A stretch of DNA of 64,000 nucleotides from contig NZ_JH376420.1 of the NCBI RefSeq assembly GCF_000233455.1, positions 2,038,634-2,102,633 of the forward strand, read 5' to 3'. Position 1 is the first letter of the stretch. Each line of letters begins with the position of its first letter. The notes under the pieces were generated by a model. The model did not search any database. It was not told where the DNA came from and saw nothing but the letters and a program-made list of their open reading frames with translations. The DNA comes from [Clostridium] citroniae WAL-17108 (GTDB taxonomy: Bacteria > Bacillota > Clostridia > Lachnospirales > Lachnospiraceae). The translations under genes were made by a program, and so were the position numbers. Of the stretch, positions 1 through 64,000 are shown piece after piece.

Positions 1-16
1 TTTCTTCTGCCCGAAT

Positions 17-517
17 TTACAGGAAATTCAGGGAAAAATGGGCTTCCCCTTCCTTATCGATCTCCATCAGCATATAGGACGGCTTGTGTCCGTCCTGGCG
101 CGGATAGGAGAGGCTGCCAGGATTCAGCACGATCAGATCCTTATCCCCGGGCTTTCTGTCCACCTCATAGAACGGCCTGTGGGTATGGCCGAACATGGCT
201 ATGTCAAAGCCCCTGGCCCTGGCTTCCTCTGCAAGGTACTCGGCGCCCACCGATACATTGTAATAATGTCCATGGGTCAGAAGGGTCCTGTAACCACCGA
301 TCATAATGTCCTTTTCCCGTTCCAGATTGGAAAAAAAATCATTGTTGCCCAGGATCATCTGAAGGTCGCAGTCCTCATTGACCCAGGACGCGATCATATG
401 CTCGCTGCCCTCCGCGTCTCCCAGATGGATCAGCATATCCAGATGTCCTGTCCGGGCAATGACCTGTTTCAGGTTTCCGTCTTTTCTATGAGTATCACTG
501 ACAATTAATATTTTCAT
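17..517 (-). CDS. YfcE/MJ0936-type metallophosphoesterase
   Basis: Predicted cytosolic phosphodiesterase of 166 aa from the calcineurin-like superfamily. Metal-binding motifs appear in the usual order: SDTHRK near the N-terminus, HLGDAEGS, GNND, LTHGH and GHTHRP towards the C-terminus. The longer reading frame starts at 556, but the ATG at 517 is preferred because it has GGAGAGGA about 8 nt upstream and the family typically begins MKILIVSDTH. The start overlaps the end of rdgB by 23 nt, so the two are probably translationally coupled. The substrate is unknown. A second member of the family lies at 3867-4424. Confidence 0.88.
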   Translation of the reverse strand: MKILIVSDTHRKDGNLKQVIARTGHLDMLIHLGDAEGSEHMIASWVNEDCDLQMILGNNDFFSNLEREKDIMIGGYRTLLTHGHYYNVSVGAEYLAEEARARGFDIAMFGHTHRPFYEVDRKPGDKDLIVLNPGSLSYPRQDGHKPSYMLMEIDKEGEAHFSLNFL

Positions 518-1136
518 CCTGCGTCCTCTCCATCTCTCTTTTAAGCACTTTCTCAAGAGCCGCTTTCATTGCCCTTAAGGCTTTCCCCCTGTGGCTGATC
601 TTATTCTTCTCCTCCATGGTGATCTCAGCCGATGTCAGACCATACTCGGGCAGGAAAAGAATGGGATCATACCCAAACCCTCCGCTTCCGGCAGGTTCTT
701 CTGCTATCATTCCCTCCATGGTCTCCTCCGTATGAAGGACCCGTCCGTCCGGCAGCACGGCCGCTATGTTGCACACAAACCGGGCGCTGCGGGACCTGCC
801 CCCGGCATCCTTCAGCCGGTCAATGATATTCCTGTTCTTTATCTCATAGGAGGTATCCTCCCCCATATATCTTGCGGAGTATATCCCCGGTTCGCCGCCG
901 ATGTAATCCACCGCCAGACCGGAATCATCTGCCAGCACAATATCGCCTGTCACCTTCCAGACCGCTTTGGCCTTGATCTCAGCGTTCTCCCCAAAGGTGG
1001 TTCCGTCCTCCACGATGTCCAGATCCACACCTGCCTCCTTCATGGACAGCACAGGCAGCCCCAGATCTCCCAAGAGGGCTCTGATCTCCCTCATCTTTCC
1101 TTCATTGCCAGTGGCAAAAATGATTCTGTGTCCCAT
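495..1136 (-). CDS. rdgB: RdgB/HAM1 family XTP/dITP diphosphatase
   Basis: House-cleaning enzyme that hydrolyses non-canonical purine triphosphates (XTP, dITP, ITP) to monophosphates, keeping them out of DNA and RNA. The family signature FATGNEGKMREI is at the N-terminus, followed by LADDSGLAVD, GEPGIYSARY, the GFGYDPIF-like block GFGYDPILF, and KNKISHRGKAL near the C-terminus. Length is 213 aa, normal for the family. The ATG at 1136 is chosen over the one at 1151 because TGAGGA lies 8 nt before it and the family usually starts just before IIFATGN. It sits 29 nt after a papain-like lipoprotein gene and overlaps the phosphoesterase gene downstream. Confidence 0.95.
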   Translation of the reverse strand: MGHRIIFATGNEGKMREIRALLGDLGLPVLSMKEAGVDLDIVEDGTTFGENAEIKAKAVWKVTGDIVLADDSGLAVDYIGGEPGIYSARYMGEDTSYEIKNRNIIDRLKDAGGRSRSARFVCNIAAVLPDGRVLHTEETMEGMIAEEPAGSGGFGYDPILFLPEYGLTSAEITMEEKNKISHRGKALRAMKAALEKVLKREMERTQDENINCQ

Positions 1137-1165
1137 TTTTCCGATCCTCATCTGTTATACTTCAA

Positions 1166-2686
1166 TTATTTATACTTGGTGTAAACCTTCAGGCAGATAT
1201 TGCAGCCCTGGGTTTCCTCCACATGTTCCCAGACATTGCCGTCATGGCTTAGATAACCCTCCCCGTCCTTTAGGTCCACCAAAGCGATCCCGTCCCCGGC
1301 ATCATATTCTATGGCAACCGGATGGACGGTCCCGGGTGTTATTATTTTAACTATTATAGCAAATTTTTCATCATCATCCAATAGTATTTTTTCTTCCAGG
1401 GGAATTGTATAAAACCCCGCATTGGCCAGCTTACCCCGTGCCAGAAGTGTGCGGCTGTTCAGCGCCTTTTCAAGTTCCGGATCCCCGGCCTCAGGCAGAT
1501 GTCTGGCCACATAAAGCTCATACTGGGTATCACTGTCCGTTGCATAGAATCCGGCGGCTGCCAGCATTTCCCCGGAACCGGCCCTGTACGCATTGGAAAA
1601 CCATGCCTCGTCCTGGCCGTATCCGATCTGGCCCACCCAGCCGCACAGATCGCTCTGGTGGATCCTATCGTAATTATTTACCTGCTCCACGCCTGTGTAG
1701 ACAATATTATGAACCCCGATATTGGTGTCGTAGTAGGATACGTAAAAATATCCCTGGTCCCCAAAATCCTCACCCCAGCTGTTGGTACAGATAAACGCCC
1801 CATCCCCCTCCAGGTCCATATTAAAATTCTCCCTGGAATAATTGTCATCCCATCCAACAATCACGGAATCATGGTTCGGCTTTTCGCTGCCCATATAACA
1901 GTAGGAATTGGTTTCCCGGTTATAGTACACGGACTCGCTCTGGTAATCCCTCATGGAGGTATACAGAGAACTCTGCACCCCTCCTTCCAGGTATACGGCC
2001 CGTTTAACGGCATCATAATCCTTGGCCTTCAGGACCTGGATCTCCTGCACATGCTTCCTGGGCATTAGACCATCCGGCGAATAACCGTCCCCGTAAGGGT
2101 CCTCGGATTCCAGCACAGGCCCCTGCCATGCCAGAAGATAGGCCATGGACATGGTGTACTCCCCGCCCTCATCCTGGCTTAAAAGAAAGTTGTTGTGCAT
2201 GGACATGTGGTCCACTGCAAATGTCATCCTCTGCCCAGGCAGCAGGGAAGACTCCAGAGCGGTGAGGGATGCAAAGGCCCAGCACGTTCCCAGGGATCCC
2301 TGGTTGCCGATCTGGGGCGCCCTTCCCTCTGTCCTGTAGTCATAGGCAGCCGGCAGCTTTACCTGCGGTCCGTAACCCCGGTTCCATATATATGGTTTAT
2401 ACTCATCCTTTGTCTCTTTTTCCTGTGTATCCTTTTCCTTCGTTTCTTTTTCCCGTTCTTCTTCCTTTCCCGTCTCTCCCCCGTCAGTCCGGCCGGCCGT
2501 ATGGCCGGCGCTGTTCTCCTGCGTGCCTGATAAGCTCTCCTGCGTCTCCTGCTGCATCTCCTGCCGGGGATTTCCCGCCCCAAGACTGCCGCAACCGGAA
2601 ACAGACCCCGCCAGCAAAACGCCGGCCAGGGCCAATATCAGCCACTTCTGGCCTGTATATGAAATAAAGGTATTGCTGTTTCTCAA
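1166..2686 (-). CDS. Papain-family (C1A) cysteine protease lipoprotein
   Basis: Predicted surface-anchored protease of 506 aa. The proposed start is TTG at 2686, whose first two bases overlap the TGA stop of the upstream methyltransferase (TTGA), with AGGAG about 11 nt before it. From that start the protein opens with a lipoprotein signal peptide ending in SVSGC (Cys about 32), then a charged linker rich in Glu and Lys (about 45-97). The papain core follows: Gln in GNQGSLGTCWAF (about 129), catalytic Cys about 135, His in NHDSVIVGWDD (about 272) and Asn in CTNSWG (about 302). The remaining 150 or so residues resemble the lectin-like domain often found after such cores in Clostridia. The target is unknown. 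The reading frame extends upstream to 2845, but that stretch overlaps the neighbouring gene and would bury the signal peptide. Confidence 0.88.
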   Translation of the reverse strand: MRNSNTFISYTGQKWLILALAGVLLAGSVSGCGSLGAGNPRQEMQQETQESLSGTQENSAGHTAGRTDGGETGKEEEREKETKEKDTQEKETKDEYKPYIWNRGYGPQVKLPAAYDYRTEGRAPQIGNQGSLGTCWAFASLTALESSLLPGQRMTFAVDHMSMHNNFLLSQDEGGEYTMSMAYLLAWQGPVLESEDPYGDGYSPDGLMPRKHVQEIQVLKAKDYDAVKRAVYLEGGVQSSLYTSMRDYQSESVYYNRETNSYCYMGSEKPNHDSVIVGWDDNYSRENFNMDLEGDGAFICTNSWGEDFGDQGYFYVSYYDTNIGVHNIVYTGVEQVNNYDRIHQSDLCGWVGQIGYGQDEAWFSNAYRAGSGEMLAAAGFYATDSDTQYELYVARHLPEAGDPELEKALNSRTLLARGKLANAGFYTIPLEEKILLDDDEKFAIIVKIITPGTVHPVAIEYDAGDGIALVDLKDGEGYLSHDGNVWEHVEETQGCNICLKVYTKYK

Positions 2687-3846
2687 TTCTCTCTGCTCTC
2701 CTGACTGCGTCTGGGAGGCTTTGGTCCCATGAACTGGTAAAAGTATGTCTTCATCATACCATTGTAGATCTTCCTGTTCTTGTCCGCCCTGCGCCCAATG
2801 TACTGCTCCGCGTCCTCGTAGGAAGTAATCAGGTACATGGACCATGCATCCAGGGCAGCATAGCGCTCCCCGATCTCCCTGTACAGGGCTGGAAGGTTGG
2901 ATTTCTCCTCAAGCCGCTCGCCGTACGGCGGGTTGGATATAATAAATCCATATTTCTTGGGATGGCTTAAAGCGCTGACAGGCCTTTGCTGGAAATGGAT
3001 CATATGGTCCACTCCGGCAGACTCTGCATTGGCCCTGGCCGCCTTTACAATATCACCGTCAATGTCATACCCCTGAATGTCCGCCTTCACATCCCTGTCC
3101 ACCAGTTCATTGGCCTCATCCATGGCCTCATACCAGCATTTACGCTTGATCAAATTCTTCCAGTCCTCAGACAGGAAGGAGCGGTTCATACCCGGCGCCA
3201 TATTGGCCGCCATCATGGCCGCTTCAATGGGAAATGTCCCGCTTCCGCAAAAGGGATCCACCAGTATGCGTTCTTTGTTCCACGGGGTCAGCATAATCAG
3301 TGCGGCTGCCAGGGTTTCTGTAATGGGCGCCTTGCTGGTCAGTGTCCTGTATCCGCGTTTGTGGAGTGAATCGCCGCTGGTGTCTATACCCACTGTCACC
3401 ACATCCTTATACAGAAATACGCGCAGGGGATAGCTGGCTCCATTTTCAGGGAACCATGATACGCCATAATGCTTTTTCATCCGCTCCACCATTGCCTTTT
3501 TCATGATGGATTGTATATCAGAGGGGCTGAACAGCTTGCTCTTGATGGAGGAAGCCTTTGCAACCCAGAATTTTCCATCCTCCGGCACATATTCCTCCCA
3601 GGCAATGGCTTTTGTACCCTGAAACAGTTCCTCAAATGTCTCTGCCTTAAAACTCCCCACCTTTAAAAGCACACGCTCCGCGGTGCGCAGGAATATATTG
3701 GCGCGGCAGATCGCTTCATCATCACCGATAAAGGTAACACGGCCATCCTCCACAAGGGATATCTCATATCCCAGATCCAGTATCTCTTTTTTCAGCACCG
3801 CTTCCAGTCCAAAATGGCAGGGTGCGATCAGTTCATATGTCTTCAA
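2683..3846 (-). CDS. THUMP-domain class I SAM-dependent RNA methyltransferase (RlmL/YpsC-like)
   Basis: Probable 23S rRNA guanine-N2 methyltransferase acting in the cytosol. The 387 aa protein has an N-terminal ferredoxin-like/THUMP region (about 1-155, with LLKVGSFKAETFEELFQGT), then a Rossmann methyltransferase with LVDPFCGSGTFPIEAA (SAM binding) and the catalytic IISNPPYGERL motif typical of N2-guanine methyltransferases. It is the short Firmicute form, without the RlmK half of the E. coli enzyme. The start is TTG at 3846 with GAGAGGA 7 nt upstream; no ATG is available nearby. Its stop overlaps the TTG start of the protease gene. Confidence 0.9.
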   Translation of the reverse strand: MKTYELIAPCHFGLEAVLKKEILDLGYEISLVEDGRVTFIGDDEAICRANIFLRTAERVLLKVGSFKAETFEELFQGTKAIAWEEYVPEDGKFWVAKASSIKSKLFSPSDIQSIMKKAMVERMKKHYGVSWFPENGASYPLRVFLYKDVVTVGIDTSGDSLHKRGYRTLTSKAPITETLAAALIMLTPWNKERILVDPFCGSGTFPIEAAMMAANMAPGMNRSFLSEDWKNLIKRKCWYEAMDEANELVDRDVKADIQGYDIDGDIVKAARANAESAGVDHMIHFQQRPVSALSHPKKYGFIISNPPYGERLEEKSNLPALYREIGERYAALDAWSMYLITSYEDAEQYIGRRADKNRKIYNGMMKTYFYQFMGPKPPRRSQESREN

Positions 3847-3866
3847 TCAATTATCCTCTCCGCATA

Positions 3867-4424
3867 TTACAGCTTCATTTCTTTTACCAGGTCCCCGTCC
3901 AGGGTGAGGATCCGGAATACCCCGTCCACAAGCATGGCATAGGTATGGGGATTCCCTCCCTTGGGTATGGAAACAGACCCTGGGTTGAGCACAGTGATGC
4001 GTCCGCAGGGTGTATTGTCAACTGTCTCCGCTTTCAGAAGGTGGGTGTGTCCATGAACAAGGATATCGCCTTCCTTCATGGGAGGAAGATGGTCCTGGTC
4101 AAACACATGTCCATGGGTGGCATAAAAGGTTTTGCCCTCGATCACAAACAGTCCGTAATCCGCCATGATGGGGAAATCAAGCACCATCTGGTCCACCTCT
4201 GTATCACAGTTTCCCCGAACCGCATAAATTTCATTCTTCATGGAATTTAACATGGCAATGACTTCCTTGGGCGCATAATCCCTTGGCAGGTCATTGCGGG
4301 GACCGTGGTACAGAATATCTCCCAGCAAAACCAGGCGCTCTGCTCCGGTCCCTTCATATATATCCAGCATCCTCCTGCAATAGTACGCAGAACCGTGTAT
4401 ATCCGATGCAAACATTATCTTCAT
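3867..4424 (-). CDS. yfcE: YfcE-like phosphodiesterase
   Basis: Second metallophosphoesterase of the window (185 aa). The family start MKIMFASDIHGS is followed by LLGDILYHGPRN, AVRGNCDTEVD, ATHGHVFD and VHGHTHLLK, which supply the expected dinuclear metal ligands. The YHGPRN segment after the GD motif is characteristic of E. coli YfcE-type enzymes, which act on phosphodiesters in vitro; the physiological substrate is not known. The ATG at 4424 is chosen because GGAGG sits 8 nt upstream. It lies 20 nt after the methyltransferase gene and 47 nt after the rhodanese gene, so the group may be one operon. Confidence 0.92.
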   Translation of the reverse strand: MKIMFASDIHGSAYYCRRMLDIYEGTGAERLVLLGDILYHGPRNDLPRDYAPKEVIAMLNSMKNEIYAVRGNCDTEVDQMVLDFPIMADYGLFVIEGKTFYATHGHVFDQDHLPPMKEGDILVHGHTHLLKAETVDNTPCGRITVLNPGSVSIPKGGNPHTYAMLVDGVFRILTLDGDLVKEMKL

Positions 4425-4471
4425 GGGTTTATCCTCCTGAAAACAGCTTTTATCACTCAAACTTACGGTTT

Positions 4472-4804
4472 CTATTCTATAGCTGAAACCGGGCTTCTGT
4501 CAATGTATTTCCCCCGGTAATTCAACATTCCTCCAGCCAGATCCACTGCATCATAGCCCAATCTCCACAGGTCCCGGCAGACCACCATGCTTTTCGCCCC
4601 CCGGTCACAATAGAACACCACGGTACCGTCCCTTCTGATAAGATCCATGTTACACTCCAGCTCCTCGTAGGGAATGTTCATACTTCCCCACAAGCGGTCA
4701 TGCTCATACATCCACGGTTCCCGCAGATCCACCAGCTGGGCCACTTTTCCCTGCTCCAGCCATTCGTCAAATTGTCTATATGATATCATTGGAAATGTCG
4801 TCAT
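4472..4804 (-). CDS. Rhodanese-like domain protein
   Basis: Single-domain rhodanese of 110 aa, a possible sulfur carrier or sulfurtransferase. The domain covers almost the whole protein: DEWLEQGKVAQLVDLREPWMYE at the start, the GSMNIP motif, and the active-site loop CDRGAKS with the catalytic Cys at about 66. There is no signal peptide, so it should be cytosolic. AGGTGAG lies upstream of the ATG. The neighbouring genes do not point to a specific sulfur pathway. Confidence 0.88.
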   Translation of the reverse strand: MTTFPMISYRQFDEWLEQGKVAQLVDLREPWMYEHDRLWGSMNIPYEELECNMDLIRRDGTVVFYCDRGAKSMVVCRDLWRLGYDAVDLAGGMLNYRGKYIDRSPVSAIE

Positions 4805-4985
4805 TTCCTACTCACCTGCCCTTTCCTTTACGGCCGGCCGGCAAAAAAGCCTGTCAGACGTGTCCTATTATCAATATATGCGGTGTGGTCCATGGGGTGA
4901 AGGATCAAACCGGGATTGTGGGGACTTTGGGGCGGACCTGGGCGGGGCGGGCCTGATCCCGGGGCTTCGGGCCGTGGACACCACC

Positions 4986-5021
4986 AAAAAGCCGGCGTAC
5001 TTGGTTGCACGCCGGCTTTTT
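4986..5021. terminator. Rho-independent terminator after the alpha-mannosidase operon
   Basis: A perfect 12-bp inverted repeat (arms 4987-4998 and 5009-5020, core GCCGGCGT) with a 10-nt loop, flanked by A and T runs so that it can work in both directions. It lies downstream of the alpha-mannosidase gene and upstream of the rhodanese gene. The rest of the 320-bp gap 4805-5125 shows no convincing gene. Confidence 0.85.
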
Positions 5022-5125
5022 AGCCGTTCCGTTATTCTATTGTTCTATGATTATCGGTTTTTACTGACCCGCCTGTTACGGCGTCTTCATTTCCCGTGCT
5101 GTATTTGCGCACTTTCCCCTGCTCT

Positions 5126-8100
5126 CTATGGGCTTTGAAGCATAAGTTTCACGGTCTTGATCTCAAAGGGCATAAATGAGAGCCTGGTTCCCTCCTTTGC
5201 CACATCCAGCGTCCTCTCCTCTGCCTCCAGCATATCACATTCCGCAGCCCCCTTTACCGGAAGCCTCCATGTGAGGCGCGTGTCCGTGCGCTGGTTAAAG
5301 CACTCATACATTCGCAGGATCACATCCCGGCTGTCCTCCGCCTGTTTCACCACTTCGATCACAATATTATCCGCATCCACGGATACCAGGGAATACTGTG
5401 GCGGGAGGGTGCGGTCAGATCCGTTTTTCACAGCTGCCATCAGGGGATTATTAAACAGATACGCCTGTTTCACCGTGCCGGCTTCCCTCCAGTCCCCCTT
5501 GTGGGGATAAATGGAATACCAAAACTCGTGTTTTTCCTTGTCCGCATCCGGATTGGGATACAGAGGGGACTTTAACATGGTCAGCCCCACCACTCCGTCC
5601 TTTACGCTGCAGCCGTATTTGCAGTCGTTGAGAAAGCTGACCCCGTACCCGTACTCGGACACATCCAGCCACTTATGGACACATACCTCAAATTTTGCAA
5701 AATCCCATGAGGTGTTGGAATGGGTGGGCCGTTTTACATTGCCGTACTGGATCTCAAAGGACGCTTCATCCGTATGGACATCCAGCGGGAATATATCCTT
5801 CAGCATAATCAGGTGCTCGTTCCAGTCCACCTTGGTCCGTATATCGATCCTGGGGGTATGGCCATACAGGTAAATAGTCTGGGAAATGGTTGAATCCAGG
5901 TACTGCCGGTCGATCTGCACCGCGGCGCGCACCGGCCCCATCTCCGTAACCTGAACAGATGAGACCTGATCCACTTCCCAGCTTTTCTCCGTATAGTAGT
6001 TATTGATATCCCACGCATCATAGTTGTGGGGACGGTCCTCGTAGCTCATGATCACATTGCCGGCCCGGCCCGGCTTCAGGACCTCACGCTTGTTCTCCTT
6101 ATCATAAATGCGTGAAAACTGGCCCTTTTCGTTGAATTCCAGGATAAAGTACCGGTTCTCCATTCCCCTCTCGCTGACAGTCAGTTCCGAAGGCATGGCG
6201 TTCTCCTCCCCATACCCGTAGGTACGGTACCCCCTTGAGGGCACTCCCAGGGCCTCAAAGATGCAGCGGCCCTCCGCTGTCTGCTGGACCGGAATCTTTC
6301 CTGAGCCGTCCCGAAGCCCGGTTACCTCTTTCCCCTTCCCCGGTGAAAATTCCGCAATCCCTTCTCCCAAAGCGCCGTAAGGATTAAACACCACCACGTC
6401 CCCGGCTCCGGCATCCACATGATCCGCCAGCCTTTGAAGCTGTTCCCTGATCTGCTGCCCGGCACGTTCCAACAATTCTTCATACTCTGCCTTGGAATCT
6501 TCATATACCTCTTTGATGGATGAACCGGGCAGTATATCGTGGAACTGATTCTTCATCACGGTCTCCCAGCTCTCCTTTAGCAGCCGGGCCGGATACTTCC
6601 CTCCCGGATGCCCTCCGCCAGGCAGGTCTTCCTCCCCCAGCAGGCATTCCTCCATCACTCCCAGCCATTCCATGTTCTGGCAGGCAAACTCCGATTTCCT
6701 GTTATAACGTTTATTCCGTGCCATGGTGGTATAAGTGCCCCTGTGGTATTCCAGGTACAGTTCGCCGCTCCACACAGGCAGATAGGGGTTTTGGCATATA
6801 TCCTGTTCCAGCTTTTCAAAGAACTCCGTTACATGGGACATTCTGGTGTTGGGGCAGCCCGGGATCCCCTTGGATAGCCGCCTCTGGTTTTCCAGCATTT
6901 CCCTGGTGGTCCCTCCGCCGCCGTCCCCGTAGCCGCAGGCCATCAGAGTCTCCTGGTTCAGGTATTTCTGGCTGTACCGTTTCCAGGATCCCTTGACCTG
7001 GGACGGATTGATAAAGCCGTTATAAGTGGTGAAAAAGTTGGTCCTGTTGGCATTGTCCGCCGTGTCCTTATAATCCCTGGTGGGCATAAAATGCGTCAGG
7101 ATCTCCGTGCCATCGATTCCCCTCCACATGAACGTATCATAGGGCATGCGGTTGAATTCATTCCAATTGATCTTAGTGGTCATGAAATACCGGATCCCTG
7201 TCTTTTTCATGATCTGGGGCAGGGCCGCTGAGTAGCCGAACACATCCGGCAGCCATACGACCACATTGTCCTTTCCAAATTCTTCCTTGAAAAAACGCTT
7301 GCCGTACAGGATCTGGCGCACCAGGGATTCCCCTGATGAGAGGTTGCAGTCCGCCTCCACAAACATGGCCCCCTCTGTCTCCCACCGCCCTTCACGGACC
7401 CGTTCCCTGATCTCCTCATAGATCTCAGGGGCGTTCTTTTTCACAAATTGGTACAAAAGGGGCTGGCTGGACATGAACTTATACTCCGGATACTGCCGCA
7501 TAAGTTCCAGCACCGTGGAAAAGCTGCGCACAGCCTTGTCCTGCGTGACCCTCAGGGTCCACAGCCAGGCACAGTCAATATGGGTGTGGCCTACACAGCA
7601 GATGGTCGGCCTGTCCTTGGTGCCGCACCGTTTTTCATAAAATTCCTCTGTTATGTATTGCTGCGCCCTGGCAAGGCTTTCATAATATTCAGGCGACCCC
7701 TCCTTGCGGAAATCCAGAAGATTGACGGACTGGTTGATGATATTGATGATGGTTATATAATCCCGGTCCTCCTCGTCCAGCAGGCAGGCCGTATGATATG
7801 GCACGGAAATATCATAATAGTATTGTTCGGTCAGGCGGTCCAGCACCTTCAGGGAAGCCTTGAGTTTTAAGTTAAAATTCTGGTCCCCTGTGAACGCAGA
7901 GAGAACGATCCGGTACTCCTGCCCCGGCGCAGCATGTTCGGAAAGGACCACCTCCCGGTGATTGACATCCAATCCCTGGCGCAGCACGCCGTCCACATAA
8001 CAGGAGAACTGCGGGTTGGTTGCGTCCCATCCCCCTTCCTTTCCGGTGAGGATCTCAAGGCAGACACATTTTCCCTCAAAGCATTCCGGTACCGTTGCCT

Positions 8101-8308
8101 TAAGGTCGAACCAGTAATACTCTCTGTGGCCTCCCCATATCCCCCCGCTGCCAAAGGGCTTCCATTCCGAAGCATTCAGATCCATTCTGCCCCTGTAGTT
8201 TTCCTCCGACTTGATAAAGCGTATATCCGTTACCTCCCGGGTCAGGGGGTAAATCTGTTGTTCCAGATAAGAAAGGAACTTTCCTATCCGCTGGCGAAGC
8301 ATGATCAT
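5126..8308 (-). CDS. Glycoside hydrolase family 38 alpha-mannosidase
   Basis: Cytosolic-type alpha-mannosidase of 1060 aa; no signal peptide is seen, so imported mannosides are probably cleaved inside the cell. Zinc and catalytic motifs of GH38 are clear: GHTHIDCAWLW (about 240-250, ligands His241 and Asp245 by family analogy) and WLPDVFGYSAALPQI with the nucleophile Asp at about 355. An N-terminal beta region (about 40-160) precedes the catalytic barrel and a long C-terminal beta domain follows it, as in bacterial relatives. The start at 8308 has AAGGAGG 6 nt upstream. The gene is the last of a CUT1 transporter operon, 26 nt after a permease gene, which suggests the transporter brings in mannose-containing oligosaccharides. 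Confidence 0.95.
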   Translation of the reverse strand: MIMLRQRIGKFLSYLEQQIYPLTREVTDIRFIKSEENYRGRMDLNASEWKPFGSGGIWGGHREYYWFDLKATVPECFEGKCVCLEILTGKEGGWDATNPQFSCYVDGVLRQGLDVNHREVVLSEHAAPGQEYRIVLSAFTGDQNFNLKLKASLKVLDRLTEQYYYDISVPYHTACLLDEEDRDYITIINIINQSVNLLDFRKEGSPEYYESLARAQQYITEEFYEKRCGTKDRPTICCVGHTHIDCAWLWTLRVTQDKAVRSFSTVLELMRQYPEYKFMSSQPLLYQFVKKNAPEIYEEIRERVREGRWETEGAMFVEADCNLSSGESLVRQILYGKRFFKEEFGKDNVVVWLPDVFGYSAALPQIMKKTGIRYFMTTKINWNEFNRMPYDTFMWRGIDGTEILTHFMPTRDYKDTADNANRTNFFTTYNGFINPSQVKGSWKRYSQKYLNQETLMACGYGDGGGGTTREMLENQRRLSKGIPGCPNTRMSHVTEFFEKLEQDICQNPYLPVWSGELYLEYHRGTYTTMARNKRYNRKSEFACQNMEWLGVMEECLLGEEDLPGGGHPGGKYPARLLKESWETVMKNQFHDILPGSSIKEVYEDSKAEYEELLERAGQQIREQLQRLADHVDAGAGDVVVFNPYGALGEGIAEFSPGKGKEVTGLRDGSGKIPVQQTAEGRCIFEALGVPSRGYRTYGYGEENAMPSELTVSERGMENRYFILEFNEKGQFSRIYDKENKREVLKPGRAGNVIMSYEDRPHNYDAWDINNYYTEKSWEVDQVSSVQVTEMGPVRAAVQIDRQYLDSTISQTIYLYGHTPRIDIRTKVDWNEHLIMLKDIFPLDVHTDEASFEIQYGNVKRPTHSNTSWDFAKFEVCVHKWLDVSEYGYGVSFLNDCKYGCSVKDGVVGLTMLKSPLYPNPDADKEKHEFWYSIYPHKGDWREAGTVKQAYLFNNPLMAAVKNGSDRTLPPQYSLVSVDADNIVIEVVKQAEDSRDVILRMYECFNQRTDTRLTWRLPVKGAAECDMLEAEERTLDVAKEGTRLSFMPFEIKTVKLMLQSP

Positions 8309-8334
8309 TTCTAACCTCCTTAAATCTTGAAACT

Positions 8335-9156
8335 CTACCCTTTTGCGGCTCCTGATAAACTGAATCCTTTGGACATATAATTCTGGGACAATATGTACAG
8401 CAGGATGGAGGGCAGCGTGTAGATGATGGAATAAGCTGCCAGAGGACCGTAGTCAATAAGTCCATACTGGCCGAAAAACTGATACAGCTTCACGGAAGCC
8501 GGCATCTTGGACGCTGAGCTGAGAAGGATATACGGAACAAAAAAGTTGCCCCAGCTCTTGGAAAACGTGTAGATAAACACGGTGCAGATTCCCGGAAACA
8601 TTAACGGCAGCACAACCCCTGTAATGGATTTCATAGTGGTGGCCCCGTCTACCCAGGCAGCCTCCTCCAGTTCCTGGGGAACCGCGTCCATAAAATTCTT
8701 CATCAGCCACAGCCCGTAGGGAAGGGATGAGGCCGAGAGGTACAGGATCACTCCCCAGATTTTGTCCAAAAGCCCCAGACTCAGGTACATTTTATAAACC
8801 GGGACGATCACGGCGATCATGGGCAGGGCGGTCATAAATAGTATGATGTTCATAAATGCCTTTTTGTAGCTCAATTTGTATCTGGACAGCGGATATGCGG
8901 CCAGGCAGGACAGCAGGACCACTGCCAGTGATTCCACAAATGATATCACAAAGCCCACCCAGTAAGCCCGCAGATTGCTTTTTTCCGTCAGCACACTGAC
9001 AAAGTTGCCCATGGTCCAGGCCGCAGGGGTCTTAAGGGCATCGCTGGCATTGGGGTCCAGTGACGCCGCCACCAGCCACACCAGGGGCAAAAGGAATGTA
9101 AGCGCCATAAAACTCAATACAATATAATGCAGATAATTGACCTGTTTGTTATTCAT
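8335..9156 (-). CDS. Carbohydrate ABC transporter permease, MalG-like
   Basis: Inner-membrane subunit of a CUT1-type sugar importer (273 aa) with about six membrane segments. The first is at about residues 9-30 (VLSFMALTFLLPLVWLVAA). The EAA loop that contacts the ATPase reads EEAAWVDGATTMKSITGVVLPLMFPG. The C-terminus YMSKGFSLSGAAKG is typical of MalG-like proteins. The GGGAGG ribosome site is well placed. It follows the partner permease by 13 nt. No ATPase gene is present in the cluster. Confidence 0.93.
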   Translation of the reverse strand: MNNKQVNYLHYIVLSFMALTFLLPLVWLVAASLDPNASDALKTPAAWTMGNFVSVLTEKSNLRAYWVGFVISFVESLAVVLLSCLAAYPLSRYKLSYKKAFMNIILFMTALPMIAVIVPVYKMYLSLGLLDKIWGVILYLSASSLPYGLWLMKNFMDAVPQELEEAAWVDGATTMKSITGVVLPLMFPGICTVFIYTFSKSWGNFFVPYILLSSASKMPASVKLYQFFGQYGLIDYGPLAAYSIIYTLPSILLYILSQNYMSKGFSLSGAAKG

Positions 9157-9169
9157 GCTGCGCTCCTCC

Positions 9170-10054
9170 CTAATCCTTTGATTTTAAGATCCTGGCATAT
9201 ATCAGGCTGCATATGATGCCCACCAGAAGGATCAGCATTCCGATGGCAGTTCCAAATCCCAGCTGCATTCCCTTAAGTCCCTGATTGTACATGTAAATGG
9301 GCAAGGTGGTGGTCTTATTGGCAGGACCTCCTCCTGTCATGGCGTAGATCAGTCCGTATACCCCCAGTGTGGACAGGGTGTTTAACATCACATTGGTGGC
9401 AATGCTGTCCTTGATGCAGGGTACGATGATCCGGATCAGAACCTGGAGCCGGTTGGCGCCGTCCACACGGGCTGCCTCCTCTATCTCCCCGGATACGTTA
9501 TCCAGGGCGGACTGGAAATTCAGCATGGAAAATGCGGTCCCGTGCCACACGTTGGCTATGATCACCGAGAGCATGGGATGTTCATAAAGCCAGGCAATGC
9601 CCTTTATCCCCACAGCGCCCAGAAGCACGTTTAAGGTTCCGTTTTCCTTAAAAAAGGCCATAAAGCATAATGCCACCACAATCTCCGGCATCACCCAGCC
9701 CACCAGGAAACAGGGGCCCACCACACTGCGGAAAGCCCTGGCCTTCTGTTTCATAAAATAGGCGATTGCAAACCCCAGGATGGTCTGTCCTGCCAGGCTG
9801 CCCGCCAAAAATACCAGGGTATTCCTGATAGCCGTGATGGTGCTGGGGTCTGTCAGCATTCTTTGGTAATTCTCCAGGCCAATGAACTTCAAATTCCTGG
9901 CATTGGAACCGCTGAGCGCCATATTTGTAAACGAGTAATACACGGTCAATACAATGGGGACGATGAAAAAGCACAGTAAGACTGCCACTGCCGGGAGCAG
10001 AAGCACGGATTTTCTCATCTCCTCCCGCCAACTATATACCTGTCTGTTTGTCAT
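9170..10054 (-). CDS. Sugar ABC transporter permease, MalF/UgpA-like
   Basis: Partner permease of the CUT1 importer, 294 aa from the chosen start. The frame runs back to 10162, but the ATG at 10054 has GGAAGAG 7 nt before it and gives the usual short cytoplasmic tail followed by a membrane segment (VLLLPAVAVLLCFFIVPIV). The EAA loop is EEAARVDGANRLQVLIRIIVPCIKDS. About six membrane helices are apparent. It lies between the binding-protein gene, from which a structured spacer separates it, and the MalG-like gene. Confidence 0.92.
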   Translation of the reverse strand: MTNRQVYSWREEMRKSVLLLPAVAVLLCFFIVPIVLTVYYSFTNMALSGSNARNLKFIGLENYQRMLTDPSTITAIRNTLVFLAGSLAGQTILGFAIAYFMKQKARAFRSVVGPCFLVGWVMPEIVVALCFMAFFKENGTLNVLLGAVGIKGIAWLYEHPMLSVIIANVWHGTAFSMLNFQSALDNVSGEIEEAARVDGANRLQVLIRIIVPCIKDSIATNVMLNTLSTLGVYGLIYAMTGGGPANKTTTLPIYMYNQGLKGMQLGFGTAIGMLILLVGIICSLIYARILKSKD

Positions 10055-10227
10055 TGGACAACTCTTCCTTTCATAAAAATGTGGAGGGTAATCCGTCTGA
10101 TCGCCGCTCCACAATTCAGGTACGCCTGAACGTACTTGTGTAAGTCGCCTCATGCTTTGCATGACATGATAGGTATGTGCGCCTTACACGATCCGCCGCA
10201 GGCTTCATCTTTCCGGGAAAGATGAAC
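10055..10227 (-). other. Structured intercistronic spacer between binding protein and permease
   Basis: This 173-bp spacer holds several nested inverted repeats. Two nt past the binding-protein stop is an 11-bp hairpin (arms 10204-10214 and 10216-10226) with no T tract. Next comes a longer element with outer arms GTGTAAG/CTTACAC around 10137-10189 and an inner CATGC/GCATG stem at 10151-10163. A further GTACG/CGTAC stem lies near 10120. Such structures commonly protect the upstream message or reduce transcription into the permease genes, so that more binding protein than membrane subunit is made; that role is inferred here. Confidence 0.55.
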
Positions 10228-11631
10228 TTATTTCTCCACTACATTGTCATCCCCCACCACGCGGGCCACATCCATGGCATACTGGTTCATGGCATCCTCC
10301 GGCGTACTGCCGGATACAACCGCCTCCACCATGGTCTGGATATTATTGGTCACAACTGAATACTGCTCGTTCTGTGGTCTGAAGAAGGCTCCCTCCAGCA
10401 GGTCGGTTGCTTCCGTGCGGAAGGGAAGGGAGGTATATGCCTCATCCGCAGCCGCATCCGTCCTGGTGACAATACTTCCCTGGGCGATCACGGATTCGGT
10501 GTACAGAGGCGGTTCCATTAATTTCTTAATAAAGGCAAACGCCTCATCTTTCATATCGGAATTTTCAGGAATGGAAACAGACCAGCCTCCTGACATGGTG
10601 ATCACACCGCCGCCGTTCTGTGTGGGCATGGCTGCAAATCCCATGATCTCCTGGTATTCAGGCCATGGGGAAGCGCCTGTCTCCTCCCAGTTTGCACAGA
10701 TCCAGGCTCCGTCCATGGACATTGCCAGTTTCTGCTGGGGCAGATATTCGCGCCTGGCCGTGTTGGTGGCCTGCCCGTTAAGTACCAGGGACAGGGAGGG
10801 TCCGTAGCCATTGGTATAAATGTCACTGATAAACTGCAGGGTGTCCTCAATAGCCCGGCTCTTTACGATCCATTTTCCATTCTCATCCAGAAGCTGCTCA
10901 CCTGTTCCGTACAGCAGCATTTCATAGGTCTGCATGGAGGTGGCCTCACCGGTTGCCACACCGGAATTACACCAGAATGGGATCACATCCGGAACATTGG
11001 CCTTGATGGCAGCGCACGCGTCCAGAACATCCTGCCAGTTCTCCGGCTGCCACTCCTGGGGAAGACCTGCCTGCTTAAAGATCTCCTTGTTGTACCAGAT
11101 CCCTCTGGCATCCGTGGAATAAGGGATACCGTAGACAGAGCCGTCCTCTGCAACAGAACCTGACTTCAGAGAATCATAATATGTCCCATCGGACCATTCC
11201 GGGTAACCGGCCACATAAGAGTCCAGATTAGTCAGGTATCCGGCGCTTACATCACTTGGAAGCTGGAAGGTATCCTCGATCACAATGTCCGGGCAGGTAT
11301 TCTTGTCCGCCAGCTGCAGGGCAACTTTGGTATAATAATCCCCCTCAGAGGATGTGATGGGGGCAAGTTCCAGATCGATCCCATCCTTTTGGTCCCATTC
11401 CTCATAGCTTTTCTTAAGCCATACATACCACGGATGGTTTTCTCCCTGGCCATCATCCTTAAATGTAACGGTCAGAGTCTTCTTTTCCCCTGATGACGCC
11501 CCGGTCTCCTCCTTCCCGCTCTGCTGCTCAGACGGGGCTGCGGTGGCGGATGCAGACCCGGAGGCCCCGCATGCAGCCAGGCTGGAAACCATAACAGCGG
11601 CCAATGCCGCGCTGATCAATTTTCTTTTCAT
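10228..11631 (-). CDS. Extracellular sugar-binding lipoprotein (CUT1 family)
   Basis: High-affinity receptor of the mannoside-linked ABC importer (467 aa). The signal peptide ends in a lipobox (VSSLAACG, lipidated Cys about 21), followed by a Ser/Ala/Glu-rich linker. The mature part has features of family 1 binding proteins: TVTFKDDGQGENHPW, ADKNTCPDIVIEDTFQLPSD and YGIPYSTDARGIWYNKEIF. AAAGGAGAGG precedes the ATG. A good -10 (TATACT on the minus strand, 11688-11693) lies about 57 nt upstream but has no recognisable -35, which would fit activation by the adjacent AraC-type response regulator. Confidence 0.92.
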   Translation of the reverse strand: MKRKLISAALAAVMVSSLAACGASGSASATAAPSEQQSGKEETGASSGEKKTLTVTFKDDGQGENHPWYVWLKKSYEEWDQKDGIDLELAPITSSEGDYYTKVALQLADKNTCPDIVIEDTFQLPSDVSAGYLTNLDSYVAGYPEWSDGTYYDSLKSGSVAEDGSVYGIPYSTDARGIWYNKEIFKQAGLPQEWQPENWQDVLDACAAIKANVPDVIPFWCNSGVATGEATSMQTYEMLLYGTGEQLLDENGKWIVKSRAIEDTLQFISDIYTNGYGPSLSLVLNGQATNTARREYLPQQKLAMSMDGAWICANWEETGASPWPEYQEIMGFAAMPTQNGGGVITMSGGWSVSIPENSDMKDEAFAFIKKLMEPPLYTESVIAQGSIVTRTDAAADEAYTSLPFRTEATDLLEGAFFRPQNEQYSVVTNNIQTMVEAVVSGSTPEDAMNQYAMDVARVVGDDNVVEK

Positions 11632-11719
11632 TTTTCCCTCTCCTTTATTTTTCTTTGTACACTGATGGTATCATTTCAAACAGCCAAAGTATATTCCACT
11701 TTTTTGAAAAAAGGGTAAA

Positions 11720-11753
11720 ATTTTAACCACTGACGCAAAAAGCATCAGTGGTT
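11720..11753 (-). terminator. Terminator overlapping the stop codon of the anchored binding protein
   Basis: On the minus strand the last codons and the TGA form the 5' arm of a stem (AACCACTGA pairing with TCAGTGGTT, further GC pairs, five-base loop), followed by AAAATTTT and a later T-rich stretch. It separates the kinase-regulator-binding protein operon from the transporter operon. Confidence 0.75.
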
Positions 11754-12992
11754 CATGATCGCAACCCTCACCTCATCCTGGAGGTTCCTTGCAGTTTCGG
11801 GCACATCTATGTTTTTCTTTGTAAGCAGGCTGCAAACATATTCGGAAAGGATGCTGGATACCTCAAACCAGGAATTGTAACTCTTTAACAAAATCCCCTG
11901 GTTGACAAACCCCTTTTTCAGCTGCAGCATATCCCTGTCATTTCCGCCTTCTCCTGCTTCTGCCTGAAACAGGGGAAGGGTGCCTGTGGCATTTAAGAAA
12001 CGCGTCCTGACCTCCGGCTGGTACAGATACCCCATAAATGCAAGGGCGCCTCTGTCCCCGTTTTTCAGGATCCCTATATTGTCCCCTGACAGGACATACC
12101 CCTCCCTAACCTCCCCGGGCACCGCAGTGATCCTGTAGGATATACCGCTCTTTAGCTGGTCCAGATAGGTTTTTACGCTGATGGGGGCAATGATCATGGC
12201 TGCCTTTTCATCTGCAAATTCCCGCGCAATATCTGTCTGTGTATAATTGATCACATTTTTATCCACATAGCCCCACCGCTTCAGGGTGTCGAATAGTTCC
12301 AGGGACCTGATCCCCGGACTGCTGTCCAGACTGTAGTAGCTTCCGCCGCATATGTAAAGCACGCTGCTGTAAAGCCGCGCTCCATCCCCTGTGCGCCGCA
12401 CGCCGAATCCAAGGCCGTAAATCCCGCTGCTGTCAATGCTGTTGCACACTTCAAATACCTGATTCCAGTTATCCGGCACATCCAGAGCCTTTTTCTCAAA
12501 ATATCCGGTATTGGAAAACAGTACATAGGGATCGCAGCTAAAGGGGATCCCATAGTATTTCCCATCATCCATAACAGCCTGCCACATATCCGGCCATATG
12601 ACGCTGGCCCTCCGCTCCTTGGTAATGTAGGGGGTGATGTCTTCCAGCACATCCATGTCAAGAAGTCCGGCCATCTCCAGGCTGTCGCAGATAACCATGT
12701 CCGCCTTATCTCCCCGTTCCTCCCTCAGGCATATGTCCTTTTTCAGGTTTTCCTTGTCAATAAATTCCATCTCCACCCGCAGGCCTGGATTTTGTTCATT
12801 AAACTCATCCGCAAACTGCCTTAATATCTCCTGCTGCCCCATGATCTCATAGCAGGACAGGACTTTGATGACCGCGGTTTGGTCCTGTGCAGACTTATCC
12901 TCCGGGATATCCTTTTGGAACTGGACATATACAATCAGGATGGAGATCATAAGTGTTCCTATTACAACAGGCATAACCCTTTTTATGCTCAT
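11745..12992 (-). CDS. Membrane-anchored extracellular solute-binding-like protein linked to a two-component system
   Basis: This 415 aa protein has a family 1 binding-protein fold (IKVLSCYEIMGQQEILRQFA, KADMVICDSLEMAGLLDMDV, YGIPFSCDPYVLFSNTGYF). Its N-terminus is a single hydrophobic segment (about 8-26) with no lipobox, so it is probably tethered by an uncleaved helix. It overlaps the response-regulator gene by 4 nt (ATGA) and is co-transcribed with kinase and regulator, while the transporter has its own lipoprotein receptor. Proteins in this position are thought to act as ligand sensors that modulate the kinase; that role is inferred from context. It could instead be a second receptor for the importer. 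Confidence 0.8.
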   Translation of the reverse strand: MSIKRVMPVVIGTLMISILIVYVQFQKDIPEDKSAQDQTAVIKVLSCYEIMGQQEILRQFADEFNEQNPGLRVEMEFIDKENLKKDICLREERGDKADMVICDSLEMAGLLDMDVLEDITPYITKERRASVIWPDMWQAVMDDGKYYGIPFSCDPYVLFSNTGYFEKKALDVPDNWNQVFEVCNSIDSSGIYGLGFGVRRTGDGARLYSSVLYICGGSYYSLDSSPGIRSLELFDTLKRWGYVDKNVINYTQTDIAREFADEKAAMIIAPISVKTYLDQLKSGISYRITAVPGEVREGYVLSGDNIGILKNGDRGALAFMGYLYQPEVRTRFLNATGTLPLFQAEAGEGGNDRDMLQLKKGFVNQGILLKSYNSWFEVSSILSEYVCSLLTKKNIDVPETARNLQDEVRVAIMNH

Positions 12993-14506
12993 AACCTGGA
13001 TTCCTTCCTATACTCTGACGGAGTCACCCCGCAGAGTTTTTTAAATACCTTAATAAAATACTTCTGGTCATGAAAGCCAACGGCCTCAGCCACCTCATAG
13101 ATCTTATAATTGCCGGTCATCAGCATCCGCTTGGCAGCGCTGATCCTGAAATTTTGTAAAAAAGCGCTGAAGTTAATCCCTGTTTCCCGGTAAAAAATCC
13201 TGCTCAGGTATTCCGGCGTCACCCTGCATATCCTGGCCACATCCGTCAGTGTGATGTCCTCTTTATAGTTGGTGCGTATATAGGAAACCGCGTTCATGAC
13301 CATGCCGTTCTCCGTGGGCATTTCTTCCCCCGGCTCTTTGGAGATCATATGTATGAATTTTTCCAGTTGGTAATGGACCTCGCTTCTGCTTTCACTCAAT
13401 ACGACCATTTCAATAAAATATTGAATGTTCTCTTCCTGGTTAAAATACTCCTTCATCTCCCTGGCCACATTGAACACATTGGCGATCAGGCGTACGGCGC
13501 ACTCCCGTATCTCTTCCGGTCTGCCATTGCTGTCCGCAACCTCCCTGATAAATTTATTTCCGTATTCCTCCAGTTTCTTCTTGTTGCCATTGCGAAGTTC
13601 GCGGATCATGGACTTCTCCAAATGCTCAGGATATTCCAATGGCCCGTAGCGCACCTGTGCAACCGTCTCCTCATCGATCATCCTGTCAGGATCAAGGGAA
13701 AACGCATAGGGCAGCCAGCCTGTCATCTGTTCCACCCCGGGCCACAGATTTTCAATTCCCCAGACCCGGTGGCAGACACAGGTACAGGCCCCTATCTCCT
13801 CCAGCTCCGGCAGGACCTTTATGGCAAACCGGTTCTTAAACCCCCTGTTTCTCTCCGTGCCGGCCGCAATGACCAGGATGCGCTTTTCCCCGGGCACGGA
13901 GATGACACAGGAATTTTCAATGCAGAGTGATTCCAGCAGTTCCTTTGTACAGTTCATAAACTCCGCCACCCGGTCCACAAACATCCTTCCCGGGGACAAT
14001 AAAAACAAGGTCAGTTCTGTCTTGTCATTCATGTGAAGCATCTCCTGGAGCACCAGGCGCACTGAGTCCTTTTGCTCTTCCTGGCACTCCTTGTAATTAA
14101 TAAGCAGCTGTTCCACGGAAACCTGTTGGATCCTCGTATTACAGATCCTTGTCTCCACGGCGCTTAGATTCTTTAAAAAATCCTCCACGTCCAACGGTTT
14201 CAGGAGATAGTCCACCACCTGAAGCTGGAGGGCCTTCCTTGCATATTCAAAGTCCGAGTACCCGGTGAGAAGAATTGCATTGAACCTGACCTTTTCATCA
14301 AACAGCTTCTGGAGCATTTCCAGGCCGCCCATGACCGGCATCCTGATATCGCTGATAATCAGGTCCGGCTGCTTCTCTTTCACCAGTTCATATCCTTCCT
14401 GCCCATTTTCCCCAACCCCCACCACCTCATGGGCGGTAAACTGCTTTATCATATTCAGAATGCCATTCCTGGTTTTATGTTCATCCTCCACCAGAACGAT
14501 CCTCAT
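12989..14506 (-). CDS. YesN-like response regulator with AraC-type DNA-binding domain
   Basis: Cytosolic transcription regulator of 505 aa. The receiver domain (1-120) has the acidic pair ED near the N-terminus, the phospho-acceptor Asp at about 53 (LIISDIRMPVMGG) and a conserved Lys in VDYLLKPLD. A long middle region of unknown structure follows, then an AraC/XylS helix-turn-helix pair (about 405-505: DITLTDVARICRVTPEYLSRIFYRETG and KIYEVAEAVGFHDQKYFIKVFKK). It lies 14 nt after the kinase gene. It probably activates the divergently positioned functions of the same cluster, namely the importer and alpha-mannosidase genes downstream. Confidence 0.93.
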   Translation of the reverse strand: MRIVLVEDEHKTRNGILNMIKQFTAHEVVGVGENGQEGYELVKEKQPDLIISDIRMPVMGGLEMLQKLFDEKVRFNAILLTGYSDFEYARKALQLQVVDYLLKPLDVEDFLKNLSAVETRICNTRIQQVSVEQLLINYKECQEEQKDSVRLVLQEMLHMNDKTELTLFLLSPGRMFVDRVAEFMNCTKELLESLCIENSCVISVPGEKRILVIAAGTERNRGFKNRFAIKVLPELEEIGACTCVCHRVWGIENLWPGVEQMTGWLPYAFSLDPDRMIDEETVAQVRYGPLEYPEHLEKSMIRELRNGNKKKLEEYGNKFIREVADSNGRPEEIRECAVRLIANVFNVAREMKEYFNQEENIQYFIEMVVLSESRSEVHYQLEKFIHMISKEPGEEMPTENGMVMNAVSYIRTNYKEDITLTDVARICRVTPEYLSRIFYRETGINFSAFLQNFRISAAKRMLMTGNYKIYEVAEAVGFHDQKYFIKVFKKLCGVTPSEYRKESRL

Positions 14507-14520
14507 TCCATCACCCCTTC

Positions 14521-16356
14521 CTAATGTACTTCCGGAATCACAATGCGCACCGTGGTTCCTGTCAAGTCTGAGTCAAAACGGATATCCCCTTTGTCCCCAT
14601 AATACAGTTTGATCCTGGTGATCACGTTCCTGACTCCAATGGTTTTGCCCAGGGTGTCAGCCCTGCCGTCATATGAGTTCAGCTGCCGCACCAGATCAGG
14701 GCTCATGCCCACGCCGTTATCTTTGATCTCTATGGAAATATTTCCCTCTTCTGTGTACTGTATGGATATGTCTATCTCCCCCGGCCTCCCGCTGTCCGGA
14801 AATCCATGGATAATGGTATTTTCCACCAGTGGCTGCAGCAGGAGTTTGTGGATGCAGCACTCCTCCACCTTTTCATCCGCATCAATGGAGCACTGGAATG
14901 AGTAGTCAAAGCGCTGCTGCTGTAAATAGATATACTTTTTCAAAAATTCCAGCTCTGTCCGGATCGTCACGATCTCATTGCTGTTGTGGATACTGTAGCG
15001 CAGGATCTGGGCCAGCTTTGTGATCATCTGGCTGATGGAGAACTGCTGCTGTTCAATTGCCTGCCAGTTGATGGTATCCAGTGTATTGTAAAGGAAATGT
15101 GGATTGATCTGGGCTTCCAGGGACCGTATCTCTGCATTTTTCTCCCGGACCATGGATTCCCGCTCCTGCTGGTTCGCCTTCTTGATCTCTGCCAGCATAT
15201 CATTAAAGTGCTCGGAGATCCTGGCAAACTCGTCATTTCCTTCCACCACCGCCTTGCTGTCCAGGTTTCCCCTATTGGCCTCGTTCATGGCCTTTAGTAT
15301 CTTCTTCACGGACCGGTCCGTATCCTGTGATATGTAATACACAATTAGGAAACAGACTGCTCCCACCAGCCCTGCCACCAGACAGATCATGATCAGGAGA
15401 TAGCGCAGCTTAGACAGGGAGTAGTTCAGATCCTGGATATTCACAATAAAGAATTCCCCGTTCAGAATGCTGAGGGCATTGACAGACAGGTTTCCGGCAC
15501 GAAAGTAATGGATCTTGCTGATAAAATCATAGGACGCCTTTTTAAGGACATCCATATCCTCCTCTCCTATCATCACCCCGGACCGCCCTGGAAACAGGTT
15601 GGTATCATGGTATCCCTGCTGGGGAAATGATACCATGTTGCCGTAACAATCCACCAGAAAAGAAATGTTGGACTCCTCGCCTCCCTGGCTGTAAACCCTG
15701 CGGAACCGGCTCTCATCAATACACAGAATCACACAGCCCTCGGCTCCCCTTTTGTAATTGTTAAAATCAGCAAGGGGGTGGGCTATGAAAAAGTAGGAGT
15801 GGCTTCCATATTCCTCATCGTTCTTACTGGTCAGGGGAGAATAAATACTGCCCTTCTGCTTCATGGCATCCTTTACCAGCGGATCATTCTTCAGGTTGGG
15901 AGGGAAACAATACGGCTTCCGGCTTGACAAGGTCACGCTGTCATAAAAGCACTCATCCCCATATTTCCCCACAATGGCGATCCCCATGATCTCCTCGTTC
16001 ATATATATGATATCCCGCAGCTTGTCCTCCAGGGAATGCTTAGACCGGTAATAATCCTCCCCGTCCCAGGAATTGATGATCTTCAGGTCGTCAATATAGT
16101 CCGGGTTGGTATAGATCTCCTGTATCACGCTGTTAAAACGTTCAAATGTTGCCCTTATATTCCCCGCACTCTGTTCCAGACTCTCGCTGATCAGTTCCTG
16201 TGTCTGTTCCGTTATAATGGCGGAGCTTAAGTGGTAGGATATCATCAGAATAATTCCGATCTGCAAAAGGGACACGGACAAAAGGATAACCAGGATCTTT
16301 TTTCCCAATTCCATGGACCGGTATTTTGCAGTCAGTCGACCTCTCATATTTATCAT
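14521..16356 (-). CDS. YesM-like sensor histidine kinase
   Basis: Membrane kinase of 611 aa. It has an N-terminal transmembrane helix (about 23-46), an extracellular sensing region (about 47-325) and a second transmembrane segment (about 330-352). A HAMP domain (SVKKILKAMNEANRGNLDSKAV) leads into the YesM-type His_kinase core with EAQINPHFLYNTLD carrying the phosphorylated His. The ATPase domain has VENTIIHGF and the DNGVGM box. The ATG at 16356 has AGGTGA 6 nt upstream. With the regulator and anchored binding protein it forms one operon behind a good promoter. Confidence 0.94.
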   Translation of the reverse strand: MINMRGRLTAKYRSMELGKKILVILLSVSLLQIGIILMISYHLSSAIITEQTQELISESLEQSAGNIRATFERFNSVIQEIYTNPDYIDDLKIINSWDGEDYYRSKHSLEDKLRDIIYMNEEIMGIAIVGKYGDECFYDSVTLSSRKPYCFPPNLKNDPLVKDAMKQKGSIYSPLTSKNDEEYGSHSYFFIAHPLADFNNYKRGAEGCVILCIDESRFRRVYSQGGEESNISFLVDCYGNMVSFPQQGYHDTNLFPGRSGVMIGEEDMDVLKKASYDFISKIHYFRAGNLSVNALSILNGEFFIVNIQDLNYSLSKLRYLLIMICLVAGLVGAVCFLIVYYISQDTDRSVKKILKAMNEANRGNLDSKAVVEGNDEFARISEHFNDMLAEIKKANQQERESMVREKNAEIRSLEAQINPHFLYNTLDTINWQAIEQQQFSISQMITKLAQILRYSIHNSNEIVTIRTELEFLKKYIYLQQQRFDYSFQCSIDADEKVEECCIHKLLLQPLVENTIIHGFPDSGRPGEIDISIQYTEEGNISIEIKDNGVGMSPDLVRQLNSYDGRADTLGKTIGVRNVITRIKLYYGDKGDIRFDSDLTGTTVRIVIPEVH

Positions 16357-16403
16357 GGCTGGTCACCTTTCATCAGAAGATTTTATTCGCTGCATCTTCC
16401 CAT

Positions 16404-16432
16404 ATTCTAGCATGATTTTCGCCCCAGTCCAA
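16404..16432 (-). promoter_or_regulatory. Sigma-A-type promoter of the kinase operon
   Basis: On the minus strand TTGGAC (16427-16432) is separated by 17 bp from TAGAAT (16404-16409), preceded by an extended TGC. It lies about 48 nt before the kinase ATG and just downstream of the group II intron. Confidence 0.75.
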
Positions 16433-16595
16433 GTGCCTGCAACCACAAAATCCCCATGCAGAGAGCATCCCAGCGTTCCTTTGAGCGGAGAGGGCATTTG
16501 GTAAGCAGATAAGCCCCTTACGGGGTTTACCCCTTTCAGAACCGAACGTGCGGCTTTCCCGCATTCGGCTCCCTGTAAAGCTTATACATCGACTG

Positions 16596-16831
16596 CTATC
16601 TGTATATACTGACATAAATACGTGGCTGGGCAAGCGGAAACTGTTTCATCAGTTCTTTGTCCCCTTCCTTTGTATAGCTTTTTTGCTGGCTTCTTCTATT
16701 CAGCCAGTAGTACAGCCTGTATCGCACGATATTATAAAACGAGTTCAGGCTTGCTGATGTCCTATGGACGTAAACACCATGTCTGGATTTTCGCTCGACA
16801 GCTGTGATATTCTCGCCAATTTCGTTTCCAT
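16596..16831 (-). pseudogene. Remnant of group II intron maturase/reverse transcriptase
   Basis: From ATG 16831 (GGGAGG upstream) the frame reads METKLARISQLSSENPDMVF then TSIGHQQA and a stop; this resembles the N-terminus of intron-encoded maturases. Shifted by one frame, the next bases encode a typical C-terminus: LNSFYNIVRYRLYYWLNRRS, then QQKSYTKEGDKELMKQFPLA, then QPRIYVSIYR and a stop at 16596. All catalytic RT domains between these ends are missing, and the junction near 16750 is out of frame. No functional protein is expected. Confidence 0.85.
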
Positions 16832-16895
16832 AGTTCCTCCCGTCTCTGTGTACAGACTATGTTTCCTCTTTGGTATGACTTTACATGACAGACCT

Positions 16896-16931
16896 GCGAG
16901 GACAGGTGCGAGGACAGGTGCGAGGACAGGT
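16896..16931. repeat. Three tandem copies of a 12-bp unit inside the intron
   Basis: The unit GCGAGGACAGGT (plus strand) occurs three times without mismatch. It lies upstream of the maturase ATG, in the domain III/IV part of the intron. Confidence 0.85.
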
Positions 16932-17375
16932 TCTTCTCGACTTCCACAACTTTATTTCTTCTGTGTACTATTCGGCCATCCGACTTCTGCTGGGTATTTT
17001 GTGGTTCTCCCTTCTTCAGTTGTTCCACATACCAGATGTACGCAACTCCTCTGGATCCAGACAGACCTCCCCGGTTGACTTAAAATCCTTCCTTGCATGA
17101 CCAACCTAAAAAAACCGAGGAAGCGGCTGTATTCTCGCCATTACCGTTTACAGCCGTATTGCTTTCAGTGAATAGGAGCACCTCTTCCTTCCCAATTACA
17201 TTTTGATATCAAGGCTATATATAGTTATGCCCTGCAAGTTTCGCTGTCTACGCTTAGCAGTCAGTATCTCTACTACCCACCCAAGACTCGCTAGCTGCGG
17301 TACGGCTTATACCTTACAGCGTGGGACTTTCACCCACCGAACTTCAATCCCTTTACTGGGCGCACCCTATGAAAC

Positions 17376-17407
17376 AAAAAAAGACCGCCGTTTATCACGG
17401 CGGCGGC
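17376..17407. terminator. Terminator of the Asn-rich protein gene
   Basis: A CCGCCGT/ACGGCGG stem (17385-17391 and 17397-17403, loop of 5) is followed on the minus strand by a run of seven T. A T run on the other side also allows termination from the plus strand. The group II intron begins about ten bases past the minus-strand T run. Confidence 0.85.
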
Positions 17408-17450
17408 CTTCTTTTTTACTCCGGATCGATCTGCACAACAAACTGCCAGA

Positions 17451-17696
17451 TTAGAAATTAGACTCATTTCTGCTGCTGTTGCGGCTGCTGTTCTGGGAAT
17501 AATTCTGAGAATTGTTCTGAGAGCTGTTCTGAGAGCTGTTCTGAGAACTATTCTGGGACTTGTTCTGAGAACTGTTCTGAGAGCTGTTCTTGGAACTGTT
17601 CTGAGAATTGTTCTGGCTGTTATTCTGCTGATCCATGTTCTTGCAATTTCTTGAGCTGTTTTCCATGTCGTTGTTGTAGTTATTCTTGTTAGACAT
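17451..17696 (-). CDS. Small Asn/Ser/Gln-repeat protein, possible spore protein
   Basis: An 81 aa low-complexity protein. After a short leader (MSNKNNYNNDMENSSRNCKN) it consists of about a dozen degenerate four-residue units of the type NSSQ/NNSQ, and it ends NESNF. There is no signal peptide, no membrane segment and a single Cys. The ATG at 17696 is chosen because AGGAGG lies 8 nt upstream; the GTG at 17702 would be too close. The gene is preceded by a sigma-G-like promoter and followed by a terminator, so it is monocistronic. Composition and promoter recall gamma-type small acid-soluble spore proteins, which are Gln/Asn-rich, but no sequence homology is claimed. At the DNA level the repeats are 12-bp units that may expand or contract in frame. 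Confidence 0.7.
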   Translation of the reverse strand: MSNKNNYNNDMENSSRNCKNMDQQNNSQNNSQNSSKNSSQNSSQNKSQNSSQNSSQNSSQNNSQNYSQNSSRNSSRNESNF

Positions 17697-17737
17697 CTTC
17701 ACTACCTCCTAAAAACACGTTTTTTTAGTTACAGCCT

Positions 17738-17767
17738 TAGTATGGCATAAATGCAGTCCTCTTATTC
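17738..17767 (-). promoter_or_regulatory. Sigma-G-like forespore promoter
   Basis: On the minus strand GAATA (17763-17767) is separated by 18 bp from CATACTA (17738-17744). This matches the sigma-G pattern (GNATR, 17-18 bp, CATNNTA). It is about 42 nt before the ATG of the Asn-rich protein, and no convincing sigma-A promoter is seen there. Confidence 0.6.
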
Positions 17768-18285
17768 CAGAGAAAACAAAAAAATAAACAGAACGTCTGT
17801 CTGTTCTTATTCTAAAATTAAACAGGGTTCATTTTTCCATCTCTGGCAATTTTCATGAATTTTTTAATATGTCCACACACCATCTAACAGTAAAGTCCCT
17901 GTCCGCTTGTGACTTTGCCACGATAATTCCATGTCATTCCGGTCAAAAACCATCTCTTTTGCCCGCAAAAATGAGGAGCAAAAAAGACACCGTAGTGGAA
18001 ATACAATAAAACCAAGGGATTGTTCACCGCTTTAAACATCCATATCGTCAAAATAAGGTTGCTTTTTTCCTGAAAATATATTATAAATAATATGAGGAAA
18101 AATGGTTTCCCTTAAACCATGACCTCATCCTTATTAATTATTTATACTCCCCTTGAGTAAACACCGGATAGCTCCCCTATCCGGTGTTTCTCCGTATGGG
18201 ACATCTGGCGGTGGGACTTTTAACCGTAACTTTTGGCGTTGGAATCTCTGGCTGTGGAATCTCTGGCTGCCGATAAATTTCCCTC
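17768..18285. other. Intergenic region with hairpins
   Basis: No protein gene is supported in these 518 bp. It contains a 13-bp perfect hairpin at 18159-18189, a smaller ATGGTTT/AAACCAT hairpin near 18102-18120, and a direct repeat of GGAATCTCTGGCTGT near 18240-18270. The reading frame at 18134-18346 on the minus strand has no ribosome site and crosses the hairpin, so it is not called. Confidence 0.5.
18094..18190 (+). ncRNA. Candidate small RNA
   Basis: A plausible plus-strand promoter (TTGCTT 18059-18064, 17 bp, TATAAA 18082-18087) would start a transcript near 18094 that ends at the 13-bp hairpin 18159-18189 with a short TTT tail. The transcript would contain a second hairpin and a six-codon ORF (MVSLKP) with GAGGA in front. 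No known RNA family is recognised. The call rests only on promoter and hairpin spacing. Confidence 0.3.
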
Positions 18286-18314
18286 TTGACAAATCCCCTC
18301 CCCTATGATATATT
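18286..18314 (+). promoter_or_regulatory. Promoter of the cold-shock gene
   Basis: TTGACA (18286-18291), 17-bp spacer, TATATT (18309-18314) with an extended TGA before the -10. It implies an untranslated leader of about 120 nt for the cold-shock gene. Confidence 0.85.
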
Positions 18315-18343
18315 AAAAAAGTATTTTTGATTAATTCTGATTT

Positions 18344-18393
18344 CACATATTTTTGTAAGTCATGAACGAGTTGATGATTTACAAAAATATGTG
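18344..18393 (+). promoter_or_regulatory. Long hairpin in the cold-shock leader
   Basis: A perfect 15-bp AU-rich inverted repeat (arms CACATATTTTTGTAA and TTACAAAAATATGTG) encloses a 20-nt loop and is followed by a T-rich run, between the promoter and the ribosome site at 18431. Cold-shock mRNAs often carry temperature-responsive leaders, so this could act as an attenuator or thermosensor; function is inferred. Confidence 0.6.
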
Positions 18394-18444
18394 ATTTTTA
18401 TTTTTATTCAAGAAACACATATTATATTACAGGAGGTATCTTTC

Positions 18445-18648
18445 ATGAACAAAGGTACAGTTAAGTGGTTTAACTCACAAAAAGGATTTGGCTTTATCAC
18501 AAACGCAGAGAATGGCGAGGACATCTTCGTTCATTATTCAGGAATCGCTTCCAATGGCTTCAAGTCATTAGAGGATGGACAGTCCGTTACTTTTGACATT
18601 ACCAATGGCAATCGTGGCTTACAGGCTGTTAATGTGTGCGTAGCTTAA
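18445..18648 (+). CDS. CspA-family cold-shock protein
   Basis: A 67 aa nucleic-acid-binding protein consisting of one cold-shock domain. It has the RNP1-like motif KGFGFIT and RNP2-like DIFVHYSG, after the standard start [12 protein letters not shown]. It probably acts as an RNA chaperone in the cytosol. The ATG at 18445 follows AGGAGG by 8 nt; the longer frame from 18391 lies in the leader hairpin and is not used. The gene stands alone with its own promoter and a structured leader. Confidence 0.96.
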
Positions 18649-18770
18649 GCATATACGTTTCGTGACAGATCAAAGGGGCACCGCAGGACCGGGAGTTTTG
18701 CAGGCTCCTTTTTTGCTGCCCGGACACAGGCCCGGCTGTCCTGGGAGGACATATTTAACAATTTCAGCGC

Positions 18771-18816
18771 AAAAGAACGCGCCCCGAGACTTTCGTCCCA
18801 GGGCGCGTCTTTTATT
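18771..18816. terminator. Bidirectional terminator between the cold-shock and NlpC/P60 genes
   Basis: An ACGCGCCC/GGGCGCGT stem (18777-18784 and 18801-18808) with a 16-nt loop, with A-rich and T-rich flanks. It serves the convergent genes on either side. A weaker GGAG/CTCC-TTTTTT hairpin near 18697-18716 may also stop the cold-shock transcript. Confidence 0.85.
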
Positions 18817-18828
18817 ATATTTGAAAAT

Positions 18829-19551
18829 CTATCCTAACACATTAATGATCTTAACCGGATTCCTGTAATTCCAGTTAGATATGGTAATACCCGTGCGCTC
18901 CGTGGAAGCATGTACAATCTGTCCGTTTCCAATATACATGGCCACGTGATTGATACCCCTTGTGCTGCCGTAAAACAGCAGATCTCCCGGCTGCATCTGG
19001 TCGGCTCCAATGGCCACACCCTGCTGGGCTTGTCCACCGGAAGAGCGGTTCATGCTGATGCCTGCGGAGTTCTGGAGCACGTATCTTGTAAATCCGGAAC
19101 AATCCACACCTGTGCGGGGATCGCTGCCGCCGTATCTGTATCTTCCCCCTACAAACTGCATGGCATAATTAACCACCTGCTGCCTTTTGTAACTGTTGGA
19201 AGACTCCAGTGCATCCTGCTGCACTTCCGCCATCTCATCCGCCGCCACCTCTTCTACCGTAGCATTACCGGATACCGGAAGATATCCTTCGGTGTCGTTC
19301 ACACGGATCTTCATCCATCCGTTTCCTAAATCCTCTAATACCTCGTATGTATTCCCTACCTGGGCTGTCATCAGTACTTCTTCGCTGTCTTGGCTTTTGT
19401 TGATATTCACACTCTCTGATGTAATGGTCGCTACATATGTACCTGCTGTAAATCCTGGTCCGATGGCTGCCAGGGATGTAAACGGATTCATTACCATCAG
19501 CATTCCGCACACAGCGCCTGTTCTTAAAAGTTGACTTAACATACGTTTCAT
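18829..19551 (-). CDS. Secreted SH3-NlpC/P60 cell-wall endopeptidase (copy 1)
   Basis: Predicted peptidoglycan hydrolase (240 aa) cleaving peptide stems outside the cell. It has a signal peptide (about 1-29, ending FTSLAA), one bacterial SH3 domain (about 38-100, with GNGWMKIRVNDTEGYLP) and a C-terminal NlpC/P60 domain. The catalytic Cys is at about 151 (TGVDCSGFTRYV), with His about 202 (GINHVAMYIG) and His about 214 (IVHAS). The ATG at 19551 is preferred over 19569: GGGAG lies upstream and it gives a cleaner signal peptide. It is a paralogue of the gene at 19778-20497, with a matching leader that contains a WalR-like box. Confidence 0.93.
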   Translation of the reverse strand: MKRMLSQLLRTGAVCGMLMVMNPFTSLAAIGPGFTAGTYVATITSESVNINKSQDSEEVLMTAQVGNTYEVLEDLGNGWMKIRVNDTEGYLPVSGNATVEEVAADEMAEVQQDALESSNSYKRQQVVNYAMQFVGGRYRYGGSDPRTGVDCSGFTRYVLQNSAGISMNRSSGGQAQQGVAIGADQMQPGDLLFYGSTRGINHVAMYIGNGQIVHASTERTGITISNWNYRNPVKIINVLG

Positions 19552-19606
19552 TAAAAGGAAATCTCCCATCCTGTTTTAATGGTGAATGCAACCCTGTTCT
19601 TGATTT

Positions 19607-19623
19607 GTTACATAAGTGTTACA
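19607..19623 (-). promoter_or_regulatory. WalR-like box in the leader of P60 copy 1
   Basis: The minus strand reads TGTAAC-ACTTA-TGTAAC, an exact fit to the published WalR (YycF) direct-repeat pattern TGTWAH-N5-TGTWAH. It starts 14 nt downstream of the -10, that is, around +8 of the likely transcript. Confidence 0.6.
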
Positions 19624-19637
19624 TTCATTACGAATTT

Positions 19638-19665
19638 ATTATATCACATTTTCATATTTCGTCAA
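19638..19665 (-). promoter_or_regulatory. Promoter of P60 copy 1
   Basis: Minus strand TTGACG (19660-19665), 16-bp spacer, TATAAT (19638-19643). Confidence 0.8.
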
Positions 19666-19762
19666 CATCTTTAGACATTTTTAATAATTTAAATATCATT
19701 TTTAACAATTTCAGTGCAAGATGTAACATATCAGGCGGATTAGAAGTGCGTCTCTGCAAAGC

Positions 19763-19790
19763 AAAAAACCTGCTGTCCTAAGACAGCAGG
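19763..19790 (-). terminator. Terminator overlapping the stop codon of P60 copy 2
   Basis: The last coding bases form the 5' arm of a CCTGCTGTC/GACAGCAGG stem (19782-19790 and 19769-19777) whose loop contains the TAG stop; six T residues follow. It insulates copy 1 from copy 2. Confidence 0.88.
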
Positions 19791-20497
19791 CTGACGATCT
19801 TAACCGGCTCCCGGTAATCGTATGGGGATGTTTTAATTCCCGTCTTTTCAGTGGAGGCGTGGACGATCTTGCCGTCTCCTATATACAAGGCCACATGGTT
19901 GATACCGCCTGAACCGCTGTAGAACAACAGATCTCCGGGCTGCATCTCCTCCACGGTCACCTGCTTCCCATAGGAAGACTGTCCCTTGGAAGAATGGGGC
20001 AGGGCGATGGAAGCTGAATTGGACAGCACATACCGCGTAAAACCGGAGCAGTCCACCCCACGGTTGGGGTCAACTCCGCCGTACACATATCTGCCTCCCA
20101 CAAACTGCATGGCATATTCCACTACCTGACGGCGCTTTTTAACGTTCTCATCAACGGTTTCATGGGCTTTTTCCACCACGGATGCATTGCCCGTGGTCCG
20201 GATATACCCTTCCCGTCCTCCGGTGCGGATCTTTACCCATCCCTGGCCGGCGCCGGACAACGCCTCGTAGGTCTGGCCTCTCATGACCTGGCCCTGCTTT
20301 TCTGAACGCTCGCTTGCGTATGTATATACATCCACGGCCGGGGCTTCAATCTTCACCACATAGGATGACCGCGTCTTAACCTCTGCCTGCCTTGCAGCTG
20401 CCTGGCTGTCCTGGGGACATGCAATGGACAGACCTGCCACCAGGCACAGAACTCCCGATATCTTCAGTAACCCGTTCCAAAAATCACGTTTATTCAA
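19778..20497 (-). CDS. Secreted SH3-NlpC/P60 cell-wall endopeptidase (copy 2)
   Basis: A 239 aa paralogue of the preceding hydrolase with the same order: signal peptide (about 1-34), SH3 domain (about 46-108) and NlpC/P60 domain with Cys about 150 (RGVDCSGF), His about 201 and His about 213. The start is TTG at 20497, with AGGAAACAGG just upstream; no ATG fits. It has its own near-consensus promoter, a WalR-like box at the same place as copy 1, and a terminator that includes its stop codon. The two genes are therefore separately transcribed despite being adjacent, and probably arose by tandem duplication. Confidence 0.92.
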   Translation of the reverse strand: MNKRDFWNGLLKISGVLCLVAGLSIACPQDSQAAARQAEVKTRSSYVVKIEAPAVDVYTYASERSEKQGQVMRGQTYEALSGAGQGWVKIRTGGREGYIRTTGNASVVEKAHETVDENVKKRRQVVEYAMQFVGGRYVYGGVDPNRGVDCSGFTRYVLSNSASIALPHSSKGQSSYGKQVTVEEMQPGDLLFYSGSGGINHVALYIGDGKIVHASTEKTGIKTSPYDYREPVKIVSLLS

Positions 20498-20539
20498 ACC
20501 TGTTTCCTGCCTTATATCCTTTTATTTCGATTACAATAT

Positions 20540-20556
20540 GTTACGTAATTATTACA
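20540..20556 (-). promoter_or_regulatory. WalR-like box in the leader of P60 copy 2
   Basis: The minus strand reads TGTAAT-AATTA-CGTAAC, one base off the TGTWAH-N5-TGTWAH pattern. It lies 13 nt past the -10, almost the same offset as in copy 1, although the surrounding leader sequences differ. Confidence 0.5.
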
Positions 20557-20569
20557 TTTGTTAAAATAA

Positions 20570-20598
20570 AGTATATAATTATTTTACATATTTGTCAA
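20570..20598 (-). promoter_or_regulatory. Promoter of P60 copy 2
   Basis: Minus strand TTGACA (20593-20598), 17-bp spacer, TATACT (20570-20575). Confidence 0.85.
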
Positions 20599-20663
20599 CT
20601 ATAAGAGGATATTATTACAGCAGGATATCTCTGCCAGGGCTGTCCTTTTTCCAGAACAGCCCC

Positions 20664-21170
20664 TTATCTGCGGGGTCCCCTGAACATCCACACCACCATC
20701 ATAACCAGGAGTATGGGCCAGATATAGGACAGGATCCAGCCTGCCAGGCCCATGATCCCAAAGAACACGGTCATGATCAGGAGAATAAAAAGGAATACCA
20801 CCAGGCCTGCAATCAGCCTGACGTACCATTTACTGAAATCCACATAGTGGAATTTGGGGTCCTTATGGTAGGGATCCTGGCTCTCTCTCTGGGTGTATCC
20901 TCCCCCTGTCCCCTCATCATAAGCAGCGCCTGAGCCGTAAGTGTCAAACCCGTCCGGACGGTCTTCCGTATCCAGAGCGGCATCCACAATGGTCCTGGCA
21001 ATGATCTTGGGACCGCCCAGCCCTTCAATGACCTCCTCCTCGGTATGTCCTTTGGCAGCCTCCTCCGTAATATAGGAATCATAATATCTCAGATTCTCCT
21101 GTATGATGGAATGGGGTACACGCCCTTCCAGCTCAGCTTTTAATCCCTGTAAAAATTCTAACTTACTCAT
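20664..21170 (-). CDS. DUF1700 (HAAS-type) membrane protein
   Basis: A 168 aa protein with an N-terminal helical HAAS/DUF1700 signature (MSKLEFLQGLKAELEGRVP, RYYDSYITEEAAKGHTEEEVIEGLGGPKIIA), a Gly/Asp-rich linker and two C-terminal membrane helices (about 112-133 and 138-163). DUF1700 proteins are often partners of PadR-type regulators, but no padR gene is present here. The ATG overlaps the stop of fbp (TAATG), so the two are coupled. A GGGCTGT/ACAGCCC hairpin without a T tract follows the stop. Function unknown. Confidence 0.85.
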   Translation of the reverse strand: MSKLEFLQGLKAELEGRVPHSIIQENLRYYDSYITEEAAKGHTEEEVIEGLGGPKIIARTIVDAALDTEDRPDGFDTYGSGAAYDEGTGGGYTQRESQDPYHKDPKFHYVDFSKWYVRLIAGLVVFLFILLIMTVFFGIMGLAGWILSYIWPILLVMMVVWMFRGPRR

Positions 21171-23107
21171 TACTCAACCCTTTCTTTTATGGTACCTTCT
21201 CTGTAAGCCGCCACCAGCTCTTTTAAATCAGCGATTTGCCCCTTTAATTCCCGGCCTTTATCCGTGTCCGCCACCATGACCCTGGTTTTTACCTTTTCCA
21301 CCACCGATACCTTAGGCGTGCTCTCTTTTTTGGGGTCAAAGGGCATGTGCTCCGCCAGGGCCAGGTGATGGGAATTATAGATCAGGGTATATCCCGCGAT
21401 CCCCGTGGTGCTCTGATATGCCTTGGACAGCCCTCCGTCAATGATAAACAGCTTACCGCCTGCCTTCATGGGCTTTTCCCCGTCCTTTAACTTCACCGGC
21501 ACATGACCGTTGATGATATGGGATCCCTCCACGGGAAGGCCAAATTCCTCCAATAAACGGTTGCAGAATTCTTCCTTCACACTCAGCTGGTAATATGGAT
21601 TCATGACCTCCTTGTGGGTCGCCTTATCCTCCACAAAATAGTGCTCAAATGTGGTCATTTTGTCCTTTCCGAACACCGGTGACTTGGCTCCGCACCAGAG
21701 ATACCACATCAGGTCCATGGCAGTCTCTTTCCCCGCAGTCCCCTCAGGCATAAAATATGCGTTCTGCATCTGCCGGTCAAAATAATCCATCAGCGCCTTT
21801 CCCTTGTAATCGACTCCGTCAATGGTGATGGTATCAAAGGTTCCGTCCTTTTTCATGGGTATGCAGCCATGGTACAGAAGATTGGAGTTGTAGCACTTAT
21901 ACATACCTCCGTGGGAATAGAGGAATTTAACGTGTTTGTGCAGAAGATCGCTGTGCTTAAAGGATGCCTGCAGGGTGCGCAGAAGTTCCTTTTCCCCCCT
22001 GGTCAGCTCCAGCGGATTCCCCGGATTCACAGTGGGCAGGTTCATATCCATCATGGGATATGGCCTTCCGTCAATGGACACGGTCCCCTGTTCAAAATCA
22101 ATATTGTCAAGAAGGACCCGGTTCTCCATCCCGTACTCAGGATGGCGCTTCATCATGGCCCCCTCCACTTTAAACTGGATAATGGCAATGGCCTTATGCA
22201 TCTTGGCAGCCAGGCCGGGGTCCACTGCATCATAGATATTCTCATCCAGTATCTTGGGCATAAACCGCACGCAGGCGTCATCCTGGTACACCCTGGCCGC
22301 AAACATGGAAAGGGGGCGAAGGTTGATGCCGTACCCGTCCTCCAGCACATCAAAGCTGTTATAGCTGATGGCAATGCGCAGCACATTGCAGATACAGGCC
22401 AGGTTGCCGGTTGCCGCCCCCATCCAGGAAATATCATGATTGCCCCACTGTACATCCACATCATGGAAATTCATCAGCTCATTCATGATAATGTCCGCCC
22501 TCGGCCCCCTGTCATAGATATCCCCTATAATATGAAGGTTATCAATGGTCAGGTTCTGGATCAAATGGCACAGCGCTATGATGAACTTGTCCGCAATGTT
22601 GTTGTCAATGATGGAGTGGATGATCTCATTGTAGTACAGCTTTTTGTTGTCATCATTGTAATCCACATGGAGCAGCTCATCAATAATGTAGGCAAACTCC
22701 CTGGGCATCTTCTTTCGCACCTTGGAGCGGGTGTACTTGGAGGATACCTCCTTGCAGCTCTGCACCAGCCGGTAGATGGTAATTTTCTGCCAATCCTCCG
22801 TAAAATGTCCCTGCTTTATCATTCTGCCCAGATTCCGCTCAGGATAGTAGATCAGATTTGCCAGCTGCACCTGTTCATCCTCAGGTATCAGGTGGCCGAA
22901 GGTGTCTTTGATCTTCTCTCTGGTAATACCGGAGGATGAGCGCAAAAGATGAATGAACGCTTCATATTCCCCATGGAGATCGCTGAAAAAGTATTCCGTT
23001 CCCTTTGGAAGGCTGCAGATTGCCATGAGATTGACGATTTCACTGGTCGCCGCCTTAACCGTGGGGTATTCCTTTGCCAGAAGCCGCAGATATGCCAAAT
23101 CCCTCAT
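21170..23107 (-). CDS. fbp: Fructose-1,6-bisphosphatase, class 3
   Basis: Gluconeogenic phosphatase producing fructose 6-phosphate from fructose 1,6-bisphosphate. The 645 aa length and metallophosphoesterase motifs (FFSDLHGEYEAF, IGDIYDRGPRAD, QWGNHDISWMGA, INGHVPVK) are those of the Firmicute class 3 enzyme. The ATG at 23107 is selected because GGGGAG lies 9 nt upstream; the GTG at 23128 and the ATG at 23113 are badly spaced. It is divergent from the MBL-hydrolase gene and coupled to the DUF1700 gene. Confidence 0.96.
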   Translation of the reverse strand: MRDLAYLRLLAKEYPTVKAATSEIVNLMAICSLPKGTEYFFSDLHGEYEAFIHLLRSSSGITREKIKDTFGHLIPEDEQVQLANLIYYPERNLGRMIKQGHFTEDWQKITIYRLVQSCKEVSSKYTRSKVRKKMPREFAYIIDELLHVDYNDDNKKLYYNEIIHSIIDNNIADKFIIALCHLIQNLTIDNLHIIGDIYDRGPRADIIMNELMNFHDVDVQWGNHDISWMGAATGNLACICNVLRIAISYNSFDVLEDGYGINLRPLSMFAARVYQDDACVRFMPKILDENIYDAVDPGLAAKMHKAIAIIQFKVEGAMMKRHPEYGMENRVLLDNIDFEQGTVSIDGRPYPMMDMNLPTVNPGNPLELTRGEKELLRTLQASFKHSDLLHKHVKFLYSHGGMYKCYNSNLLYHGCIPMKKDGTFDTITIDGVDYKGKALMDYFDRQMQNAYFMPEGTAGKETAMDLMWYLWCGAKSPVFGKDKMTTFEHYFVEDKATHKEVMNPYYQLSVKEEFCNRLLEEFGLPVEGSHIINGHVPVKLKDGEKPMKAGGKLFIIDGGLSKAYQSTTGIAGYTLIYNSHHLALAEHMPFDPKKESTPKVSVVEKVKTRVMVADTDKGRELKGQIADLKELVAAYREGTIKERVE

Positions 23108-23250
23108 TGTCATATTCTCCCCAATCACAATTGCATTTTGTTTAAAGTTATAGTAACATATTCTTAAGTAAATGAAAAGTTTTTCCAGCTGAACAAAGAG
23201 TTAATATTGATTAAGATTATCTAAAATTTTTTCTAAGGAGACGGAAATAT

Positions 23251-24054
23251 ATGGAAAATTTATATGTGTTTGGAACAGGAAATGCCCAGGCAACCCATTG
23301 CTATAACACCTGTTTCGCCCTCAGGGACGGGGATGAATACTTTATGGTGGATGCGGGCGGCGGCAACGGCATCCTGCGTATTCTGGAGGATATGGATGTA
23401 GACATATGCCATATCCACAACATCTTTGTGACCCATGAACACACGGATCATATCCTGGGAATCGTATGGATGGTGAGAATGATCGCAACCGCTATGAGAA
23501 AGGGCGCCTACGAGGGCGAACTGCAGATCTACTGCCACCAGGACCTGGTGGAAACCATTTCCACCATCTGCCGCCTGACCATGCAGGGCAAATTTTATAA
23601 GATGATCGGAAGCCGCATCTTCCTGGTTCCTGTGGAGGACGTGGAAACCGTCCATATCCTGGATTATGACGTGACATTTTTTGACATCCTTTCCACCAAA
23701 GCCAAGCAGTTTGGTTTTACCACCACCTTAAAGAACGGGCTTAAATTCACCTGTGCTGGAGATGAACCATACAATCCCGACTGCCGCGCCTATGTGGAGG
23801 GAAGTGACTGGCTTCTCCACGAGGCATTCTGCCTGTACCGGGACCGCGAAATATTTGCCCCCTATGAAAAGCACCACAGCACTGTCAAGGAGGCCTGTGA
23901 ACTGGCCGGGGAGCTGAACATCCCAAACCTTGTGCTGTGGCACACGGAGGACAAACAGCTGGCCCAGCGCAAAGCACTGTACACAGAGGAAGGCAGGGAG
24001 TACTATCACGGCAATCTGCTGGTGCCTGAGGACAGGGAGATCATATCTCTCTAA
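23251..24054 (+). CDS. MBL-fold metallo-hydrolase, RNase Z-like
   Basis: Cytosolic metallo-beta-lactamase-fold protein of 267 aa. The zinc motif THEHTDHILGIVW is at about 61-73; further ligand candidates are the Asp in CAGDEPYN and the His in LVLWHTED. The segment HHSTVKEACELAGEL is like the C-terminal part of tRNase Z-type proteins, but the protein lacks a clear exosite, so tRNA processing is not assured. AAGGAG precedes the ATG. LysM gene follows after 54 nt. Confidence 0.88.
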   Translation: MENLYVFGTGNAQATHCYNTCFALRDGDEYFMVDAGGGNGILRILEDMDVDICHIHNIFVTHEHTDHILGIVWMVRMIATAMRKGAYEGELQIYCHQDLVETISTICRLTMQGKFYKMIGSRIFLVPVEDVETVHILDYDVTFFDILSTKAKQFGFTTTLKNGLKFTCAGDEPYNPDCRAYVEGSDWLLHEAFCLYRDREIFAPYEKHHSTVKEACELAGELNIPNLVLWHTEDKQLAQRKALYTEEGREYYHGNLLVPEDREIISL

Positions 24055-24108
24055 GGAGCGGCCGCACTGCCATCTGAAAAGCCGCCGTATAAGAAAAGGA
24101 GGACCGGA

Positions 24109-24951
24109 ATGACAAGATCAATGAGCAGGACAGGAAGGGTGATATTTTCTGCCCTCCTATTATTTGGTTCCATCTGCCTTTGTTCCGCTCTCTTTTTTCA
24201 GGCAGAAGCCCGGGCGGAGACCTCCGGCCCCGTGGGGCTGATGGAAGGAGTAAGCGACAGCAAGGGCAATCCTGTCCTGTATCCGCCCACGGATATTGAA
24301 TTCAGTACCTCAGACCAGGGGTTTAATTTTAGCGGAGGGATCCACTGGTCCCATGAGCAAAACGCATATTCCGACCAGTTCATGCACGATCCGGTGAATC
24401 ACTGGGATTCTGCTTTTCAATACACCTACTTCAGCCTGGACACGGATGTCTCCTATTTCAGCGAAGTGGAGATGGATGGAAAAACAGAACGGATCGAGGG
24501 CGCTTCTATTGAGCCCATGGCCATCTCCTCCGTGGAGGCCGTGAACGGAGCTCCCGCATCCGTATACCGGGCCAATCCCGATGCGGAGCCGGACCGCTGG
24601 TTCTCCCTGCTTCCTGACAAATACAAAGCCTATAAAGGGAAGGGAAAAACCATAAAAGTAACCCTGTATTTCCGCGTTCTGGATAAAGACGGGGTGGAAC
24701 ATACCATGCCTTTGGGCACCCACTTCTTCATGGACCGGCAGCCCGCCTATTACCAAGTCAACAGTGACGGATGGGGACACGAATACATGGTCCAGAAAGG
24801 AGACTGCCTTTCCAGCTTGGCAAACCTGTGGTACCACGACCCATCCCTTTGGCGGGAAATATATGAATGCAACCGTGATACCATTACAGACCCTGATGTG
24901 ATCATTGCAGGGCAGATGATCCATATGCCGGAGCGGTTTGTGGTGAAATGA
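24109..24951 (+). CDS. Secreted LysM-domain protein
   Basis: Exported protein of 280 aa with an N-terminal signal peptide (about 1-36, hydrophobic core VIFSALLLFGSICLCSALFF). A central region of about 180 residues is unlike any family I recognise. The C-terminal LysM domain (about 226-276: EYMVQKGDCLSSLANLWYHD, DPDVIIAGQMIHMP) should bind peptidoglycan. The ATG has AAAGGAGG upstream. The gene ends just before a strong terminator shared with the convergent dehydrogenase gene. Its role in the wall is unknown. Confidence 0.85.
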   Translation: MTRSMSRTGRVIFSALLLFGSICLCSALFFQAEARAETSGPVGLMEGVSDSKGNPVLYPPTDIEFSTSDQGFNFSGGIHWSHEQNAYSDQFMHDPVNHWDSAFQYTYFSLDTDVSYFSEVEMDGKTERIEGASIEPMAISSVEAVNGAPASVYRANPDAEPDRWFSLLPDKYKAYKGKGKTIKVTLYFRVLDKDGVEHTMPLGTHFFMDRQPAYYQVNSDGWGHEYMVQKGDCLSSLANLWYHDPSLWREIYECNRDTITDPDVIIAGQMIHMPERFVVK

Positions 24952-24967
24952 TTTCTGCCCTGTATGA

Positions 24968-25020
24968 ACATACGGGCCAGCGGTTCTCATCAACCGCTGG
25001 CCCGTATGTCCATTTCTTCT
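24968..25020. terminator. Bidirectional terminator
   Basis: An 18-bp perfect stem (arms 24968-24985 and 24992-25009, loop of 6) lies between the convergent LysM and alcohol dehydrogenase genes. T-rich sequence follows on the plus strand. Confidence 0.92.
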
Positions 25021-25027
25021 CTGTTTT

Positions 25028-26212
25028 TTATTCCCCCATGGCCATGCCATAGATCTCTATCATTTCTTCCTTGCCCAGTTCAACAATTCCTGACAATTTG
25101 CGCTGGCCCATATTGGTGCACTTTTCAGCCATCTCCTCAATACGGTCCCGCTCCACGCCCAGTTCCTTTAAGGTCACGGGCATGCCCAGGCTCTTGTAGA
25201 AATCCTCGGTGGCCTGTATTCCGGCCAGAGCCGTGTTCATGGGGTTTTCAAAATCCATGTCAATATTCCACACATTCACCCCATACCTGGCAAACCGGCT
25301 CACATCATGGGAACACACATATCTTGCCCAGGACGGCCACAGGGCAGAAAGGCCCGCGCCGTGGGCGATCTGCGGATACATGCCGGAAAGTTCATGCTCC
25401 ATCTGATGCACCTGCATCAGAAAGCTTCTGCCCGCGCTGGTCAGTCCGTTGTGTGAAAGGCTTCCCGCCCACATAAGGGTCGCACGCGCCTCATAATTGT
25501 CCGGCTCCCTGTCCGCGATCCTTCCCGCCTCAATGGTGGACTTCAGGATTCCCTCCGCAATGCGGTCCGTAAGCATGGTGTCCCTGGTCCGGGTAAAGTA
25601 CCGCTCCAGGGTGTGCATCATAATATCCACCGTGCCGCAGCCGGTCTGATATCTGCTTACGCTGTACGTCAGCTCAGGGTTGCAGATAGAAAACAGGGGG
25701 CGGTGGGTAGGACTGTTAAAGCCTCTTTTAAATCCGTTTTCCTCATTAGTGATCACGCAGGACGCGCTCATCTCACTGCCGGAAGCCGAAAGGGTAAGGA
25801 TGGTGCCCACAGGCAGCGCTGTACGTGGAACCGCCTCATGGCGGAAGTAGCTCCACACATCCACTCCCGGATTGCCTGCTCCGTCCGCAATACATTTGGC
25901 CGAATCGATCACGCTTCCGCCTCCCACTGCCAGCACAAAGTCCACATGTTCCTTAAGGCACAGTTCGATCCCCTGCCTTACCATGGATAACGTAGGGTTG
26001 GCCTGCACTCCGCCCAGGGTCACACAGCCGATCCCCTCAGCTTTAAGGGCGTCCAGGACCGCATCCAAAAGCCCTGTCTTTTTGGCACTGGCTCCGCCAA
26101 AATGCACCAATACCCTGTGAAAACCATATTCTTTTACAATTTTCCCCACTTGCAAATGGGTTTCCTTTCCAAATATCACCCGGGTGGGTATAAAAAACTC
26201 AAAATTTTCCAT
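25028..26212 (-). CDS. Iron-containing alcohol dehydrogenase (butanol dehydrogenase-like)
   Basis: NAD(P)H-dependent alcohol/aldehyde oxidoreductase of 394 aa. Coenzyme binding is shown by VGGGSVIDSAKCIADGA; metal ligands are likely in the region HQMEHELSG...IAHGAGLSALWPSW and near ARYGVNVW. The start ATG at 26212 is inferred from the family start (MENFEFFIPTRVIFG) and GAGGAG about 11 nt upstream. It has its own promoter (26257-26285) and follows the sialic-acid-type importer genes. Whether it takes part in that pathway or simply in fermentation is unclear. Confidence 0.92.
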   Translation of the reverse strand: MENFEFFIPTRVIFGKETHLQVGKIVKEYGFHRVLVHFGGASAKKTGLLDAVLDALKAEGIGCVTLGGVQANPTLSMVRQGIELCLKEHVDFVLAVGGGSVIDSAKCIADGAGNPGVDVWSYFRHEAVPRTALPVGTILTLSASGSEMSASCVITNEENGFKRGFNSPTHRPLFSICNPELTYSVSRYQTGCGTVDIMMHTLERYFTRTRDTMLTDRIAEGILKSTIEAGRIADREPDNYEARATLMWAGSLSHNGLTSAGRSFLMQVHQMEHELSGMYPQIAHGAGLSALWPSWARYVCSHDVSRFARYGVNVWNIDMDFENPMNTALAGIQATEDFYKSLGMPVTLKELGVERDRIEEMAEKCTNMGQRKLSGIVELGKEEMIEIYGMAMGE

Positions 26213-26256
26213 GATGATCCGTTCTCCTCTCCACATGTAAAATAGAACCTAATGGT

Positions 26257-26285
26257 ATTCTATCACGAACCATCTCATGCTTCAA
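26257..26285 (-). promoter_or_regulatory. Promoter of the iron alcohol dehydrogenase gene
   Basis: Minus strand TTGAAG (26280-26285), 17-bp spacer, TAGAAT (26257-26262), in the 104-bp gap after the permease gene. Confidence 0.65.
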
Positions 26286-26316
26286 GTGCCGGGCCGCCAA
26301 GGACCGGGCTCTGCTC

Positions 26317-27201
26317 TTATCCCTTAACAGCACCCATGGTAATGCCCTGGGTGAAATACTTCTGGAAGCAAAGGAACACAATAATGATAGGAACAGAAGC
26401 CAGGGCAGCTCCTGCCATAATAAGCCCAAAGTCATTGGACATCTCGCTCAGCTTGCTGGCAATACCCAGGGCAATGGTCTTGGACTCATTCTGGGTCAGC
26501 ATGACCAGCTGCAGAGGATACTCGTTCCAGGAATTGATAAAGGTAAAGATCGCCAGGGCGCCGAATCCCGGTCTGATGATGGGGAACGCCACATTGATAA
26601 AGGTTGTCAGTTCACCGGCGCCGTCAATACGGGCAGCTTCCAGCAGGGAAACAGGGATATTTTCAGAAAACTGTTTCATCATGAACACGCCAAAGGGCCA
26701 GCCCACCACGGGACAGATCACTGCAAACATGGAGCCCCACACGGAGTGGATCAATCCCAGATCCGACATTTCCTTCATCAATGGAATAAGGATAACCTGT
26801 TTGGGAAGCGCCATGGCGCACACAAAAAGGCTGAATATCAGTCTTTTACCCCAGAAGCGTTTCTTTGCCAGGACATAGCCTGCCAGGGATGCGGTGATAC
26901 AGGTAAGTATCATGGCTGTCGCCGAGATAAACACGCTGTTGAACAGCCACCGGATCGCCATGGGCATACCTATGCCAAACAGTTCTGTCTTGCTCTTAAA
27001 CAGCCTTGCAAAGTTGTCCCAGGAAACAGTGGTGGGGATCCATTTGACCATCTCACCCGACTTGATGATGATATCGCTCTTTTCCTTTACAGATCCGGTG
27101 ACGATCCAATAAAGGGGAAAGAGGAAAAATACAGCCAGGAACACAAGGATGATAACCGTGACCACATAATAAGGAGATACTATTTTCTTTTTGCCTGTCA
27201 T
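26317..27201 (-). CDS. Carbohydrate ABC transporter permease, MalG-like (sialic acid cluster)
   Basis: CUT1 inner-membrane subunit of 294 aa with about six helices; the first is at about 12-34. The EAA loop is EAARIDGAGELTTFINVAFPIIRPG, and the C-terminus YFTQGITMGAVKG is typical of the family. GGAGG precedes the ATG. It is 13 nt from its partner permease. No ATPase is encoded nearby, so a shared MsmK/UgpC-type ATPase is likely. Confidence 0.93.
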   Translation of the reverse strand: MTGKKKIVSPYYVVTVIILVFLAVFFLFPLYWIVTGSVKEKSDIIIKSGEMVKWIPTTVSWDNFARLFKSKTELFGIGMPMAIRWLFNSVFISATAMILTCITASLAGYVLAKKRFWGKRLIFSLFVCAMALPKQVILIPLMKEMSDLGLIHSVWGSMFAVICPVVGWPFGVFMMKQFSENIPVSLLEAARIDGAGELTTFINVAFPIIRPGFGALAIFTFINSWNEYPLQLVMLTQNESKTIALGIASKLSEMSNDFGLIMAGAALASVPIIIVFLCFQKYFTQGITMGAVKG

Positions 27202-27214
27202 ATGTTTTGTCCTC

Positions 27215-28165
27215 CTATTCTGTTGTTCCGCCGTTCATGACCTTAAACTGCAGGGCGCTGAACAGGGCGATCACGATTGCCAGGACGACACCCATTGCAT
27301 CGGCATAGCCAAACTCCTTGGTTGTCTTGAACGCAATCTCATATAATAGGTACATAACCGTGCTGGTGCTGTAATTAGGCCCGCCTGAAGTCAGCAGCTG
27401 GATCAGGGCAAAGCACTGGAAGCTGTTGATGGTAGTGATGACGGCAACATACAGCGTGGTGGGCATGATGGATGGCCACTTGATGCGCCAGAATACCTGG
27501 AAGCTGTTGGCGCCGTCAACCTTGGCAGCCTCCTCCAGGGAACTGTCCACATTGCCCAGGGCAGCTACATAGAGGACAATGGGCTGGCCAATGGAGGTAG
27601 TGAACAGGATCAGGATGATACACCACAAAGCCATGGATTCGCTGGCGGTCCAGGGAAGAGGCTGGCCCCCAAAACTCCTGATCACATAATTGAGAAGACC
27701 GTCATATTTGTCAAACATCCACTTCCAGACCACAACAACCGCTACCGAACCGGTGACTACCGGCAGGTAAAAGACGCAGCGGAAAAATGAACGGATACCG
27801 GAACGCATTCTGTAGATAGCGGAGCCTACCCATAGGGAGAATGCGGTAACGGCGGGAACTGAGACTGCCACAATGATCACGGTGTTGACAGCCGATTTCA
27901 GGAATATCTTATCCTTAAAAAGACGGATGTAATTCTCCAAACCCACGAACGTTCCTTTGGGATCCGCAAAGCTGGCGTTGGTAAAGCTGGTAATAACACC
28001 CATTGCCATAGGAGTGATGACAAACCCCACAAAGAAACACAATGCCGGAAGCAGGAACAGATATGAGACCATGGTCTCCCTGCGCTGAAGGACCATGCTG
28101 CGCGCCGGCGCCTTTTCCTTCCCGGGCCTTCTCTCCTTTTGCTTGGAAACAGTTGTTTTTTCCAT
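27215..28165 (-). CDS. Sugar ABC transporter permease, MalF-like (sialic acid cluster)
   Basis: Partner CUT1 permease of 316 aa. A basic cytoplasmic tail (about 1-30, rich in Lys and Arg) precedes the first membrane helix (YLFLLPALCFFVGFVITPM). The EAA loop is EEAAKVDGANSFQVFWRIKWPSIMPT. It follows the binding-protein gene after a 140-bp spacer containing hairpins. Confidence 0.93.
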   Translation of the reverse strand: MEKTTVSKQKERRPGKEKAPARSMVLQRRETMVSYLFLLPALCFFVGFVITPMAMGVITSFTNASFADPKGTFVGLENYIRLFKDKIFLKSAVNTVIIVAVSVPAVTAFSLWVGSAIYRMRSGIRSFFRCVFYLPVVTGSVAVVVVWKWMFDKYDGLLNYVIRSFGGQPLPWTASESMALWCIILILFTTSIGQPIVLYVAALGNVDSSLEEAAKVDGANSFQVFWRIKWPSIMPTTLYVAVITTINSFQCFALIQLLTSGGPNYSTSTVMYLLYEIAFKTTKEFGYADAMGVVLAIVIALFSALQFKVMNGGTTE

Positions 28166-28253
28166 ATTCTTTCATTCCTCTCTAAAGATTGGTTCAAAAT
28201 ATCCGTTCTGAACGGATGCAGGAAACATCCCATCCAAACATGTTCTGAAAGCA

Positions 28254-28290
28254 GACTCCCTCCCCCCGCACCCGGCAGAGGAAGGGAGTC
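28254..28290 (-). promoter_or_regulatory. Intercistronic hairpin after the binding-protein gene
   Basis: A GACTCCCT/AGGGAGTC stem (28254-28261 and 28283-28290) without a T run, 15 nt past the stop. A second hairpin with 8-bp arms (ATCCGTTC/GAACGGAT) lies at 28201-28217. Both are in the spacer before the permease genes, the same arrangement as in the mannoside transporter. Confidence 0.6.
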
Positions 28291-28305
28291 CATGGTATAT
28301 TTCAG

Positions 28306-29640
28306 TTAGTTGCTGTTTGCAGATGCGTTAAACTCATCTGCTGCCGCCTGTGGGTCGGTACCGTTAAATACCTGCTGCAGCATGTTGAACCACAGAGGAC
28401 GCATAGCGGCAAATCCGGCGCGTGTGTTGTAATAAGGGCCATAGTACTGGCTCCAGGAAGCCAGCATAGCTTTGTGCTCGTCTCCGGGATATAAATCGCC
28501 AAAGGAGGTGCGGACCGGGAATGCATTGGTCTTAACCACGCTCTTTGGTCCCCATTCAGGATCGTCACAGATAAATTTAATAAACTCTTTGGATGCGGCT
28601 GCGCGGGCATCTGACTTATTATCAAATACACAGAAACCGTTTACCAGGTATTCCAGAGAAGGCTTGCCGTCCTCAGATGGGAATGGCACTGCGATCTGGG
28701 TATAATCTTCAGATGCGTAGGTGATCTCTGCGGATGTGCCAAAGCAGAAGGTCATGGCGCAGGTCTCCTGCTGGAACTTCTGCAGTTCATCAGCAGCAGC
28801 CATATCAAATCCAGCGTCAATGGACTTGTTATCGTACATTTCCTTTAAAAGTGTAAGGGCCTTAACACCGTTTGCGTCAATGTTCCACGTTCCGTCAGAA
28901 CCCACGATGGAAGAACCGTATAAGTTGTTCACCAGTGCGCGGGTGCCCTGGTCGCCGCCCTGTCCGCCGCAGTATACAATACCCGGAACCTGAGTGGGAG
29001 CTGCATCCCGAAGGGCTTCACACATCTTAACAAAGTTTTCCGTTGTCCAGGTACGGTCCCCTTCCAGGTTCACGTACTGAAGCGCATCTGCTTTCTCCAG
29101 CGCTTCCTTGTTCAGACCCATATAGAATGGAGAGGAAGAAATCGGATACATCCAGGCTGTGCCGTCCGCGCCCACGCAGGTTTCCACAAGTGACTGGCTG
29201 GTAAGGTCGCTCTTAAGGTCACCCAGTATATCATCCAGGGAAACCAGGTATCCCGCCTCGCCAAACTCAATGATACGGCCCGGGGCGTCAAAAAGGATAT
29301 CAGGTGCAGTGCCTGAGGTAAGGGCTGCCGTCAGTTTATCCGGTCCGGATGTAAAGTCTATGTACTCAACCTTAACCTTTATGTCGGAATGAGCGGCGTT
29401 AAATGCGTCAACCACCTCCTGCTCATAACCGGTATCCACACCAAATGTGGGGAATGCCCACCAGGTGATCTCCGTCACTTCCGAAGCAGATCCTGCTGTT
29501 GTCTCAGCGTCCGCCCCCGCTGCGGTAGTCTGCGCTGCTGCAGGCGCTGCAGTGGTCTCTGCCGGTTTGCCTCCGCCACAGCCAGACAGGGCTCCAACCG
29601 CTAATGCTGTTGCCAAACCAAGAGATAAAACTTTTTTCAT
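28306..29640 (-). CDS. Extracellular sugar-binding lipoprotein (sialic acid cluster)
   Basis: Receptor of the second CUT1 importer (444 aa). The lipobox GALSGCGG places the lipidated Cys at about 21; an Ala/Thr-rich linker follows. The body has the family 1 pattern (ITWWAFPTFGVDTGYEQEVV, GTAPDILFDAPGRI, FKFI-type C-terminal region). The gene is preceded by a perfect consensus promoter and AAGGAGGAG. Its location between nanA/nanE and the permeases suggests N-acetylneuraminate or a related amino sugar as ligand; this is inferred. Confidence 0.92.
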   Translation of the reverse strand: MKKVLSLGLATALAVGALSGCGGGKPAETTAAPAAAQTTAAGADAETTAGSASEVTEITWWAFPTFGVDTGYEQEVVDAFNAAHSDIKVKVEYIDFTSGPDKLTAALTSGTAPDILFDAPGRIIEFGEAGYLVSLDDILGDLKSDLTSQSLVETCVGADGTAWMYPISSSPFYMGLNKEALEKADALQYVNLEGDRTWTTENFVKMCEALRDAAPTQVPGIVYCGGQGGDQGTRALVNNLYGSSIVGSDGTWNIDANGVKALTLLKEMYDNKSIDAGFDMAAADELQKFQQETCAMTFCFGTSAEITYASEDYTQIAVPFPSEDGKPSLEYLVNGFCVFDNKSDARAAASKEFIKFICDDPEWGPKSVVKTNAFPVRTSFGDLYPGDEHKAMLASWSQYYGPYYNTRAGFAAMRPLWFNMLQQVFNGTDPQAAADEFNASANSN

Positions 29641-29672
29641 GATTTCTCCTCCTTGAAATATTTGATAAACTC

Positions 29673-29701
29673 ATTATATATAAGAAAAATAATTTTGTCA
29701 A
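29673..29701 (-). promoter_or_regulatory. Consensus promoter of the second CUT1 operon
   Basis: Minus strand TTGACA (29696-29701), 17-bp spacer, TATAAT (29673-29678): both hexamers match the consensus exactly. It lies about 33 nt before the ATG. The AT-rich flank up to 29750 could hold an operator for the adjacent RpiR-type regulator, but none is obvious. Confidence 0.88.
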
Positions 29702-29751
29702 TAAATTATAAAAAAAATATTTTTTTCTATTTTGTTCGACAGTTTTTCCAC

Positions 29752-30609
29752 CTAGCAAAGTTTTTCCAGGACAGAGGCCGAAGTTTTTTCGTTATTTTTA
29801 CTACAAACATCAAAATAACGCCTGTAATATTCTGAGTACATTAAGTCGATCAAAAACAGCTGGCTGATCTCCGCAGAGGTGGAGCCGCCCTGAAGCGGTC
29901 CCTCATTTGCCCCGCACAAAAGCACCAGGTCCGCGTAGGAGGTCAAAGGTGATTTTACAAATCTGGTAACGCAGATGATCTTCGCCCCTGCCTTTTTTGC
30001 CACCTCCGCCACATGAATGGTATCCTTGGTGGCGCCGGAATAGGAAAACAGGACCGCCACATCCTCCTTTTTCATCATGGACGCCACCATGGCCTGCATG
30101 TGGGAATCCTGCATACAATACACCTTGGGCTCGATGCGAAGGAACTTATTGGTTGCCTTAAGGGCGGTCAGAAGACTGGCGCCCACCCCGAAAAAGCAGA
30201 TTCTGTCCGCCTGTCCAAGGTAGTCGATGGCTTTCAGGAAATGCTCCGTATTCAGAAGGGAAAATGTCTCAGTCAGGGCATTGATATTAGTATTGAGCAC
30301 CTTTTGCGACAGTTCCTCAAAAGAGTCCTCCAGGCTGATATTGCCGGCAAGCCGCTCCATGTCCTTGCCGTCCCCCTCGTGAAGGCTCAGGGACAACATC
30401 ATCTTAAACTCCTGATACCCCTTCAGATTCATGGTCTTACAGAAACGGAACACACTGGTGTCCCCCACATCACAGGCCTCGGCCAGGTCCGTGATGGACA
30501 TAAACAGCACATCCTTGGGATGCTGCAGGATATAATCCGCCACCTTCTTTTCCGCTTTTGTAAACTGATTATATACCGCCCTTACTTTTATCAAAAAGTC
30601 TCCTTGCAT
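29752..30609 (-). CDS. MurR/RpiR-family transcriptional regulator
   Basis: A 285 aa regulator with an N-terminal helix-turn-helix of the RpiR type (about 1-77: ITDLAEACDVGDTSVFRFCKTMNLKGYQEFKMML) and a C-terminal SIS domain (about 125-265: FFGVGASLLTALKATNKFLR, VLFSYSGATKDTIHVAEVAKKAGAKIICVT) that binds phosphosugars. Family members in this setting sense ManNAc-6P or related intermediates and repress the nan genes. AGGAGG precedes the ATG, right after a 14-bp triplicated repeat. It lies 75 nt after nanE and upstream of the transporter operon. Confidence 0.93.
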   Translation of the reverse strand: MQGDFLIKVRAVYNQFTKAEKKVADYILQHPKDVLFMSITDLAEACDVGDTSVFRFCKTMNLKGYQEFKMMLSLSLHEGDGKDMERLAGNISLEDSFEELSQKVLNTNINALTETFSLLNTEHFLKAIDYLGQADRICFFGVGASLLTALKATNKFLRIEPKVYCMQDSHMQAMVASMMKKEDVAVLFSYSGATKDTIHVAEVAKKAGAKIICVTRFVKSPLTSYADLVLLCGANEGPLQGGSTSAEISQLFLIDLMYSEYYRRYFDVCSKNNEKTSASVLEKLC

Positions 30610-30624
30610 AGTAACCTCCTGTCT

Positions 30625-30666
30625 GTCTTAAATCTTCCGTCTTAAATCCTCTGTCTTAAATCCTGT
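30625..30666. repeat. Three tandem 14-bp units between nanE and the RpiR gene
   Basis: GTCTTAAATC followed by four variable bases (TTCC, CTCT, CTGT) occurs three times in direct repeat, immediately upstream of the ribosome site of the regulator gene. Confidence 0.85.
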
Positions 30667-30684
30667 CATAAAATAAATCCCTGC

Positions 30685-31368
30685 CTAGCGGATGGCGGAC
30701 ACAAACCTCTTTGTGATCTCCATGGGCCTGGTGATGGCTCCTCCGATAACCGCTGCCAGCACCCCTGCGTCCAGGGCGGCCTTTAACTGCTCCGGAAGCC
30801 AGATCCCGCCCTCTGCGATCACCGGTTTGCCGCAGTCTTTCACCAGGCGTTTCATCAGATCGATATTAGGCAGCTGTGCTCCCAGCGTATAACTGGTATA
30901 TCCATTCATAGTGGTGCCGATCAGATCAAAGCCGATCTCCGCCGCACGGATCCCCTCCTCATAGTTTGAACAGTCAGCCATAAACAGCTGGTCGGGGTAT
31001 TTCTCCCGTACCTCAATGAAAAATTCTTCCAATGTCCGGCCATCCGGGCGCTGCCTGCAGGTCGCGTCTGTGGCAATGATCTCCACACCACAGGCGGCAA
31101 GGGCATCGATCTCCTTCATCGTTGGTGTGATGTATACGTCACAGTCTCCATATACTTCCTTGATGATTCCGATAATAGGGAGATCCACTGTCTTTTTTAT
31201 TTCCTCAATATCCACAACCGTATTGGCCCGGATCCCAACCGCCCCGCCCAGCATGGCTGCATATGCCATCCGCGACATGATATAGGAACTGTAAAGCGGT
31301 TCCTCTTTTAATGCCTGGCAGGAAACAATCAGGCCTCCTTTGATTTGTTCCAGCACACTTTCACACAT
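30685..31368 (-). CDS. nanE: N-acylglucosamine-6-phosphate 2-epimerase NanE
   Basis: Converts N-acetylmannosamine 6-phosphate to N-acetylglucosamine 6-phosphate in sialic acid breakdown. The 227 aa TIM-barrel protein shows GGLIVSCQALKEEPLYSS at the N-terminus, VDLPIIGIIK, the catalytic region EIIATDATCRQRPDG, and FDLIGTTMNGYT and VIAEGGIW towards the C-terminus. GGAGGAG precedes the ATG. It is divergent from nanA. A NanK kinase, which would supply the substrate, is not encoded in the window. Confidence 0.95.
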   Translation of the reverse strand: MCESVLEQIKGGLIVSCQALKEEPLYSSYIMSRMAYAAMLGGAVGIRANTVVDIEEIKKTVDLPIIGIIKEVYGDCDVYITPTMKEIDALAACGVEIIATDATCRQRPDGRTLEEFFIEVREKYPDQLFMADCSNYEEGIRAAEIGFDLIGTTMNGYTSYTLGAQLPNIDLMKRLVKDCGKPVIAEGGIWLPEQLKAALDAGVLAAVIGGAITRPMEITKRFVSAIR

Positions 31369-31416
31369 ATTTGTTCTCCTCCTGCTTTTTTTTATGCATT
31401 TTTTCTATATTAACTC

Positions 31417-31446
31417 AACTATAGCATGTATAAAAAATTTTTTCAA
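31417..31446 (-). promoter_or_regulatory. Promoter of nanE
   Basis: Minus strand TTGAAA (31441-31446), 18-bp spacer, TATAGT (31417-31422) with an extended TGC. The -10 overlaps the plus-strand motif TCAACTAT, which recurs at the nanA promoter. Confidence 0.7.
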
Positions 31447-31482
31447 CATAAAATATAAACAAAAAAAAGTTTCTGCTTTTTA

Positions 31483-31511
31483 TTGATTTTTTGTCTTCTC
31501 AATGGTATGAT
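31483..31511 (+). promoter_or_regulatory. Promoter of nanA
   Basis: TTGATT (31483-31488), 17-bp spacer, TATGAT (31506-31511). A second copy of TCAACTAT lies directly after the -10 (about 31512-31519), where a bound repressor could block initiation. Confidence 0.6.
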
Positions 31512-31576
31512 TCAACTATGATACCCTCGGTAGACAAGGGCACCAATGAATCTTTTATAAAAGGCGGGGAAATATT

Positions 31577-32494
31577 ATGTCAAAGTATGATGTCAACAAA
31601 TTCAAACAGGTCACCGTTGCTCTTAACACTCCCTTTCAGCCGGACGGCAGTGTGGATCTAAAGGCTGTCAGGGCCGTGGTCAATTATTTTTACAACAAGG
31701 GGATACGGCAGATGTACGTGTGCGGAAGTACGGGGGAAGGCTTTCTGCTGGATACGCAGGAGCGGATGGCGGTGACGGAAACCGTGGTGGAGGAAGCGGC
31801 CGGAAGGATGAACATCATTGTTCACGTGGGCTGCCCGGATACCAGGCATTCCGAAGAACTGGCAAGGCACGCAGAAAAAGCCGGCGCCAATGCCACCTCT
31901 GCTGTTCCATGTGTATACTACCGCATGGGCGAAGAAAGCGTGTTCCAGCACTGGACCAGGATCACAGAGGCAGCGGATCTCCCATTTTTCATCTATAACA
32001 TCCCCCAGCTCACAGGCTTTAACCTTTCCATGGACCTGTTCAGGCGTATGCTGGAGAATGAAAAAGTAGCCGGCATCAAATGCTCTTCCGACCCGGCCCA
32101 GGACATCCTGCGCTTTAAGCTGGCCGGCGGAAAGGATTTCCTTGTATTCAACGGACCGGACGAGCAGTTTATCGCGGGCCGTCTCATGGGCGCTGACGCA
32201 GGGATCGGCGGCACCTACGGCGCTATGCCTGAATTATATTTAAAGATGGACGATCTGGTTAACCGGGGCGAATGGGAGAAGGCACAGATGGTACAGAACC
32301 TGGTGACGCCTCTGATCTACCGTCTCTGCTCCTTTGCATCCATGCACGGTGCTGTAAAGGGGATCATTTCCCTGGACGGCTGTCCCATGGGTGACCCACG
32401 GCTTCCATTCCTGCCCGTGGCCCTTGACGATCCACAGCTGGCGGCCCTGTACCATGACATCAGGCAGGCTGTTAAAGATACAAAGGACCTGTAG
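31577..32494 (+). CDS. nanA: N-acetylneuraminate lyase (DapA/NanA family)
   Basis: Class I aldolase of 305 aa, predicted to split N-acetylneuraminate into N-acetylmannosamine and pyruvate. Family motifs are present: CGSTGEGFLLDTQER (substrate carboxylate loop), YNIPQLTGFNLS with the catalytic Tyr, and Schiff-base Lys in VAGIKCSS (about 166). GIGGTYG follows. The GSTGE and context (divergent nanE, RpiR regulator, CUT1 importer) favour a NanA role over dihydrodipicolinate synthase. Sequence alone does not exclude another 2-keto acid aldolase of this family. Confidence 0.9.
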   Translation: MSKYDVNKFKQVTVALNTPFQPDGSVDLKAVRAVVNYFYNKGIRQMYVCGSTGEGFLLDTQERMAVTETVVEEAAGRMNIIVHVGCPDTRHSEELARHAEKAGANATSAVPCVYYRMGEESVFQHWTRITEAADLPFFIYNIPQLTGFNLSMDLFRRMLENEKVAGIKCSSDPAQDILRFKLAGGKDFLVFNGPDEQFIAGRLMGADAGIGGTYGAMPELYLKMDDLVNRGEWEKAQMVQNLVTPLIYRLCSFASMHGAVKGIISLDGCPMGDPRLPFLPVALDDPQLAALYHDIRQAVKDTKDL

Positions 32495-32511
32495 ATCCAG
32501 GAGGCGCGCTG

Positions 32512-33165
32512 ATGAAAAAAAGACATATTGTATGCTTCGGCGATTCCAACACCCACGGCTACCGCGCTTCGGATGACGGCCGCTATGATGAGCAGGAGCG
32601 CTGGACCTGCCTTTTGCAGAAACAGCTGGGGGATAATTATCTGATCATAGAGGAAGGGCTGTCCGGACGGACCACCTGCTTTTCAGACCCCATCCACGAG
32701 GGGCTGTCCGGCCTGGACTACATCTATCCCTGTCTCATGAGCCACGAGCCGGTGGACCTGCTGGTCATCATGCTGGGGACCAATGATACAAAGGAGCGTT
32801 TCGGCGCCTCCGCCGCGTGCATTGCCCTGGGCCTAAAGCGCCTGATTGCCAAGGCTGCTTCCACTTTTGACGCCTGGAGAACAGGCAGGGCCAACATCCT
32901 GGTGGTCACGCCCAAGTCCATTGACAAGCGCTATGAGGCCACACAGGTTGGCAAGACCATGGGTATGGGCTGCGCTGAGAAATCAGAAGGCCTGGCCCAA
33001 GAATTTGAAGGAATCGCATCCCAGATGGGGTGCCATTATCTGGACGCCAATACCGTGGTAACGGAACAGAACCATTATGACTTTATGCATCTGACAAAAG
33101 AGGGGCATCAGGAACTGGCTGATGCATTGGCGGAAGTGATATCTTCCTTATTTAACTCACAATAA
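32512..33165 (+). CDS. SGNH/GDSL-family esterase
   Basis: Cytosolic esterase of 217 aa. Block I is CFGDSNTHGY with the nucleophilic Ser at about 12, block II Gly in EEGLSGRTT, block III LGTNDTKERF, and block V DFMHLTKEGHQELA with catalytic Asp and His. It follows nanA by 17 nt with AGGAGG upstream and shares the transcript. In this location it may remove O-acetyl groups from sialic acids; that substrate is an inference, since related enzymes act on various acetyl esters. Confidence 0.88.
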   Translation: MKKRHIVCFGDSNTHGYRASDDGRYDEQERWTCLLQKQLGDNYLIIEEGLSGRTTCFSDPIHEGLSGLDYIYPCLMSHEPVDLLVIMLGTNDTKERFGASAACIALGLKRLIAKAASTFDAWRTGRANILVVTPKSIDKRYEATQVGKTMGMGCAEKSEGLAQEFEGIASQMGCHYLDANTVVTEQNHYDFMHLTKEGHQELADALAEVISSLFNSQ

Positions 33166-33183
33166 GAAATGAAATAAAGAGGC

Positions 33184-33258
33184 AAACCACACGATAGCCC
33201 CAAGGCACAAACTCTTCTGTGCTTTGGGGCCATCGCGCGGTTTACCTCTTTTTTATCT
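33184..33258. terminator. Strong bidirectional terminator
   Basis: A long inverted repeat (arms about 33184-33209 and 33218-33243, core TAGCCCCAAGGCACA with minor mismatches) followed by a T-rich run. It separates the nanA-esterase transcript from the end of the convergent nucleoside operon. Confidence 0.92.
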
Positions 33259-33311
33259 TATCTTTCTTTTTTCCAATCTTCCAGCATTCCAATCAGCTGC
33301 CTTTTCTTCCC

Positions 33312-34502
33312 TTACTGGCAATTCTCATTAATGAATGCCTTTACCTCATCCTGTCCCTTGCCGATGGCGCTCTTAACTTCAATGGAGCCATCCGCGATTC
33401 CGGCCTTTGCTTCCTCTAACTTCGCTTTGCCCTCATCGGACAGTGCTCCGTTTAACTGGTCGCCTTCCACAATGCCTACAGCGCCGTCAGACAGTCCAAG
33501 GACCTCATACTCTCCATATGGCAGAGTGCCGTTGTCCAGGTATTCCCCGATCACGTTGTAAACAGCATTGCCCACTTCCTTCACAACAGAGGTCAGGAAC
33601 TTCTCCTGGATCGCCTTGTCATCCTCATAAAGCTGGGACTGGTCGCTGTCCACGCCGATCACGAACTTCTGGGCCTCCTCCGCCGCATTGTGGACGCCGT
33701 TGCCGGATCCGCCTGCACACGCAAAGATCACGTCCGCACCTGCATCGTTGTACTGGGTCATGGCCTGGGTCTTGGCTGTGTCGGGATCATTCCATGCGCC
33801 TACATAGTTGTATACGATCTTGATGTCAGGGTTGTAGTACTGGGCGCCCTGGATATAACCCCACAGGAATTCCTGGATGACCAGGGACTCGTCCATGCCG
33901 CCGATAAAGCCGATCACATTGGTGGGATCCATGCCCTCTGCGCCGTTGGCTGCAACATCAGCCGCAGCAATACCGCCCAGGAACGCTGCCTGGCTTGTGG
34001 CAAAGTCCACGCCGTATGCATTGTTGTTCTCACACTGGTCGATCACATCCTCACTGATAATGGTAAAGGCAATGTCAGGATACTCATTGGCAACCTCCAC
34101 CAGGTTGTCCTTAAAGTCGGAAGCAGTGATGATCAGGTCAGCACCTTTATCAGCGGCTTCATACATGGCCTGCAGGTTTGCCTGAAGGTCAGCCGTTGTC
34201 TCCACCACATGCACGTCCGCCCTGTCTGCGTAATCTGCCACGGCGCGGTCGCCGCCTGCTGCCATGCTGTCCCAATAGGACAAGTCGCCCCTGTCGCGGA
34301 TGAACACATATACCTGCTTTTTCTCGCCGCTGTCAGCTGCTTCACCTGCATCCTTACCCGCTTGTGCGCCGGCCTCTGCCTTTGGCTCATTGCCCTTGGC
34401 CGCCTCTGTGGTTTTGCCTCCGCCGCCACAGCCTGTGAGCATTGCGCCCGCCATTACGGCTGACATTGCCAGTGCTGCAATCCTTTTCCAGTTCTTCATC
34501 AT
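33312..34502 (-). CDS. bmpA: BMP-family nucleoside-binding lipoprotein
   Basis: Surface receptor (396 aa) of a nucleoside ABC importer of the BmpA/NupN type. The lipobox MLTGCGGGG gives a lipidated Cys at about 25, followed by a Lys/Glu/Ala-rich linker. Typical BMP features are GVDFATSQAAFLGGIAAADVA, VIGFIGGMDESLVIQEFLWG and ADVIFACAGGSGNGV. The ATG overlaps the stop of the preceding gene by one base (TAATG) with GGAGG 7 nt upstream. It is the last gene of a nine-gene operon. Confidence 0.94.
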   Translation of the reverse strand: MMKNWKRIAALAMSAVMAGAMLTGCGGGGKTTEAAKGNEPKAEAGAQAGKDAGEAADSGEKKQVYVFIRDRGDLSYWDSMAAGGDRAVADYADRADVHVVETTADLQANLQAMYEAADKGADLIITASDFKDNLVEVANEYPDIAFTIISEDVIDQCENNNAYGVDFATSQAAFLGGIAAADVAANGAEGMDPTNVIGFIGGMDESLVIQEFLWGYIQGAQYYNPDIKIVYNYVGAWNDPDTAKTQAMTQYNDAGADVIFACAGGSGNGVHNAAEEAQKFVIGVDSDQSQLYEDDKAIQEKFLTSVVKEVGNAVYNVIGEYLDNGTLPYGEYEVLGLSDGAVGIVEGDQLNGALSDEGKAKLEEAKAGIADGSIEVKSAIGKGQDEVKAFINENCQ

Positions 34503-35089
34503 TACTTGTCCTCCTTTTTCTGTTCTGCTTCTTTTTTACACATTTCATAAAGCTTTAAACGGTAGGAATCATCATACTCATCCCAGAGCGGCTGTACCTT
34601 GCTGGCCTCATCCAGGAAATAGAAGACGTCCCTTCCCATTGCCCTTCCCTTAATGGTATGCATGTCGACTGCATATTCCGGGATCTCAGGAACATATCCC
34701 GCCTCGAATTCCCTCATGATGATATTCTTGATATGGTCTGTTGAGCGCTCTTTTTGGCATCTGCACATATAGCGGATCGCATGCATGAAGAAAATAGGCC
34801 TGTCCCCGTCCATATATGGGTATTCCTTGTGAAGGTCGTACATGGTCTTTACAAAAACAGGCGCCTGGGTATCCCCAAAGCCCACATCCTCCACAGAGAT
34901 CACCAGCAGACGGTTCCACATTTTCTCCTCATGGAATGTGGATGTGATGTAAAGCTCATATGCCATGCGCAGGGCCGTTTCCTCCTCCGCCCTTCTGATG
35001 CACTTTTGCATTGCAGAGATGACCAGATCTGCCTCCAGACCATTTTTTGTTCTTGTGTTTGACCATGGATCATAATATTCCTGTGCCAT
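34502..35089 (-). CDS. Stand-alone RarA/MgsA C-terminal-domain-like protein
   Basis: A 195 aa protein lacking Walker A and B motifs. Residues about 18-75 (VISAMQKCIRRAEEETALRM..., RLLVISVEDVGFGDTQAP) match the pattern of the C-terminal helical region of RarA/MgsA AAA+ ATPases, where the corresponding stretch reads like ISALHKSVRG...AxEDVGxADPxA. A later HxxKGRAMGRD segment also has a counterpart there. In RarA this region mediates oligomerisation and follows the ATPase core, which is absent here. The gene lies between nupQ-type permease and bmpA genes, overlaps the latter by one base and has AGGAGGA upstream, so it is clearly part of the nucleoside operon. Its function is unknown. A role in sensing or handling nucleosides would be speculation. 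Confidence 0.7.
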   Translation of the reverse strand: MAQEYYDPWSNTRTKNGLEADLVISAMQKCIRRAEEETALRMAYELYITSTFHEEKMWNRLLVISVEDVGFGDTQAPVFVKTMYDLHKEYPYMDGDRPIFFMHAIRYMCRCQKERSTDHIKNIIMREFEAGYVPEIPEYAVDMHTIKGRAMGRDVFYFLDEASKVQPLWDEYDDSYRLKLYEMCKKEAEQKKEDK

Positions 35090-35159
35090 TTTTTATTGTC
35101 CTCCTCTTTGTTATTGTGTACTCCCCAAGTCTCAGGAAACTATGAGAGTACACTGTTTA

Positions 35160-36116
35160 TCATGCTGCCTGTTGGGAGCGTAATTGCTCCAGGCTTGCAA
35201 GCTTTTCTTTTCTGCGCGCTACCATTTTCCGGATGGACTGGATAATGACCAGCACCAGGATGATAAACAGATATGGGAACGCTTCAATGAGTTTCAGGTC
35301 GATCTTGCTGTAAAGCTGCAGGTAAACGGTGATGGTATCGGAAAATCCGTAAAGCAAAGAGCTTAAACACCCCACAATGGGATTGCCCTGGCTCATGGCA
35401 TCCATTGCAAGGGACATGTAACCCCTGCCCGCCACCATTCCTGTTGTAAATGATTTAAGAGCGCCCATGGAAAGATACATGCCTCCAAAGGCACAGGATA
35501 TCCCACAGATGGCAAGGGCTGCAAACTGGTGCTTTAGCACGCTGAGCCCAGCTGCCTTTGCCGCTGCCGGATTCTCTCCCACGGCCCGGATATTGATGCC
35601 CAGTTTTGTCTTATAGAGCATCCATGCGGTCACCGCCACGATCCCCCACGCTATGTAGGTCACAAGGTTTTGTCCGGAAAATATGGTTCCCAGGACCGGT
35701 ATATCCTTTATGACCGGTATGTTCACAACCGGGAAGGTAAGGCTTTTCAGCGCGCTGGAGTTGGCCTTGCTGCCCGTGAGCATAACCAGCACAAACACGG
35801 TCCCGCCGGTTGCGATCAGGTTCACGGCAACGCCGCAGGCATTCATGGCCCCTTTCATGACCAGGGCAAAATAGCCGAATACAAACGAGATGAACACTCC
35901 CATGACCACGGCCGTCAGGCAGCCGACCCACAGGTTCTGCGTAAAGGCGCTGGCAATCACGCCTGTGAGCGCGCAGATCAGCATGGTTCCCTCAATGGCC
36001 AGGTTGAATATCCCTGATTTTGTCATCATATTAGCTGCAAGGGTTGCAAGCATAACCGGTGTTGTACTTGCCAGCACTGTTTTCCAGAATGTGGGTGATA
36101 AAAAGAACTCCATCAT
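35160..36116 (-). CDS. Nucleoside ABC transporter permease (NupQ/YufQ-like)
   Basis: Membrane subunit of the BMP-type importer, 318 aa with about eight to ten helices. The family pattern includes MTKSGIFNLAIEGTMLICAL near the start, the cytoplasmic loop LYKTKLGINIRAVGENPAAAKAAGL and RGYMSLAMDAMSQGNP. AAGGAGG precedes the ATG, which overlaps the stop of the partner permease by 4 nt (ATGA). Confidence 0.93.
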   Translation of the reverse strand: MMEFFLSPTFWKTVLASTTPVMLATLAANMMTKSGIFNLAIEGTMLICALTGVIASAFTQNLWVGCLTAVVMGVFISFVFGYFALVMKGAMNACGVAVNLIATGGTVFVLVMLTGSKANSSALKSLTFPVVNIPVIKDIPVLGTIFSGQNLVTYIAWGIVAVTAWMLYKTKLGINIRAVGENPAAAKAAGLSVLKHQFAALAICGISCAFGGMYLSMGALKSFTTGMVAGRGYMSLAMDAMSQGNPIVGCLSSLLYGFSDTITVYLQLYSKIDLKLIEAFPYLFIILVLVIIQSIRKMVARRKEKLASLEQLRSQQAA

Positions 36117-37216
36117 GCTGCTGCACCTCCTTCTTCTGCTTCTGCCTGTTTAAGGGACATCTTCTGGTCATGGCGCTGCTTCAAAAAGTACAGGAATCTC
36201 TGGGATGCAACCAGAAGGATGATGATCCCCTGTAAAAATGTCACGATCTCCGGATCCAGATCCGTTGACCTGGACATGATTTCCGCACCCACTCTCAGGT
36301 ATGCGATAAAGAATGCAGTCAGTGGAATAAAGGTGGGGTTGCCGTTGGCAAGCATATAGATCAGAAGTCCGTCCCACACGTAAGCGGTCTGGGACTGCCA
36401 CTGGAAACGCTTGTACACTCCCACGATCTCAATGGCCCCTCCCATGCCGGCAATGGCTCCGCCGATAAACTGGGCCATCAGGATCACAAACCCGGTCTTA
36501 ATGCCTGAAGCCTTTGCAAAGGCCGGATTGCTTCCCGTCACCCGCACCTTGTATCCAAAGGAGGTCTTGTTCATCAGGAAGATCACAAACAGGGTCACCG
36601 CAATGACAATGACAAAACCGTAGTGCAGGGTGGTCCCCTTGATCATGGTCCCCAGCTTTGCGTGGTCCGGAAACTTGTAGCTTCCCCAGCTTCCGCTTTT
36701 CTCCAGGAAAAAGGAACTGATAATGGACAGCCCGAAATAATAGAAAATGGAATTGGCCATAATGGCCAGCACCACCGGGTTTACCTTGGTGTACTTATTT
36801 ACAATGACAGGCAGCATGGAGATCACACCGCCCACCACGGCTGCCGCCAGGATCAGCGCCAGCTGGTGCAGGCCGTTTGGAAGGGGGCATGCAATGGCAA
36901 TGGCGGTGGCAACAACTGCGCCCATGTAAAAGGATGCGTCTGAACTGATATTGAAAATACCGCTCTTTAAGCACAGGGTCAGCCCCAGACCGGTGAATAC
37001 CAGAGGAATGGCCCTTACCACAACATTAAAGAAGCTTCTCTTGGTCTCCAGGGGTCCCAGCATCAGCTTTTGGATAGCCAGCCCAGGTGTCTGGCTGACA
37101 AAAAAGATGATGACAAAGACAAGGAGGATGGAGAGCAGCAGAGCTGCCGCGATCCGCATGACACTGAAATAATCCATGATATCAAATGGCTTTTTATTCT
37201 GATTCTTATTCTCCAT
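36113..37216 (-). CDS. Nucleoside ABC transporter permease (NupP/YufP-like)
   Basis: Second permease of the importer, 367 aa with multiple helices; the first is at about 17-42 (MRIAAALLLSILLVFVIIFFV). Conserved stretches are SGIFNISSDASFYMGAV and the coupling loop FGYKVRVTGSNPAFAKASGI. It follows the ATPase gene by 3 nt and overlaps the next permease. Confidence 0.93.
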   Translation of the reverse strand: MENKNQNKKPFDIMDYFSVMRIAAALLLSILLVFVIIFFVSQTPGLAIQKLMLGPLETKRSFFNVVVRAIPLVFTGLGLTLCLKSGIFNISSDASFYMGAVVATAIAIACPLPNGLHQLALILAAAVVGGVISMLPVIVNKYTKVNPVVLAIMANSIFYYFGLSIISSFFLEKSGSWGSYKFPDHAKLGTMIKGTTLHYGFVIVIAVTLFVIFLMNKTSFGYKVRVTGSNPAFAKASGIKTGFVILMAQFIGGAIAGMGGAIEIVGVYKRFQWQSQTAYVWDGLLIYMLANGNPTFIPLTAFFIAYLRVGAEIMSRSTDLDPEIVTFLQGIIILLVASQRFLYFLKQRHDQKMSLKQAEAEEGGAAA

Positions 37217-37219
37217 GAT

Positions 37220-38743
37220 TTATCCCAACCCTTCCTGTTTTTTAAGACCCAGCATATAAAGCCCCAGCTCCTGCTCGGTCACCTTCGGCGTGTTGCTAAG
37301 GGCTCCCACGATCTTCCCCTTGTGCATCACAAGGATACGGTCGCTGAGTGAGATCAGCTCATTCAGATCCGCTGAAGACAGCAGGATGGCTTTGTTATGG
37401 CTCCTCATCTCAAGGATTTTTGAATGGATAAAGGAAATCGCCCCCACGTCCACGCCCCTGGTGGGCTGGTTTAACACAAGCAGGTCGCTTGGCGCCATAA
37501 ACTCCCTGGCCACAATGGCTTTCTGGATATTGCCTCCTGAAAGGCTGCCGATGGACTGGTTTTCATCCTTTGCCTTGACCATGAACTCATGGATCTGCTC
37601 CCTGCAGTGTTCCTTTACCTTGGCATTCTCCACCATGCCGAACTTATTGGCAAAGGTGTCAATGTTGGATACGATCAGGTTTTCCTGCAGGCTCATCTCA
37701 GGAGCACAGCCCTCGATCATACGGTCCTCAGGCACATGGGACATGCCGATCTTTCGGATATTGGTAACGGATTCATTGGTAATATCCTGTCCATTGAGGA
37801 AGATCCTTCCCTCCAGGGCCCGCATGTTGCCTGTGATAATGGAGATCAGCTCACTCTGCCCATTTCCCTCAACACCTGCAATACCTACGATCTCGCCTTT
37901 CCTTACCTCCATGCTTACCCCGGAAAGCTTGGGGATCTTAAACTTGTCCACGTACGTAAGGTTCTGGGCCTTCAGCACCACTTCCCCTGCCTCCACCTGG
38001 GCCTTATCATACTCAAAGGAGATTTCCCTTCCCACCATCAGGTTGGAGATATCCTCCTCGGACACATCCTTTGTAAGATACGTCCCCTTGGTGACGCCGC
38101 CCTTTAAAACAGTGATCCTGTCGCTGATGCGCTTCACTTCATTCAGCTTGTGGGATATGAAGATAATGGTCATCCCCCGCTCCTTAAGCTCCATCAGCCG
38201 CTCAAACAGCTCCTCTGTTTCCTGGGGTGTGAGCACGGCCGTGGGCTCGTCCAGGATGATCAGCTTGGCACTGCGGTAGAGGATCTTAAGGATCTCCAGC
38301 TTCTGCTTCATTCCAACGCTCATGTCCCTGACTCTCCTGGAAGCGTCAATTTCAAAATTATATTTTTGGGCCACCTCGTCCGTGATCAGGATGTCCCGTT
38401 TTTTGTTGGACACAAAACCGGTCTTTTCCAGCCCCAGCATCATGTTCTCCGCCCCTGTCAGGGAATCCACCAGCATAAAATGCTGGTGCACCATACCGAT
38501 TCCGTGTTCAATGGCCTCCTTGCTGGACTGCAGCTTCAGCTCCTTGCCGTTTAAGTAGATGTGGCCTGAGGTAATGCCCTCCAAACCGTACAGCATTTTC
38601 ATCAGCGTGCTCTTGCCTGCTCCGTTCTCCCCCACCAGTGCATGGATCTCACCCTCATCCACTGTAAAGTTCACATTGTGGTTGGCCAGCACGCCGCCTT
38701 CATAGATCTTTGTTACATCCTTTACTTCCAGCAAATGTCCCAT
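37220..38743 (-). CDS. Nucleoside ABC transporter ATPase with two nucleotide-binding domains (NupO/YufO-like)
   Basis: Energising subunit of the importer (507 aa). The first domain has Walker A GENGAGKSTLMKML, signature-like VRDMSVGMKQKLEI and Walker B KLIILDEPTAVL. The second has a degenerate Walker A (GVEGNGQSELI) and a full signature LSGGNIQKAIVARE, as usual for this family and for RbsA. The ATG at 38743 is chosen because it overlaps the upstream stop (TGATG), has AAGGAG in front, and the earlier 28 codons lie in the neighbouring gene. Confidence 0.94.
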   Translation of the reverse strand: MGHLLEVKDVTKIYEGGVLANHNVNFTVDEGEIHALVGENGAGKSTLMKMLYGLEGITSGHIYLNGKELKLQSSKEAIEHGIGMVHQHFMLVDSLTGAENMMLGLEKTGFVSNKKRDILITDEVAQKYNFEIDASRRVRDMSVGMKQKLEILKILYRSAKLIILDEPTAVLTPQETEELFERLMELKERGMTIIFISHKLNEVKRISDRITVLKGGVTKGTYLTKDVSEEDISNLMVGREISFEYDKAQVEAGEVVLKAQNLTYVDKFKIPKLSGVSMEVRKGEIVGIAGVEGNGQSELISIITGNMRALEGRIFLNGQDITNESVTNIRKIGMSHVPEDRMIEGCAPEMSLQENLIVSNIDTFANKFGMVENAKVKEHCREQIHEFMVKAKDENQSIGSLSGGNIQKAIVAREFMAPSDLLVLNQPTRGVDVGAISFIHSKILEMRSHNKAILLSSADLNELISLSDRILVMHKGKIVGALSNTPKVTEQELGLYMLGLKKQEGLG

Positions 38744-39225
38744 CAGACTCTCCTTTCCGCCTGCTCCCGCTCCCGGATCTGCTCCAGGCAATGCTCCAGG
38801 TCTCCCGGAATGACCGTCATGCTGCATCCCAGCATCAGGTTCACCGGCATGTCAAAATCCTCCACCGTAAAACCCTGCTCATCTGTCCCGGCCCCGGTCT
38901 TCTCCATCATGGTCCGGCCATCCTCCAGATAGCCGTATATCTTTTTCCCAAGGGCATAGGCATATCCGATCTCAAAACAGGTTCCGCTGTCCGGCTCCCT
39001 GCCCCTGAAGGGATTCAGGTTGGCAACCACGTAATCGCTGCTGTCAATATAGTGGATATTCTTCAGGAAAACCTTCTCCCCAAGGGTCCTCCCCTCATTG
39101 GGGGCAGCCTTCTGCGCCTGCATCTCGAAGTCATACTTCCTGCACAGTTCCTGGTACTCAAAATACCGTTTTCCTTTCCAGTCCGGATAAAACACGTCAA
39201 ACCCCGCCACATAGATACGGTCCAT
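38743..39225 (-). CDS. Nucleoside 2-deoxyribosyltransferase family protein
   Basis: A 160 aa enzyme predicted to act on 2'-deoxyribonucleosides, transferring or hydrolysing the deoxyribosyl group. Typical features are RIYVAGFDVFYPD at the start, DYVVANLNPFRGREPDSGTC (substrate Asp), and FEIGYAYALGKKIYGYLED with the probable catalytic Glu. The ATG at 39225 has GGAGG 5 nt upstream. The gene overlaps the ATPase start (TGATG). It fits with the nucleoside hydrolase upstream: together they release bases from ribo- and deoxyribonucleosides. Confidence 0.9.
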   Translation of the reverse strand: MDRIYVAGFDVFYPDWKGKRYFEYQELCRKYDFEMQAQKAAPNEGRTLGEKVFLKNIHYIDSSDYVVANLNPFRGREPDSGTCFEIGYAYALGKKIYGYLEDGRTMMEKTGAGTDEQGFTVEDFDMPVNLMLGCSMTVIPGDLEHCLEQIREREQAERRV

Positions 39226-39258
39226 ATGCACCTCCATCTGTCTGCTTTATTGTTTCGT

Positions 39259-39303
39259 CACCTTAATGTTCCGTCACTTTCACATTCCGCACCTTAATGT
39301 TCC
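39259..39303. repeat. Direct repeat at the nucleoside hydrolase stop
   Basis: CACCTTAATGTTCC occurs at 39259-39272 and 39290-39303; the second copy covers the stop codon of the nucleoside hydrolase gene. The sequence between and beyond shows weaker copies with a period of about 16 bp on the minus strand. Confidence 0.7.
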
Positions 39304-40268
39304 CGGAGCAGTTCCTCCACTCTTCCAAAAAACTCCTTTGAAAATGCATCCACATCCACAAACACGGCCGCCTTCATCTCATAATCCCTGTCATTGCACC
39401 GCAGCACATTCTCTGTTGTTTTCCCTGCCTGGGGCCCCTGGGTAAAGCACATCATGTGCATGGGTATGGTGGTCAGGATCTCCGGATGGACGGCTGCCAC
39501 GGCTGCCAGGGGATCGTGAAGCCCGCAGCCTCCCAGGTATGGGTGGAACTTCTCATATGCTCCCAGATAGTGTTTCAGGGCCTCGTAAAGGAACAGGGCG
39601 CTCCTGGTGCCGATCTGATGCCAGCGCTCATGGTCTTCAAAGCTTAACAGCGTCTTTCTGGTCACATCCAGTCCCACCAGCACCACCGGCAGCTTGGAAT
39701 CCAGTACCTGGGCCGTAGCCGGGATATCCAGCCTGACGTTTGCCTCCACCAGCGCCTCCGTGTATGGACCCGTATTCCCGGGGGAAGCAATGGCCCCTCC
39801 CATGATATAGACAGCCCCTGCCTTTTCAGCTGTTTCCCGGTCCTTATCCAGCACCCTGGCAATATCCGTCAGGGGGCCGCTTGTGACCCAGTACAGTTCC
39901 TTCCCGTATGTCCTTATCATCTGAAGGATAAAGTCGGTGGCCTCCTCCGGTTTCGCCCCCGCATAATCCTCAGGAGAGCTGGGTCCCAGGATCCCTCCAA
40001 GGCCCTCGCACCCGTGGAACCGGCTTCCTCCGCTGTAGTCATTGGGGATTCCGCTTAAAGGGGTGTCGCTTCCCATCGCCACCGGAATATCCTCCCTGTC
40101 AAACAGTTTCAGCACGGCTTTTGTATTCCTGTACACATTTCCCACATGTCCCATGCCGTATGAGACAGTGATGCCCACTACCTCACACTCCTTTTGTGCC
40201 AAAAGGTAAGCAATAGCCAGGGCGTCATCGATCCCCGTGTCGCAGCTGTATAAAATCTTCTTTCCCAT
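39294..40268 (-). CDS. Inosine-uridine-type nucleoside hydrolase
   Basis: Hydrolyses the N-glycosidic bond of ribonucleosides to free base and ribose; 324 aa, cytosolic. The calcium-binding signature is SCDTGIDDALAIAY at about residues 8-21. Other conserved parts are AMGSDTPLSG, TSGPLTDIARVLDKD, IMGGAIASPGNTGPYTEAL-type loop and LHDPLAAVAAVHPEI near the C-terminus with the last metal Asp. The specificity (purine or pyrimidine) cannot be read from the sequence. It lies between yjjI and the deoxyribosyltransferase gene. Confidence 0.94.
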   Translation of the reverse strand: MGKKILYSCDTGIDDALAIAYLLAQKECEVVGITVSYGMGHVGNVYRNTKAVLKLFDREDIPVAMGSDTPLSGIPNDYSGGSRFHGCEGLGGILGPSSPEDYAGAKPEEATDFILQMIRTYGKELYWVTSGPLTDIARVLDKDRETAEKAGAVYIMGGAIASPGNTGPYTEALVEANVRLDIPATAQVLDSKLPVVLVGLDVTRKTLLSFEDHERWHQIGTRSALFLYEALKHYLGAYEKFHPYLGGCGLHDPLAAVAAVHPEILTTIPMHMMCFTQGPQAGKTTENVLRCNDRDYEMKAAVFVDVDAFSKEFFGRVEELLREH

Positions 40269-40288
40269 ATCGTATACCCGGCTTTCTG

Positions 40289-41794
40289 TTAGTCTTTTTC
40301 CTGCGGTACCTGTCTCACGCTCCGCTCAAAAATGTGAAGTCCCCTGCTGGCTCCGCTTCCCAGCACCGTGGAATTGCCAAGGCAGGCCTCTCCTGCGTCA
40401 AACCGCTCTATATCCGAGCGCTTTACCAGATAACCGGTGACACGCACCACATCCGAACTGCTGGAGTAAAAGGAGAAATAGCGCATTCCCTCCCCAAAAG
40501 CCCCCTTGATAATGTCCAGTACCGCCATAGGGTTCTTCTTGGCTGTCTCCTCAAAGGGAAACAGCTCCCCAATCCCTGCCGCAAAATGCTTCTGGGTCAG
40601 GGCCGTGAATAAAAGCTGGTCATGGAGAGGCGGCTCCTCCCCCACAGGTATCCTGGTATTGGGGGTGACCCCAGTATCTGTTGCGATCCCCACCTGTCCA
40701 TGCATTTCAAAGCGTCCGTACTTGGGCTTATATGCTTTGATCTGCTCATGCATCCGGTCCAGGATCAAAAGGGCAAATTCCTGCGCTTCCCTGCCATGCC
40801 CATACCGTTCCTCCGGTTTTTCGAGCTTCAGCACCGTGTTCACACACTCCGCCAGGCCTACCATTCCGAACATGCCCACAAACTTATCCCTGTGGATCAA
40901 TCCCTCGGAGCAAAGGAAGGTATTTTCCAGGAATCTTCCCTGCTCCAAAATATATGTATCCCTTTTATCCATCTGCTCACACTGCGCTGCCACTGCGGCC
41001 GGAAGCAGGTGGTCCAGGAAATGTTCCCTGCTCTCAGCCACGTCCCCCAGCTTCTTCATGTTCAGCCGTCCAAGGGTCAGCCCCCCGCCCCCGATGGGCA
41101 GGGCGTTATAGCAGCTCACAATGGCATATTCCCTCCCCCAGTCCGCTGTGTACATGGCATCGTTCACAAAGCTGGGCTTTGCCGTAACCAGGCCGGTTTC
41201 AATGGCCTTGCAGGCAAATTCATCCGTGGTATGCTCATTGTAGATCAGGGACATATTGGGAACCGGGCGCTGCATCTGTGCCGACAGCTCCAGGATGATC
41301 CTGCCAGCCTTTGTGTCATAAGGCCCTATGTCCGCGTGGCAGAAGGAATCGCTGATGGTGCGGTCCACATGGGTCAGGAAGATCCTGATGGCATGGCGCG
41401 CCTCCTCCTCATCCTTTACAAAGGGATCCAGAAGCCTGTCGATATGGCCGATGTACACAGGCCCCGCGATCACCGAGGGCACATGGCGGTAAAGGATCAG
41501 CAGATTTGACACCGCATCCCATATATCCCCGGGCGGATCCAGCATCAGGAACCTGCTTCCCTGCCTCATAAACTTATCATAGTCAGGGAGCACATATCTG
41601 GGACGGTACGGTGCATTTCCCTCTCCCATATCAAACACAATATCCCTGTCCGCAAACCACTGGGCCTCCCTGCTAAGAGGCACGGGATCCGGCGTGTTCT
41701 CAGCCGCTCCGGCCAGGGCGGTCAGCCTCTGAGGGTACGTCAGCTTTGGATCTGCCAAAATTCCTTTGATGATCTCTTCGATTCCCTGTGTCAT
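40289..41794 (-). CDS. yjjI: YjjI-family glycyl radical enzyme
   Basis: A 501 aa anaerobic enzyme predicted to carry a glycyl radical. The C-terminal radical site is VVRVTGYLVKR (Gly about 454) and the probable thiyl Cys is at about 228 in VSCYNALPIGGGG. The length and the sequence fit the YjjI family rather than pyruvate formate-lyase or ribonucleotide reductase. The reaction of YjjI is not established. In E. coli yjjI lies next to the deo nucleoside genes with the activase gene yjjW; here it is again in a nucleoside operon, 11 nt after a LacI-type regulator gene, but no radical-SAM activase is encoded in the window. AGGAGGAG precedes the ATG. Confidence 0.9.
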   Translation of the reverse strand: MTQGIEEIIKGILADPKLTYPQRLTALAGAAENTPDPVPLSREAQWFADRDIVFDMGEGNAPYRPRYVLPDYDKFMRQGSRFLMLDPPGDIWDAVSNLLILYRHVPSVIAGPVYIGHIDRLLDPFVKDEEEARHAIRIFLTHVDRTISDSFCHADIGPYDTKAGRIILELSAQMQRPVPNMSLIYNEHTTDEFACKAIETGLVTAKPSFVNDAMYTADWGREYAIVSCYNALPIGGGGLTLGRLNMKKLGDVAESREHFLDHLLPAAVAAQCEQMDKRDTYILEQGRFLENTFLCSEGLIHRDKFVGMFGMVGLAECVNTVLKLEKPEERYGHGREAQEFALLILDRMHEQIKAYKPKYGRFEMHGQVGIATDTGVTPNTRIPVGEEPPLHDQLLFTALTQKHFAAGIGELFPFEETAKKNPMAVLDIIKGAFGEGMRYFSFYSSSSDVVRVTGYLVKRSDIERFDAGEACLGNSTVLGSGASRGLHIFERSVRQVPQEKD

Positions 41795-41805
41795 AAATAC
41801 TCCTC

Positions 41806-42837
41806 CTATGAGACGGCCTGCACATCCTGCAGCTTCTCACTGCCGCGGATGATCAGCCGGGTCTGCAGCAGGATCTCCCTGCGGCGCCTTTTTGTGTCGG
41901 GACTTGCCATGCGTTCTGTGAGAAGGTCGTATGCGATCTCCCCCATCTCCTTCATGGGCCTGTCCATCACTGTAATTTCATATCCAAGGGTGCCCAGAAG
42001 GGAAATGTCATCAAATCCCACCAATCCTATATCCCTTCCCATCTGCAGGCTGTGCTCATTCAGATACCGGATGCAGCCCAGGGTGGCGGAACTGCAGGTG
42101 ACCAGCACCGCTGTGGGAGGATCGGGAAGTCCCAGCAGATTTTCACATGCCTGATATCCGCTCTTCTCATCAAAATCCCCGGGATAAATATATTCATCCT
42201 CCATCTCCATGCCGTAATCCTTCAGGCACTGGACATAACCGTCCAGCCTTGTCTTTCCTTTTTTCACCACTTCGGGACAGGTGACGATCCCGATCTTTCT
42301 GTGGCCTGATTCGATCAGGAGTTTGACTCCCTCGTACACTACCTTCTTATTATCAATGAGTACGATATCCAGATCACTATTATGTAAATCCCTGTCAATG
42401 AGCACCACCGGTATCCCCGAATCCTCCGCTCCTGCAAGCAGCTCCTCCGTCCGCTCGTCCGGATCCAGAACGGGCAGAAGCAGGATCCCCATGACACGGT
42501 GCTCAATGGCCTGGGCAATGGCTTTACACTCCTTGTCCCTGTCCTCCGAGGTGTTATAAAACAGGATGCTGTATCCCTGCTGCTCGGCCCGGGATTCTAT
42601 GGCATCCAGGACATTGGCGAAAAACGGATTGAGCCTGTTGGACATGATCACGGCGATCATGGATGTATTGCTGCGGGTCAGGCTTCTTGCCACAGCATTG
42701 GGACGGTAACCATTCTCCTGGATCAGATTCTCTATCTTCTGTCTGGTCTCTTCCTTTACATAGCCTTTGTTGTTCAGCACACGTGAAACCGTTGCAGCAG
42801 AAACACCTGCCAGTTTTGCAATATCAGATATTGTCAT
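41806..42837 (-). CDS. LacI-family transcriptional regulator of the nucleoside operon
   Basis: A 343 aa repressor with an N-terminal LacI helix-turn-helix (TISDIAKLAGVSAATVSRVL) and hinge helix (YRPNAVARSLT), followed by a periplasmic-binding-protein-like effector domain. It is the first gene of the operon, so it probably controls its own expression. Palindromic sites centred on CCGG/GCGG just upstream are candidate operators. The effector may be a nucleoside or ribose derivative; this is inferred from the neighbours. The segment LACI-specific for purines is not distinguishable by eye. Confidence 0.94.
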   Translation of the reverse strand: MTISDIAKLAGVSAATVSRVLNNKGYVKEETRQKIENLIQENGYRPNAVARSLTRSNTSMIAVIMSNRLNPFFANVLDAIESRAEQQGYSILFYNTSEDRDKECKAIAQAIEHRVMGILLLPVLDPDERTEELLAGAEDSGIPVVLIDRDLHNSDLDIVLIDNKKVVYEGVKLLIESGHRKIGIVTCPEVVKKGKTRLDGYVQCLKDYGMEMEDEYIYPGDFDEKSGYQACENLLGLPDPPTAVLVTCSSATLGCIRYLNEHSLQMGRDIGLVGFDDISLLGTLGYEITVMDRPMKEMGEIAYDLLTERMASPDTKRRRREILLQTRLIIRGSEKLQDVQAVS

Positions 42838-42871
42838 ATCAGCCTCTACCCCCTTTTTTAATAATCCAAAC

Positions 42872-42905
42872 TATATTAGCGGTTATATATGTTACCGGTT
42901 ACATA
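42872..42905. promoter_or_regulatory. Pair of candidate LacI-type operators
   Basis: Two related near-palindromes lie 16 bp apart centre to centre: TATATTAGCGGTTATATA (42872-42889) and TATGTTACCGGTTACATA (42888-42905). They are 35-68 bp upstream of the regulator gene, around its probable promoter. The second is the more symmetrical. Confidence 0.55.
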
Positions 42906-43043
42906 TTTTATATCTTACAGCTTCCCCGCAAAACCTGAAGCCGGTTTTCCGCAAGGAAAAATATTCCCCCTCCTTCAAATAACAATGATATTTCGTTATT
43001 CTTGTTGAAATCCCAAACATGCCCCTCCCACGCGGACAAACAC

Positions 43044-43084
43044 GGTTTTACTGTATTTCCCCAATGGGTTTTGCTGTATTTTCC
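43044..43084. repeat. Direct repeat in the lacI-M23 intergenic region
   Basis: GGTTTTACTGTATTTCC (43044-43060) and GGTTTTGCTGTATTTTCC (43067-43084) are near-identical and lie about two helix turns apart, suggesting a binding site. The 500-bp gap 42838-43338 holds no gene; another ACTGTAAT-like sequence lies near 43190. Confidence 0.45.
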
Positions 43085-43102
43085 ATACTTTTCTTTGAAT
43101 TT

Positions 43103-43120
43103 AGGTAAGCGGTTACATGT
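43103..43120. promoter_or_regulatory. Distal operator-like site
   Basis: AGGTAAGCGGTTACATGT shares GCGGTTACAT with the sites at 42872-42905, about 214 bp away. It could allow repressor looping. It also resembles a CcpA cre site, so catabolite control is an alternative. Confidence 0.45.
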
Positions 43121-43338
43121 TTTTCACCATGATTTTAGCATATTCTATCTATCAAATCAATAGCATTTATGCATTTTGCACACTTTTTTACTGTAATCGG
43201 GACTTTTTTTCATCTTATATTCATCTTCCCCCGCACTCCCAAAGAATTGATGCGCGGAATCATAATCCGGCCCGGACAAACATAAGATTAACATAGAGCC
43301 CCAATATTCCGGGAACCCTTGTCAGGAGGCGGTATATC

Positions 43339-44565
43339 ATGAAACTTATCCATATGCTCAGGAAGCATTTGCATATCAGTACAAAAACGGTGATTTACGG
43401 TGAAATGCTGGCCTTAAGCCTGCTGTGTCTGAGTATCTTCCTTTACAGGACAGACTCCGGCCAGGCAGTGATGAGCCAGGCGGCCAGATTGGCCAGAACC
43501 GTCAATCCCCTGGAAGACACCAACGGCCCGGGCCAGGAGAAACAGGAGGAAAAGAAAAAAGAATATATCAAATGGGTGGATTTTGCCGTAACCTCGGAAG
43601 CCATGAACCAGGCGTTCCGCTATGATGTGGACACCTGCCAGGCTGAAATCCATTTAAACTGGGTGGATCTGCTTGCCTACCTGGGTGCAAGATACGGGGG
43701 TGACTTCAGCAAATATAAGCCGGAGCACATGAAGACCGTGGCGGAAAAGCTGAAAACCGGCGAGACCACCATGGCGGACCTGACAAAAGACATGAAATAT
43801 TATACATATTACAGGGAGGCCTACGGCGCGGTGCTGGACGGGATGGTGGGCCAGTTCCAGGCCGAGATCCCTGCCAGCGAAGCGCCTGCCGCCTATCTTC
43901 CCTCCGGCGTGGCCGGGGGAGCTCCCGGCGATCCTGCCACCGTATGGGTGACCAAATATGGGCTGAAAGCATTTTCCCCTATTGCCAAAGGATTTCCTTA
44001 CAGTGATTTTGATGACTTTGGGGTGGCCAGAAGCTACGGCTTCAAGCGCCAGCACCTGGGCCACGATATGATGGGCCAGGTGGGAACTCCCGTCATCGCA
44101 GTGGAATCAGGTTATGTGGAGGCCATCGGATGGAACCAGTACGGCGGCTGGCGGCTGGGCATCCGCAGCTTTGACCACAAGCGGTACTATTATTACGCCC
44201 ACCTCCGTAAAAACTATCCCTATCAGTCCGGTCTGAAGGAAGGGTCCGTGGTGCAGGCCGGGGACGTGGTTGGTTACCTGGGCCGCACCGGCTACAGCCG
44301 CACGGAAAACACCAACAATATCAATGAGCCCCATCTTCATTTTGGCCTGGAACTGATCTTTGACGAATCCCAGAAGGAGAGCAACAACGAAATCTGGGTC
44401 AGCTGCTATGAGCTGGTAAAATTCCTGAACATGAACCGGTGTGAGACGGTGAAGGTGGAAGGGACCAAGGAATGGAAACGCATCTACCAGACCAAGGACC
44501 CCACTGTTCCGGCCACGCCGTCAGAGGCAGCGCCTCCGGCTCCATCCGCCCCGCCCCAGGAGTAG
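43339..44565 (+). CDS. Membrane-anchored M23 family metallopeptidase
   Basis: Predicted cell-wall endopeptidase of 408 aa with one N-terminal membrane helix (about 20-37) and the rest outside. A region of about 150 residues of unknown fold precedes the LytM/M23 domain (about 236-345). Zinc ligands are His242 (variation of HxxxD: HLGHDMMG), and His332/His334 in PHLHFGLEL, with the catalytic His in YYYAHLR (about 288). The C-terminus is a Pro/Ala/Ser-rich tail. CAGGAGG precedes the ATG. It ends only 18 bp from the convergent kinase gene with no terminator between them. Confidence 0.9.
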   Translation: MKLIHMLRKHLHISTKTVIYGEMLALSLLCLSIFLYRTDSGQAVMSQAARLARTVNPLEDTNGPGQEKQEEKKKEYIKWVDFAVTSEAMNQAFRYDVDTCQAEIHLNWVDLLAYLGARYGGDFSKYKPEHMKTVAEKLKTGETTMADLTKDMKYYTYYREAYGAVLDGMVGQFQAEIPASEAPAAYLPSGVAGGAPGDPATVWVTKYGLKAFSPIAKGFPYSDFDDFGVARSYGFKRQHLGHDMMGQVGTPVIAVESGYVEAIGWNQYGGWRLGIRSFDHKRYYYYAHLRKNYPYQSGLKEGSVVQAGDVVGYLGRTGYSRTENTNNINEPHLHFGLELIFDESQKESNNEIWVSCYELVKFLNMNRCETVKVEGTKEWKRIYQTKDPTVPATPSEAAPPAPSAPPQE

Positions 44566-44583
44566 GGTTCCTACCTCCCCTCA

Positions 44584-46011
44584 TCAGGACCAAGGCTCCA
44601 TCAGAACCTGAAGAACGTCCCGCAGCGTATGATCCTCCCCCACATTTCCCGGAAAGATGACATAGGGAATGTGGGGGAACCTGCTTTCCGGACCGGTCCT
44701 CCACACCGGGATTCCGGGGCGGACCTGTCCCTGAACCCAGGCCCTTTTTACTCCCAGGGCTTTGGTGCCGATATCGCTGGATGTGATCCCTCCTTTTGCC
44801 ACAATAAAAGCCGGTGGTTCCTGAACACGCCCCACCAGCTGCTGTACCGCTTCTGAAATCTTAACAGACCGCTCCAGGGCCTGTTCTCCCGTATCCCCTT
44901 TTACGGACAGCAGACGCCGCTTTGTATACACGACAGCGGTGATCCCCTGTCTGATACATGCTTCCTCCCGCCTTACCACGGACGCGATCTCCTCCTCCAT
45001 GGCGGCCGGGTCCAGCACTTGATCCGAATCAAACTCCATCAGGCGGATATTTGGCAGTTCCCTCAGACATTCCAGCTGGGCTGTGGTTTTGCGGGTATGG
45101 GAGCCGACCACCACCAGCCCTCCCCCCATCCTCCCCTTAGGAACCAGTTCCCGGCCGGTGAGAAATCCTCTGTCCTCCACTGCTGCAAACTCCTTTACAA
45201 ATCCCGCGGCGGTGCTGAACAGAAAACGCTTTCCCTTTGCCATTGCGCGGTACAGTGCAATACAGAACACCTTGATCTCCAGGGAGGTCAGTGCGTTTAC
45301 CACCACCTTGTCAAATCCCCCGGCATTCATAAGCATCTGCTCCACGCCGTCTATATCCACGGACCGCAGCTGCTGCGCGGATATGCATATCACATCCTCT
45401 TTCCTATCGGTTCCCCCGGTCTTTTCTTCTATATATTCCCTCAGATCCGAAGAACGGTAGCCAAAGGTCTTATCGTTTGCAAATTCCGTTTCACCCGCAG
45501 GAACCAGCCATTCCCCCTCTTTTACATAGTGGACATTGTCCATGGTAAATCTGCCTCCCTCGGCAAAAAAGGGGCAGATCACTTCCCCGTGTATCTCCTC
45601 TCCCATCTGCTTCCCAAGGGTCTCCCTCAGTGTTTGGGTTTCCAGGGGAAAATGGCCCCGCAAAGTCGAATCTCCCCTGTTTACAACGGCAAACGCAATA
45701 CCCAGCTCCTTTGACACCGCTGCCAGCCTGCGCCCGATCTCACCGTGGGCCCGTATGGTCTGGGGTCTGGAAAAACTTCTTGAATTTGTCAGGATAAAAA
45801 ACATCTTCCCCGGTTCCAGGAATCCCTGCCGGATACTCTCATAACTCCAGTCCGTGTATACCGGCACATCATGGACGGTCTGGATTCCGGTTGGATCGTC
45901 ATCCAGGACCACGATCTTATGACCGTCCTTTTCCGCCTCCTCCTTTAGGAGAAGTTGGATGGCCCGTGGATCCAGGCCATCCTTCCATTGCAGATCACTA
46001 TATTTTAGCAT
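44584..46011 (-). CDS. Four-carbon acid sugar kinase family protein (DUF1537, OtnK/DtnK-like)
   Basis: ATP-dependent kinase of 475 aa. The N-terminal substrate domain contains IVVLDDDPTGIQTVHDVPVYTDW, NSRSF and AVVNRGDSTLRGHFPLE; the C-terminal ATP-binding domain contains VAKGGITSSDIGTKAL and YVIFPGNVGED. Characterised relatives phosphorylate D-erythronate, L- or D-threonate and similar acid sugars. It is the last gene of an operon with an HpcH/HpaI aldolase and a TctCBA transporter, 11 nt after tctA. The true substrate is unknown. GAGGAGG precedes the ATG. Confidence 0.92.
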   Translation of the reverse strand: MLKYSDLQWKDGLDPRAIQLLLKEEAEKDGHKIVVLDDDPTGIQTVHDVPVYTDWSYESIRQGFLEPGKMFFILTNSRSFSRPQTIRAHGEIGRRLAAVSKELGIAFAVVNRGDSTLRGHFPLETQTLRETLGKQMGEEIHGEVICPFFAEGGRFTMDNVHYVKEGEWLVPAGETEFANDKTFGYRSSDLREYIEEKTGGTDRKEDVICISAQQLRSVDIDGVEQMLMNAGGFDKVVVNALTSLEIKVFCIALYRAMAKGKRFLFSTAAGFVKEFAAVEDRGFLTGRELVPKGRMGGGLVVVGSHTRKTTAQLECLRELPNIRLMEFDSDQVLDPAAMEEEIASVVRREEACIRQGITAVVYTKRRLLSVKGDTGEQALERSVKISEAVQQLVGRVQEPPAFIVAKGGITSSDIGTKALGVKRAWVQGQVRPGIPVWRTGPESRFPHIPYVIFPGNVGEDHTLRDVLQVLMEPWS

Positions 46012-46022
46012 CCGGTCCTCCT

Positions 46023-47522
46023 CTATACAGTTGATGTCTCACGCTGCTTTTTCCTGTCCTTTATCTCGCTTCTCACAGACAGGACCACCATGACCGCGGT
46101 AAGGATAAAAAATACCAGAGCTATGGGTGATGTCAGGATGGGAAGGAAACTGCCTTCCGTGCGCATCAGGGACCGCCTTACATTTTCCTCCAAAAGAGGC
46201 GCCAGTATGAATCCCACCACCATGGGAGCCAGCGGATACTCCCATCGCTTGAGCACATACCCCACAAGCCCGAATATCACCATGACCAGTATATCAAACA
46301 CACGGTTGTTTGCAGAGAATGAACCCACAAAGCAGCAGGCGATCACCACGGGCAGCAGATAAGAGCCGGGAATGCTGAGGACCTTTGCAAACAGCGGAAG
46401 CCCCAAAAGCTCAGACACCATCATCACAATGTTTGCTATGATAAATGCCGCAAACAGTGCATATACCAGGTCCGCGCTGGTCTTAAACAACAGGGGCCCT
46501 GGTGTGATGCTGTGTATCTGGAATCCCGCAAGCACCATGGATGTGGCGTTATCCCCCGGGATCCCCAGGGTCAGAAGAACGATCAGCGCGCCTCCGATGG
46601 TGGCATTGTTAGCCGTCTCCGAAGCCACGATCCCGTCCATGACCCCTGTCCCGAACTTTTCCGGGTACTTGGACCGCTTTTTGCAAAAAGCGTAGGCCAG
46701 AAGGTTGGAAGCATTTCCCCCGATTCCGGGAAGGATTCCCACAGACAATCCGATAAAAGCAGCAGGAATGGCATTTCTCAGCTGGTACACAAATTCCTTC
46801 AGGCTCAGTCCAAATCCCTTTACCCTGGCGGATGGCGCGCGCTGAATGGACGATGGCCCCTTGGCGGCGGTTTCAATGATCTGGGACACTGCAAAGGTAC
46901 CGATCAAAAGCGGGACCAGGTTAAACCCTGCCGCCAGGCTGGAGATCCCTCCCGTGTACCTGGTGTAGGAGCTGAGACGGTCAATTCCCACAAAGGAAAA
47001 GGCAATGCCCAGAAGACAGGATAAAAGCCCTTTGTTGATATTTCCCGCGGAAAGGCCCGACACAGTGGTCAGGGCAAAGAGTATGACCGCAAAATACTCA
47101 TAGGGTCCGAATTTTAATGCCACCCCCGCAATCACCGGCCCCAGATAGGTCAGTATAAGGGCGCTGAATATCCCTCCCACAAAGGAGAAAACAATCGCAG
47201 TGCCCAGGGCCTTGCCGGCCTCCCCTCTCTGTGCCATGGGATAGCCGTCAAAACAGGTGGCAATGGATGAGGGCGTGCCCGGTATTCCCAGCAGAATGGC
47301 TGAGATCAAGCCTCCTGAAAGCCCTCCCACATAGATAGATATAAGAAACGCAATACCGTTGACCGGCTCCATGCCAAAGGTGATGGGCAAAAACAGGGCC
47401 AGGGCCGTAAAGGCCGAGAGTCCCGGAATGGCGCCGAAAACGATCCCGGCAACCACTCCCCCGATAATAAGAGACAGAGTAACAGGATGGAACACTGCCA
47501 TAAAACCTTGAATAAGCTGCAT
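46023..47522 (-). CDS. tctA: Tripartite tricarboxylate transporter large permease TctA
   Basis: Main membrane subunit of a binding-protein-dependent secondary transporter, 499 aa with about 12 helices. The family pattern includes GIVFGAIPGLSAFTALALFLP, LGIPGTPSSIATCFDGYPMAQRG and GILPGIGGNASNLLAYAFCKKRS. Such systems take up carboxylates with ion symport. AAGGAGGAGG precedes the ATG and it follows tctB by 11 nt. Confidence 0.95.
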   Translation of the reverse strand: MQLIQGFMAVFHPVTLSLIIGGVVAGIVFGAIPGLSAFTALALFLPITFGMEPVNGIAFLISIYVGGLSGGLISAILLGIPGTPSSIATCFDGYPMAQRGEAGKALGTAIVFSFVGGIFSALILTYLGPVIAGVALKFGPYEYFAVILFALTTVSGLSAGNINKGLLSCLLGIAFSFVGIDRLSSYTRYTGGISSLAAGFNLVPLLIGTFAVSQIIETAAKGPSSIQRAPSARVKGFGLSLKEFVYQLRNAIPAAFIGLSVGILPGIGGNASNLLAYAFCKKRSKYPEKFGTGVMDGIVASETANNATIGGALIVLLTLGIPGDNATSMVLAGFQIHSITPGPLLFKTSADLVYALFAAFIIANIVMMVSELLGLPLFAKVLSIPGSYLLPVVIACCFVGSFSANNRVFDILVMVIFGLVGYVLKRWEYPLAPMVVGFILAPLLEENVRRSLMRTEGSFLPILTSPIALVFFILTAVMVVLSVRSEIKDRKKQRETSTV

Positions 47523-47533
47523 TTTCCTCCTCC

Positions 47534-48010
47534 TTATCCTAATAATCCAGTGGGAAGGAATATACTGAATGCACGGTAGAACAGCTCGTAGATCAATATG
47601 GGCGTGACAACCGAGACTGCTGCGGTGACCAGTATACCTTTCCCGGATCTCAGACGTTTCTCAGGCAGAAGCAGAAGGATCTGCGCCAGGAGGTAGACCG
47701 CTGTCATGATGATAAAGCCTACCGTCTGAACCAATAGTGCGTATGCAAAGAGGATCCCTATGGTGGCAGCGGCCCTTATGTTAAAGCCGCTCCTTTCCCC
47801 TGATCCCTGTTCCTTCCTTTCCTTTTTCAGGCCGGATGCCACCTGAGCCACAGCCAGAATCCCCATACATATGGCAACGGTTCTTGGAAAGAACTGGGGA
47901 CCCATGGCATCGTTTGTGGTGACCACAATGGCGTAAGAGCCTGCATACAGAGCAACTGCAATGAGAAAAAATATCACGCCTGATCCTATTTCCTTTTTGT
48001 TATGTGACAT
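47534..48010 (-). CDS. tctB: Tripartite tricarboxylate transporter small permease TctB
   Basis: A 158 aa membrane protein with four helices (about 10-28, 43-58, 78-100, 120-145). The segment NDAMGPQFFPRTVAICMGILAV is typical of TctB. It is the partner of TctA and follows tctC by 18 nt with GGGGG upstream of the ATG. Confidence 0.9.
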   Translation of the reverse strand: MSHNKKEIGSGVIFFLIAVALYAGSYAIVVTTNDAMGPQFFPRTVAICMGILAVAQVASGLKKERKEQGSGERSGFNIRAAATIGILFAYALLVQTVGFIIMTAVYLLAQILLLLPEKRLRSGKGILVTAAVSVVTPILIYELFYRAFSIFLPTGLLG

Positions 48011-48028
48011 TTTACCCCCTTCTCCACC

Positions 48029-49180
48029 TTACTTGCTGCTGGTGGATAAAAATTCGTCCTTATACGGCACCAGTGTATCCTGATAGAACTGGTCGGCGTA
48101 ATCCTGGGCGTCCTTTTTGGCAATGTATCTGACGGTCAGGTAATTATCCTCCATGGTCTTTACAAATTCAGGATCCTCTGTCACCTGCTTCAAGGCGTCT
48201 GACAGGATATCCACCACCTCATCCGGGGTATCGGGGTGTACCCCCAGCCAGAACCACTTACTGCAATCAATGTCCTTTAATCCGTATTCGGAAGGCAGGG
48301 GCACATCTGCAAGCAGTTCATTCTTTTCACTTCCCAGCAGGCAAAGGGCCTGGAATTCCCCTGTTGCAAAATAATCCTTTGCAAGGGCATAGGCAAGAAC
48401 GGCCGTATCGGTCTGCTGTCCCAGCAGCGCTGTCATCTTGGCCGCATTGTTTCCAATATCCATTGGTTTGAACTGCGCTCCCCACTCCTGATTCATGGCG
48501 ATTCCGTATACCTGGTTTGCCGCGCCGATCTTCATGCCGTACTCAATAGTACCCGGGGCTGCCTGGGTGCGTTCCACCACATCCTTTATACTCTCATAAC
48601 CGGACGCCTTATTGGCTACCAGAACCGTGGTATTGTCAAACAGCGGAATGCCTACTGTCTTAAAACTGTCAATGGTAATTTCTGTTGTGCCCATCATATT
48701 GGGGATATAAGCGTCCAGACCATTGATCACCATGGTATACCCATCCGGCTCCCCGTCCAGGACCTGCTGCATTCCCAGAATAGTGGCCCCTCCTTCCACA
48801 TTGGTGACAACCACATTCACATCCAGGTATTTTGAAAGGTACTGCGCGATCACACGTGTGTTATAATCCGTATCCCCTCCCGCCTTCACAGGGCAGATGA
48901 TCTGAATGGGCTTTTTAGGAAAATCCGTCTGTCCTTTGTCCTCCGCGCCTTCCTTGACCGCACCTGCATCATCCGCCTTCCCGGCTCCGGCTGCCTCCGT
49001 CCCCGCAGCATCCTTGTCCGCCGTATCCTTGCCCGCCGTATCCGCTTTTTGGGCCGAACCTTCATTGGACGCGGCCTTTGTTTCAGCCGCCTTTGTGCCG
49101 GCAGGCTTGCTTCCCGCACACCCTGCCATGGATACTGCCATTACTGCTGCCAACGTAACTGCCATGATTCTTTTTTTCAT
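48029..49180 (-). CDS. tctC: Tripartite tricarboxylate transporter substrate-binding lipoprotein TctC
   Basis: Extracytoplasmic receptor of the transporter, 383 aa. The lipobox is VSMAGC (Cys about 21), followed by an unusually long Lys/Asp/Ala-rich linker (about 25-85). The mature domain begins FPKKPIQIICPVKAGGDTDYNTRVIA, a typical Tct/Bug start, and continues with NVEGGATILGMQQVLD and PDGYTMV. In Gram-positive bacteria the protein must be lipid-anchored, which explains the lipobox. It lies after the aldolase gene. Confidence 0.93.
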   Translation of the reverse strand: MKKRIMAVTLAAVMAVSMAGCAGSKPAGTKAAETKAASNEGSAQKADTAGKDTADKDAAGTEAAGAGKADDAGAVKEGAEDKGQTDFPKKPIQIICPVKAGGDTDYNTRVIAQYLSKYLDVNVVVTNVEGGATILGMQQVLDGEPDGYTMVINGLDAYIPNMMGTTEITIDSFKTVGIPLFDNTTVLVANKASGYESIKDVVERTQAAPGTIEYGMKIGAANQVYGIAMNQEWGAQFKPMDIGNNAAKMTALLGQQTDTAVLAYALAKDYFATGEFQALCLLGSEKNELLADVPLPSEYGLKDIDCSKWFWLGVHPDTPDEVVDILSDALKQVTEDPEFVKTMEDNYLTVRYIAKKDAQDYADQFYQDTLVPYKDEFLSTSSK

Positions 49181-49222
49181 ATTCCCAATCTCCTTCTCCT
49201 TGTGTTTTACCTACGGTCACGG

Positions 49223-50017
49223 TCATCTCTGGGGATACATTTCTTTGAACTGCTCCACCTGATCCAGGGCAACCTTTCCCAGCGTGGTGGTGTCTGACAT
49301 CATGATCACCATACTGTATCCCTTTTCATACAGATTCTTTGCCTCCTCAAAACTCCCTGCCACGGTTGCCAGGAATTTATCGGATCCCAGGACCACTGCC
49401 TCCACTTTGCGGATCGCCTCCTGAACCTCCTCATCCTTGGGATTGCAGAAATGTCCAAAGGAAGTGGCCAGGTCCATGGGACCGATAAAGATCCCATCCA
49501 GTCCATTGGTCTTAACAATTTCCTCAATGTGGTCCACCGCTGTCTTTGTCTCCACCGCTACCAGCACATCCAGCTCCTCATTGGCATAATCCAGATAATC
49601 CCTCTGGTTCATCCCATATCCTCCGGCCCTGGGACTGGGAGCAATGCCCCTGATCCCCTCCAGAGGGTACTTGCAGGCGCTTACCGCCCTGGCTGCTTCC
49701 TCAGCGCTGTTGACATAAGGGACCAGAATCCCGCTGACGCCGGCATCCAGGATCCGCTTAATGGTTACAAAATCATTCCAGGGCGCCCTTACAAAGGGTA
49801 CCACATCATAATGGGATACGGCCTGCAGCTGGCCGATCAGATCCATGATCCCCCCGGGCCCGTGCTCCATGTCCACCATCAGTATGTCAAATCCGGCCTT
49901 AGCCATGATCTCAGCCGTTATGGGGCTGGCTGCCTGCAGCCAGGCGGCTGACAGCTTTTTCTTTTCCGCCAAAAGGCGCTTGGCCCTGTTGCGGAATACC
50001 TCTCCTCTTCTCAGCAT
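49223..50017 (-). CDS. HpcH/HpaI family aldolase
   Basis: Metal-dependent class II aldolase of 264 aa related to 4-hydroxy-2-oxoheptanedioate and 2-dehydro-3-deoxyglucarate aldolases, which release pyruvate from 2-keto-3-deoxy acids. Motifs are ILMVDMEHGPGGIMD (metal Glu/His region), PFVRAPWND, GVSGILVPYVNSAEEA and GIFIGPMDLATSFGH. The ATG at 50017 follows AAGGAGG by 6 nt; the longer frame to 50104 covers the sigma-54 promoter and is not used. It is the first gene of the acid-sugar operon. Confidence 0.92.
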   Translation of the reverse strand: MLRRGEVFRNRAKRLLAEKKKLSAAWLQAASPITAEIMAKAGFDILMVDMEHGPGGIMDLIGQLQAVSHYDVVPFVRAPWNDFVTIKRILDAGVSGILVPYVNSAEEAARAVSACKYPLEGIRGIAPSPRAGGYGMNQRDYLDYANEELDVLVAVETKTAVDHIEEIVKTNGLDGIFIGPMDLATSFGHFCNPKDEEVQEAIRKVEAVVLGSDKFLATVAGSFEEAKNLYEKGYSMVIMMSDTTTLGKVALDQVEQFKEMYPQR

Positions 50018-50092
50018 TGATATCCTCCTTATGATTCCTTCTGCCGGGTACATGCAGCAGCCCTTGTCCCGGCATTTTATACTGATTATAAA

Positions 50093-50108
50093 AGCAAATT
50101 CCATGCCA
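50093..50108 (-). promoter_or_regulatory. Sigma-54 (-24/-12) promoter of the acid-sugar operon
   Basis: The minus strand reads TGGCATG-GAAT-TTGCT. The GG and GC doublets are separated by exactly 10 bp, the hallmark of sigma-54 promoters (TGGCACG-N4-TTGCW). It lies about 75 nt upstream of the aldolase ATG and is divergent from a sigma-54 activator gene. Confidence 0.85.
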
Positions 50109-50152
50109 AGATGCTGATCTCTCCGAAAGCCCGGATTTTTTGTGGATCTTAT

Positions 50153-50176
50153 CTAAAAATACTTAATTATTTTTAG
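50153..50176. promoter_or_regulatory. Candidate upstream activating sequence
   Basis: Perfect inverted repeat CTAAAAATA-N6-TATTTTTAG, centred about 60 bp upstream of the -24 element. This is a plausible binding site for the divergent PrpR-like activator, although the usual enhancer distance is somewhat greater. Confidence 0.45.
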
Positions 50177-50334
50177 CACTAATACCAGCTGTTACCTCCC
50201 CCTCCTTTTGTCCTCATTTCCACTACGTTTTATTTTGATGCACCATTTTGTTTCTTATAAAACATATTGTTCTATTTTTCTCCGGGTTATGGTACCATTA
50301 GGGTATGCCTGACAAGAAAGAAGGAAGATGATCC

Positions 50335-52338
50335 ATGGTAAAGATAGCCCTTGTAGTACCCTGTGAAAATTTTATCGCCCACGCCTCCCAAATCCTCAGC
50401 CAGCACAACCGTTTCCATGAACAGGAGGATTCGGAAACCTATGTCATGGACGAGATCATTATGAATAACTCCAATGCCGGACATACAAAGATCGATGCCG
50501 ACATCATCCTCACCCGGGGGCTTTTGGCCCAGATTCTGGCCAACCTTCCCGGTGACATCCCTGTGGTCCAGATCTCCGTTCCCACCGCGGATATCCTGAG
50601 GACGATCCGCAAATGCACCCGGCTCTACGGTCAGAAGCAGATCGGCATTATTGCCGCAGGCAATATGCTGGCAGGGATCACCGGCCTGTCCGACCTGTGC
50701 GATGTCCCCATTAAAACCTACCTCCTCTCCCCCAACTGGAACAACGAAGCCCTGGCAGACCAGGCGATCCGGGAGGGCTGCCAGGTGATCCTGGGAGGGC
50801 TTAACACCTGCCGATACGCGCAGATGATCCACGTGCCCAACATGCTCATAGAAACCAGCGAGGAGGCATTTTGGGACGCCCTTTCCTCGGCCAAGCGCGC
50901 TTTGCATATATTCCGCAAGGAGCAGGAAAAGTCCATGCGCCTTCAGACCATACTGGATATTTCCCATGACGGGATCATTTTCATAGACCCTTCCAGGCGG
51001 GTCACCACTGCAAACAAAAAAGCCCAGTCCATCTTCGGGCTGGACAAGGACTGCCTGGGAAAACGCATCATTGACATCCCCTTCCCTTTGGAGCTTAAAA
51101 ACCTGCTGTCCGACAACAATGAATACGCCAACAAGATCCTGCAGTACAACCGCACCCTGCTGAGCATCAGCAAAACATTTGTAAAAACCCAGACATTTTT
51201 GTCAGGGTCCATTGTGAACATCCAGCTGGTCAATGAGATCCAGTGGCTGGAAGGTGATATCCGCAAGCAGCTCCATCAAAAGGGCCTTGTGGCAAAGCTC
51301 ACCTTCTCCGATATGATCGGGTCCTCTCCGTCCATGGCCTCTGTTATAAAGACCGCAAAAAAATACAGCCGCACCAACTCCAATATCCTTCTCATCGGAG
51401 AGAGCGGCACCGGAAAGGAGGTGCTGGCCCAGAGCATCCACAACGCCAGCCCCCGCAGCCTCTGCCCCTTTGTGGCGGTCAACTGCGCCGCCATTCCCGA
51501 TACCCTGCTGGAAAGCGAGCTTTTTGGCTATGTTCCCGGGGCATTTACCGGCGCACAAAAAAGCGGCAAGACCGGTCTCTTTGAGCTGGCCCATACCGGC
51601 ACCATTTTCCTGGATGAGATCGGTGAGATTCCTCTCCCCCTTCAGGCCAAGCTTCTAAGGGTACTTCAGGAGAGGGAGATCATGCGGGTGGGCGGCGATT
51701 CCGTGATCCATGTGGATATCCGCATCATTGCCGCCACCAACAAAAATCTGGAAAACCTGGTCAAGGACCACCTGTTCCGTGAGGATCTGTTCTACCGTCT
51801 GGACGTGCTGAGGATCACCATACCGCCCTTAAACCAGCGCCGGGAGGATATCCCCTTGCTGGCAGCTGATTACATGGGAAAAAATTTCCCCGGTATCCGG
51901 ATGGCGCCGGAGGTGGTGCAGTTCCTCTCACAGGCTGACTGGACCGGCAATGTCCGGCATCTGTTTAACATCTGCGAGCGCATGGCTGTCCTGTGCAGCG
52001 ATTATTATGTGGACCTGGAATGCGCCAAACTGGCATTTCCCGAATGCCACTCCGCATCCGGGCCATCCGCGCCGGATCTATCCGCACTATCCGCCGGGTC
52101 CTCCATCACCGGGCCTTCCACCGCCGGGCCTTCCACCGCCGGGCCTTCCACCGCCGGGCCTTCCACCGCCGGGCCTTCCACCGCCGGGACCTCCAGCGCC
52201 GCCCACCGGGCAGAGGAGAGCCGGATCCTTGAAGCCCTGGCCTTCTGCCGTTTCAACAAGGGACAGGCAGCTTCCATGCTGGGAATGAGCCGCTCCACCC
52301 TGTGGAGAAAGATGAAGGAATACCATATAGAAGGATAA
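50335..52338 (+). CDS. PrpR-like sigma-54-dependent transcriptional activator
   Basis: Enhancer-binding protein of 667 aa. The N-terminal PrpR_N ligand domain (about 1-170) includes ADIILTRGLLAQILA. A PAS domain (about 195-300: DISHDGIIFIDPSRRVTTAN) follows. The AAA+ domain (about 318-550) has Walker A GESGTGKEVLAQ, the sigma-54 contact loop GAFTGA and Walker B GTIFLDEIGE. A repeat linker of GPSTA units (about 588-622) leads to a Fis-type helix-turn-helix at the end (NKGQAASMLGMSRSTLWRKM). The AAGGAAG ribosome site is 8 nt before the ATG. It probably activates the divergent acid-sugar operon in response to a pathway metabolite. The linker repeat is unusual for the family. Confidence 0.94.
   Translation: MVKIALVVPCENFIAHASQILSQHNRFHEQEDSETYVMDEIIMNNSNAGHTKIDADIILTRGLLAQILANLPGDIPVVQISVPTADILRTIRKCTRLYGQKQIGIIAAGNMLAGITGLSDLCDVPIKTYLLSPNWNNEALADQAIREGCQVILGGLNTCRYAQMIHVPNMLIETSEEAFWDALSSAKRALHIFRKEQEKSMRLQTILDISHDGIIFIDPSRRVTTANKKAQSIFGLDKDCLGKRIIDIPFPLELKNLLSDNNEYANKILQYNRTLLSISKTFVKTQTFLSGSIVNIQLVNEIQWLEGDIRKQLHQKGLVAKLTFSDMIGSSPSMASVIKTAKKYSRTNSNILLIGESGTGKEVLAQSIHNASPRSLCPFVAVNCAAIPDTLLESELFGYVPGAFTGAQKSGKTGLFELAHTGTIFLDEIGEIPLPLQAKLLRVLQEREIMRVGGDSVIHVDIRIIAATNKNLENLVKDHLFREDLFYRLDVLRITIPPLNQRREDIPLLAADYMGKNFPGIRMAPEVVQFLSQADWTGNVRHLFNICERMAVLCSDYYVDLECAKLAFPECHSASGPSAPDLSALSAGSSITGPSTAGPSTAGPSTAGPSTAGPSTAGTSSAAHRAEESRILEALAFCRFNKGQAASMLGMSRSTLWRKMKEYHIEG
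52096..52200. repeat. Seven tandem 15-bp units inside the activator gene
   Basis: GGGCCTTCCACCGCC occurs five times without mismatch (52111-52185) with one degenerate copy at each end. The unit is 15 bp, so copy-number changes keep the frame and add or remove GPSTA in the interdomain linker. Confidence 0.93.
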
Positions 52339-52344
52339 ACAGCA

Positions 52345-52406
52345 GAAAAATCCCCTTCTGAGGCAGGCCCGTCTCAATGCGCCCGCCTGTCAGAAGGGGA
52401 TTTTTC
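52345..52406. terminator. Bidirectional terminator after the PrpR-like gene
   Basis: A 17-bp perfect inverted repeat (arms 52345-52361 and 52390-52406, core TCCCCTTCTGA) with A- and T-rich ends; the loop can form a further short stem. It serves the convergent activator and DUF1015 genes. Confidence 0.92.
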
Positions 52407-52455
52407 CAGCATAACAGTTCATTTATGCAAACTCATATGCAGTTTTGTTCCAGTC

Positions 52456-53694
52456 TCATGACAGTCTGTGGATAAACAGCCCGCTCCTTAGCTTCGGCTC
52501 AAACCAGGTCGACTTGGGAGGCATAAGAAGCCCTGCGTCCGCAACACTGAGTAGTTCGCTGATGGAGGTGGGATACATGGAAAATGCCACCTTCATATCC
52601 TCATGGCACCTGCGCTCCAGTTCCCCCAGCCCCCTGATGCCTCCGATAAAGTCCACGCGCTTATCCGTGCGCGGATCGCCTATGCCCAAAACAGGTTCCA
52701 GCAGCTGGTTCTGGAGAATGGACACGTCCAGCCCCTCCACGGGATCACTGCTTAAGCCCTGGGGCCTGACCTTAAGGGAGTACCAGGAATCCTCCAGGAA
52801 CATTCCAAAGACACCCTTTTCTTTTGGGGCAAATGCCTCTGCACCCAGTTCCTTTACCTCAAACCGCTCAGCCACGGCCTTTAAAAAGCCGTTCCGGTCC
52901 ATTCCATTCAGATCTTTTACCACACGGTTATAAGGCAGTATCATCAGTTCCTCATCCGGGAACAGCACGGTCAGGAAATAGTTAAAGGGCTCCTCCCCCG
53001 TATACCCGGGATCTGCTTCCCGCCTTTTAAGCCCTACCTTCACAGCGGAAGCAGCCCTGTGGTGCCCGTCCGCAATGTAAGTGGCAGGGATCTGCTCAAA
53101 CGCGCGGCCCACGGCTGCAACCTGCTCCCTGTCCCCGATGATCCATACCCGGTGCCCGATCCCATCCTCTGTCACAAAATCATAGACAGGCTGCTCTTTT
53201 TTTACCCCTTCCACAATCCCCTTAACCGTATTATCCTGTCTGTAAGCCAGGAAAATAGGGCCTGTGTGGGCATTGGTGGTATCCACATGGCGGATGCGGT
53301 CGATCTCTTTATCCTCCCGTGTATTTTCGTGCTTTTTGATGACGCCCTTTAAATAATCATCAATGGAACAGCAGGCCACCACTCCGGTCTGGCTGCGGCC
53401 ATCCATGGTCAGCTCATACAGATAATAATTTTCCTGGGGATCCGTCACATAGACCCCCTCTTCGATCTGCCTGTCCAGGATCTCCCTGGCCTTGTCATAC
53501 ACCCTGTCGTCATATGTATCCACATCATCAGGAAACTGGGTCTCGGCCCTGTCAATATTTAAAAAAGAAAGGGGGTTCCCCTTTACCGCTTCCAGGGCCT
53601 CTTTCCTGTTATACACATCATAGGGCAGGGCCGCCACCCTGTCAGCCTTGCCCGCCTGGGGCCTGACACACACAAACGGTCTCACAATCGCCAT
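52456..53694 (-). CDS. DUF1015 family protein linked to serine biosynthesis
   Basis: A 412 aa cytosolic protein whose start VRPFVCVRPQAGKADRVAALPYDV and segments NPLSFLNIDRAE, YIADGHHRAASAVKVG and LFPDEELMILPYNRVV are typical of DUF1015. The conserved GHHR-type motif recalls ParB/SerK-like proteins, some of which phosphorylate free serine, but such a role is not shown for DUF1015. The ATG at 53694 follows AAGGAG by 7 nt; the longer frame from 53736 has no support. It lies 110 nt downstream of serA in the same direction and may be co-transcribed with serC-serA. Confidence 0.88.
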   Translation of the reverse strand: MAIVRPFVCVRPQAGKADRVAALPYDVYNRKEALEAVKGNPLSFLNIDRAETQFPDDVDTYDDRVYDKAREILDRQIEEGVYVTDPQENYYLYELTMDGRSQTGVVACCSIDDYLKGVIKKHENTREDKEIDRIRHVDTTNAHTGPIFLAYRQDNTVKGIVEGVKKEQPVYDFVTEDGIGHRVWIIGDREQVAAVGRAFEQIPATYIADGHHRAASAVKVGLKRREADPGYTGEEPFNYFLTVLFPDEELMILPYNRVVKDLNGMDRNGFLKAVAERFEVKELGAEAFAPKEKGVFGMFLEDSWYSLKVRPQGLSSDPVEGLDVSILQNQLLEPVLGIGDPRTDKRVDFIGGIRGLGELERRCHEDMKVAFSMYPTSISELLSVADAGLLMPPKSTWFEPKLRSGLFIHRLS

Positions 53695-53804
53695 ATTCTC
53701 TCTCCTTCTCTTAAGCTCATCCGCTTCACAGACCAATTAAGGCCCCACAGCAGGTTGCCCAGCCATGAAGGCCCTAATCACATTACCCTCAGTGGGTAGA
53801 TCCA

Positions 53805-54968
53805 TTATTTGACCACGCGCACCCTCAGGACACCCTTGATGGCTCTCAGCTTTTCAATGGTGGCCTCCTCGGCCTTGTGCTCCAGATCCAGCAGCGTGTA
53901 TGCGTACTTATCCCGGCTCTTGTTGGTCATATCAGAGATATTCACGCCCTGGCCTGCCAGTGTACCTGTTACCTGTCCGATCATATTGGGGATATTCATA
54001 TGCAGGACAGCCACCCGGCTCTCTGTCTGGCAGATTCCCATGTCACAGGAAGGATAGTTCACGGAATTCTTGATATTTCCGTTCTCCAGGTAATCGGTCA
54101 TCTCCTTTACGGCCATTACCGCACAGTTATCCTCAGACTCCTGGGTGGAAGCGCCCAAATGGGGCATCAGGATGACATTCTTCATATTGGCCACCTTGGG
54201 GTTCGGGAAGTCGCTTACATAGTAGCGGACCTTTCCCTCCTCCAGGGCAGCAGCCATATCGTCATCATTTACCAGGGTATCCCTGGAGAAGTTAAGGATC
54301 ACAACCCCGTCCTTCATCATGGCCAGCTTTTCCCTGTTGATCATGCCCTTGGTGGAATCCAGCAGGGGCACATGGATGGTTATGTAATCACATTCCTGGA
54401 AAATGGTATCCACATTGGTAATATGCTTTACATTCCTGGACAATCTCCACGCGGCGTTCACGGAAATATAGGGGTCATATCCATAGACCTCCATCCCCAG
54501 ATGGGTGGCTGCATTGGCAACCTCCGCACCAATGGCGCCCAGACCCACAACGCCCAGCTTCTTGCCCTTGATCTCGCATCCGGCAAAAGCCTTTTTGCTC
54601 TTCTCCGTATCCTTTGTAATATTGTCATCCTCGGCATTGGCCTTGCACCACTCAATGCCGCCCACAATATCCCTTGAAGCCACCAGCATACCTGCGATCA
54701 CCAGCTCCTTCACGCCGTTGGCGTTGGCGCCCGGGGTGTTAAATACAACAATGCCCGCCTCTGCGCATGCATCCAGGGGAATGTTGTTCACTCCCGCGCC
54801 GGCACGGCCCACGGCCAGAAGACATTCCGGAAAATCCATATCGTGCATGGAAGCGCTGCGCACCAGGATGCCGTCAGCCTCAGCCGCATCCTTGGTCAGC
54901 TCATAATCAGCAGGGAACAGATCAGTGCCACATTTGGCAATTGGATTTAAGCAATGAATCTTTTTCAT
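53805..54968 (-). CDS. serA: D-3-phosphoglycerate dehydrogenase
   Basis: First enzyme of serine synthesis, oxidising 3-phosphoglycerate with NAD. The 387 aa protein has a substrate-binding domain with GRAGAGVNNIPLDACAEAGI, a Rossmann motif GLGAIGAEVANAATHLGMEV, the catalytic Arg, Glu and His regions (LNFSRDTLVND, PHLGASTQESEDNC) and a C-terminal ACT domain (about 317-387), which often binds serine for feedback control. The ATG at 54968 is preferred to 54977 because of spacing from GAGGAG. It follows serC by 31 nt. Confidence 0.95.
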   Translation of the reverse strand: MKKIHCLNPIAKCGTDLFPADYELTKDAAEADGILVRSASMHDMDFPECLLAVGRAGAGVNNIPLDACAEAGIVVFNTPGANANGVKELVIAGMLVASRDIVGGIEWCKANAEDDNITKDTEKSKKAFAGCEIKGKKLGVVGLGAIGAEVANAATHLGMEVYGYDPYISVNAAWRLSRNVKHITNVDTIFQECDYITIHVPLLDSTKGMINREKLAMMKDGVVILNFSRDTLVNDDDMAAALEEGKVRYYVSDFPNPKVANMKNVILMPHLGASTQESEDNCAVMAVKEMTDYLENGNIKNSVNYPSCDMGICQTESRVAVLHMNIPNMIGQVTGTLAGQGVNISDMTNKSRDKYAYTLLDLEHKAEEATIEKLRAIKGVLRVRVVK

Positions 54969-54999
54969 AATTATCATTCTCCTCTACATCAGCGCTGCT

Positions 55000-56091
55000 T
55001 TAGAGCATGTCGCTGTGCTTTTCCTCAAAATCAGCCATAAATGCAACCAGCTTCTCAACGCCTTCCATGGGCATTGCATTATAGATGCTGGCCCGCATTC
55101 CGCCCACGGTCCTGTGTCCCTTCAGGTTCTCAAAGCCGGCAGCCTTGGATTCCTTTACAAACAGGGCGTCCAGTTCGTCATTCCCCGTGACAAAGGGCAC
55201 ATTCATAAGGGAGCGGTCCTTCTTTTCCACGGTCCCCTTAAACATCCTGCTCTGGTCCAGGAAATCATACAGGATCTCAGCCTTTTTCTCATTGTATTCC
55301 TTCATGGCTTCCAGACCGCCCTTGGCCTTCAGCCATTTAAACACCTTGCCGCACATATAGATGCCGTAGGTGGGCGGTGTATTGTACAGGGACTCAGCGT
55401 CCACATGGGTCTTGTAGCGGAGCATGGTAGGGGTTCCCTCAAGCACGTCCTCAGACACCAGGTCCTCCCTTACGATCACGATCACGGTTCCGGCAGGTCC
55501 CACATTCTTCTGGGCGCCGGCAAAAATAAGGCCGTACTTTGTCACATCCACGGGCTCGGACAGGAAGCAGGAGGACTGGTCCGCCACCAGGATCTTCCCC
55601 TTGGTATTGGGCAGGGTCCAGAACTTGGTCCCGTAAATGGTGTTGTTCTCACAGATGTAAACATAATCAGCATCCTCTGATACGTCCAGGTCGGAACAGT
55701 CCGGAATGTAGCTGAAGGTCTTGTCAGCGCTGGAGGCAATGGCGTTGGCCCTGCCGTATATGCCGCCCTCCTGGTATGCCTTCTTGGCCCACTGTCCGGT
55801 CACAATGTAATCCGCCACCTTGTTCTTCATCAGGTTCATGGGCACCATGGCAAACTGCTGGGATGCGCCCCCCTGAAGGAACAGCACTTTGTAATTGTCC
55901 GGAATATGTAAAAGATCCCGCAGGTCTGATTCAGCATCTTTAATGATGGCGTCATAGGCCTTAGATCGATGGCTCATCTCCATCACTGACATTCCTGTCC
56001 CCCTGTAATCCAGCATCTCTGCTGCGGCTTCCTTCAGGACGTCCTCCGGCAATACAGCCGGTCCTGCTGAGAAATTGTAAACTCTGCTCAT
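55000..56091 (-). CDS. serC: Phosphoserine aminotransferase
   Basis: PLP enzyme of 363 aa converting 3-phosphohydroxypyruvate and glutamate to phosphoserine. Diagnostic parts are YNFSAGPAVLPEDVLKEAA at the start, GGASQQFAMVPMNL, the PLP Lys in FAGAQKNVGPAG (about 195-200) and a C-terminal GGMRASIYNAMP. AAGGAGGAG precedes the ATG. It heads the serC-serA(-DUF1015) operon; SerB is not encoded in the window. Confidence 0.96.
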   Translation of the reverse strand: MSRVYNFSAGPAVLPEDVLKEAAAEMLDYRGTGMSVMEMSHRSKAYDAIIKDAESDLRDLLHIPDNYKVLFLQGGASQQFAMVPMNLMKNKVADYIVTGQWAKKAYQEGGIYGRANAIASSADKTFSYIPDCSDLDVSEDADYVYICENNTIYGTKFWTLPNTKGKILVADQSSCFLSEPVDVTKYGLIFAGAQKNVGPAGTVIVIVREDLVSEDVLEGTPTMLRYKTHVDAESLYNTPPTYGIYMCGKVFKWLKAKGGLEAMKEYNEKKAEILYDFLDQSRMFKGTVEKKDRSLMNVPFVTGNDELDALFVKESKAAGFENLKGHRTVGGMRASIYNAMPMEGVEKLVAFMADFEEKHSDML

Positions 56092-56291
56092 CTTGTTCTC
56101 CTCCTTAAATGGTTGTGGCTACTGCACATTTCCTCTTTAATATATATACACAGATGACTTCCACCTATGCAGACCCTTTTAAGGATCCTCACAGAAGGAA
56201 GCCGTCTGACCGTATACATCATTGTACCTCTGTCCTCTACCCATGCACTTTATCAAGGTAATCTGATAACGTTTCCGAAGTATTAATGACT

Positions 56292-56320
56292 ACTATACAC
56301 TCTTTTTAATTAATTTTCAA
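56292..56320 (-). promoter_or_regulatory. Promoter of the serC-serA operon, inside the end of ilvB
   Basis: Minus strand TTGAAA (56315-56320), 17-bp spacer, TATAGT (56292-56297). The -35 lies in the last codons of ilvB. It gives serC a leader of about 190 nt (56092-56285) in which I recognise no T-box or riboswitch. Confidence 0.75.
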
Positions 56321-57988
56321 GTCCGTATCGTCAAAAGCATCCGCAATGGGCGCACCCGGCGATACCATGGGGAACACCTTCTCATCGCAGCTGATCTGAC
56401 AGTCAATGACAACAGGGACATTCAGGGAAATGGCCTCCCTGAGGGTGGGCTCCAGTTCTTCCTTCTGGGTCACCCTGTACGCCTTTGCTCCCATTGCCTC
56501 GGCAACCTTTATGAAATCCACCCCGTCATTAAGAATGGTCTGGGAGTAGCGCTTGCCGTAGAACAGGGTCTGCCACTGGCGGACCATGCCCAGCACATGG
56601 TTGTTTACGATCACTTCCACCACCGGAATGTTGTACCGGGTGGCTGTTGCGATCTCGTTCATATTCATGCGGAAACAGCCGTCACCCGCAATGTTGATGA
56701 CCGTCTTGTCCCTGCACCCCATCTTGGCTCCGATGGCGGCGCCCAGGCCATATCCCATGGTCCCCAGGCCGCCGGAGGTGAGAAAGGTCCTTGGCTGGCG
56801 GTGGTTGTAATACTGGGCCGCCCACATCTGGTGCTGTCCCACCTCGGTGACGATCACGGCATCTCCCTGGGTCACCTCGTTGATGGTCTGCACAATAAAG
56901 GGACCGGTGAGCGTGTTCTTGTCATAGCGCAGGGGGTACATATCCTTCATGCGTTCAATATGGGCGATCCACTCGTCATGGTTAATGGGATCCAGCCTGG
57001 CGTTCAGCTTGCGCAGGATCACCTTCACATCGCCGATGACGCTGGCATCCACCTTAATATTCTTATTGATCTCAGCCGGGTCGATATCCAGCTGAAGGAT
57101 CTTGGCATTCCTTGCAAACTTGGACGCATTGCCTGTCACCCTGTCGCTGAACCTGGCGCCCACCACGATCAGCAGGTCGGCCTCTGTTATGCCGAAATTA
57201 GAAGTCTTTGTTCCATGCATGCCCACCATGCCTGTATACAGTTCATCACACCCGTCAAACGCCCCCTTGCCCATGAGACTGTCCGCCACCGGGGCCTGGA
57301 TCTTGTGTGCAAATGCTCTCAGCTCATCTGACGCATTGGACAGCACCGCGCCGCCGCCCACAAAGATAAAGGGCTTTCTGGACTTGCGGATCATCTCCAC
57401 GGCCCGCTCCATGTCCTCCTCTCGGATGGTATCGCTCTGGCGCACAATCTCTTCGGGAACCTCCTTCTCATACTCGCAGGCGGCAGCGGTCACATCCTTT
57501 GTGATATCCACCAGCACCGGACCCGGGCGTCCTGTCTGGGCAATGGTGAATGCCCTGCGGATCACTGTGGCCAGTCTTTTAACGTCTTTTACAATAAAAT
57601 TATATTTGGTAATGGGCATGGTAACACCGGTGATATCGATCTCCTGGAAGCTGTCCTTGCCCAGAAGGCTGTTGGTCACATTACAGGTAATCGCCACCAT
57701 GGGAACCGAATCCATGTATGCCGTGGCAATGCCTGTTACCAGGTTGGTGGCGCCAGGGCCTGAGGTGGCCATGCAGACCCCCACCTTGCCGGTGGCCCTT
57801 GCGTAGCCGTCTGCCGCATGGGATGCGCCCTGCTCATGGGATGTAAGGATATGGGTAATTTCATCCTGATGCTGGTACAATGCGTCATATATATTCAGGA
57901 TCGCGCCACCGGGAAATCCAAACACGGTGTCCACTCCCTGTTCCTTTAAACACTCAACTACAATCTCTGCCCCCGTCAATTTGCTCAT
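56306..57988 (-). CDS. ilvB: Acetolactate synthase large subunit
   Basis: TPP- and FAD-dependent enzyme forming acetolactate or acetohydroxybutyrate in valine, leucine and isoleucine synthesis. The 560 aa protein has the catalytic Glu in SHEQGASHAADGYARATGKVG, then the FAD domain, and the TPP motif GDGCFRMNMNEIATATRYNIPVVEVIVNN-type block near the C-terminus. The regulatory small subunit IlvN is not encoded nearby. AAAGGAG precedes the ATG. It follows ilvD by 38 nt and is not followed by a recognisable terminator before the serC promoter. Confidence 0.96.
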   Translation of the reverse strand: MSKLTGAEIVVECLKEQGVDTVFGFPGGAILNIYDALYQHQDEITHILTSHEQGASHAADGYARATGKVGVCMATSGPGATNLVTGIATAYMDSVPMVAITCNVTNSLLGKDSFQEIDITGVTMPITKYNFIVKDVKRLATVIRRAFTIAQTGRPGPVLVDITKDVTAAACEYEKEVPEEIVRQSDTIREEDMERAVEMIRKSRKPFIFVGGGAVLSNASDELRAFAHKIQAPVADSLMGKGAFDGCDELYTGMVGMHGTKTSNFGITEADLLIVVGARFSDRVTGNASKFARNAKILQLDIDPAEINKNIKVDASVIGDVKVILRKLNARLDPINHDEWIAHIERMKDMYPLRYDKNTLTGPFIVQTINEVTQGDAVIVTEVGQHQMWAAQYYNHRQPRTFLTSGGLGTMGYGLGAAIGAKMGCRDKTVINIAGDGCFRMNMNEIATATRYNIPVVEVIVNNHVLGMVRQWQTLFYGKRYSQTILNDGVDFIKVAEAMGAKAYRVTQKEELEPTLREAISLNVPVVIDCQISCDEKVFPMVSPGAPIADAFDDTDLKIN

Positions 57989-58026
57989 ATTTACCGCACT
58001 CCTTTTCTCTTAATATATACCGGCCT

Positions 58027-59691
58027 CTACTTCACCTGCAGAACAGCCCCTTTGTCAGCGGATGTCACAAGGGAAGCGTACCTTGCCAGGTATCCTGTGG
58101 TAACCTGCGGGGTCCTTGGCTGCCATTTTGCCTTTCTTGCAGCCATCTCCTCCGGGTCAACCAGCACATTCAGCTGGTGATTGTCAATGTCAATGGAAAT
58201 AATGTCCCCTTCTTCCACAAGCGCAATGGGGCCGCCCACAGCTGCCTCCGGTGCCGCATGGCCAATGGATGCGCCCCTGGATGCGCCGGAAAAACGTCCG
58301 TCCGTGATCAGTGCAACGCTTGAACCCAGTCCCATACCGGCGATAGCCGAGGTGGGATTGAGCATCTCTCTCATGCCCGGTCCTCCCTTTGGTCCTTCAT
58401 AGCGGATCACAACCACATCCCCTGCCACGATCCTGCCGCCCTTAATGGCATCAATGGCATCCTCCTCGCAGTCAAATACCCTTGCAGGCCCTTCGTGCTT
58501 CAGCATCTCAGGAGCCACGGCGGAGCGCTTGACCACAGCGGAATTAGGAGCCAGATTTCCCTTTAAGATGGCAATGCCGCCCGTCTCGCTGTACGGATGT
58601 TCCACAGGGCGGATAACATCGGGATTCCTGTTCTCGCAGTCCTTGATGTTCTCTCCCACGGTCTTGCCCGTCACGGTCATGCAGTCCAGGTTCAGAAGAC
58701 CCTTTTTGCTGATCTCGTTCATGACAGCGTAAATTCCGCCCGCTTCGTTCAGGTCTTCGATATAAGTAGGTCCGGCCGGCGCCAGATGGCACAGGTTCGG
58801 TGTCCTTGCGCTGATCTCATTGGCAATATCCACGTTCAGCTCCACGCCTGCCTCGTGGGCAATGGCCGGAAGGTGGAGCATGCTGTTGGTGGAGCAGCCC
58901 AGGGCCATATCCATGGTCAGCGCGTTCATAAACGCGTCCTTGGTCATGATATCCCTGGGTCGTATATTCTGCCTGTACATTTCCATGACCTGCATGCCTG
59001 CATGCTTGGCCAGCTTGATGCGCTCAGAATACACGGCCGGAATGGTGCCGTTTCCCTTAAGGCCCATTCCCAGGACCTCAGTCAGGCAGTTCATGCTGTT
59101 GGCAGTGTACATGCCGGAGCAGGAACCGCAGGTAGGACATGCCTTGTTCTCGTACTCCTTTACATCCTCCTCGGACATGGTGCCGGCCGCATAGGAGCCA
59201 ACCGCCTCAAACATACTGGAAAGGCTGGTCTTATGGCCCTTCACATGTCCGGCCAGCATGGGTCCGCCGCTGACAAACACGGTGGGCACATTGATCCTGG
59301 CAGCGGCCATGAGAAGTCCCGGAACATTCTTGTCACAGTTGGGCACCATAACCAGGGCGTCAAACTGATGGGCCAGGGCCATGCACTCCGTGGAGTCCGC
59401 GATCAGGTCCCTGGTCACCAGGGAATACTTCATGCCGATATGCCCCATGGCAATGCCATCGCACACGGCAATGGCCGGAAATACCACCGGAGTACCGCCC
59501 GCCATGGCCACTCCCAGTTTTACCGCCTCCACGATCTTATCCAGGTTCATATGGCCCGGAACGATCTCATTATAAGAGCTGACAATACCCACCATGGGCT
59601 TTTTCATCTCTTCTTCCGTCATACCAAGGGCATTAAACAGGGACCTGTGGGGCGCCTGCTGCATTCCTGTCTTAACTGCATCACTTTTCAT
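58027..59691 (-). CDS. ilvD: Dihydroxy-acid dehydratase
   Basis: Iron-sulfur enzyme dehydrating dihydroxy-isovalerate or -methylvalerate to the keto acid. Cluster Cys residues lie in [11 protein letters not shown] and [18 protein letters not shown]; other family blocks are [22 protein letters not shown] and [14 protein letters not shown]. Length 554 aa is typical. AAAGGGG precedes the ATG. It is between leuB and ilvB. Confidence 0.96.
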
Positions 59692-59764
59692 GTTGTATCC
59701 CCTTTCACTTATCTGAATTTACCTATCTAAGGTTTGAAACCGTCAATTTCCGCTGTTTCGGCCC

Positions 59765-59810
59765 GCTGATGCGATCCGCCTATCGGGTCTGCTGATGCGA
59801 TCCGCCTATC
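59765..59810. repeat. Tandem duplication over the leuB stop codon
   Basis: GCTGATGCGATCCGCCTATC occurs at 59765-59784 and 59791-59810 (period 26 bp). The second copy contains the leuB stop, so the first looks like a duplicated gene end in the leuB-ilvD spacer. Confidence 0.85.
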
Positions 59811-60891
59811 TGATTCTTGCCGCGATCAGGTCCCCCATGGCAGCGGTTCCCACCTGGCTGCATCCCTCCGACATGATATCCCCTGTCCTGTAACCCTCTG
59901 TGAGCACGGACTGTACTGCTGACTCTATGGCATCCGCCTCATGGTCCAGGTCAAAGGAATAGCGCAGAAGCATGGCAGCGGACAAAATGGTGGCAAGGGG
60001 ATTGGCAATATCCTTGCCCGCAATGTCCGGGGCAGAACCGTGGCTCGGCTCATAAAGGCCGAACTTGCTTTCATTCATGCTGGCGCTGGACAGCATTCCG
60101 ATGGAACCGGTGATCATGCTGGCCTCATCGGAAAGGATGTCCCCAAACATGTTCTCCGTAAGGATCACGTCAAACTGGCCCGGGTTCATGACCAGCTGCA
60201 TGGCACAGTTGTCAACCAGCATATGGGAGAGCTGTACCTCAGGATAATCCTCTGCCACTTCCTCCACCACCTTGCGCCATAACCTGGAGGAATCCAGCAC
60301 ATTGGCCTTATCCACGCTGGTCACTTTTTTTCTCCGCTTCATGGCAATATCAAAGGCCTTGACCGCGATACGCCGGATCTCCTTTTCATTGTATGTAAGG
60401 GTGTCTGTGGCTGTCATACAGCCGTCCACCTCTTTGGTCCACCTGTCTCCGAAATAAAGGCCGCCTGTGAGTTCCCTCATGATGACCATATCAAAGCCGT
60501 CCCCGATGATCTCCTTTTTCAGAGGGCAGGCGCCTGCCAGTTCCTTATAAAGATAAGCCGGGCGGATATTGGCAAACAGGCCCAGTCCCTTGCGGATCGC
60601 CAGAAGTCCTGCCTCGGGTCTGAGGTTCGGAGCCACGTCATACCATCTGGAGTTGCCCACATCCCCGCCTACTGCTCCCAGCAGGACCGCATCGCTGTTC
60701 CTGGCTGTCTCCAGCGCCTCATCTGTCAGCGGAACGCCGTGGGCGTCAATGGAGCATCCTCCCATAAGGATCTCCGTATAGTCAAAGGTGTGTCCGTAAA
60801 CCATGCCCACCTGATCCATTACCTTTTTAGCTTCTCTTACGATCTCCGGTCCGATCCCATCCCCTGGAATCACAGTGACATTATAATTCAT
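59806..60891 (-). CDS. leuB: 3-isopropylmalate dehydrogenase
   Basis: NAD-dependent decarboxylating dehydrogenase of leucine synthesis, 361 aa. Family motifs are [51 protein letters not shown] and [29 protein letters not shown] precedes the ATG, which is about 60 nt from a good promoter. It heads the leuB-ilvD-ilvB operon; leuA, leuC and leuD are not in the window. Members acting on other 2-hydroxy acids exist, but the context supports LeuB. Confidence 0.95.
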
Positions 60892-60958
60892 GATACATAT
60901 CTCCCCTGTCTTCTATTCTTTGTAGTTATAGCTATCCGTAATAATATAATTTCCTTCC

Positions 60959-60987
60959 ATCATATATCATTTAAAGCCGTATTTCAA
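60959..60987 (-). promoter_or_regulatory. Promoter of the leuB-ilvD-ilvB operon
   Basis: Minus strand TTGAAA (60982-60987), 17-bp spacer, TATGAT (60959-60964). The short leader leaves no room for a T-box or peptide attenuator. Confidence 0.75.
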
Positions 60988-61051
60988 CCTTTCAGGATTA
61001 TTTTCCACCTTGGCAAATATACAAGTTTGGAATTATTGACATAATCAAAAG

Positions 61052-62335
61052 TTATAGGGCTTTCATATACTCCCTCATTTCATGGGATAATTTCTTATAC
61101 TGTTCCTGCATTTCCTGGTATTTTTCCAGGATCGGCCTTGTCCTGTTGCGCACTGAATCCATAATGGCATCATAATTCTCCACCATCACGGCAGCCACCC
61201 CCGGGTCAACCAGCCCCTTTTCAGCCATTTCAGAAACAATGGCGCTGGTTTTTTCCTTGGAGTACGCGTCCTTGTAGCTTCTGGTGCCTGTGAGGGCGCT
61301 TACAATGTCCGCTACCGCCACGATTCTCTGGGGCAGGTTTAACTGCCCTTCCTTAAGTCCCAAGGGGTACCCGGAGCCGTCCAGCTTTTCATGGTGGCGC
61401 AGGGCAATATCCCTCACCGCGTCAGAGACGCAGTCCTGAAGGATATACTCTGTCATTTTCACATGACCGCGCATCACATTCATGGCCTGTGGGCTTAAAC
61501 GCCCGGGAAACTCCAATATTTCCACCGGGATCCCTATCTTCCCCAGATCGTGGAGCATAGCCCCAAAGATCACGTCATTGATGGTATCCGCCCGTTCGCA
61601 AAGGCGCAGGGCCAGCTCCGAACTGATGATGGTGGTGGTGATGGTGTGGGTCACGGTGTGGGTGCTTCTGAAATCAATGGCATAGACCAGCATCCGGAGA
61701 ATGGACTGCTTTTCTCTGGAGGAAAAGGGAACCTCCTCCATGATCTGAATGTATTCATGTTCCAAAAAGAGCGAACTGCTGCCGGGCGCCACAAAATCCA
61801 TGCCCTCAAACAGGTCGAGCACCTCCCCGCAGAAGTTTTGGTCCCTCTGGGTCCCAAGGTACTGTTTCAGCCAATCCACATCCCCGGCTGAATGTTCAAA
61901 ATAAATATCGATCCTGTCCGCCAGGTGGAGAAGCTGGGATGCCTTTTTAATATGGTCCGGCACATGGTCCATCCGCCTCAGGACATTCCAGGGGGTGTGA
62001 TGGTAGAGCACGATTCCGGACAGTTCCTTCAGCAATGAGAAATAATAAAAGAACAGATAGCCGTAAATGGAATGGTTCCAGACATTCTCTGTCTCGAATT
62101 CCACCATTTTGTCTATCTCCTCTGTCTTGTAAGCCCCGATGTCATGGAGCACGGCCAGGGTCAGCATGTCCCTCATCTTCCTTCCGTCATAGCCGCCGTC
62201 CGCTTTCATCAGCTGGTACATGATGGACGCCACCCGTTGTCCGTGGCCCATCAGTCTGGCATCCACCAGATCAAAGGCCCTCTTTGCCACACTTATGATC
62301 CCCCTGTTGCTCATTGGAAGCATATAATCATACAT
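61052..62335 (-). CDS. Two-HD-domain protein with C-terminal HD-GYP domain
   Basis: Cytosolic protein of 427 aa. The N-terminal half has a divergent HD domain (GHGQRVASIMYQLM, LAVLHDIGAYKTEE, and a later YHHTPW). The C-terminal half is an HD-GYP domain (about 232-390: GAMLHDLGKIGIP, LRHHEKLDGSGYPLGL, IVAVADIVSALTGTRSY) as in cyclic-di-GMP phosphodiesterases. The tail (about 395-427) is predicted coiled-coil. No membrane segment or receiver domain is seen. GGAG lies 7 nt before the ATG. Cyclic-di-GMP hydrolysis is likely but some HD-GYP proteins act on other nucleotides. Confidence 0.9.
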   Translation of the reverse strand: MYDYMLPMSNRGIISVAKRAFDLVDARLMGHGQRVASIMYQLMKADGGYDGRKMRDMLTLAVLHDIGAYKTEEIDKMVEFETENVWNHSIYGYLFFYYFSLLKELSGIVLYHHTPWNVLRRMDHVPDHIKKASQLLHLADRIDIYFEHSAGDVDWLKQYLGTQRDQNFCGEVLDLFEGMDFVAPGSSSLFLEHEYIQIMEEVPFSSREKQSILRMLVYAIDFRSTHTVTHTITTTIISSELALRLCERADTINDVIFGAMLHDLGKIGIPVEILEFPGRLSPQAMNVMRGHVKMTEYILQDCVSDAVRDIALRHHEKLDGSGYPLGLKEGQLNLPQRIVAVADIVSALTGTRSYKDAYSKEKTSAIVSEMAEKGLVDPGVAAVMVENYDAIMDSVRNRTRPILEKYQEMQEQYKKLSHEMREYMKAL

Positions 62336-62410
62336 AAACGTTCTCCATTTTCCGGCTGTGATAACATCCCAGCCCGGCCTTTAACCACTGCGGTTCGGCC
62401 GCCTTCCTGT

Positions 62411-62439
62411 ATTCTGACATAAAATTCCTTTTTAATCAA
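62411..62439 (-). promoter_or_regulatory. Possible promoter of the HD-GYP gene
   Basis: Minus strand TTGATT (62434-62439), 17-bp spacer, CAGAAT (62411-62416) with an extended TGT. Moderate match only. Confidence 0.45.
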
Positions 62440-62469
62440 CCGGAAATGGGTCCGGACCGCAAAACATGG

Positions 62470-62517
62470 ATTAAAAAATGCCGTACCAGGCAGTTTCATC
62501 CGCCTGTACAGCATTTT
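62470..62517 (-). terminator. Terminator of the choline-binding protein gene
   Basis: Inverted repeat with arms 62475-62491 and 62502-62517 (AAAATGC, GTAC and CAGGC segments) followed by six T on the minus strand. Two short hairpins lie between it and the stop, one at 62523-62540 (GCCCTG/CAGGGC). Confidence 0.8.
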
Positions 62518-62593
62518 CTGAGCCCTGACATCACAGGGCAGTCTTTATTTTAGCGCCTGACGCCACTGGTCAGTTTTTATCATTAACTTCACA

Positions 62594-63568
62594 CTACTGG
62601 GCAATCTTTGCTCCGTCCTCACCGACCCAGTAATTGTCCGCCGTCATACAGTTGGTCAGCATGTCGCCGTTCTCAGAGCAGTAATACTCCTTGCCTTCCC
62701 ACTGGATCCATCCGGTCTGCATATACCCCTGGGCGTCAAAGAAATACCACTTATCCCCAATCTGCTTCCAGCTGTTTGCCGGATAGGTCCCATCGCCGTT
62801 GTCATACCACCATCTTCCGTTCTCCGCGGACTGTACCCACGCACCGCTTCCGCCCGTAGGGTTATCCCTGAACTCAGCCGCCTGATCGCTGCTGATGTAG
62901 ACGCTTGCGGAGTCCACCCAGTTTCCCTTCTCCCCACCGTCAAACCGGCTGACCGCACGGACCTTCACCGTATAGGAGGTATCCCCCTTTGTCATGCGGT
63001 CGCGGCAGTTGCTGGTGTTGGTGTTCACAACAATGGCGGATCCCACTGCCTTGTCGTCCCTGTAAACTCTTACCTCATAGCTTCCGGCCGCGCTGATGGG
63101 ATCCCATGTGGCGATACCATTGTCGGAAAGCTTCAGGTTCTCCACGTCACGGATGGAGGTGGAGAGTGAGGGAAGCTCTACATCCATCAACAGGGTGGAA
63201 CTGGAATCTTCCCTGCTGGCCTTCAGGAACTGGGCTCCTCCCTTCAATGTGACCTTATCCTTGGGAAGGGACTGGAAATAGTAATCATCATCCGCTGTCA
63301 GGGTGATCCTGATCTTGGGCACCGAGTCATCCCGCCATTCAAAGTCATCGTTCAGTATGTCATAACCATCCACGGAAAACCTGCTGTTGCTGGTCTCGAT
63401 CTCTATCTCTTCCTCACCAAATCCCGTGCCCGGCACAATGTTGGCCTTTATACTCAGTGTGATGGATTTAATGGGCTTACGGCTGGCAGCATATGACGGT
63501 ATGACCATGGCCGCGGCAAGAACTCCTGCCAGCAGTGCCGGCACCACTTTTTTCTTTATAATACGCAT
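62594..63568 (-). CDS. Secreted protein with choline-binding-type repeats
   Basis: Exported protein of 324 aa. The signal peptide is about 1-29 (MRIIKKKVVPALLAG ... PSYA). The middle (about 30-240) contains a beta-rich region and a fibronectin-like segment (SDNGIATWDPISAAGSYEVRVYRDDK). The C-terminus has three to four cell-wall-binding repeats (RWWYDNGDGTYPANSWKQI, WYFFDAQGYMQTGWI, YYCSENGDMLTN). These repeats probably attach the protein to the cell surface. The ATG at 63568 follows AAGGAGG; the longer frame from 63619 includes the leader hairpin. Its substrate or role is unknown. Confidence 0.9.
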   Translation of the reverse strand: MRIIKKKVVPALLAGVLAAAMVIPSYAASRKPIKSITLSIKANIVPGTGFGEEEIEIETSNSRFSVDGYDILNDDFEWRDDSVPKIRITLTADDDYYFQSLPKDKVTLKGGAQFLKASREDSSSTLLMDVELPSLSTSIRDVENLKLSDNGIATWDPISAAGSYEVRVYRDDKAVGSAIVVNTNTSNCRDRMTKGDTSYTVKVRAVSRFDGGEKGNWVDSASVYISSDQAAEFRDNPTGGSGAWVQSAENGRWWYDNGDGTYPANSWKQIGDKWYFFDAQGYMQTGWIQWEGKEYYCSENGDMLTNCMTADNYWVGEDGAKIAQ

Positions 63569-63638
63569 TATATACCTCCTTCTTTCTGTAGTGTACTCTC
63601 GGGGACTCCTAGAGTCCACCGTACCCTGTCATATCCTT

Positions 63639-63667
63639 ACTTTATCTGCATTTTCATGTCATGTCAA
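63639..63667 (-). promoter_or_regulatory. Promoter of the choline-binding protein gene
   Basis: Minus strand TTGACA (63662-63667), 17-bp spacer, TAAAGT (63639-63644). The leader holds a GGACTC/GAGTCC hairpin near 63603-63617, just upstream of the ribosome site. Confidence 0.82.
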
Positions 63668-63706
63668 TATAGATTTCCTTAAGATTCCCCTGATGCCTGC
63701 CGCGGC

Positions 63707-64000
63707 TCACCGGACTTCCCGGATAAGGCAGTACTGCTTTAGGGAAAAATGCTTCTGCACCACGCCAAACACCTTGAACCCAAAATGCTCATACAGAGGC
63801 ACATTGTGCGGATTATGGGTTTCCAGGGAGATCATCAGCTTATGGCTGTCGGCATAACGGATCATCTCGTCCATGAGCATGGCCGCCAGACCATGGTGCT
63901 GCATGGTGGGCCTTACGGCCAGGTAAATGATATGGAGACGGTTTTCCTGGTGCAGCTGCGCGGTCCACCTGGAATTCAGGTAATCCTTTCCCAGCACAAA
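63707..64000 (-). CDS. GNAT-family N-acetyltransferase, 5' end outside the window
   Basis: C-terminal 97 or so residues of a GNAT acetyltransferase. The acetyl-CoA region is visible as IIYLAVRPTMQHHGLAAMLMDEMI, followed by ISLETHNPHNVPLYEHFGFKVFG, typical of the family. The frame is open to the window edge; the GTG at 63997 is probably internal, so the start is missing. The substrate is unknown. Confidence 0.85.
   Translation of the reverse strand, partial: FVLGKDYLNSRWTAQLHQENRLHIIYLAVRPTMQHHGLAAMLMDEMIRYADSHKLMISLETHNPHNVPLYEHFGFKVFGVVQKHFSLKQYCLIREVR

What the first reader, a model, noticed from the sequence alone, without database searches (positions are those of the whole stretch)
44584..52338. 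Sigma-54-controlled acid-sugar cassette with a divergent PrpR-like activator
An HpcH/HpaI aldolase, a complete tripartite carboxylate transporter and a DUF1537 kinase form one operon behind an exact GG-N10-GC sigma-54 promoter (50093-50108), opposite a PrpR-type sigma-54 activator. DUF1537 kinases act on four-carbon acid sugars, HpcH/HpaI aldolases cleave 2-keto-3-deoxy acids. This gene combination lacks the dehydrogenase or isomerase of the known threonate and erythronate pathways, so the route may be new or may borrow enzymes from elsewhere.
Basis: partly seen in the sequence, partly recalled or inferred. Interest (0 to 1): 0.72.

Follow-up and report, generated by a model that had tools for sequence, protein, structure and literature searches.

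The report
Sigma-54-switched acid-sugar operon, unassigned kinase
An unnamed bacterium carries a five-gene operon that appears to import a sugar-derived acid, split it and phosphorylate a piece of it, probably switched on by a specialised activator encoded next door; the parts are familiar, but the kinase belongs to a group without an assigned substrate and may be a new kind of glycerate kinase.

Summary
HpcH/HpaI aldolase, TctC, TctB, TctA and a DUF1537 kinase form one tight minus-strand operon. A PrpR_N–PAS–AAA+(GAFTGA)–Fis activator lies divergently. The promoter 50093-50108 (TGGCATGGAATTTGCT, 11/12 consensus positions) is the only site that good in 64 kb (0.15 expected), and rpoN is present. 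The aldolase start is probably 50017, not the 50104 ATG inside the promoter.

The exact gene set is not conserved: 0 of 65 other kinase loci examined carry the Tct transporter. But this kinase clade has an HpcH aldolase within four genes in 5 of 66 loci, by four separate changes on the kinase tree; a β-keto-acid cleavage enzyme within nine genes in 25; and a tartronate-semialdehyde-reductase-like enzyme within two genes in at least 20. In known biochemistry all three routes can lead to glycerate, so I read the window as a gar-like transporter–aldolase–kinase operon with its reductase encoded elsewhere (two candidates in this genome). The kinase would be a glycerate kinase unrelated to the three known classes.

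Against: ordinary glycerate kinases lie in 3 of 66 regions; one genome with the aldolase cassette has no such reductase; DUF1537 enzymes known to me use larger acids. Substrate unproven. New variant of a known kind.

The parts
44584..46011 (-). DUF1537 kinase (SBD_N + NBD_C), 475 aa, member of a clade with the signature VLDDDPTGxQTVHD; function unassigned
   Evidence: Pfam 151/123 bits; below every NCBIfam kinase cut-off it matches; family residues D38 D39 T41 G42 R78 G119 invariant and D114 S115 R118 nearly so in 12 rows
46023..47522 (-). TctA, large membrane subunit of a tripartite tricarboxylate transporter, 499 aa
   Evidence: PF01970, 477 bits
47534..48010 (-). TctB, small membrane subunit, 158 aa
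   Evidence: PF07331, 77 bits
48029..49180 (-). TctC, solute receptor, 383 aa
   Evidence: PF03401, 118 bits
49223..50017 (-). HpcH/HpaI-type aldolase, 264 aa; start placed at 50017 (AGGAGGAT at 50029-50022), not at the in-frame ATG 50104
   Evidence: PF03328 142 bits; HpaI 217 and GarL models 213-215 bits, all under their cut-offs; H52, R77, E156, D182 invariant in 8 rows; best PDB relatives HpaI 2v5j/4b5s and GarL 1dxe
50093..50108 (-). sigma-54 promoter, TGGCATGGAATTTGCT (-24/-12)
   Evidence: only site with 11 or more of 12 in the window, 0.15 expected
50153..50176 (.). perfect inverted repeat CTAAAAATA-CTTAAT-TATTTTTAG, candidate upstream activator site
   Evidence: 9-base arms in 1.4% of simulations
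50335..52338 (+). PrpR_N-PAS-AAA+(GESGTGK, GAFTGA, FLDEI)-Fis-type HTH sigma-54 activator, 667 aa
   Evidence: one of 14 PrpR_N genes in the genome

Best explanation
The operon is the transporter-aldolase-kinase part (P-L-K) of an acid-sugar pathway built like E. coli garPLRK from other parts. TctCBA imports a sugar-derived carboxylate. A dehydratase encoded elsewhere would turn it into a 2-keto-3-deoxy acid. The GarL/HpaI-like aldolase splits this into pyruvate and a short aldehyde acid, most simply tartronate semialdehyde. A reductase encoded elsewhere (two candidates in the genome) makes glycerate, and the DUF1537 kinase phosphorylates glycerate, or a similarly small hydroxy acid, to feed glycolysis. 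An effector of the pathway bound by the PrpR_N domain lets the divergent activator work from an upstream site, probably the inverted repeat at 50153-50176, on sigma-54 polymerase at 50093-50108. Shown by sequence: the gene set, tight spacing, promoter match, intact activator motifs, rpoN, and the recurrent pairing of this kinase clade with HpcH. Inferred: each substrate, the order of steps, the borrowed reductase and dehydratase, the effector and its site.
For: The kinase clade has an HpcH aldolase two to four genes away in 5 of 66 loci (window, L116, L117, L146, L150); the HpcH label needs four changes on the kinase tree and starred branches force all four, so the pairing arose repeatedly. 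The best HpcH relative in 391 class genomes (63% identical, G571) lies in such a cassette. The largest other contexts are BKACE (within nine genes in 25 of 66, within two in 19; plus one kinase-BKACE fusion, L048) and a reductase (20 of 66: next to the kinase in 19, two genes away in L152). The reductase is tartronate-semialdehyde-reductase-like rather than threonate-dehydrogenase-like: L151 455 bits (cut-off 397) and 347 (340.75), over two of the three models for that enzyme (249 of 451 on the third); L063 386/310 and L147 394/306, just under; threonate dehydrogenase model 164-190, cut-off 350 (three proteins tested). BKACE upstream of glycerate kinase has genetic support in deoxyribonate catabolism (PMC6365646, passages). 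The genome has two over-cut-off reductases, 427 and 407 bits. Over-cut-off reductases occur in 17 of 43 kinase-positive and 5 of 37 kinase-negative genomes tested (Fisher p 0.012). In one genome the kinase of the HpcH cassette is nearly identical to the one beside the reductase (L146/L147), which suggests a shared substrate.
Against: No assay. The DUF1537 enzymes known to me act on acids of four or more carbons (partly recalled; four-carbon acids and 4-hydroxythreonine in PMC10971088 and PMC7954711, passages). Class I glycerate kinases lie in the fetched regions of 3 of 66 kinase loci (L049 480 bits, L159 457 bits, L057 by similarity only), which would make this kinase redundant there; in L159 the kinase is split. 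Class II kinases were not sought. G375, which has the HpcH cassette, shows no reductase anywhere at E 1e-60, nor do 11 of the 43 kinase-positive genomes in all, G375 included. The four other HpcH cassettes carry no such reductase gene. GarR-like reductases can serve other substrates: one Vibrio enzyme 34% identical to GarR reduces DEH to KDG (PMC13390454, passages). FBA-type aldolases near the kinase in L150, L153, L154, L157 and, further off, L082 fit a keto-acid kinase acting before the aldolase. The genome-pair test is confounded by size (mean 4.07 against 3.30 Mb). Whether G000 has a canonical glycerate kinase was not tested.
Confidence: 0.4

Rival explanations
1. The kinase acts before the aldolase: it phosphorylates the terminal CH2OH of a keto acid of four to six carbons (as OtnK does, or as KdgK does on 2-keto-3-deoxy-gluconate), and HpcH (here), an FBA-type aldolase or BKACE (elsewhere) cleaves the phosphorylated acid.
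For: Matches the chemistry of known DUF1537 enzymes (recalled). FBA-type aldolases near the kinase in L150, L153, L154, L157, L082. The kinase is fused to BKACE in L048. Class I glycerate kinases in 3 of 66 regions, as expected if glycerate is handled by another enzyme. A GarR-like enzyme works as DEH reductase before a KDG kinase in Vibrio sp. C42 (PMC13390454, passages).
Against: Most of the reductase-kinase pairs have no aldolase gene between or beside them. The three reductases tested score far better as tartronate-semialdehyde reductase than as threonate dehydrogenase. I know of no HpcH enzyme whose natural substrate is phosphorylated (recalled).
Confidence: 0.34
2. One reading: a threonate or erythronate operon, with the kinase acting on the C4 acid and HpcH on a C4 2-keto-3-deoxy acid, other enzymes encoded elsewhere.
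For: DUF1537 family membership. In 8 of 66 loci (L050, L052, L054, L055, L056, L061, L062, L065) the kinase is followed within two to three genes by a DtnK-like DUF1537 and a PdxA (the one DtnK-like protein tested scores 256 bits, cut-off 450).
Against: Those operons already carry a DtnK-like kinase, so this kinase must do something else there. Own scores to DtnK and OtnK are 57 and 32 bits against cut-offs of 450 and 350. No LtnD, OtnI, OtnC or PdxA domain in the window operon.
Confidence: 0.12
3. The operon is for a branched or methylated plant sugar acid of the rhamnogalacturonan-II kind, as the kinase's BKACE/GH127 context suggests, and the aldolase handles a late fragment.
For: GH127 genes in 10 of 66 kinase loci; the one tested scores 770 bits on NCBIfam's aceric acid hydrolase model (cut-off 950, so not met). 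The window kinase is sister to BKACE-context kinases of the same genus (100/98).
Against: No glycosidase, BKACE or racemase-like gene in the window operon; transporter of a different type; the same-genus BKACE loci (L007, L118-L122) show no GH127 in the stretch read.
Confidence: 0.08

Closest known systems
E. coli garPLRK (glucarate/galactarate: transporter, GarL aldolase, GarR reductase, GarK glycerate kinase)
   Same: transporter + GarL/HpaI-type aldolase + kinase in one operon; likely route to glycolysis through a C3 acid
   Different: TTT in place of GarP, DUF1537 in place of the class I glycerate kinase, reductase not in the operon, sigma-54/PrpR-type control. The gar operon itself is recalled; the roles of reductase and kinase are in PMC2063504 (passages)
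DUF1537 acid-sugar kinases (DtnK, DenK, OtnK, OiaK)
   Same: same two Pfam domains and conserved residues; a profile of 12 family members finds five PDB sequences, 1yzy, 5dmh, 3dqq, 4xfm, 4xfr (that these are DUF1537 kinases is recalled)
   Different: far below the curated equivalog cut-offs; 16-20% identical to four other DUF1537 proteins compared; no PDB hit at E 0.001 with the single sequence; different gene partners
Deoxyribonate oxidative pathway with BKACE and glycerate kinase (PMC6365646, passages)
   Same: BKACE functionally linked to a glycerate kinase
   Different: there the P. simiae kinase is a GarK homologue; the window operon has HpcH instead of BKACE
PrpR-type sigma-54 activators of Clostridiales (PMC6615313 lists PrpR_N among EBP domains, passages)
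   Same: PrpR_N-PAS-AAA-Fis architecture with a -24/-12 promoter opposite
   Different: target operon is acid-sugar catabolism, not propionate; 331 bits on the PrpR equivalog model, under its cut-off 499

Membership tests
DUF1537 kinase family (PF07005 + PF17042) | both domains over gathering score and the conserved DDxTG / DS..RG motifs | tested here: met
   151 and 123 bits; motifs in A1
D-threonate / 3-oxo-tetronate / 3-oxo-isoapionate kinase (NCBIfam equivalogs) | score over the curated cut-off | tested here: not met
   57/450, 32/350, 20/700 bits
Threonate/erythronate (LtnD-OtnI-OtnK-OtnC or DtnK-PdxA2) operon | partner dehydrogenase, isomerase or decarboxylase in the operon | tested here: not met
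   domains of the operon's genes; PdxA and reductase queries find nothing in the window's 52 ORFs
gar-type operon (works like) | GarL-type aldolase with catalytic His, Arg, Glu, Asp | tested here: met
   H52, R77, E156, D182 invariant in 8 rows; that these are the catalytic positions is recalled
gar-type operon (works like) | aldolase over the GarL or HpaI equivalog cut-off | tested here: not met
   213-217 bits against 369-407
gar-type operon (works like) | tartronate semialdehyde reductase available | tested here: met
   two genes over cut-off elsewhere in G000, none in the window
gar-type operon (works like) | aldarate dehydratase available | tested here: inconclusive
   a GD_AH (galactarate/altronate) gene stands beside another HpcH in L161; its substrate is unknown
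Glycerate kinase classes I-III | homology to PF02595, MOFRL or the plant type | tested here: not met
   the only Pfam hits at E 0.001 are the two DUF1537 domains
Glycerate kinase (activity) | phosphorylates glycerate | not testable with these tools
   inferred from gene partners only
Sigma-54 activator (EBP) | Walker A, GAFTGA, Walker B and a Fis-type HTH | tested here: met
   GESGTGK, GAFTGA, FLDEI; HTH_8 48 bits
PrpR (propionate regulator) equivalog | score over the TIGR02329 cut-off | tested here: not met
   331 against 499 bits
Sigma-54 regulated operon | -24/-12 site and rpoN in the genome | tested here: met
Sigma-54 regulated operon | transcription start about 12 nt below the GC | not testable with these tools
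   needs RNA data
Tripartite tricarboxylate transporter | TctC + TctB + TctA together | tested here: met

The most novel reading that the evidence does not exclude
The DDDPTGxQTVH clade of DUF1537 is a fourth, evolutionarily unrelated class of glycerate kinase. It was recruited repeatedly behind three chemically different ways of making glycerate (tartronate semialdehyde reductase, β-keto acid cleavage, HpcH aldolase), and the window is its transporter-aldolase-kinase form under a PrpR_N/sigma-54 switch.
Probability: 0.32. Interest if true: 0.66.

Novelty: new variant of a known kind. Interest (0 to 1): 0.47.

Why it matters
DUF1537 enzymes are commonly named four-carbon acid sugar kinases. 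A clade found in 40 of 299 sampled genomes of the window's family, with recurrent partners but no assigned substrate, is a gap that a single purified enzyme could fill. If it proves to be a glycerate kinase, the two-gene reductase-kinase units and the BKACE and GH127 cassettes get a readable end point. The regulatory part gives a clean test case: in this one genome 14 PrpR_N regulators split into 8 with a GAFTGA-like loop and 6 without, and the near-consensus promoters found near them (4 loci) all lie beside the former.

Tried and rejected
Rejected or led nowhere: (1) ATG 50104 as the HpcH start: it lies inside the promoter. (2) My first label 'LtnD' for the reductase beside the kinase: the NCBIfam scan showed it to be tartronate-semialdehyde-reductase-like (three proteins); the label stays in the tables, and the tree names the group TSR while its row names keep LtnD. 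(3) Searching the genome for the isomerase of the L146 cassette: no match in G000 at E 1e-5 (the tool itself warns that an empty answer without a positive control shows nothing). (4) The genome-contig scan with the kinase alone returned one locus. (5) HpcH search in 40 genomes of G571's family: only G571 itself at E 1e-40. (6) A common activator site for the window and L009: none seen. (7) Literature, in the held library only: 'DUF1537' with 'glycerate kinase' 0 papers; 'four-carbon acid sugar kinase' with 'glycerate' 0 papers; of 11 papers holding two of aceric acid, DUF1537, DUF849, BKACE, beta-keto acid cleavage, one holds DUF1537 with the others, and it is a review (PMC10971088; listing, passages). 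Searches were seen as listings. The founding DUF1537 paper (PMC4961189) is not held and is known here only through other papers' passages. (8) Structure prediction was never run because the machine was busy.

Faults and limits of my own steps: in the first kinase tree the row L048 was cut at the wrong end; the tree was rebuilt without outgroups and with the right part, and only that one is used. The context table was given 68 loci: 14 of the 15 class-level matches outside G000 (the fragment in G421 was not fetched), all 40 family and 11 genus matches outside G000, the window, L007 and L012. L053 and L078 were dropped because my simple ORF caller lost the kinase, leaving 66, and 16 of these end within four genes of the kinase on one side. 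In L061, L065 and L078 the reductase was hidden by a false ORF but is seen, so 20 of 66 is a lower count. L148 and L149 are fragments of kinase genes and L159 a split one; these three were left out of the trees (63 of 66 rows). On re-checking I lowered the main confidence from 0.42 to 0.40 and the novel case from 0.33 to 0.32, because G375 lacks the reductase and GarR-like enzymes are known to have other substrates, and raised the first rival from 0.33 to 0.34.


Full report
1. What is there. The six genes are real. On the minus strand, in order of transcription: HpcH/HpaI aldolase (start 50017), TctC, TctB, TctA and a DUF1537 kinase, with gaps of 42, 18, 11 and 11 bases. A 667-residue PrpR_N-PAS-AAA+-Fis regulator starts at 50335 on the other strand. 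Downstream of the kinase an M23 peptidase gene is convergent; beyond the regulator lie DUF1015 and, named by eye only, serA-like and serC-like genes, which I count as unrelated neighbours.

2. The promoter is more than chance. Scored against TGGCACG-N4-TTGCW with GG and GC required, the site at 50108-50093 has 11 of 12 positions. No other site in the window reaches 11; Markov sequences average 0.15. The same scan over the 14 PrpR_N loci of the genome (about 3.4 kb each; L138 is the window's own) finds 11/12 sites in 4 loci: L133, L134 (two sites), L138 and L142. One site of L134 (also L009:10315-10330) lies directly upstream of another DUF1537 operon. By simple motif patterns seven of the 14 regulators keep a GAFTGA-like loop, and an eighth (L134, GAFTGT) was read by eye from the printed sequence; six do not, five of them also without Walker motifs; one of the eight, L144, failed the Walker A pattern. 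The sites fall on 4 of the 8 and 0 of the 6 (Fisher p 0.085). The window regulator has all three motifs, and rpoN is present once.

3. Is the set conserved? In whole-genome searches the kinase (E up to 1e-40) is in 40 of 299 genomes of the family, 10 of 17 of the genus and 13 of 391 of the class, own genome included each time. I read the neighbourhood, nine genes either way where the contig allowed, of 66 kinase loci (68 given, 2 dropped). TctA or TctC: 1 of 66, the window. HpcH: 5. BKACE: 25. Asp/Glu-racemase-like: 25. Reductase: 20. GH127: 10. The regulator query matched near the kinase in 2 of 66: the window, and L126, whose protein has PAS and AAA+ but no PrpR_N hit.

4. The HpcH cassettes. 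In L146 (G571, another family) the order is TRAP transporter, URO-D-like, creatininase/IolN-like, Ldh_2 dehydrogenase, SDR, fucose-isomerase-like, HpcH, SMP-30 lactonase, kinase, where the contig ends. Its HpcH is 63% identical to that of the window, the best in 391 class genomes; the best in the family sample is 52% (G194), a genome without a kinase of this clade at E 1e-40. Much the same set, with a different HpcH subgroup (31-33% to the window for L117 and L150), stands in L116 and L117 (same genus) and L150 (another family). marks no SMP-30 gene in L116 and no URO-D gene in L116 or L117. These show what a fuller pathway around the pair can look like. The isomerase has no relative in G000 at E 1e-5, so the window operon is probably not just that pathway split in two.

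5. The kinase tree (63 rows). The window kinase is sister to the BKACE-context kinases of its own genus (100/98). The HpcH label needs four changes, and starred branches force all four: window, L116/L117, L146 and L150. L146's kinase is almost the same as the reductase-side kinase of the same genome (L147). A kinase swapped so freely among gene contexts probably has one substrate that those contexts share; this is inference. L150 is a long branch and its place is unsure.

6. Which substrate? The reductase next to the kinase, tested in three loci, scores as tartronate semialdehyde reductase (L151 455 and 347 bits, over two of three models; L063 and L147 386-394 and 306-310, just under), not as threonate dehydrogenase (164-190, cut-off 350). 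Tartronate semialdehyde reductase makes glycerate. BKACE is proposed to lead to glyceryl-CoA and then glycerate kinase in deoxyribonate catabolism, on genetic evidence; glycerate kinase mattered in four bacteria, three of them using BKACE (PMC6365646, passages). GarL-type HpcH makes tartronate semialdehyde (recalled; roles of reductase and kinase in PMC2063504, passages). All three routes can meet at glycerate. That paper describes three glycerate kinase classes unrelated to one another; DUF1537 is none of them. Hence the main reading, and the novel one. G000 holds two over-cut-off reductase genes (427 and 407 bits). One lies next to a PrpR_N gene (L172), but that regulator failed the sigma-54 motif patterns, so the two loci do not share a demonstrable switch.

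7. Results against it. Class I glycerate kinases lie in 3 of 66 kinase regions (L049, L057, L159); class II was not sought. FBA-type aldolases near the kinase in L150, L153, L154, L157 and L082, and the fusion of kinase and BKACE in L048, fit a keto-acid kinase acting before the carbon-carbon cleavage as well or better. G375, with an HpcH cassette, shows no reductase at E 1e-60, and 11 of 43 kinase-positive genomes, G375 included, show none. GarR-like enzymes can have other substrates (PMC13390454, passages). The reductase-genome association (17 of 43 against 5 of 37) may reflect genome size (mean 4.07 against 3.30 Mb). Nothing here shows a substrate.

8. Verdict. Observation confirmed. Interpretation right on regulation, right on local gene content, wrong on conservation of the exact set, and too narrow on substrate. 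The parts are of known families; the combination TTT + HpcH + this kinase clade + PrpR_N/sigma-54 was seen once among the 66 loci; the kinase clade is the interesting unknown.

Noticed in passing
L048:8260-10503 (-) and L012:2-2347 (+): Kinase of this clade fused to BKACE (747 aa) in one genome and to GH127 domains (781 aa open frame, 5' end cut by the contig) in another; direct links between the kinase, β-keto acid cleavage and a GH127 enzyme.
   Followed up: partly
L060, L070, L072, L074, L075, L079, L080, L155 and others: Recurrent cassette of GH127 (the one tested, L060: 770 bits on the aceric acid hydrolase model, cut-off 950), BKACE and this kinase, in most of these loci also an Asp/Glu-racemase-like gene: a candidate catabolic route for a rhamnogalacturonan-II sugar acid.
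   Followed up: partly
L009:8350-12587: Second DUF1537 operon of the same genome (kinase + class II aldolase/adducin-type gene) with its own PrpR_N activator and two 11/12 sigma-54 sites, one on either side of the regulator; repeats of TGTTGCA/TGCAACA between promoter and regulator may be the activator sites.
   Followed up: partly
G000, loci L132-L145: 14 PrpR_N regulators in one genome; 6 lack a GAFTGA-like loop by simple patterns, 5 of these also the Walker motifs, and so may not act through sigma-54.
   Followed up: partly
window 52111-52185 (regulator linker): Five tandem Gly-Pro-Ser-Thr-Ala units (residues 593-617) between the AAA+ domain and the HTH of the activator.
   Followed up: no
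window 40289-41794: YjjI-family glycyl radical enzyme (621 bits, over its cut-off) beside a LacI-type regulator.
   Followed up: no
L159:9275-11913: Kinase gene split into two ORFs, with a class I glycerate kinase (PF02595, 457 bits) divergently beside it: possibly a replacement in progress.
   Followed up: no
L161:6620-9966: Another HpcH of the genome in a row with a galactarate/altronate-type dehydratase and a gene that looks like a permease; a possible source of the dehydratase step.
   Followed up: no
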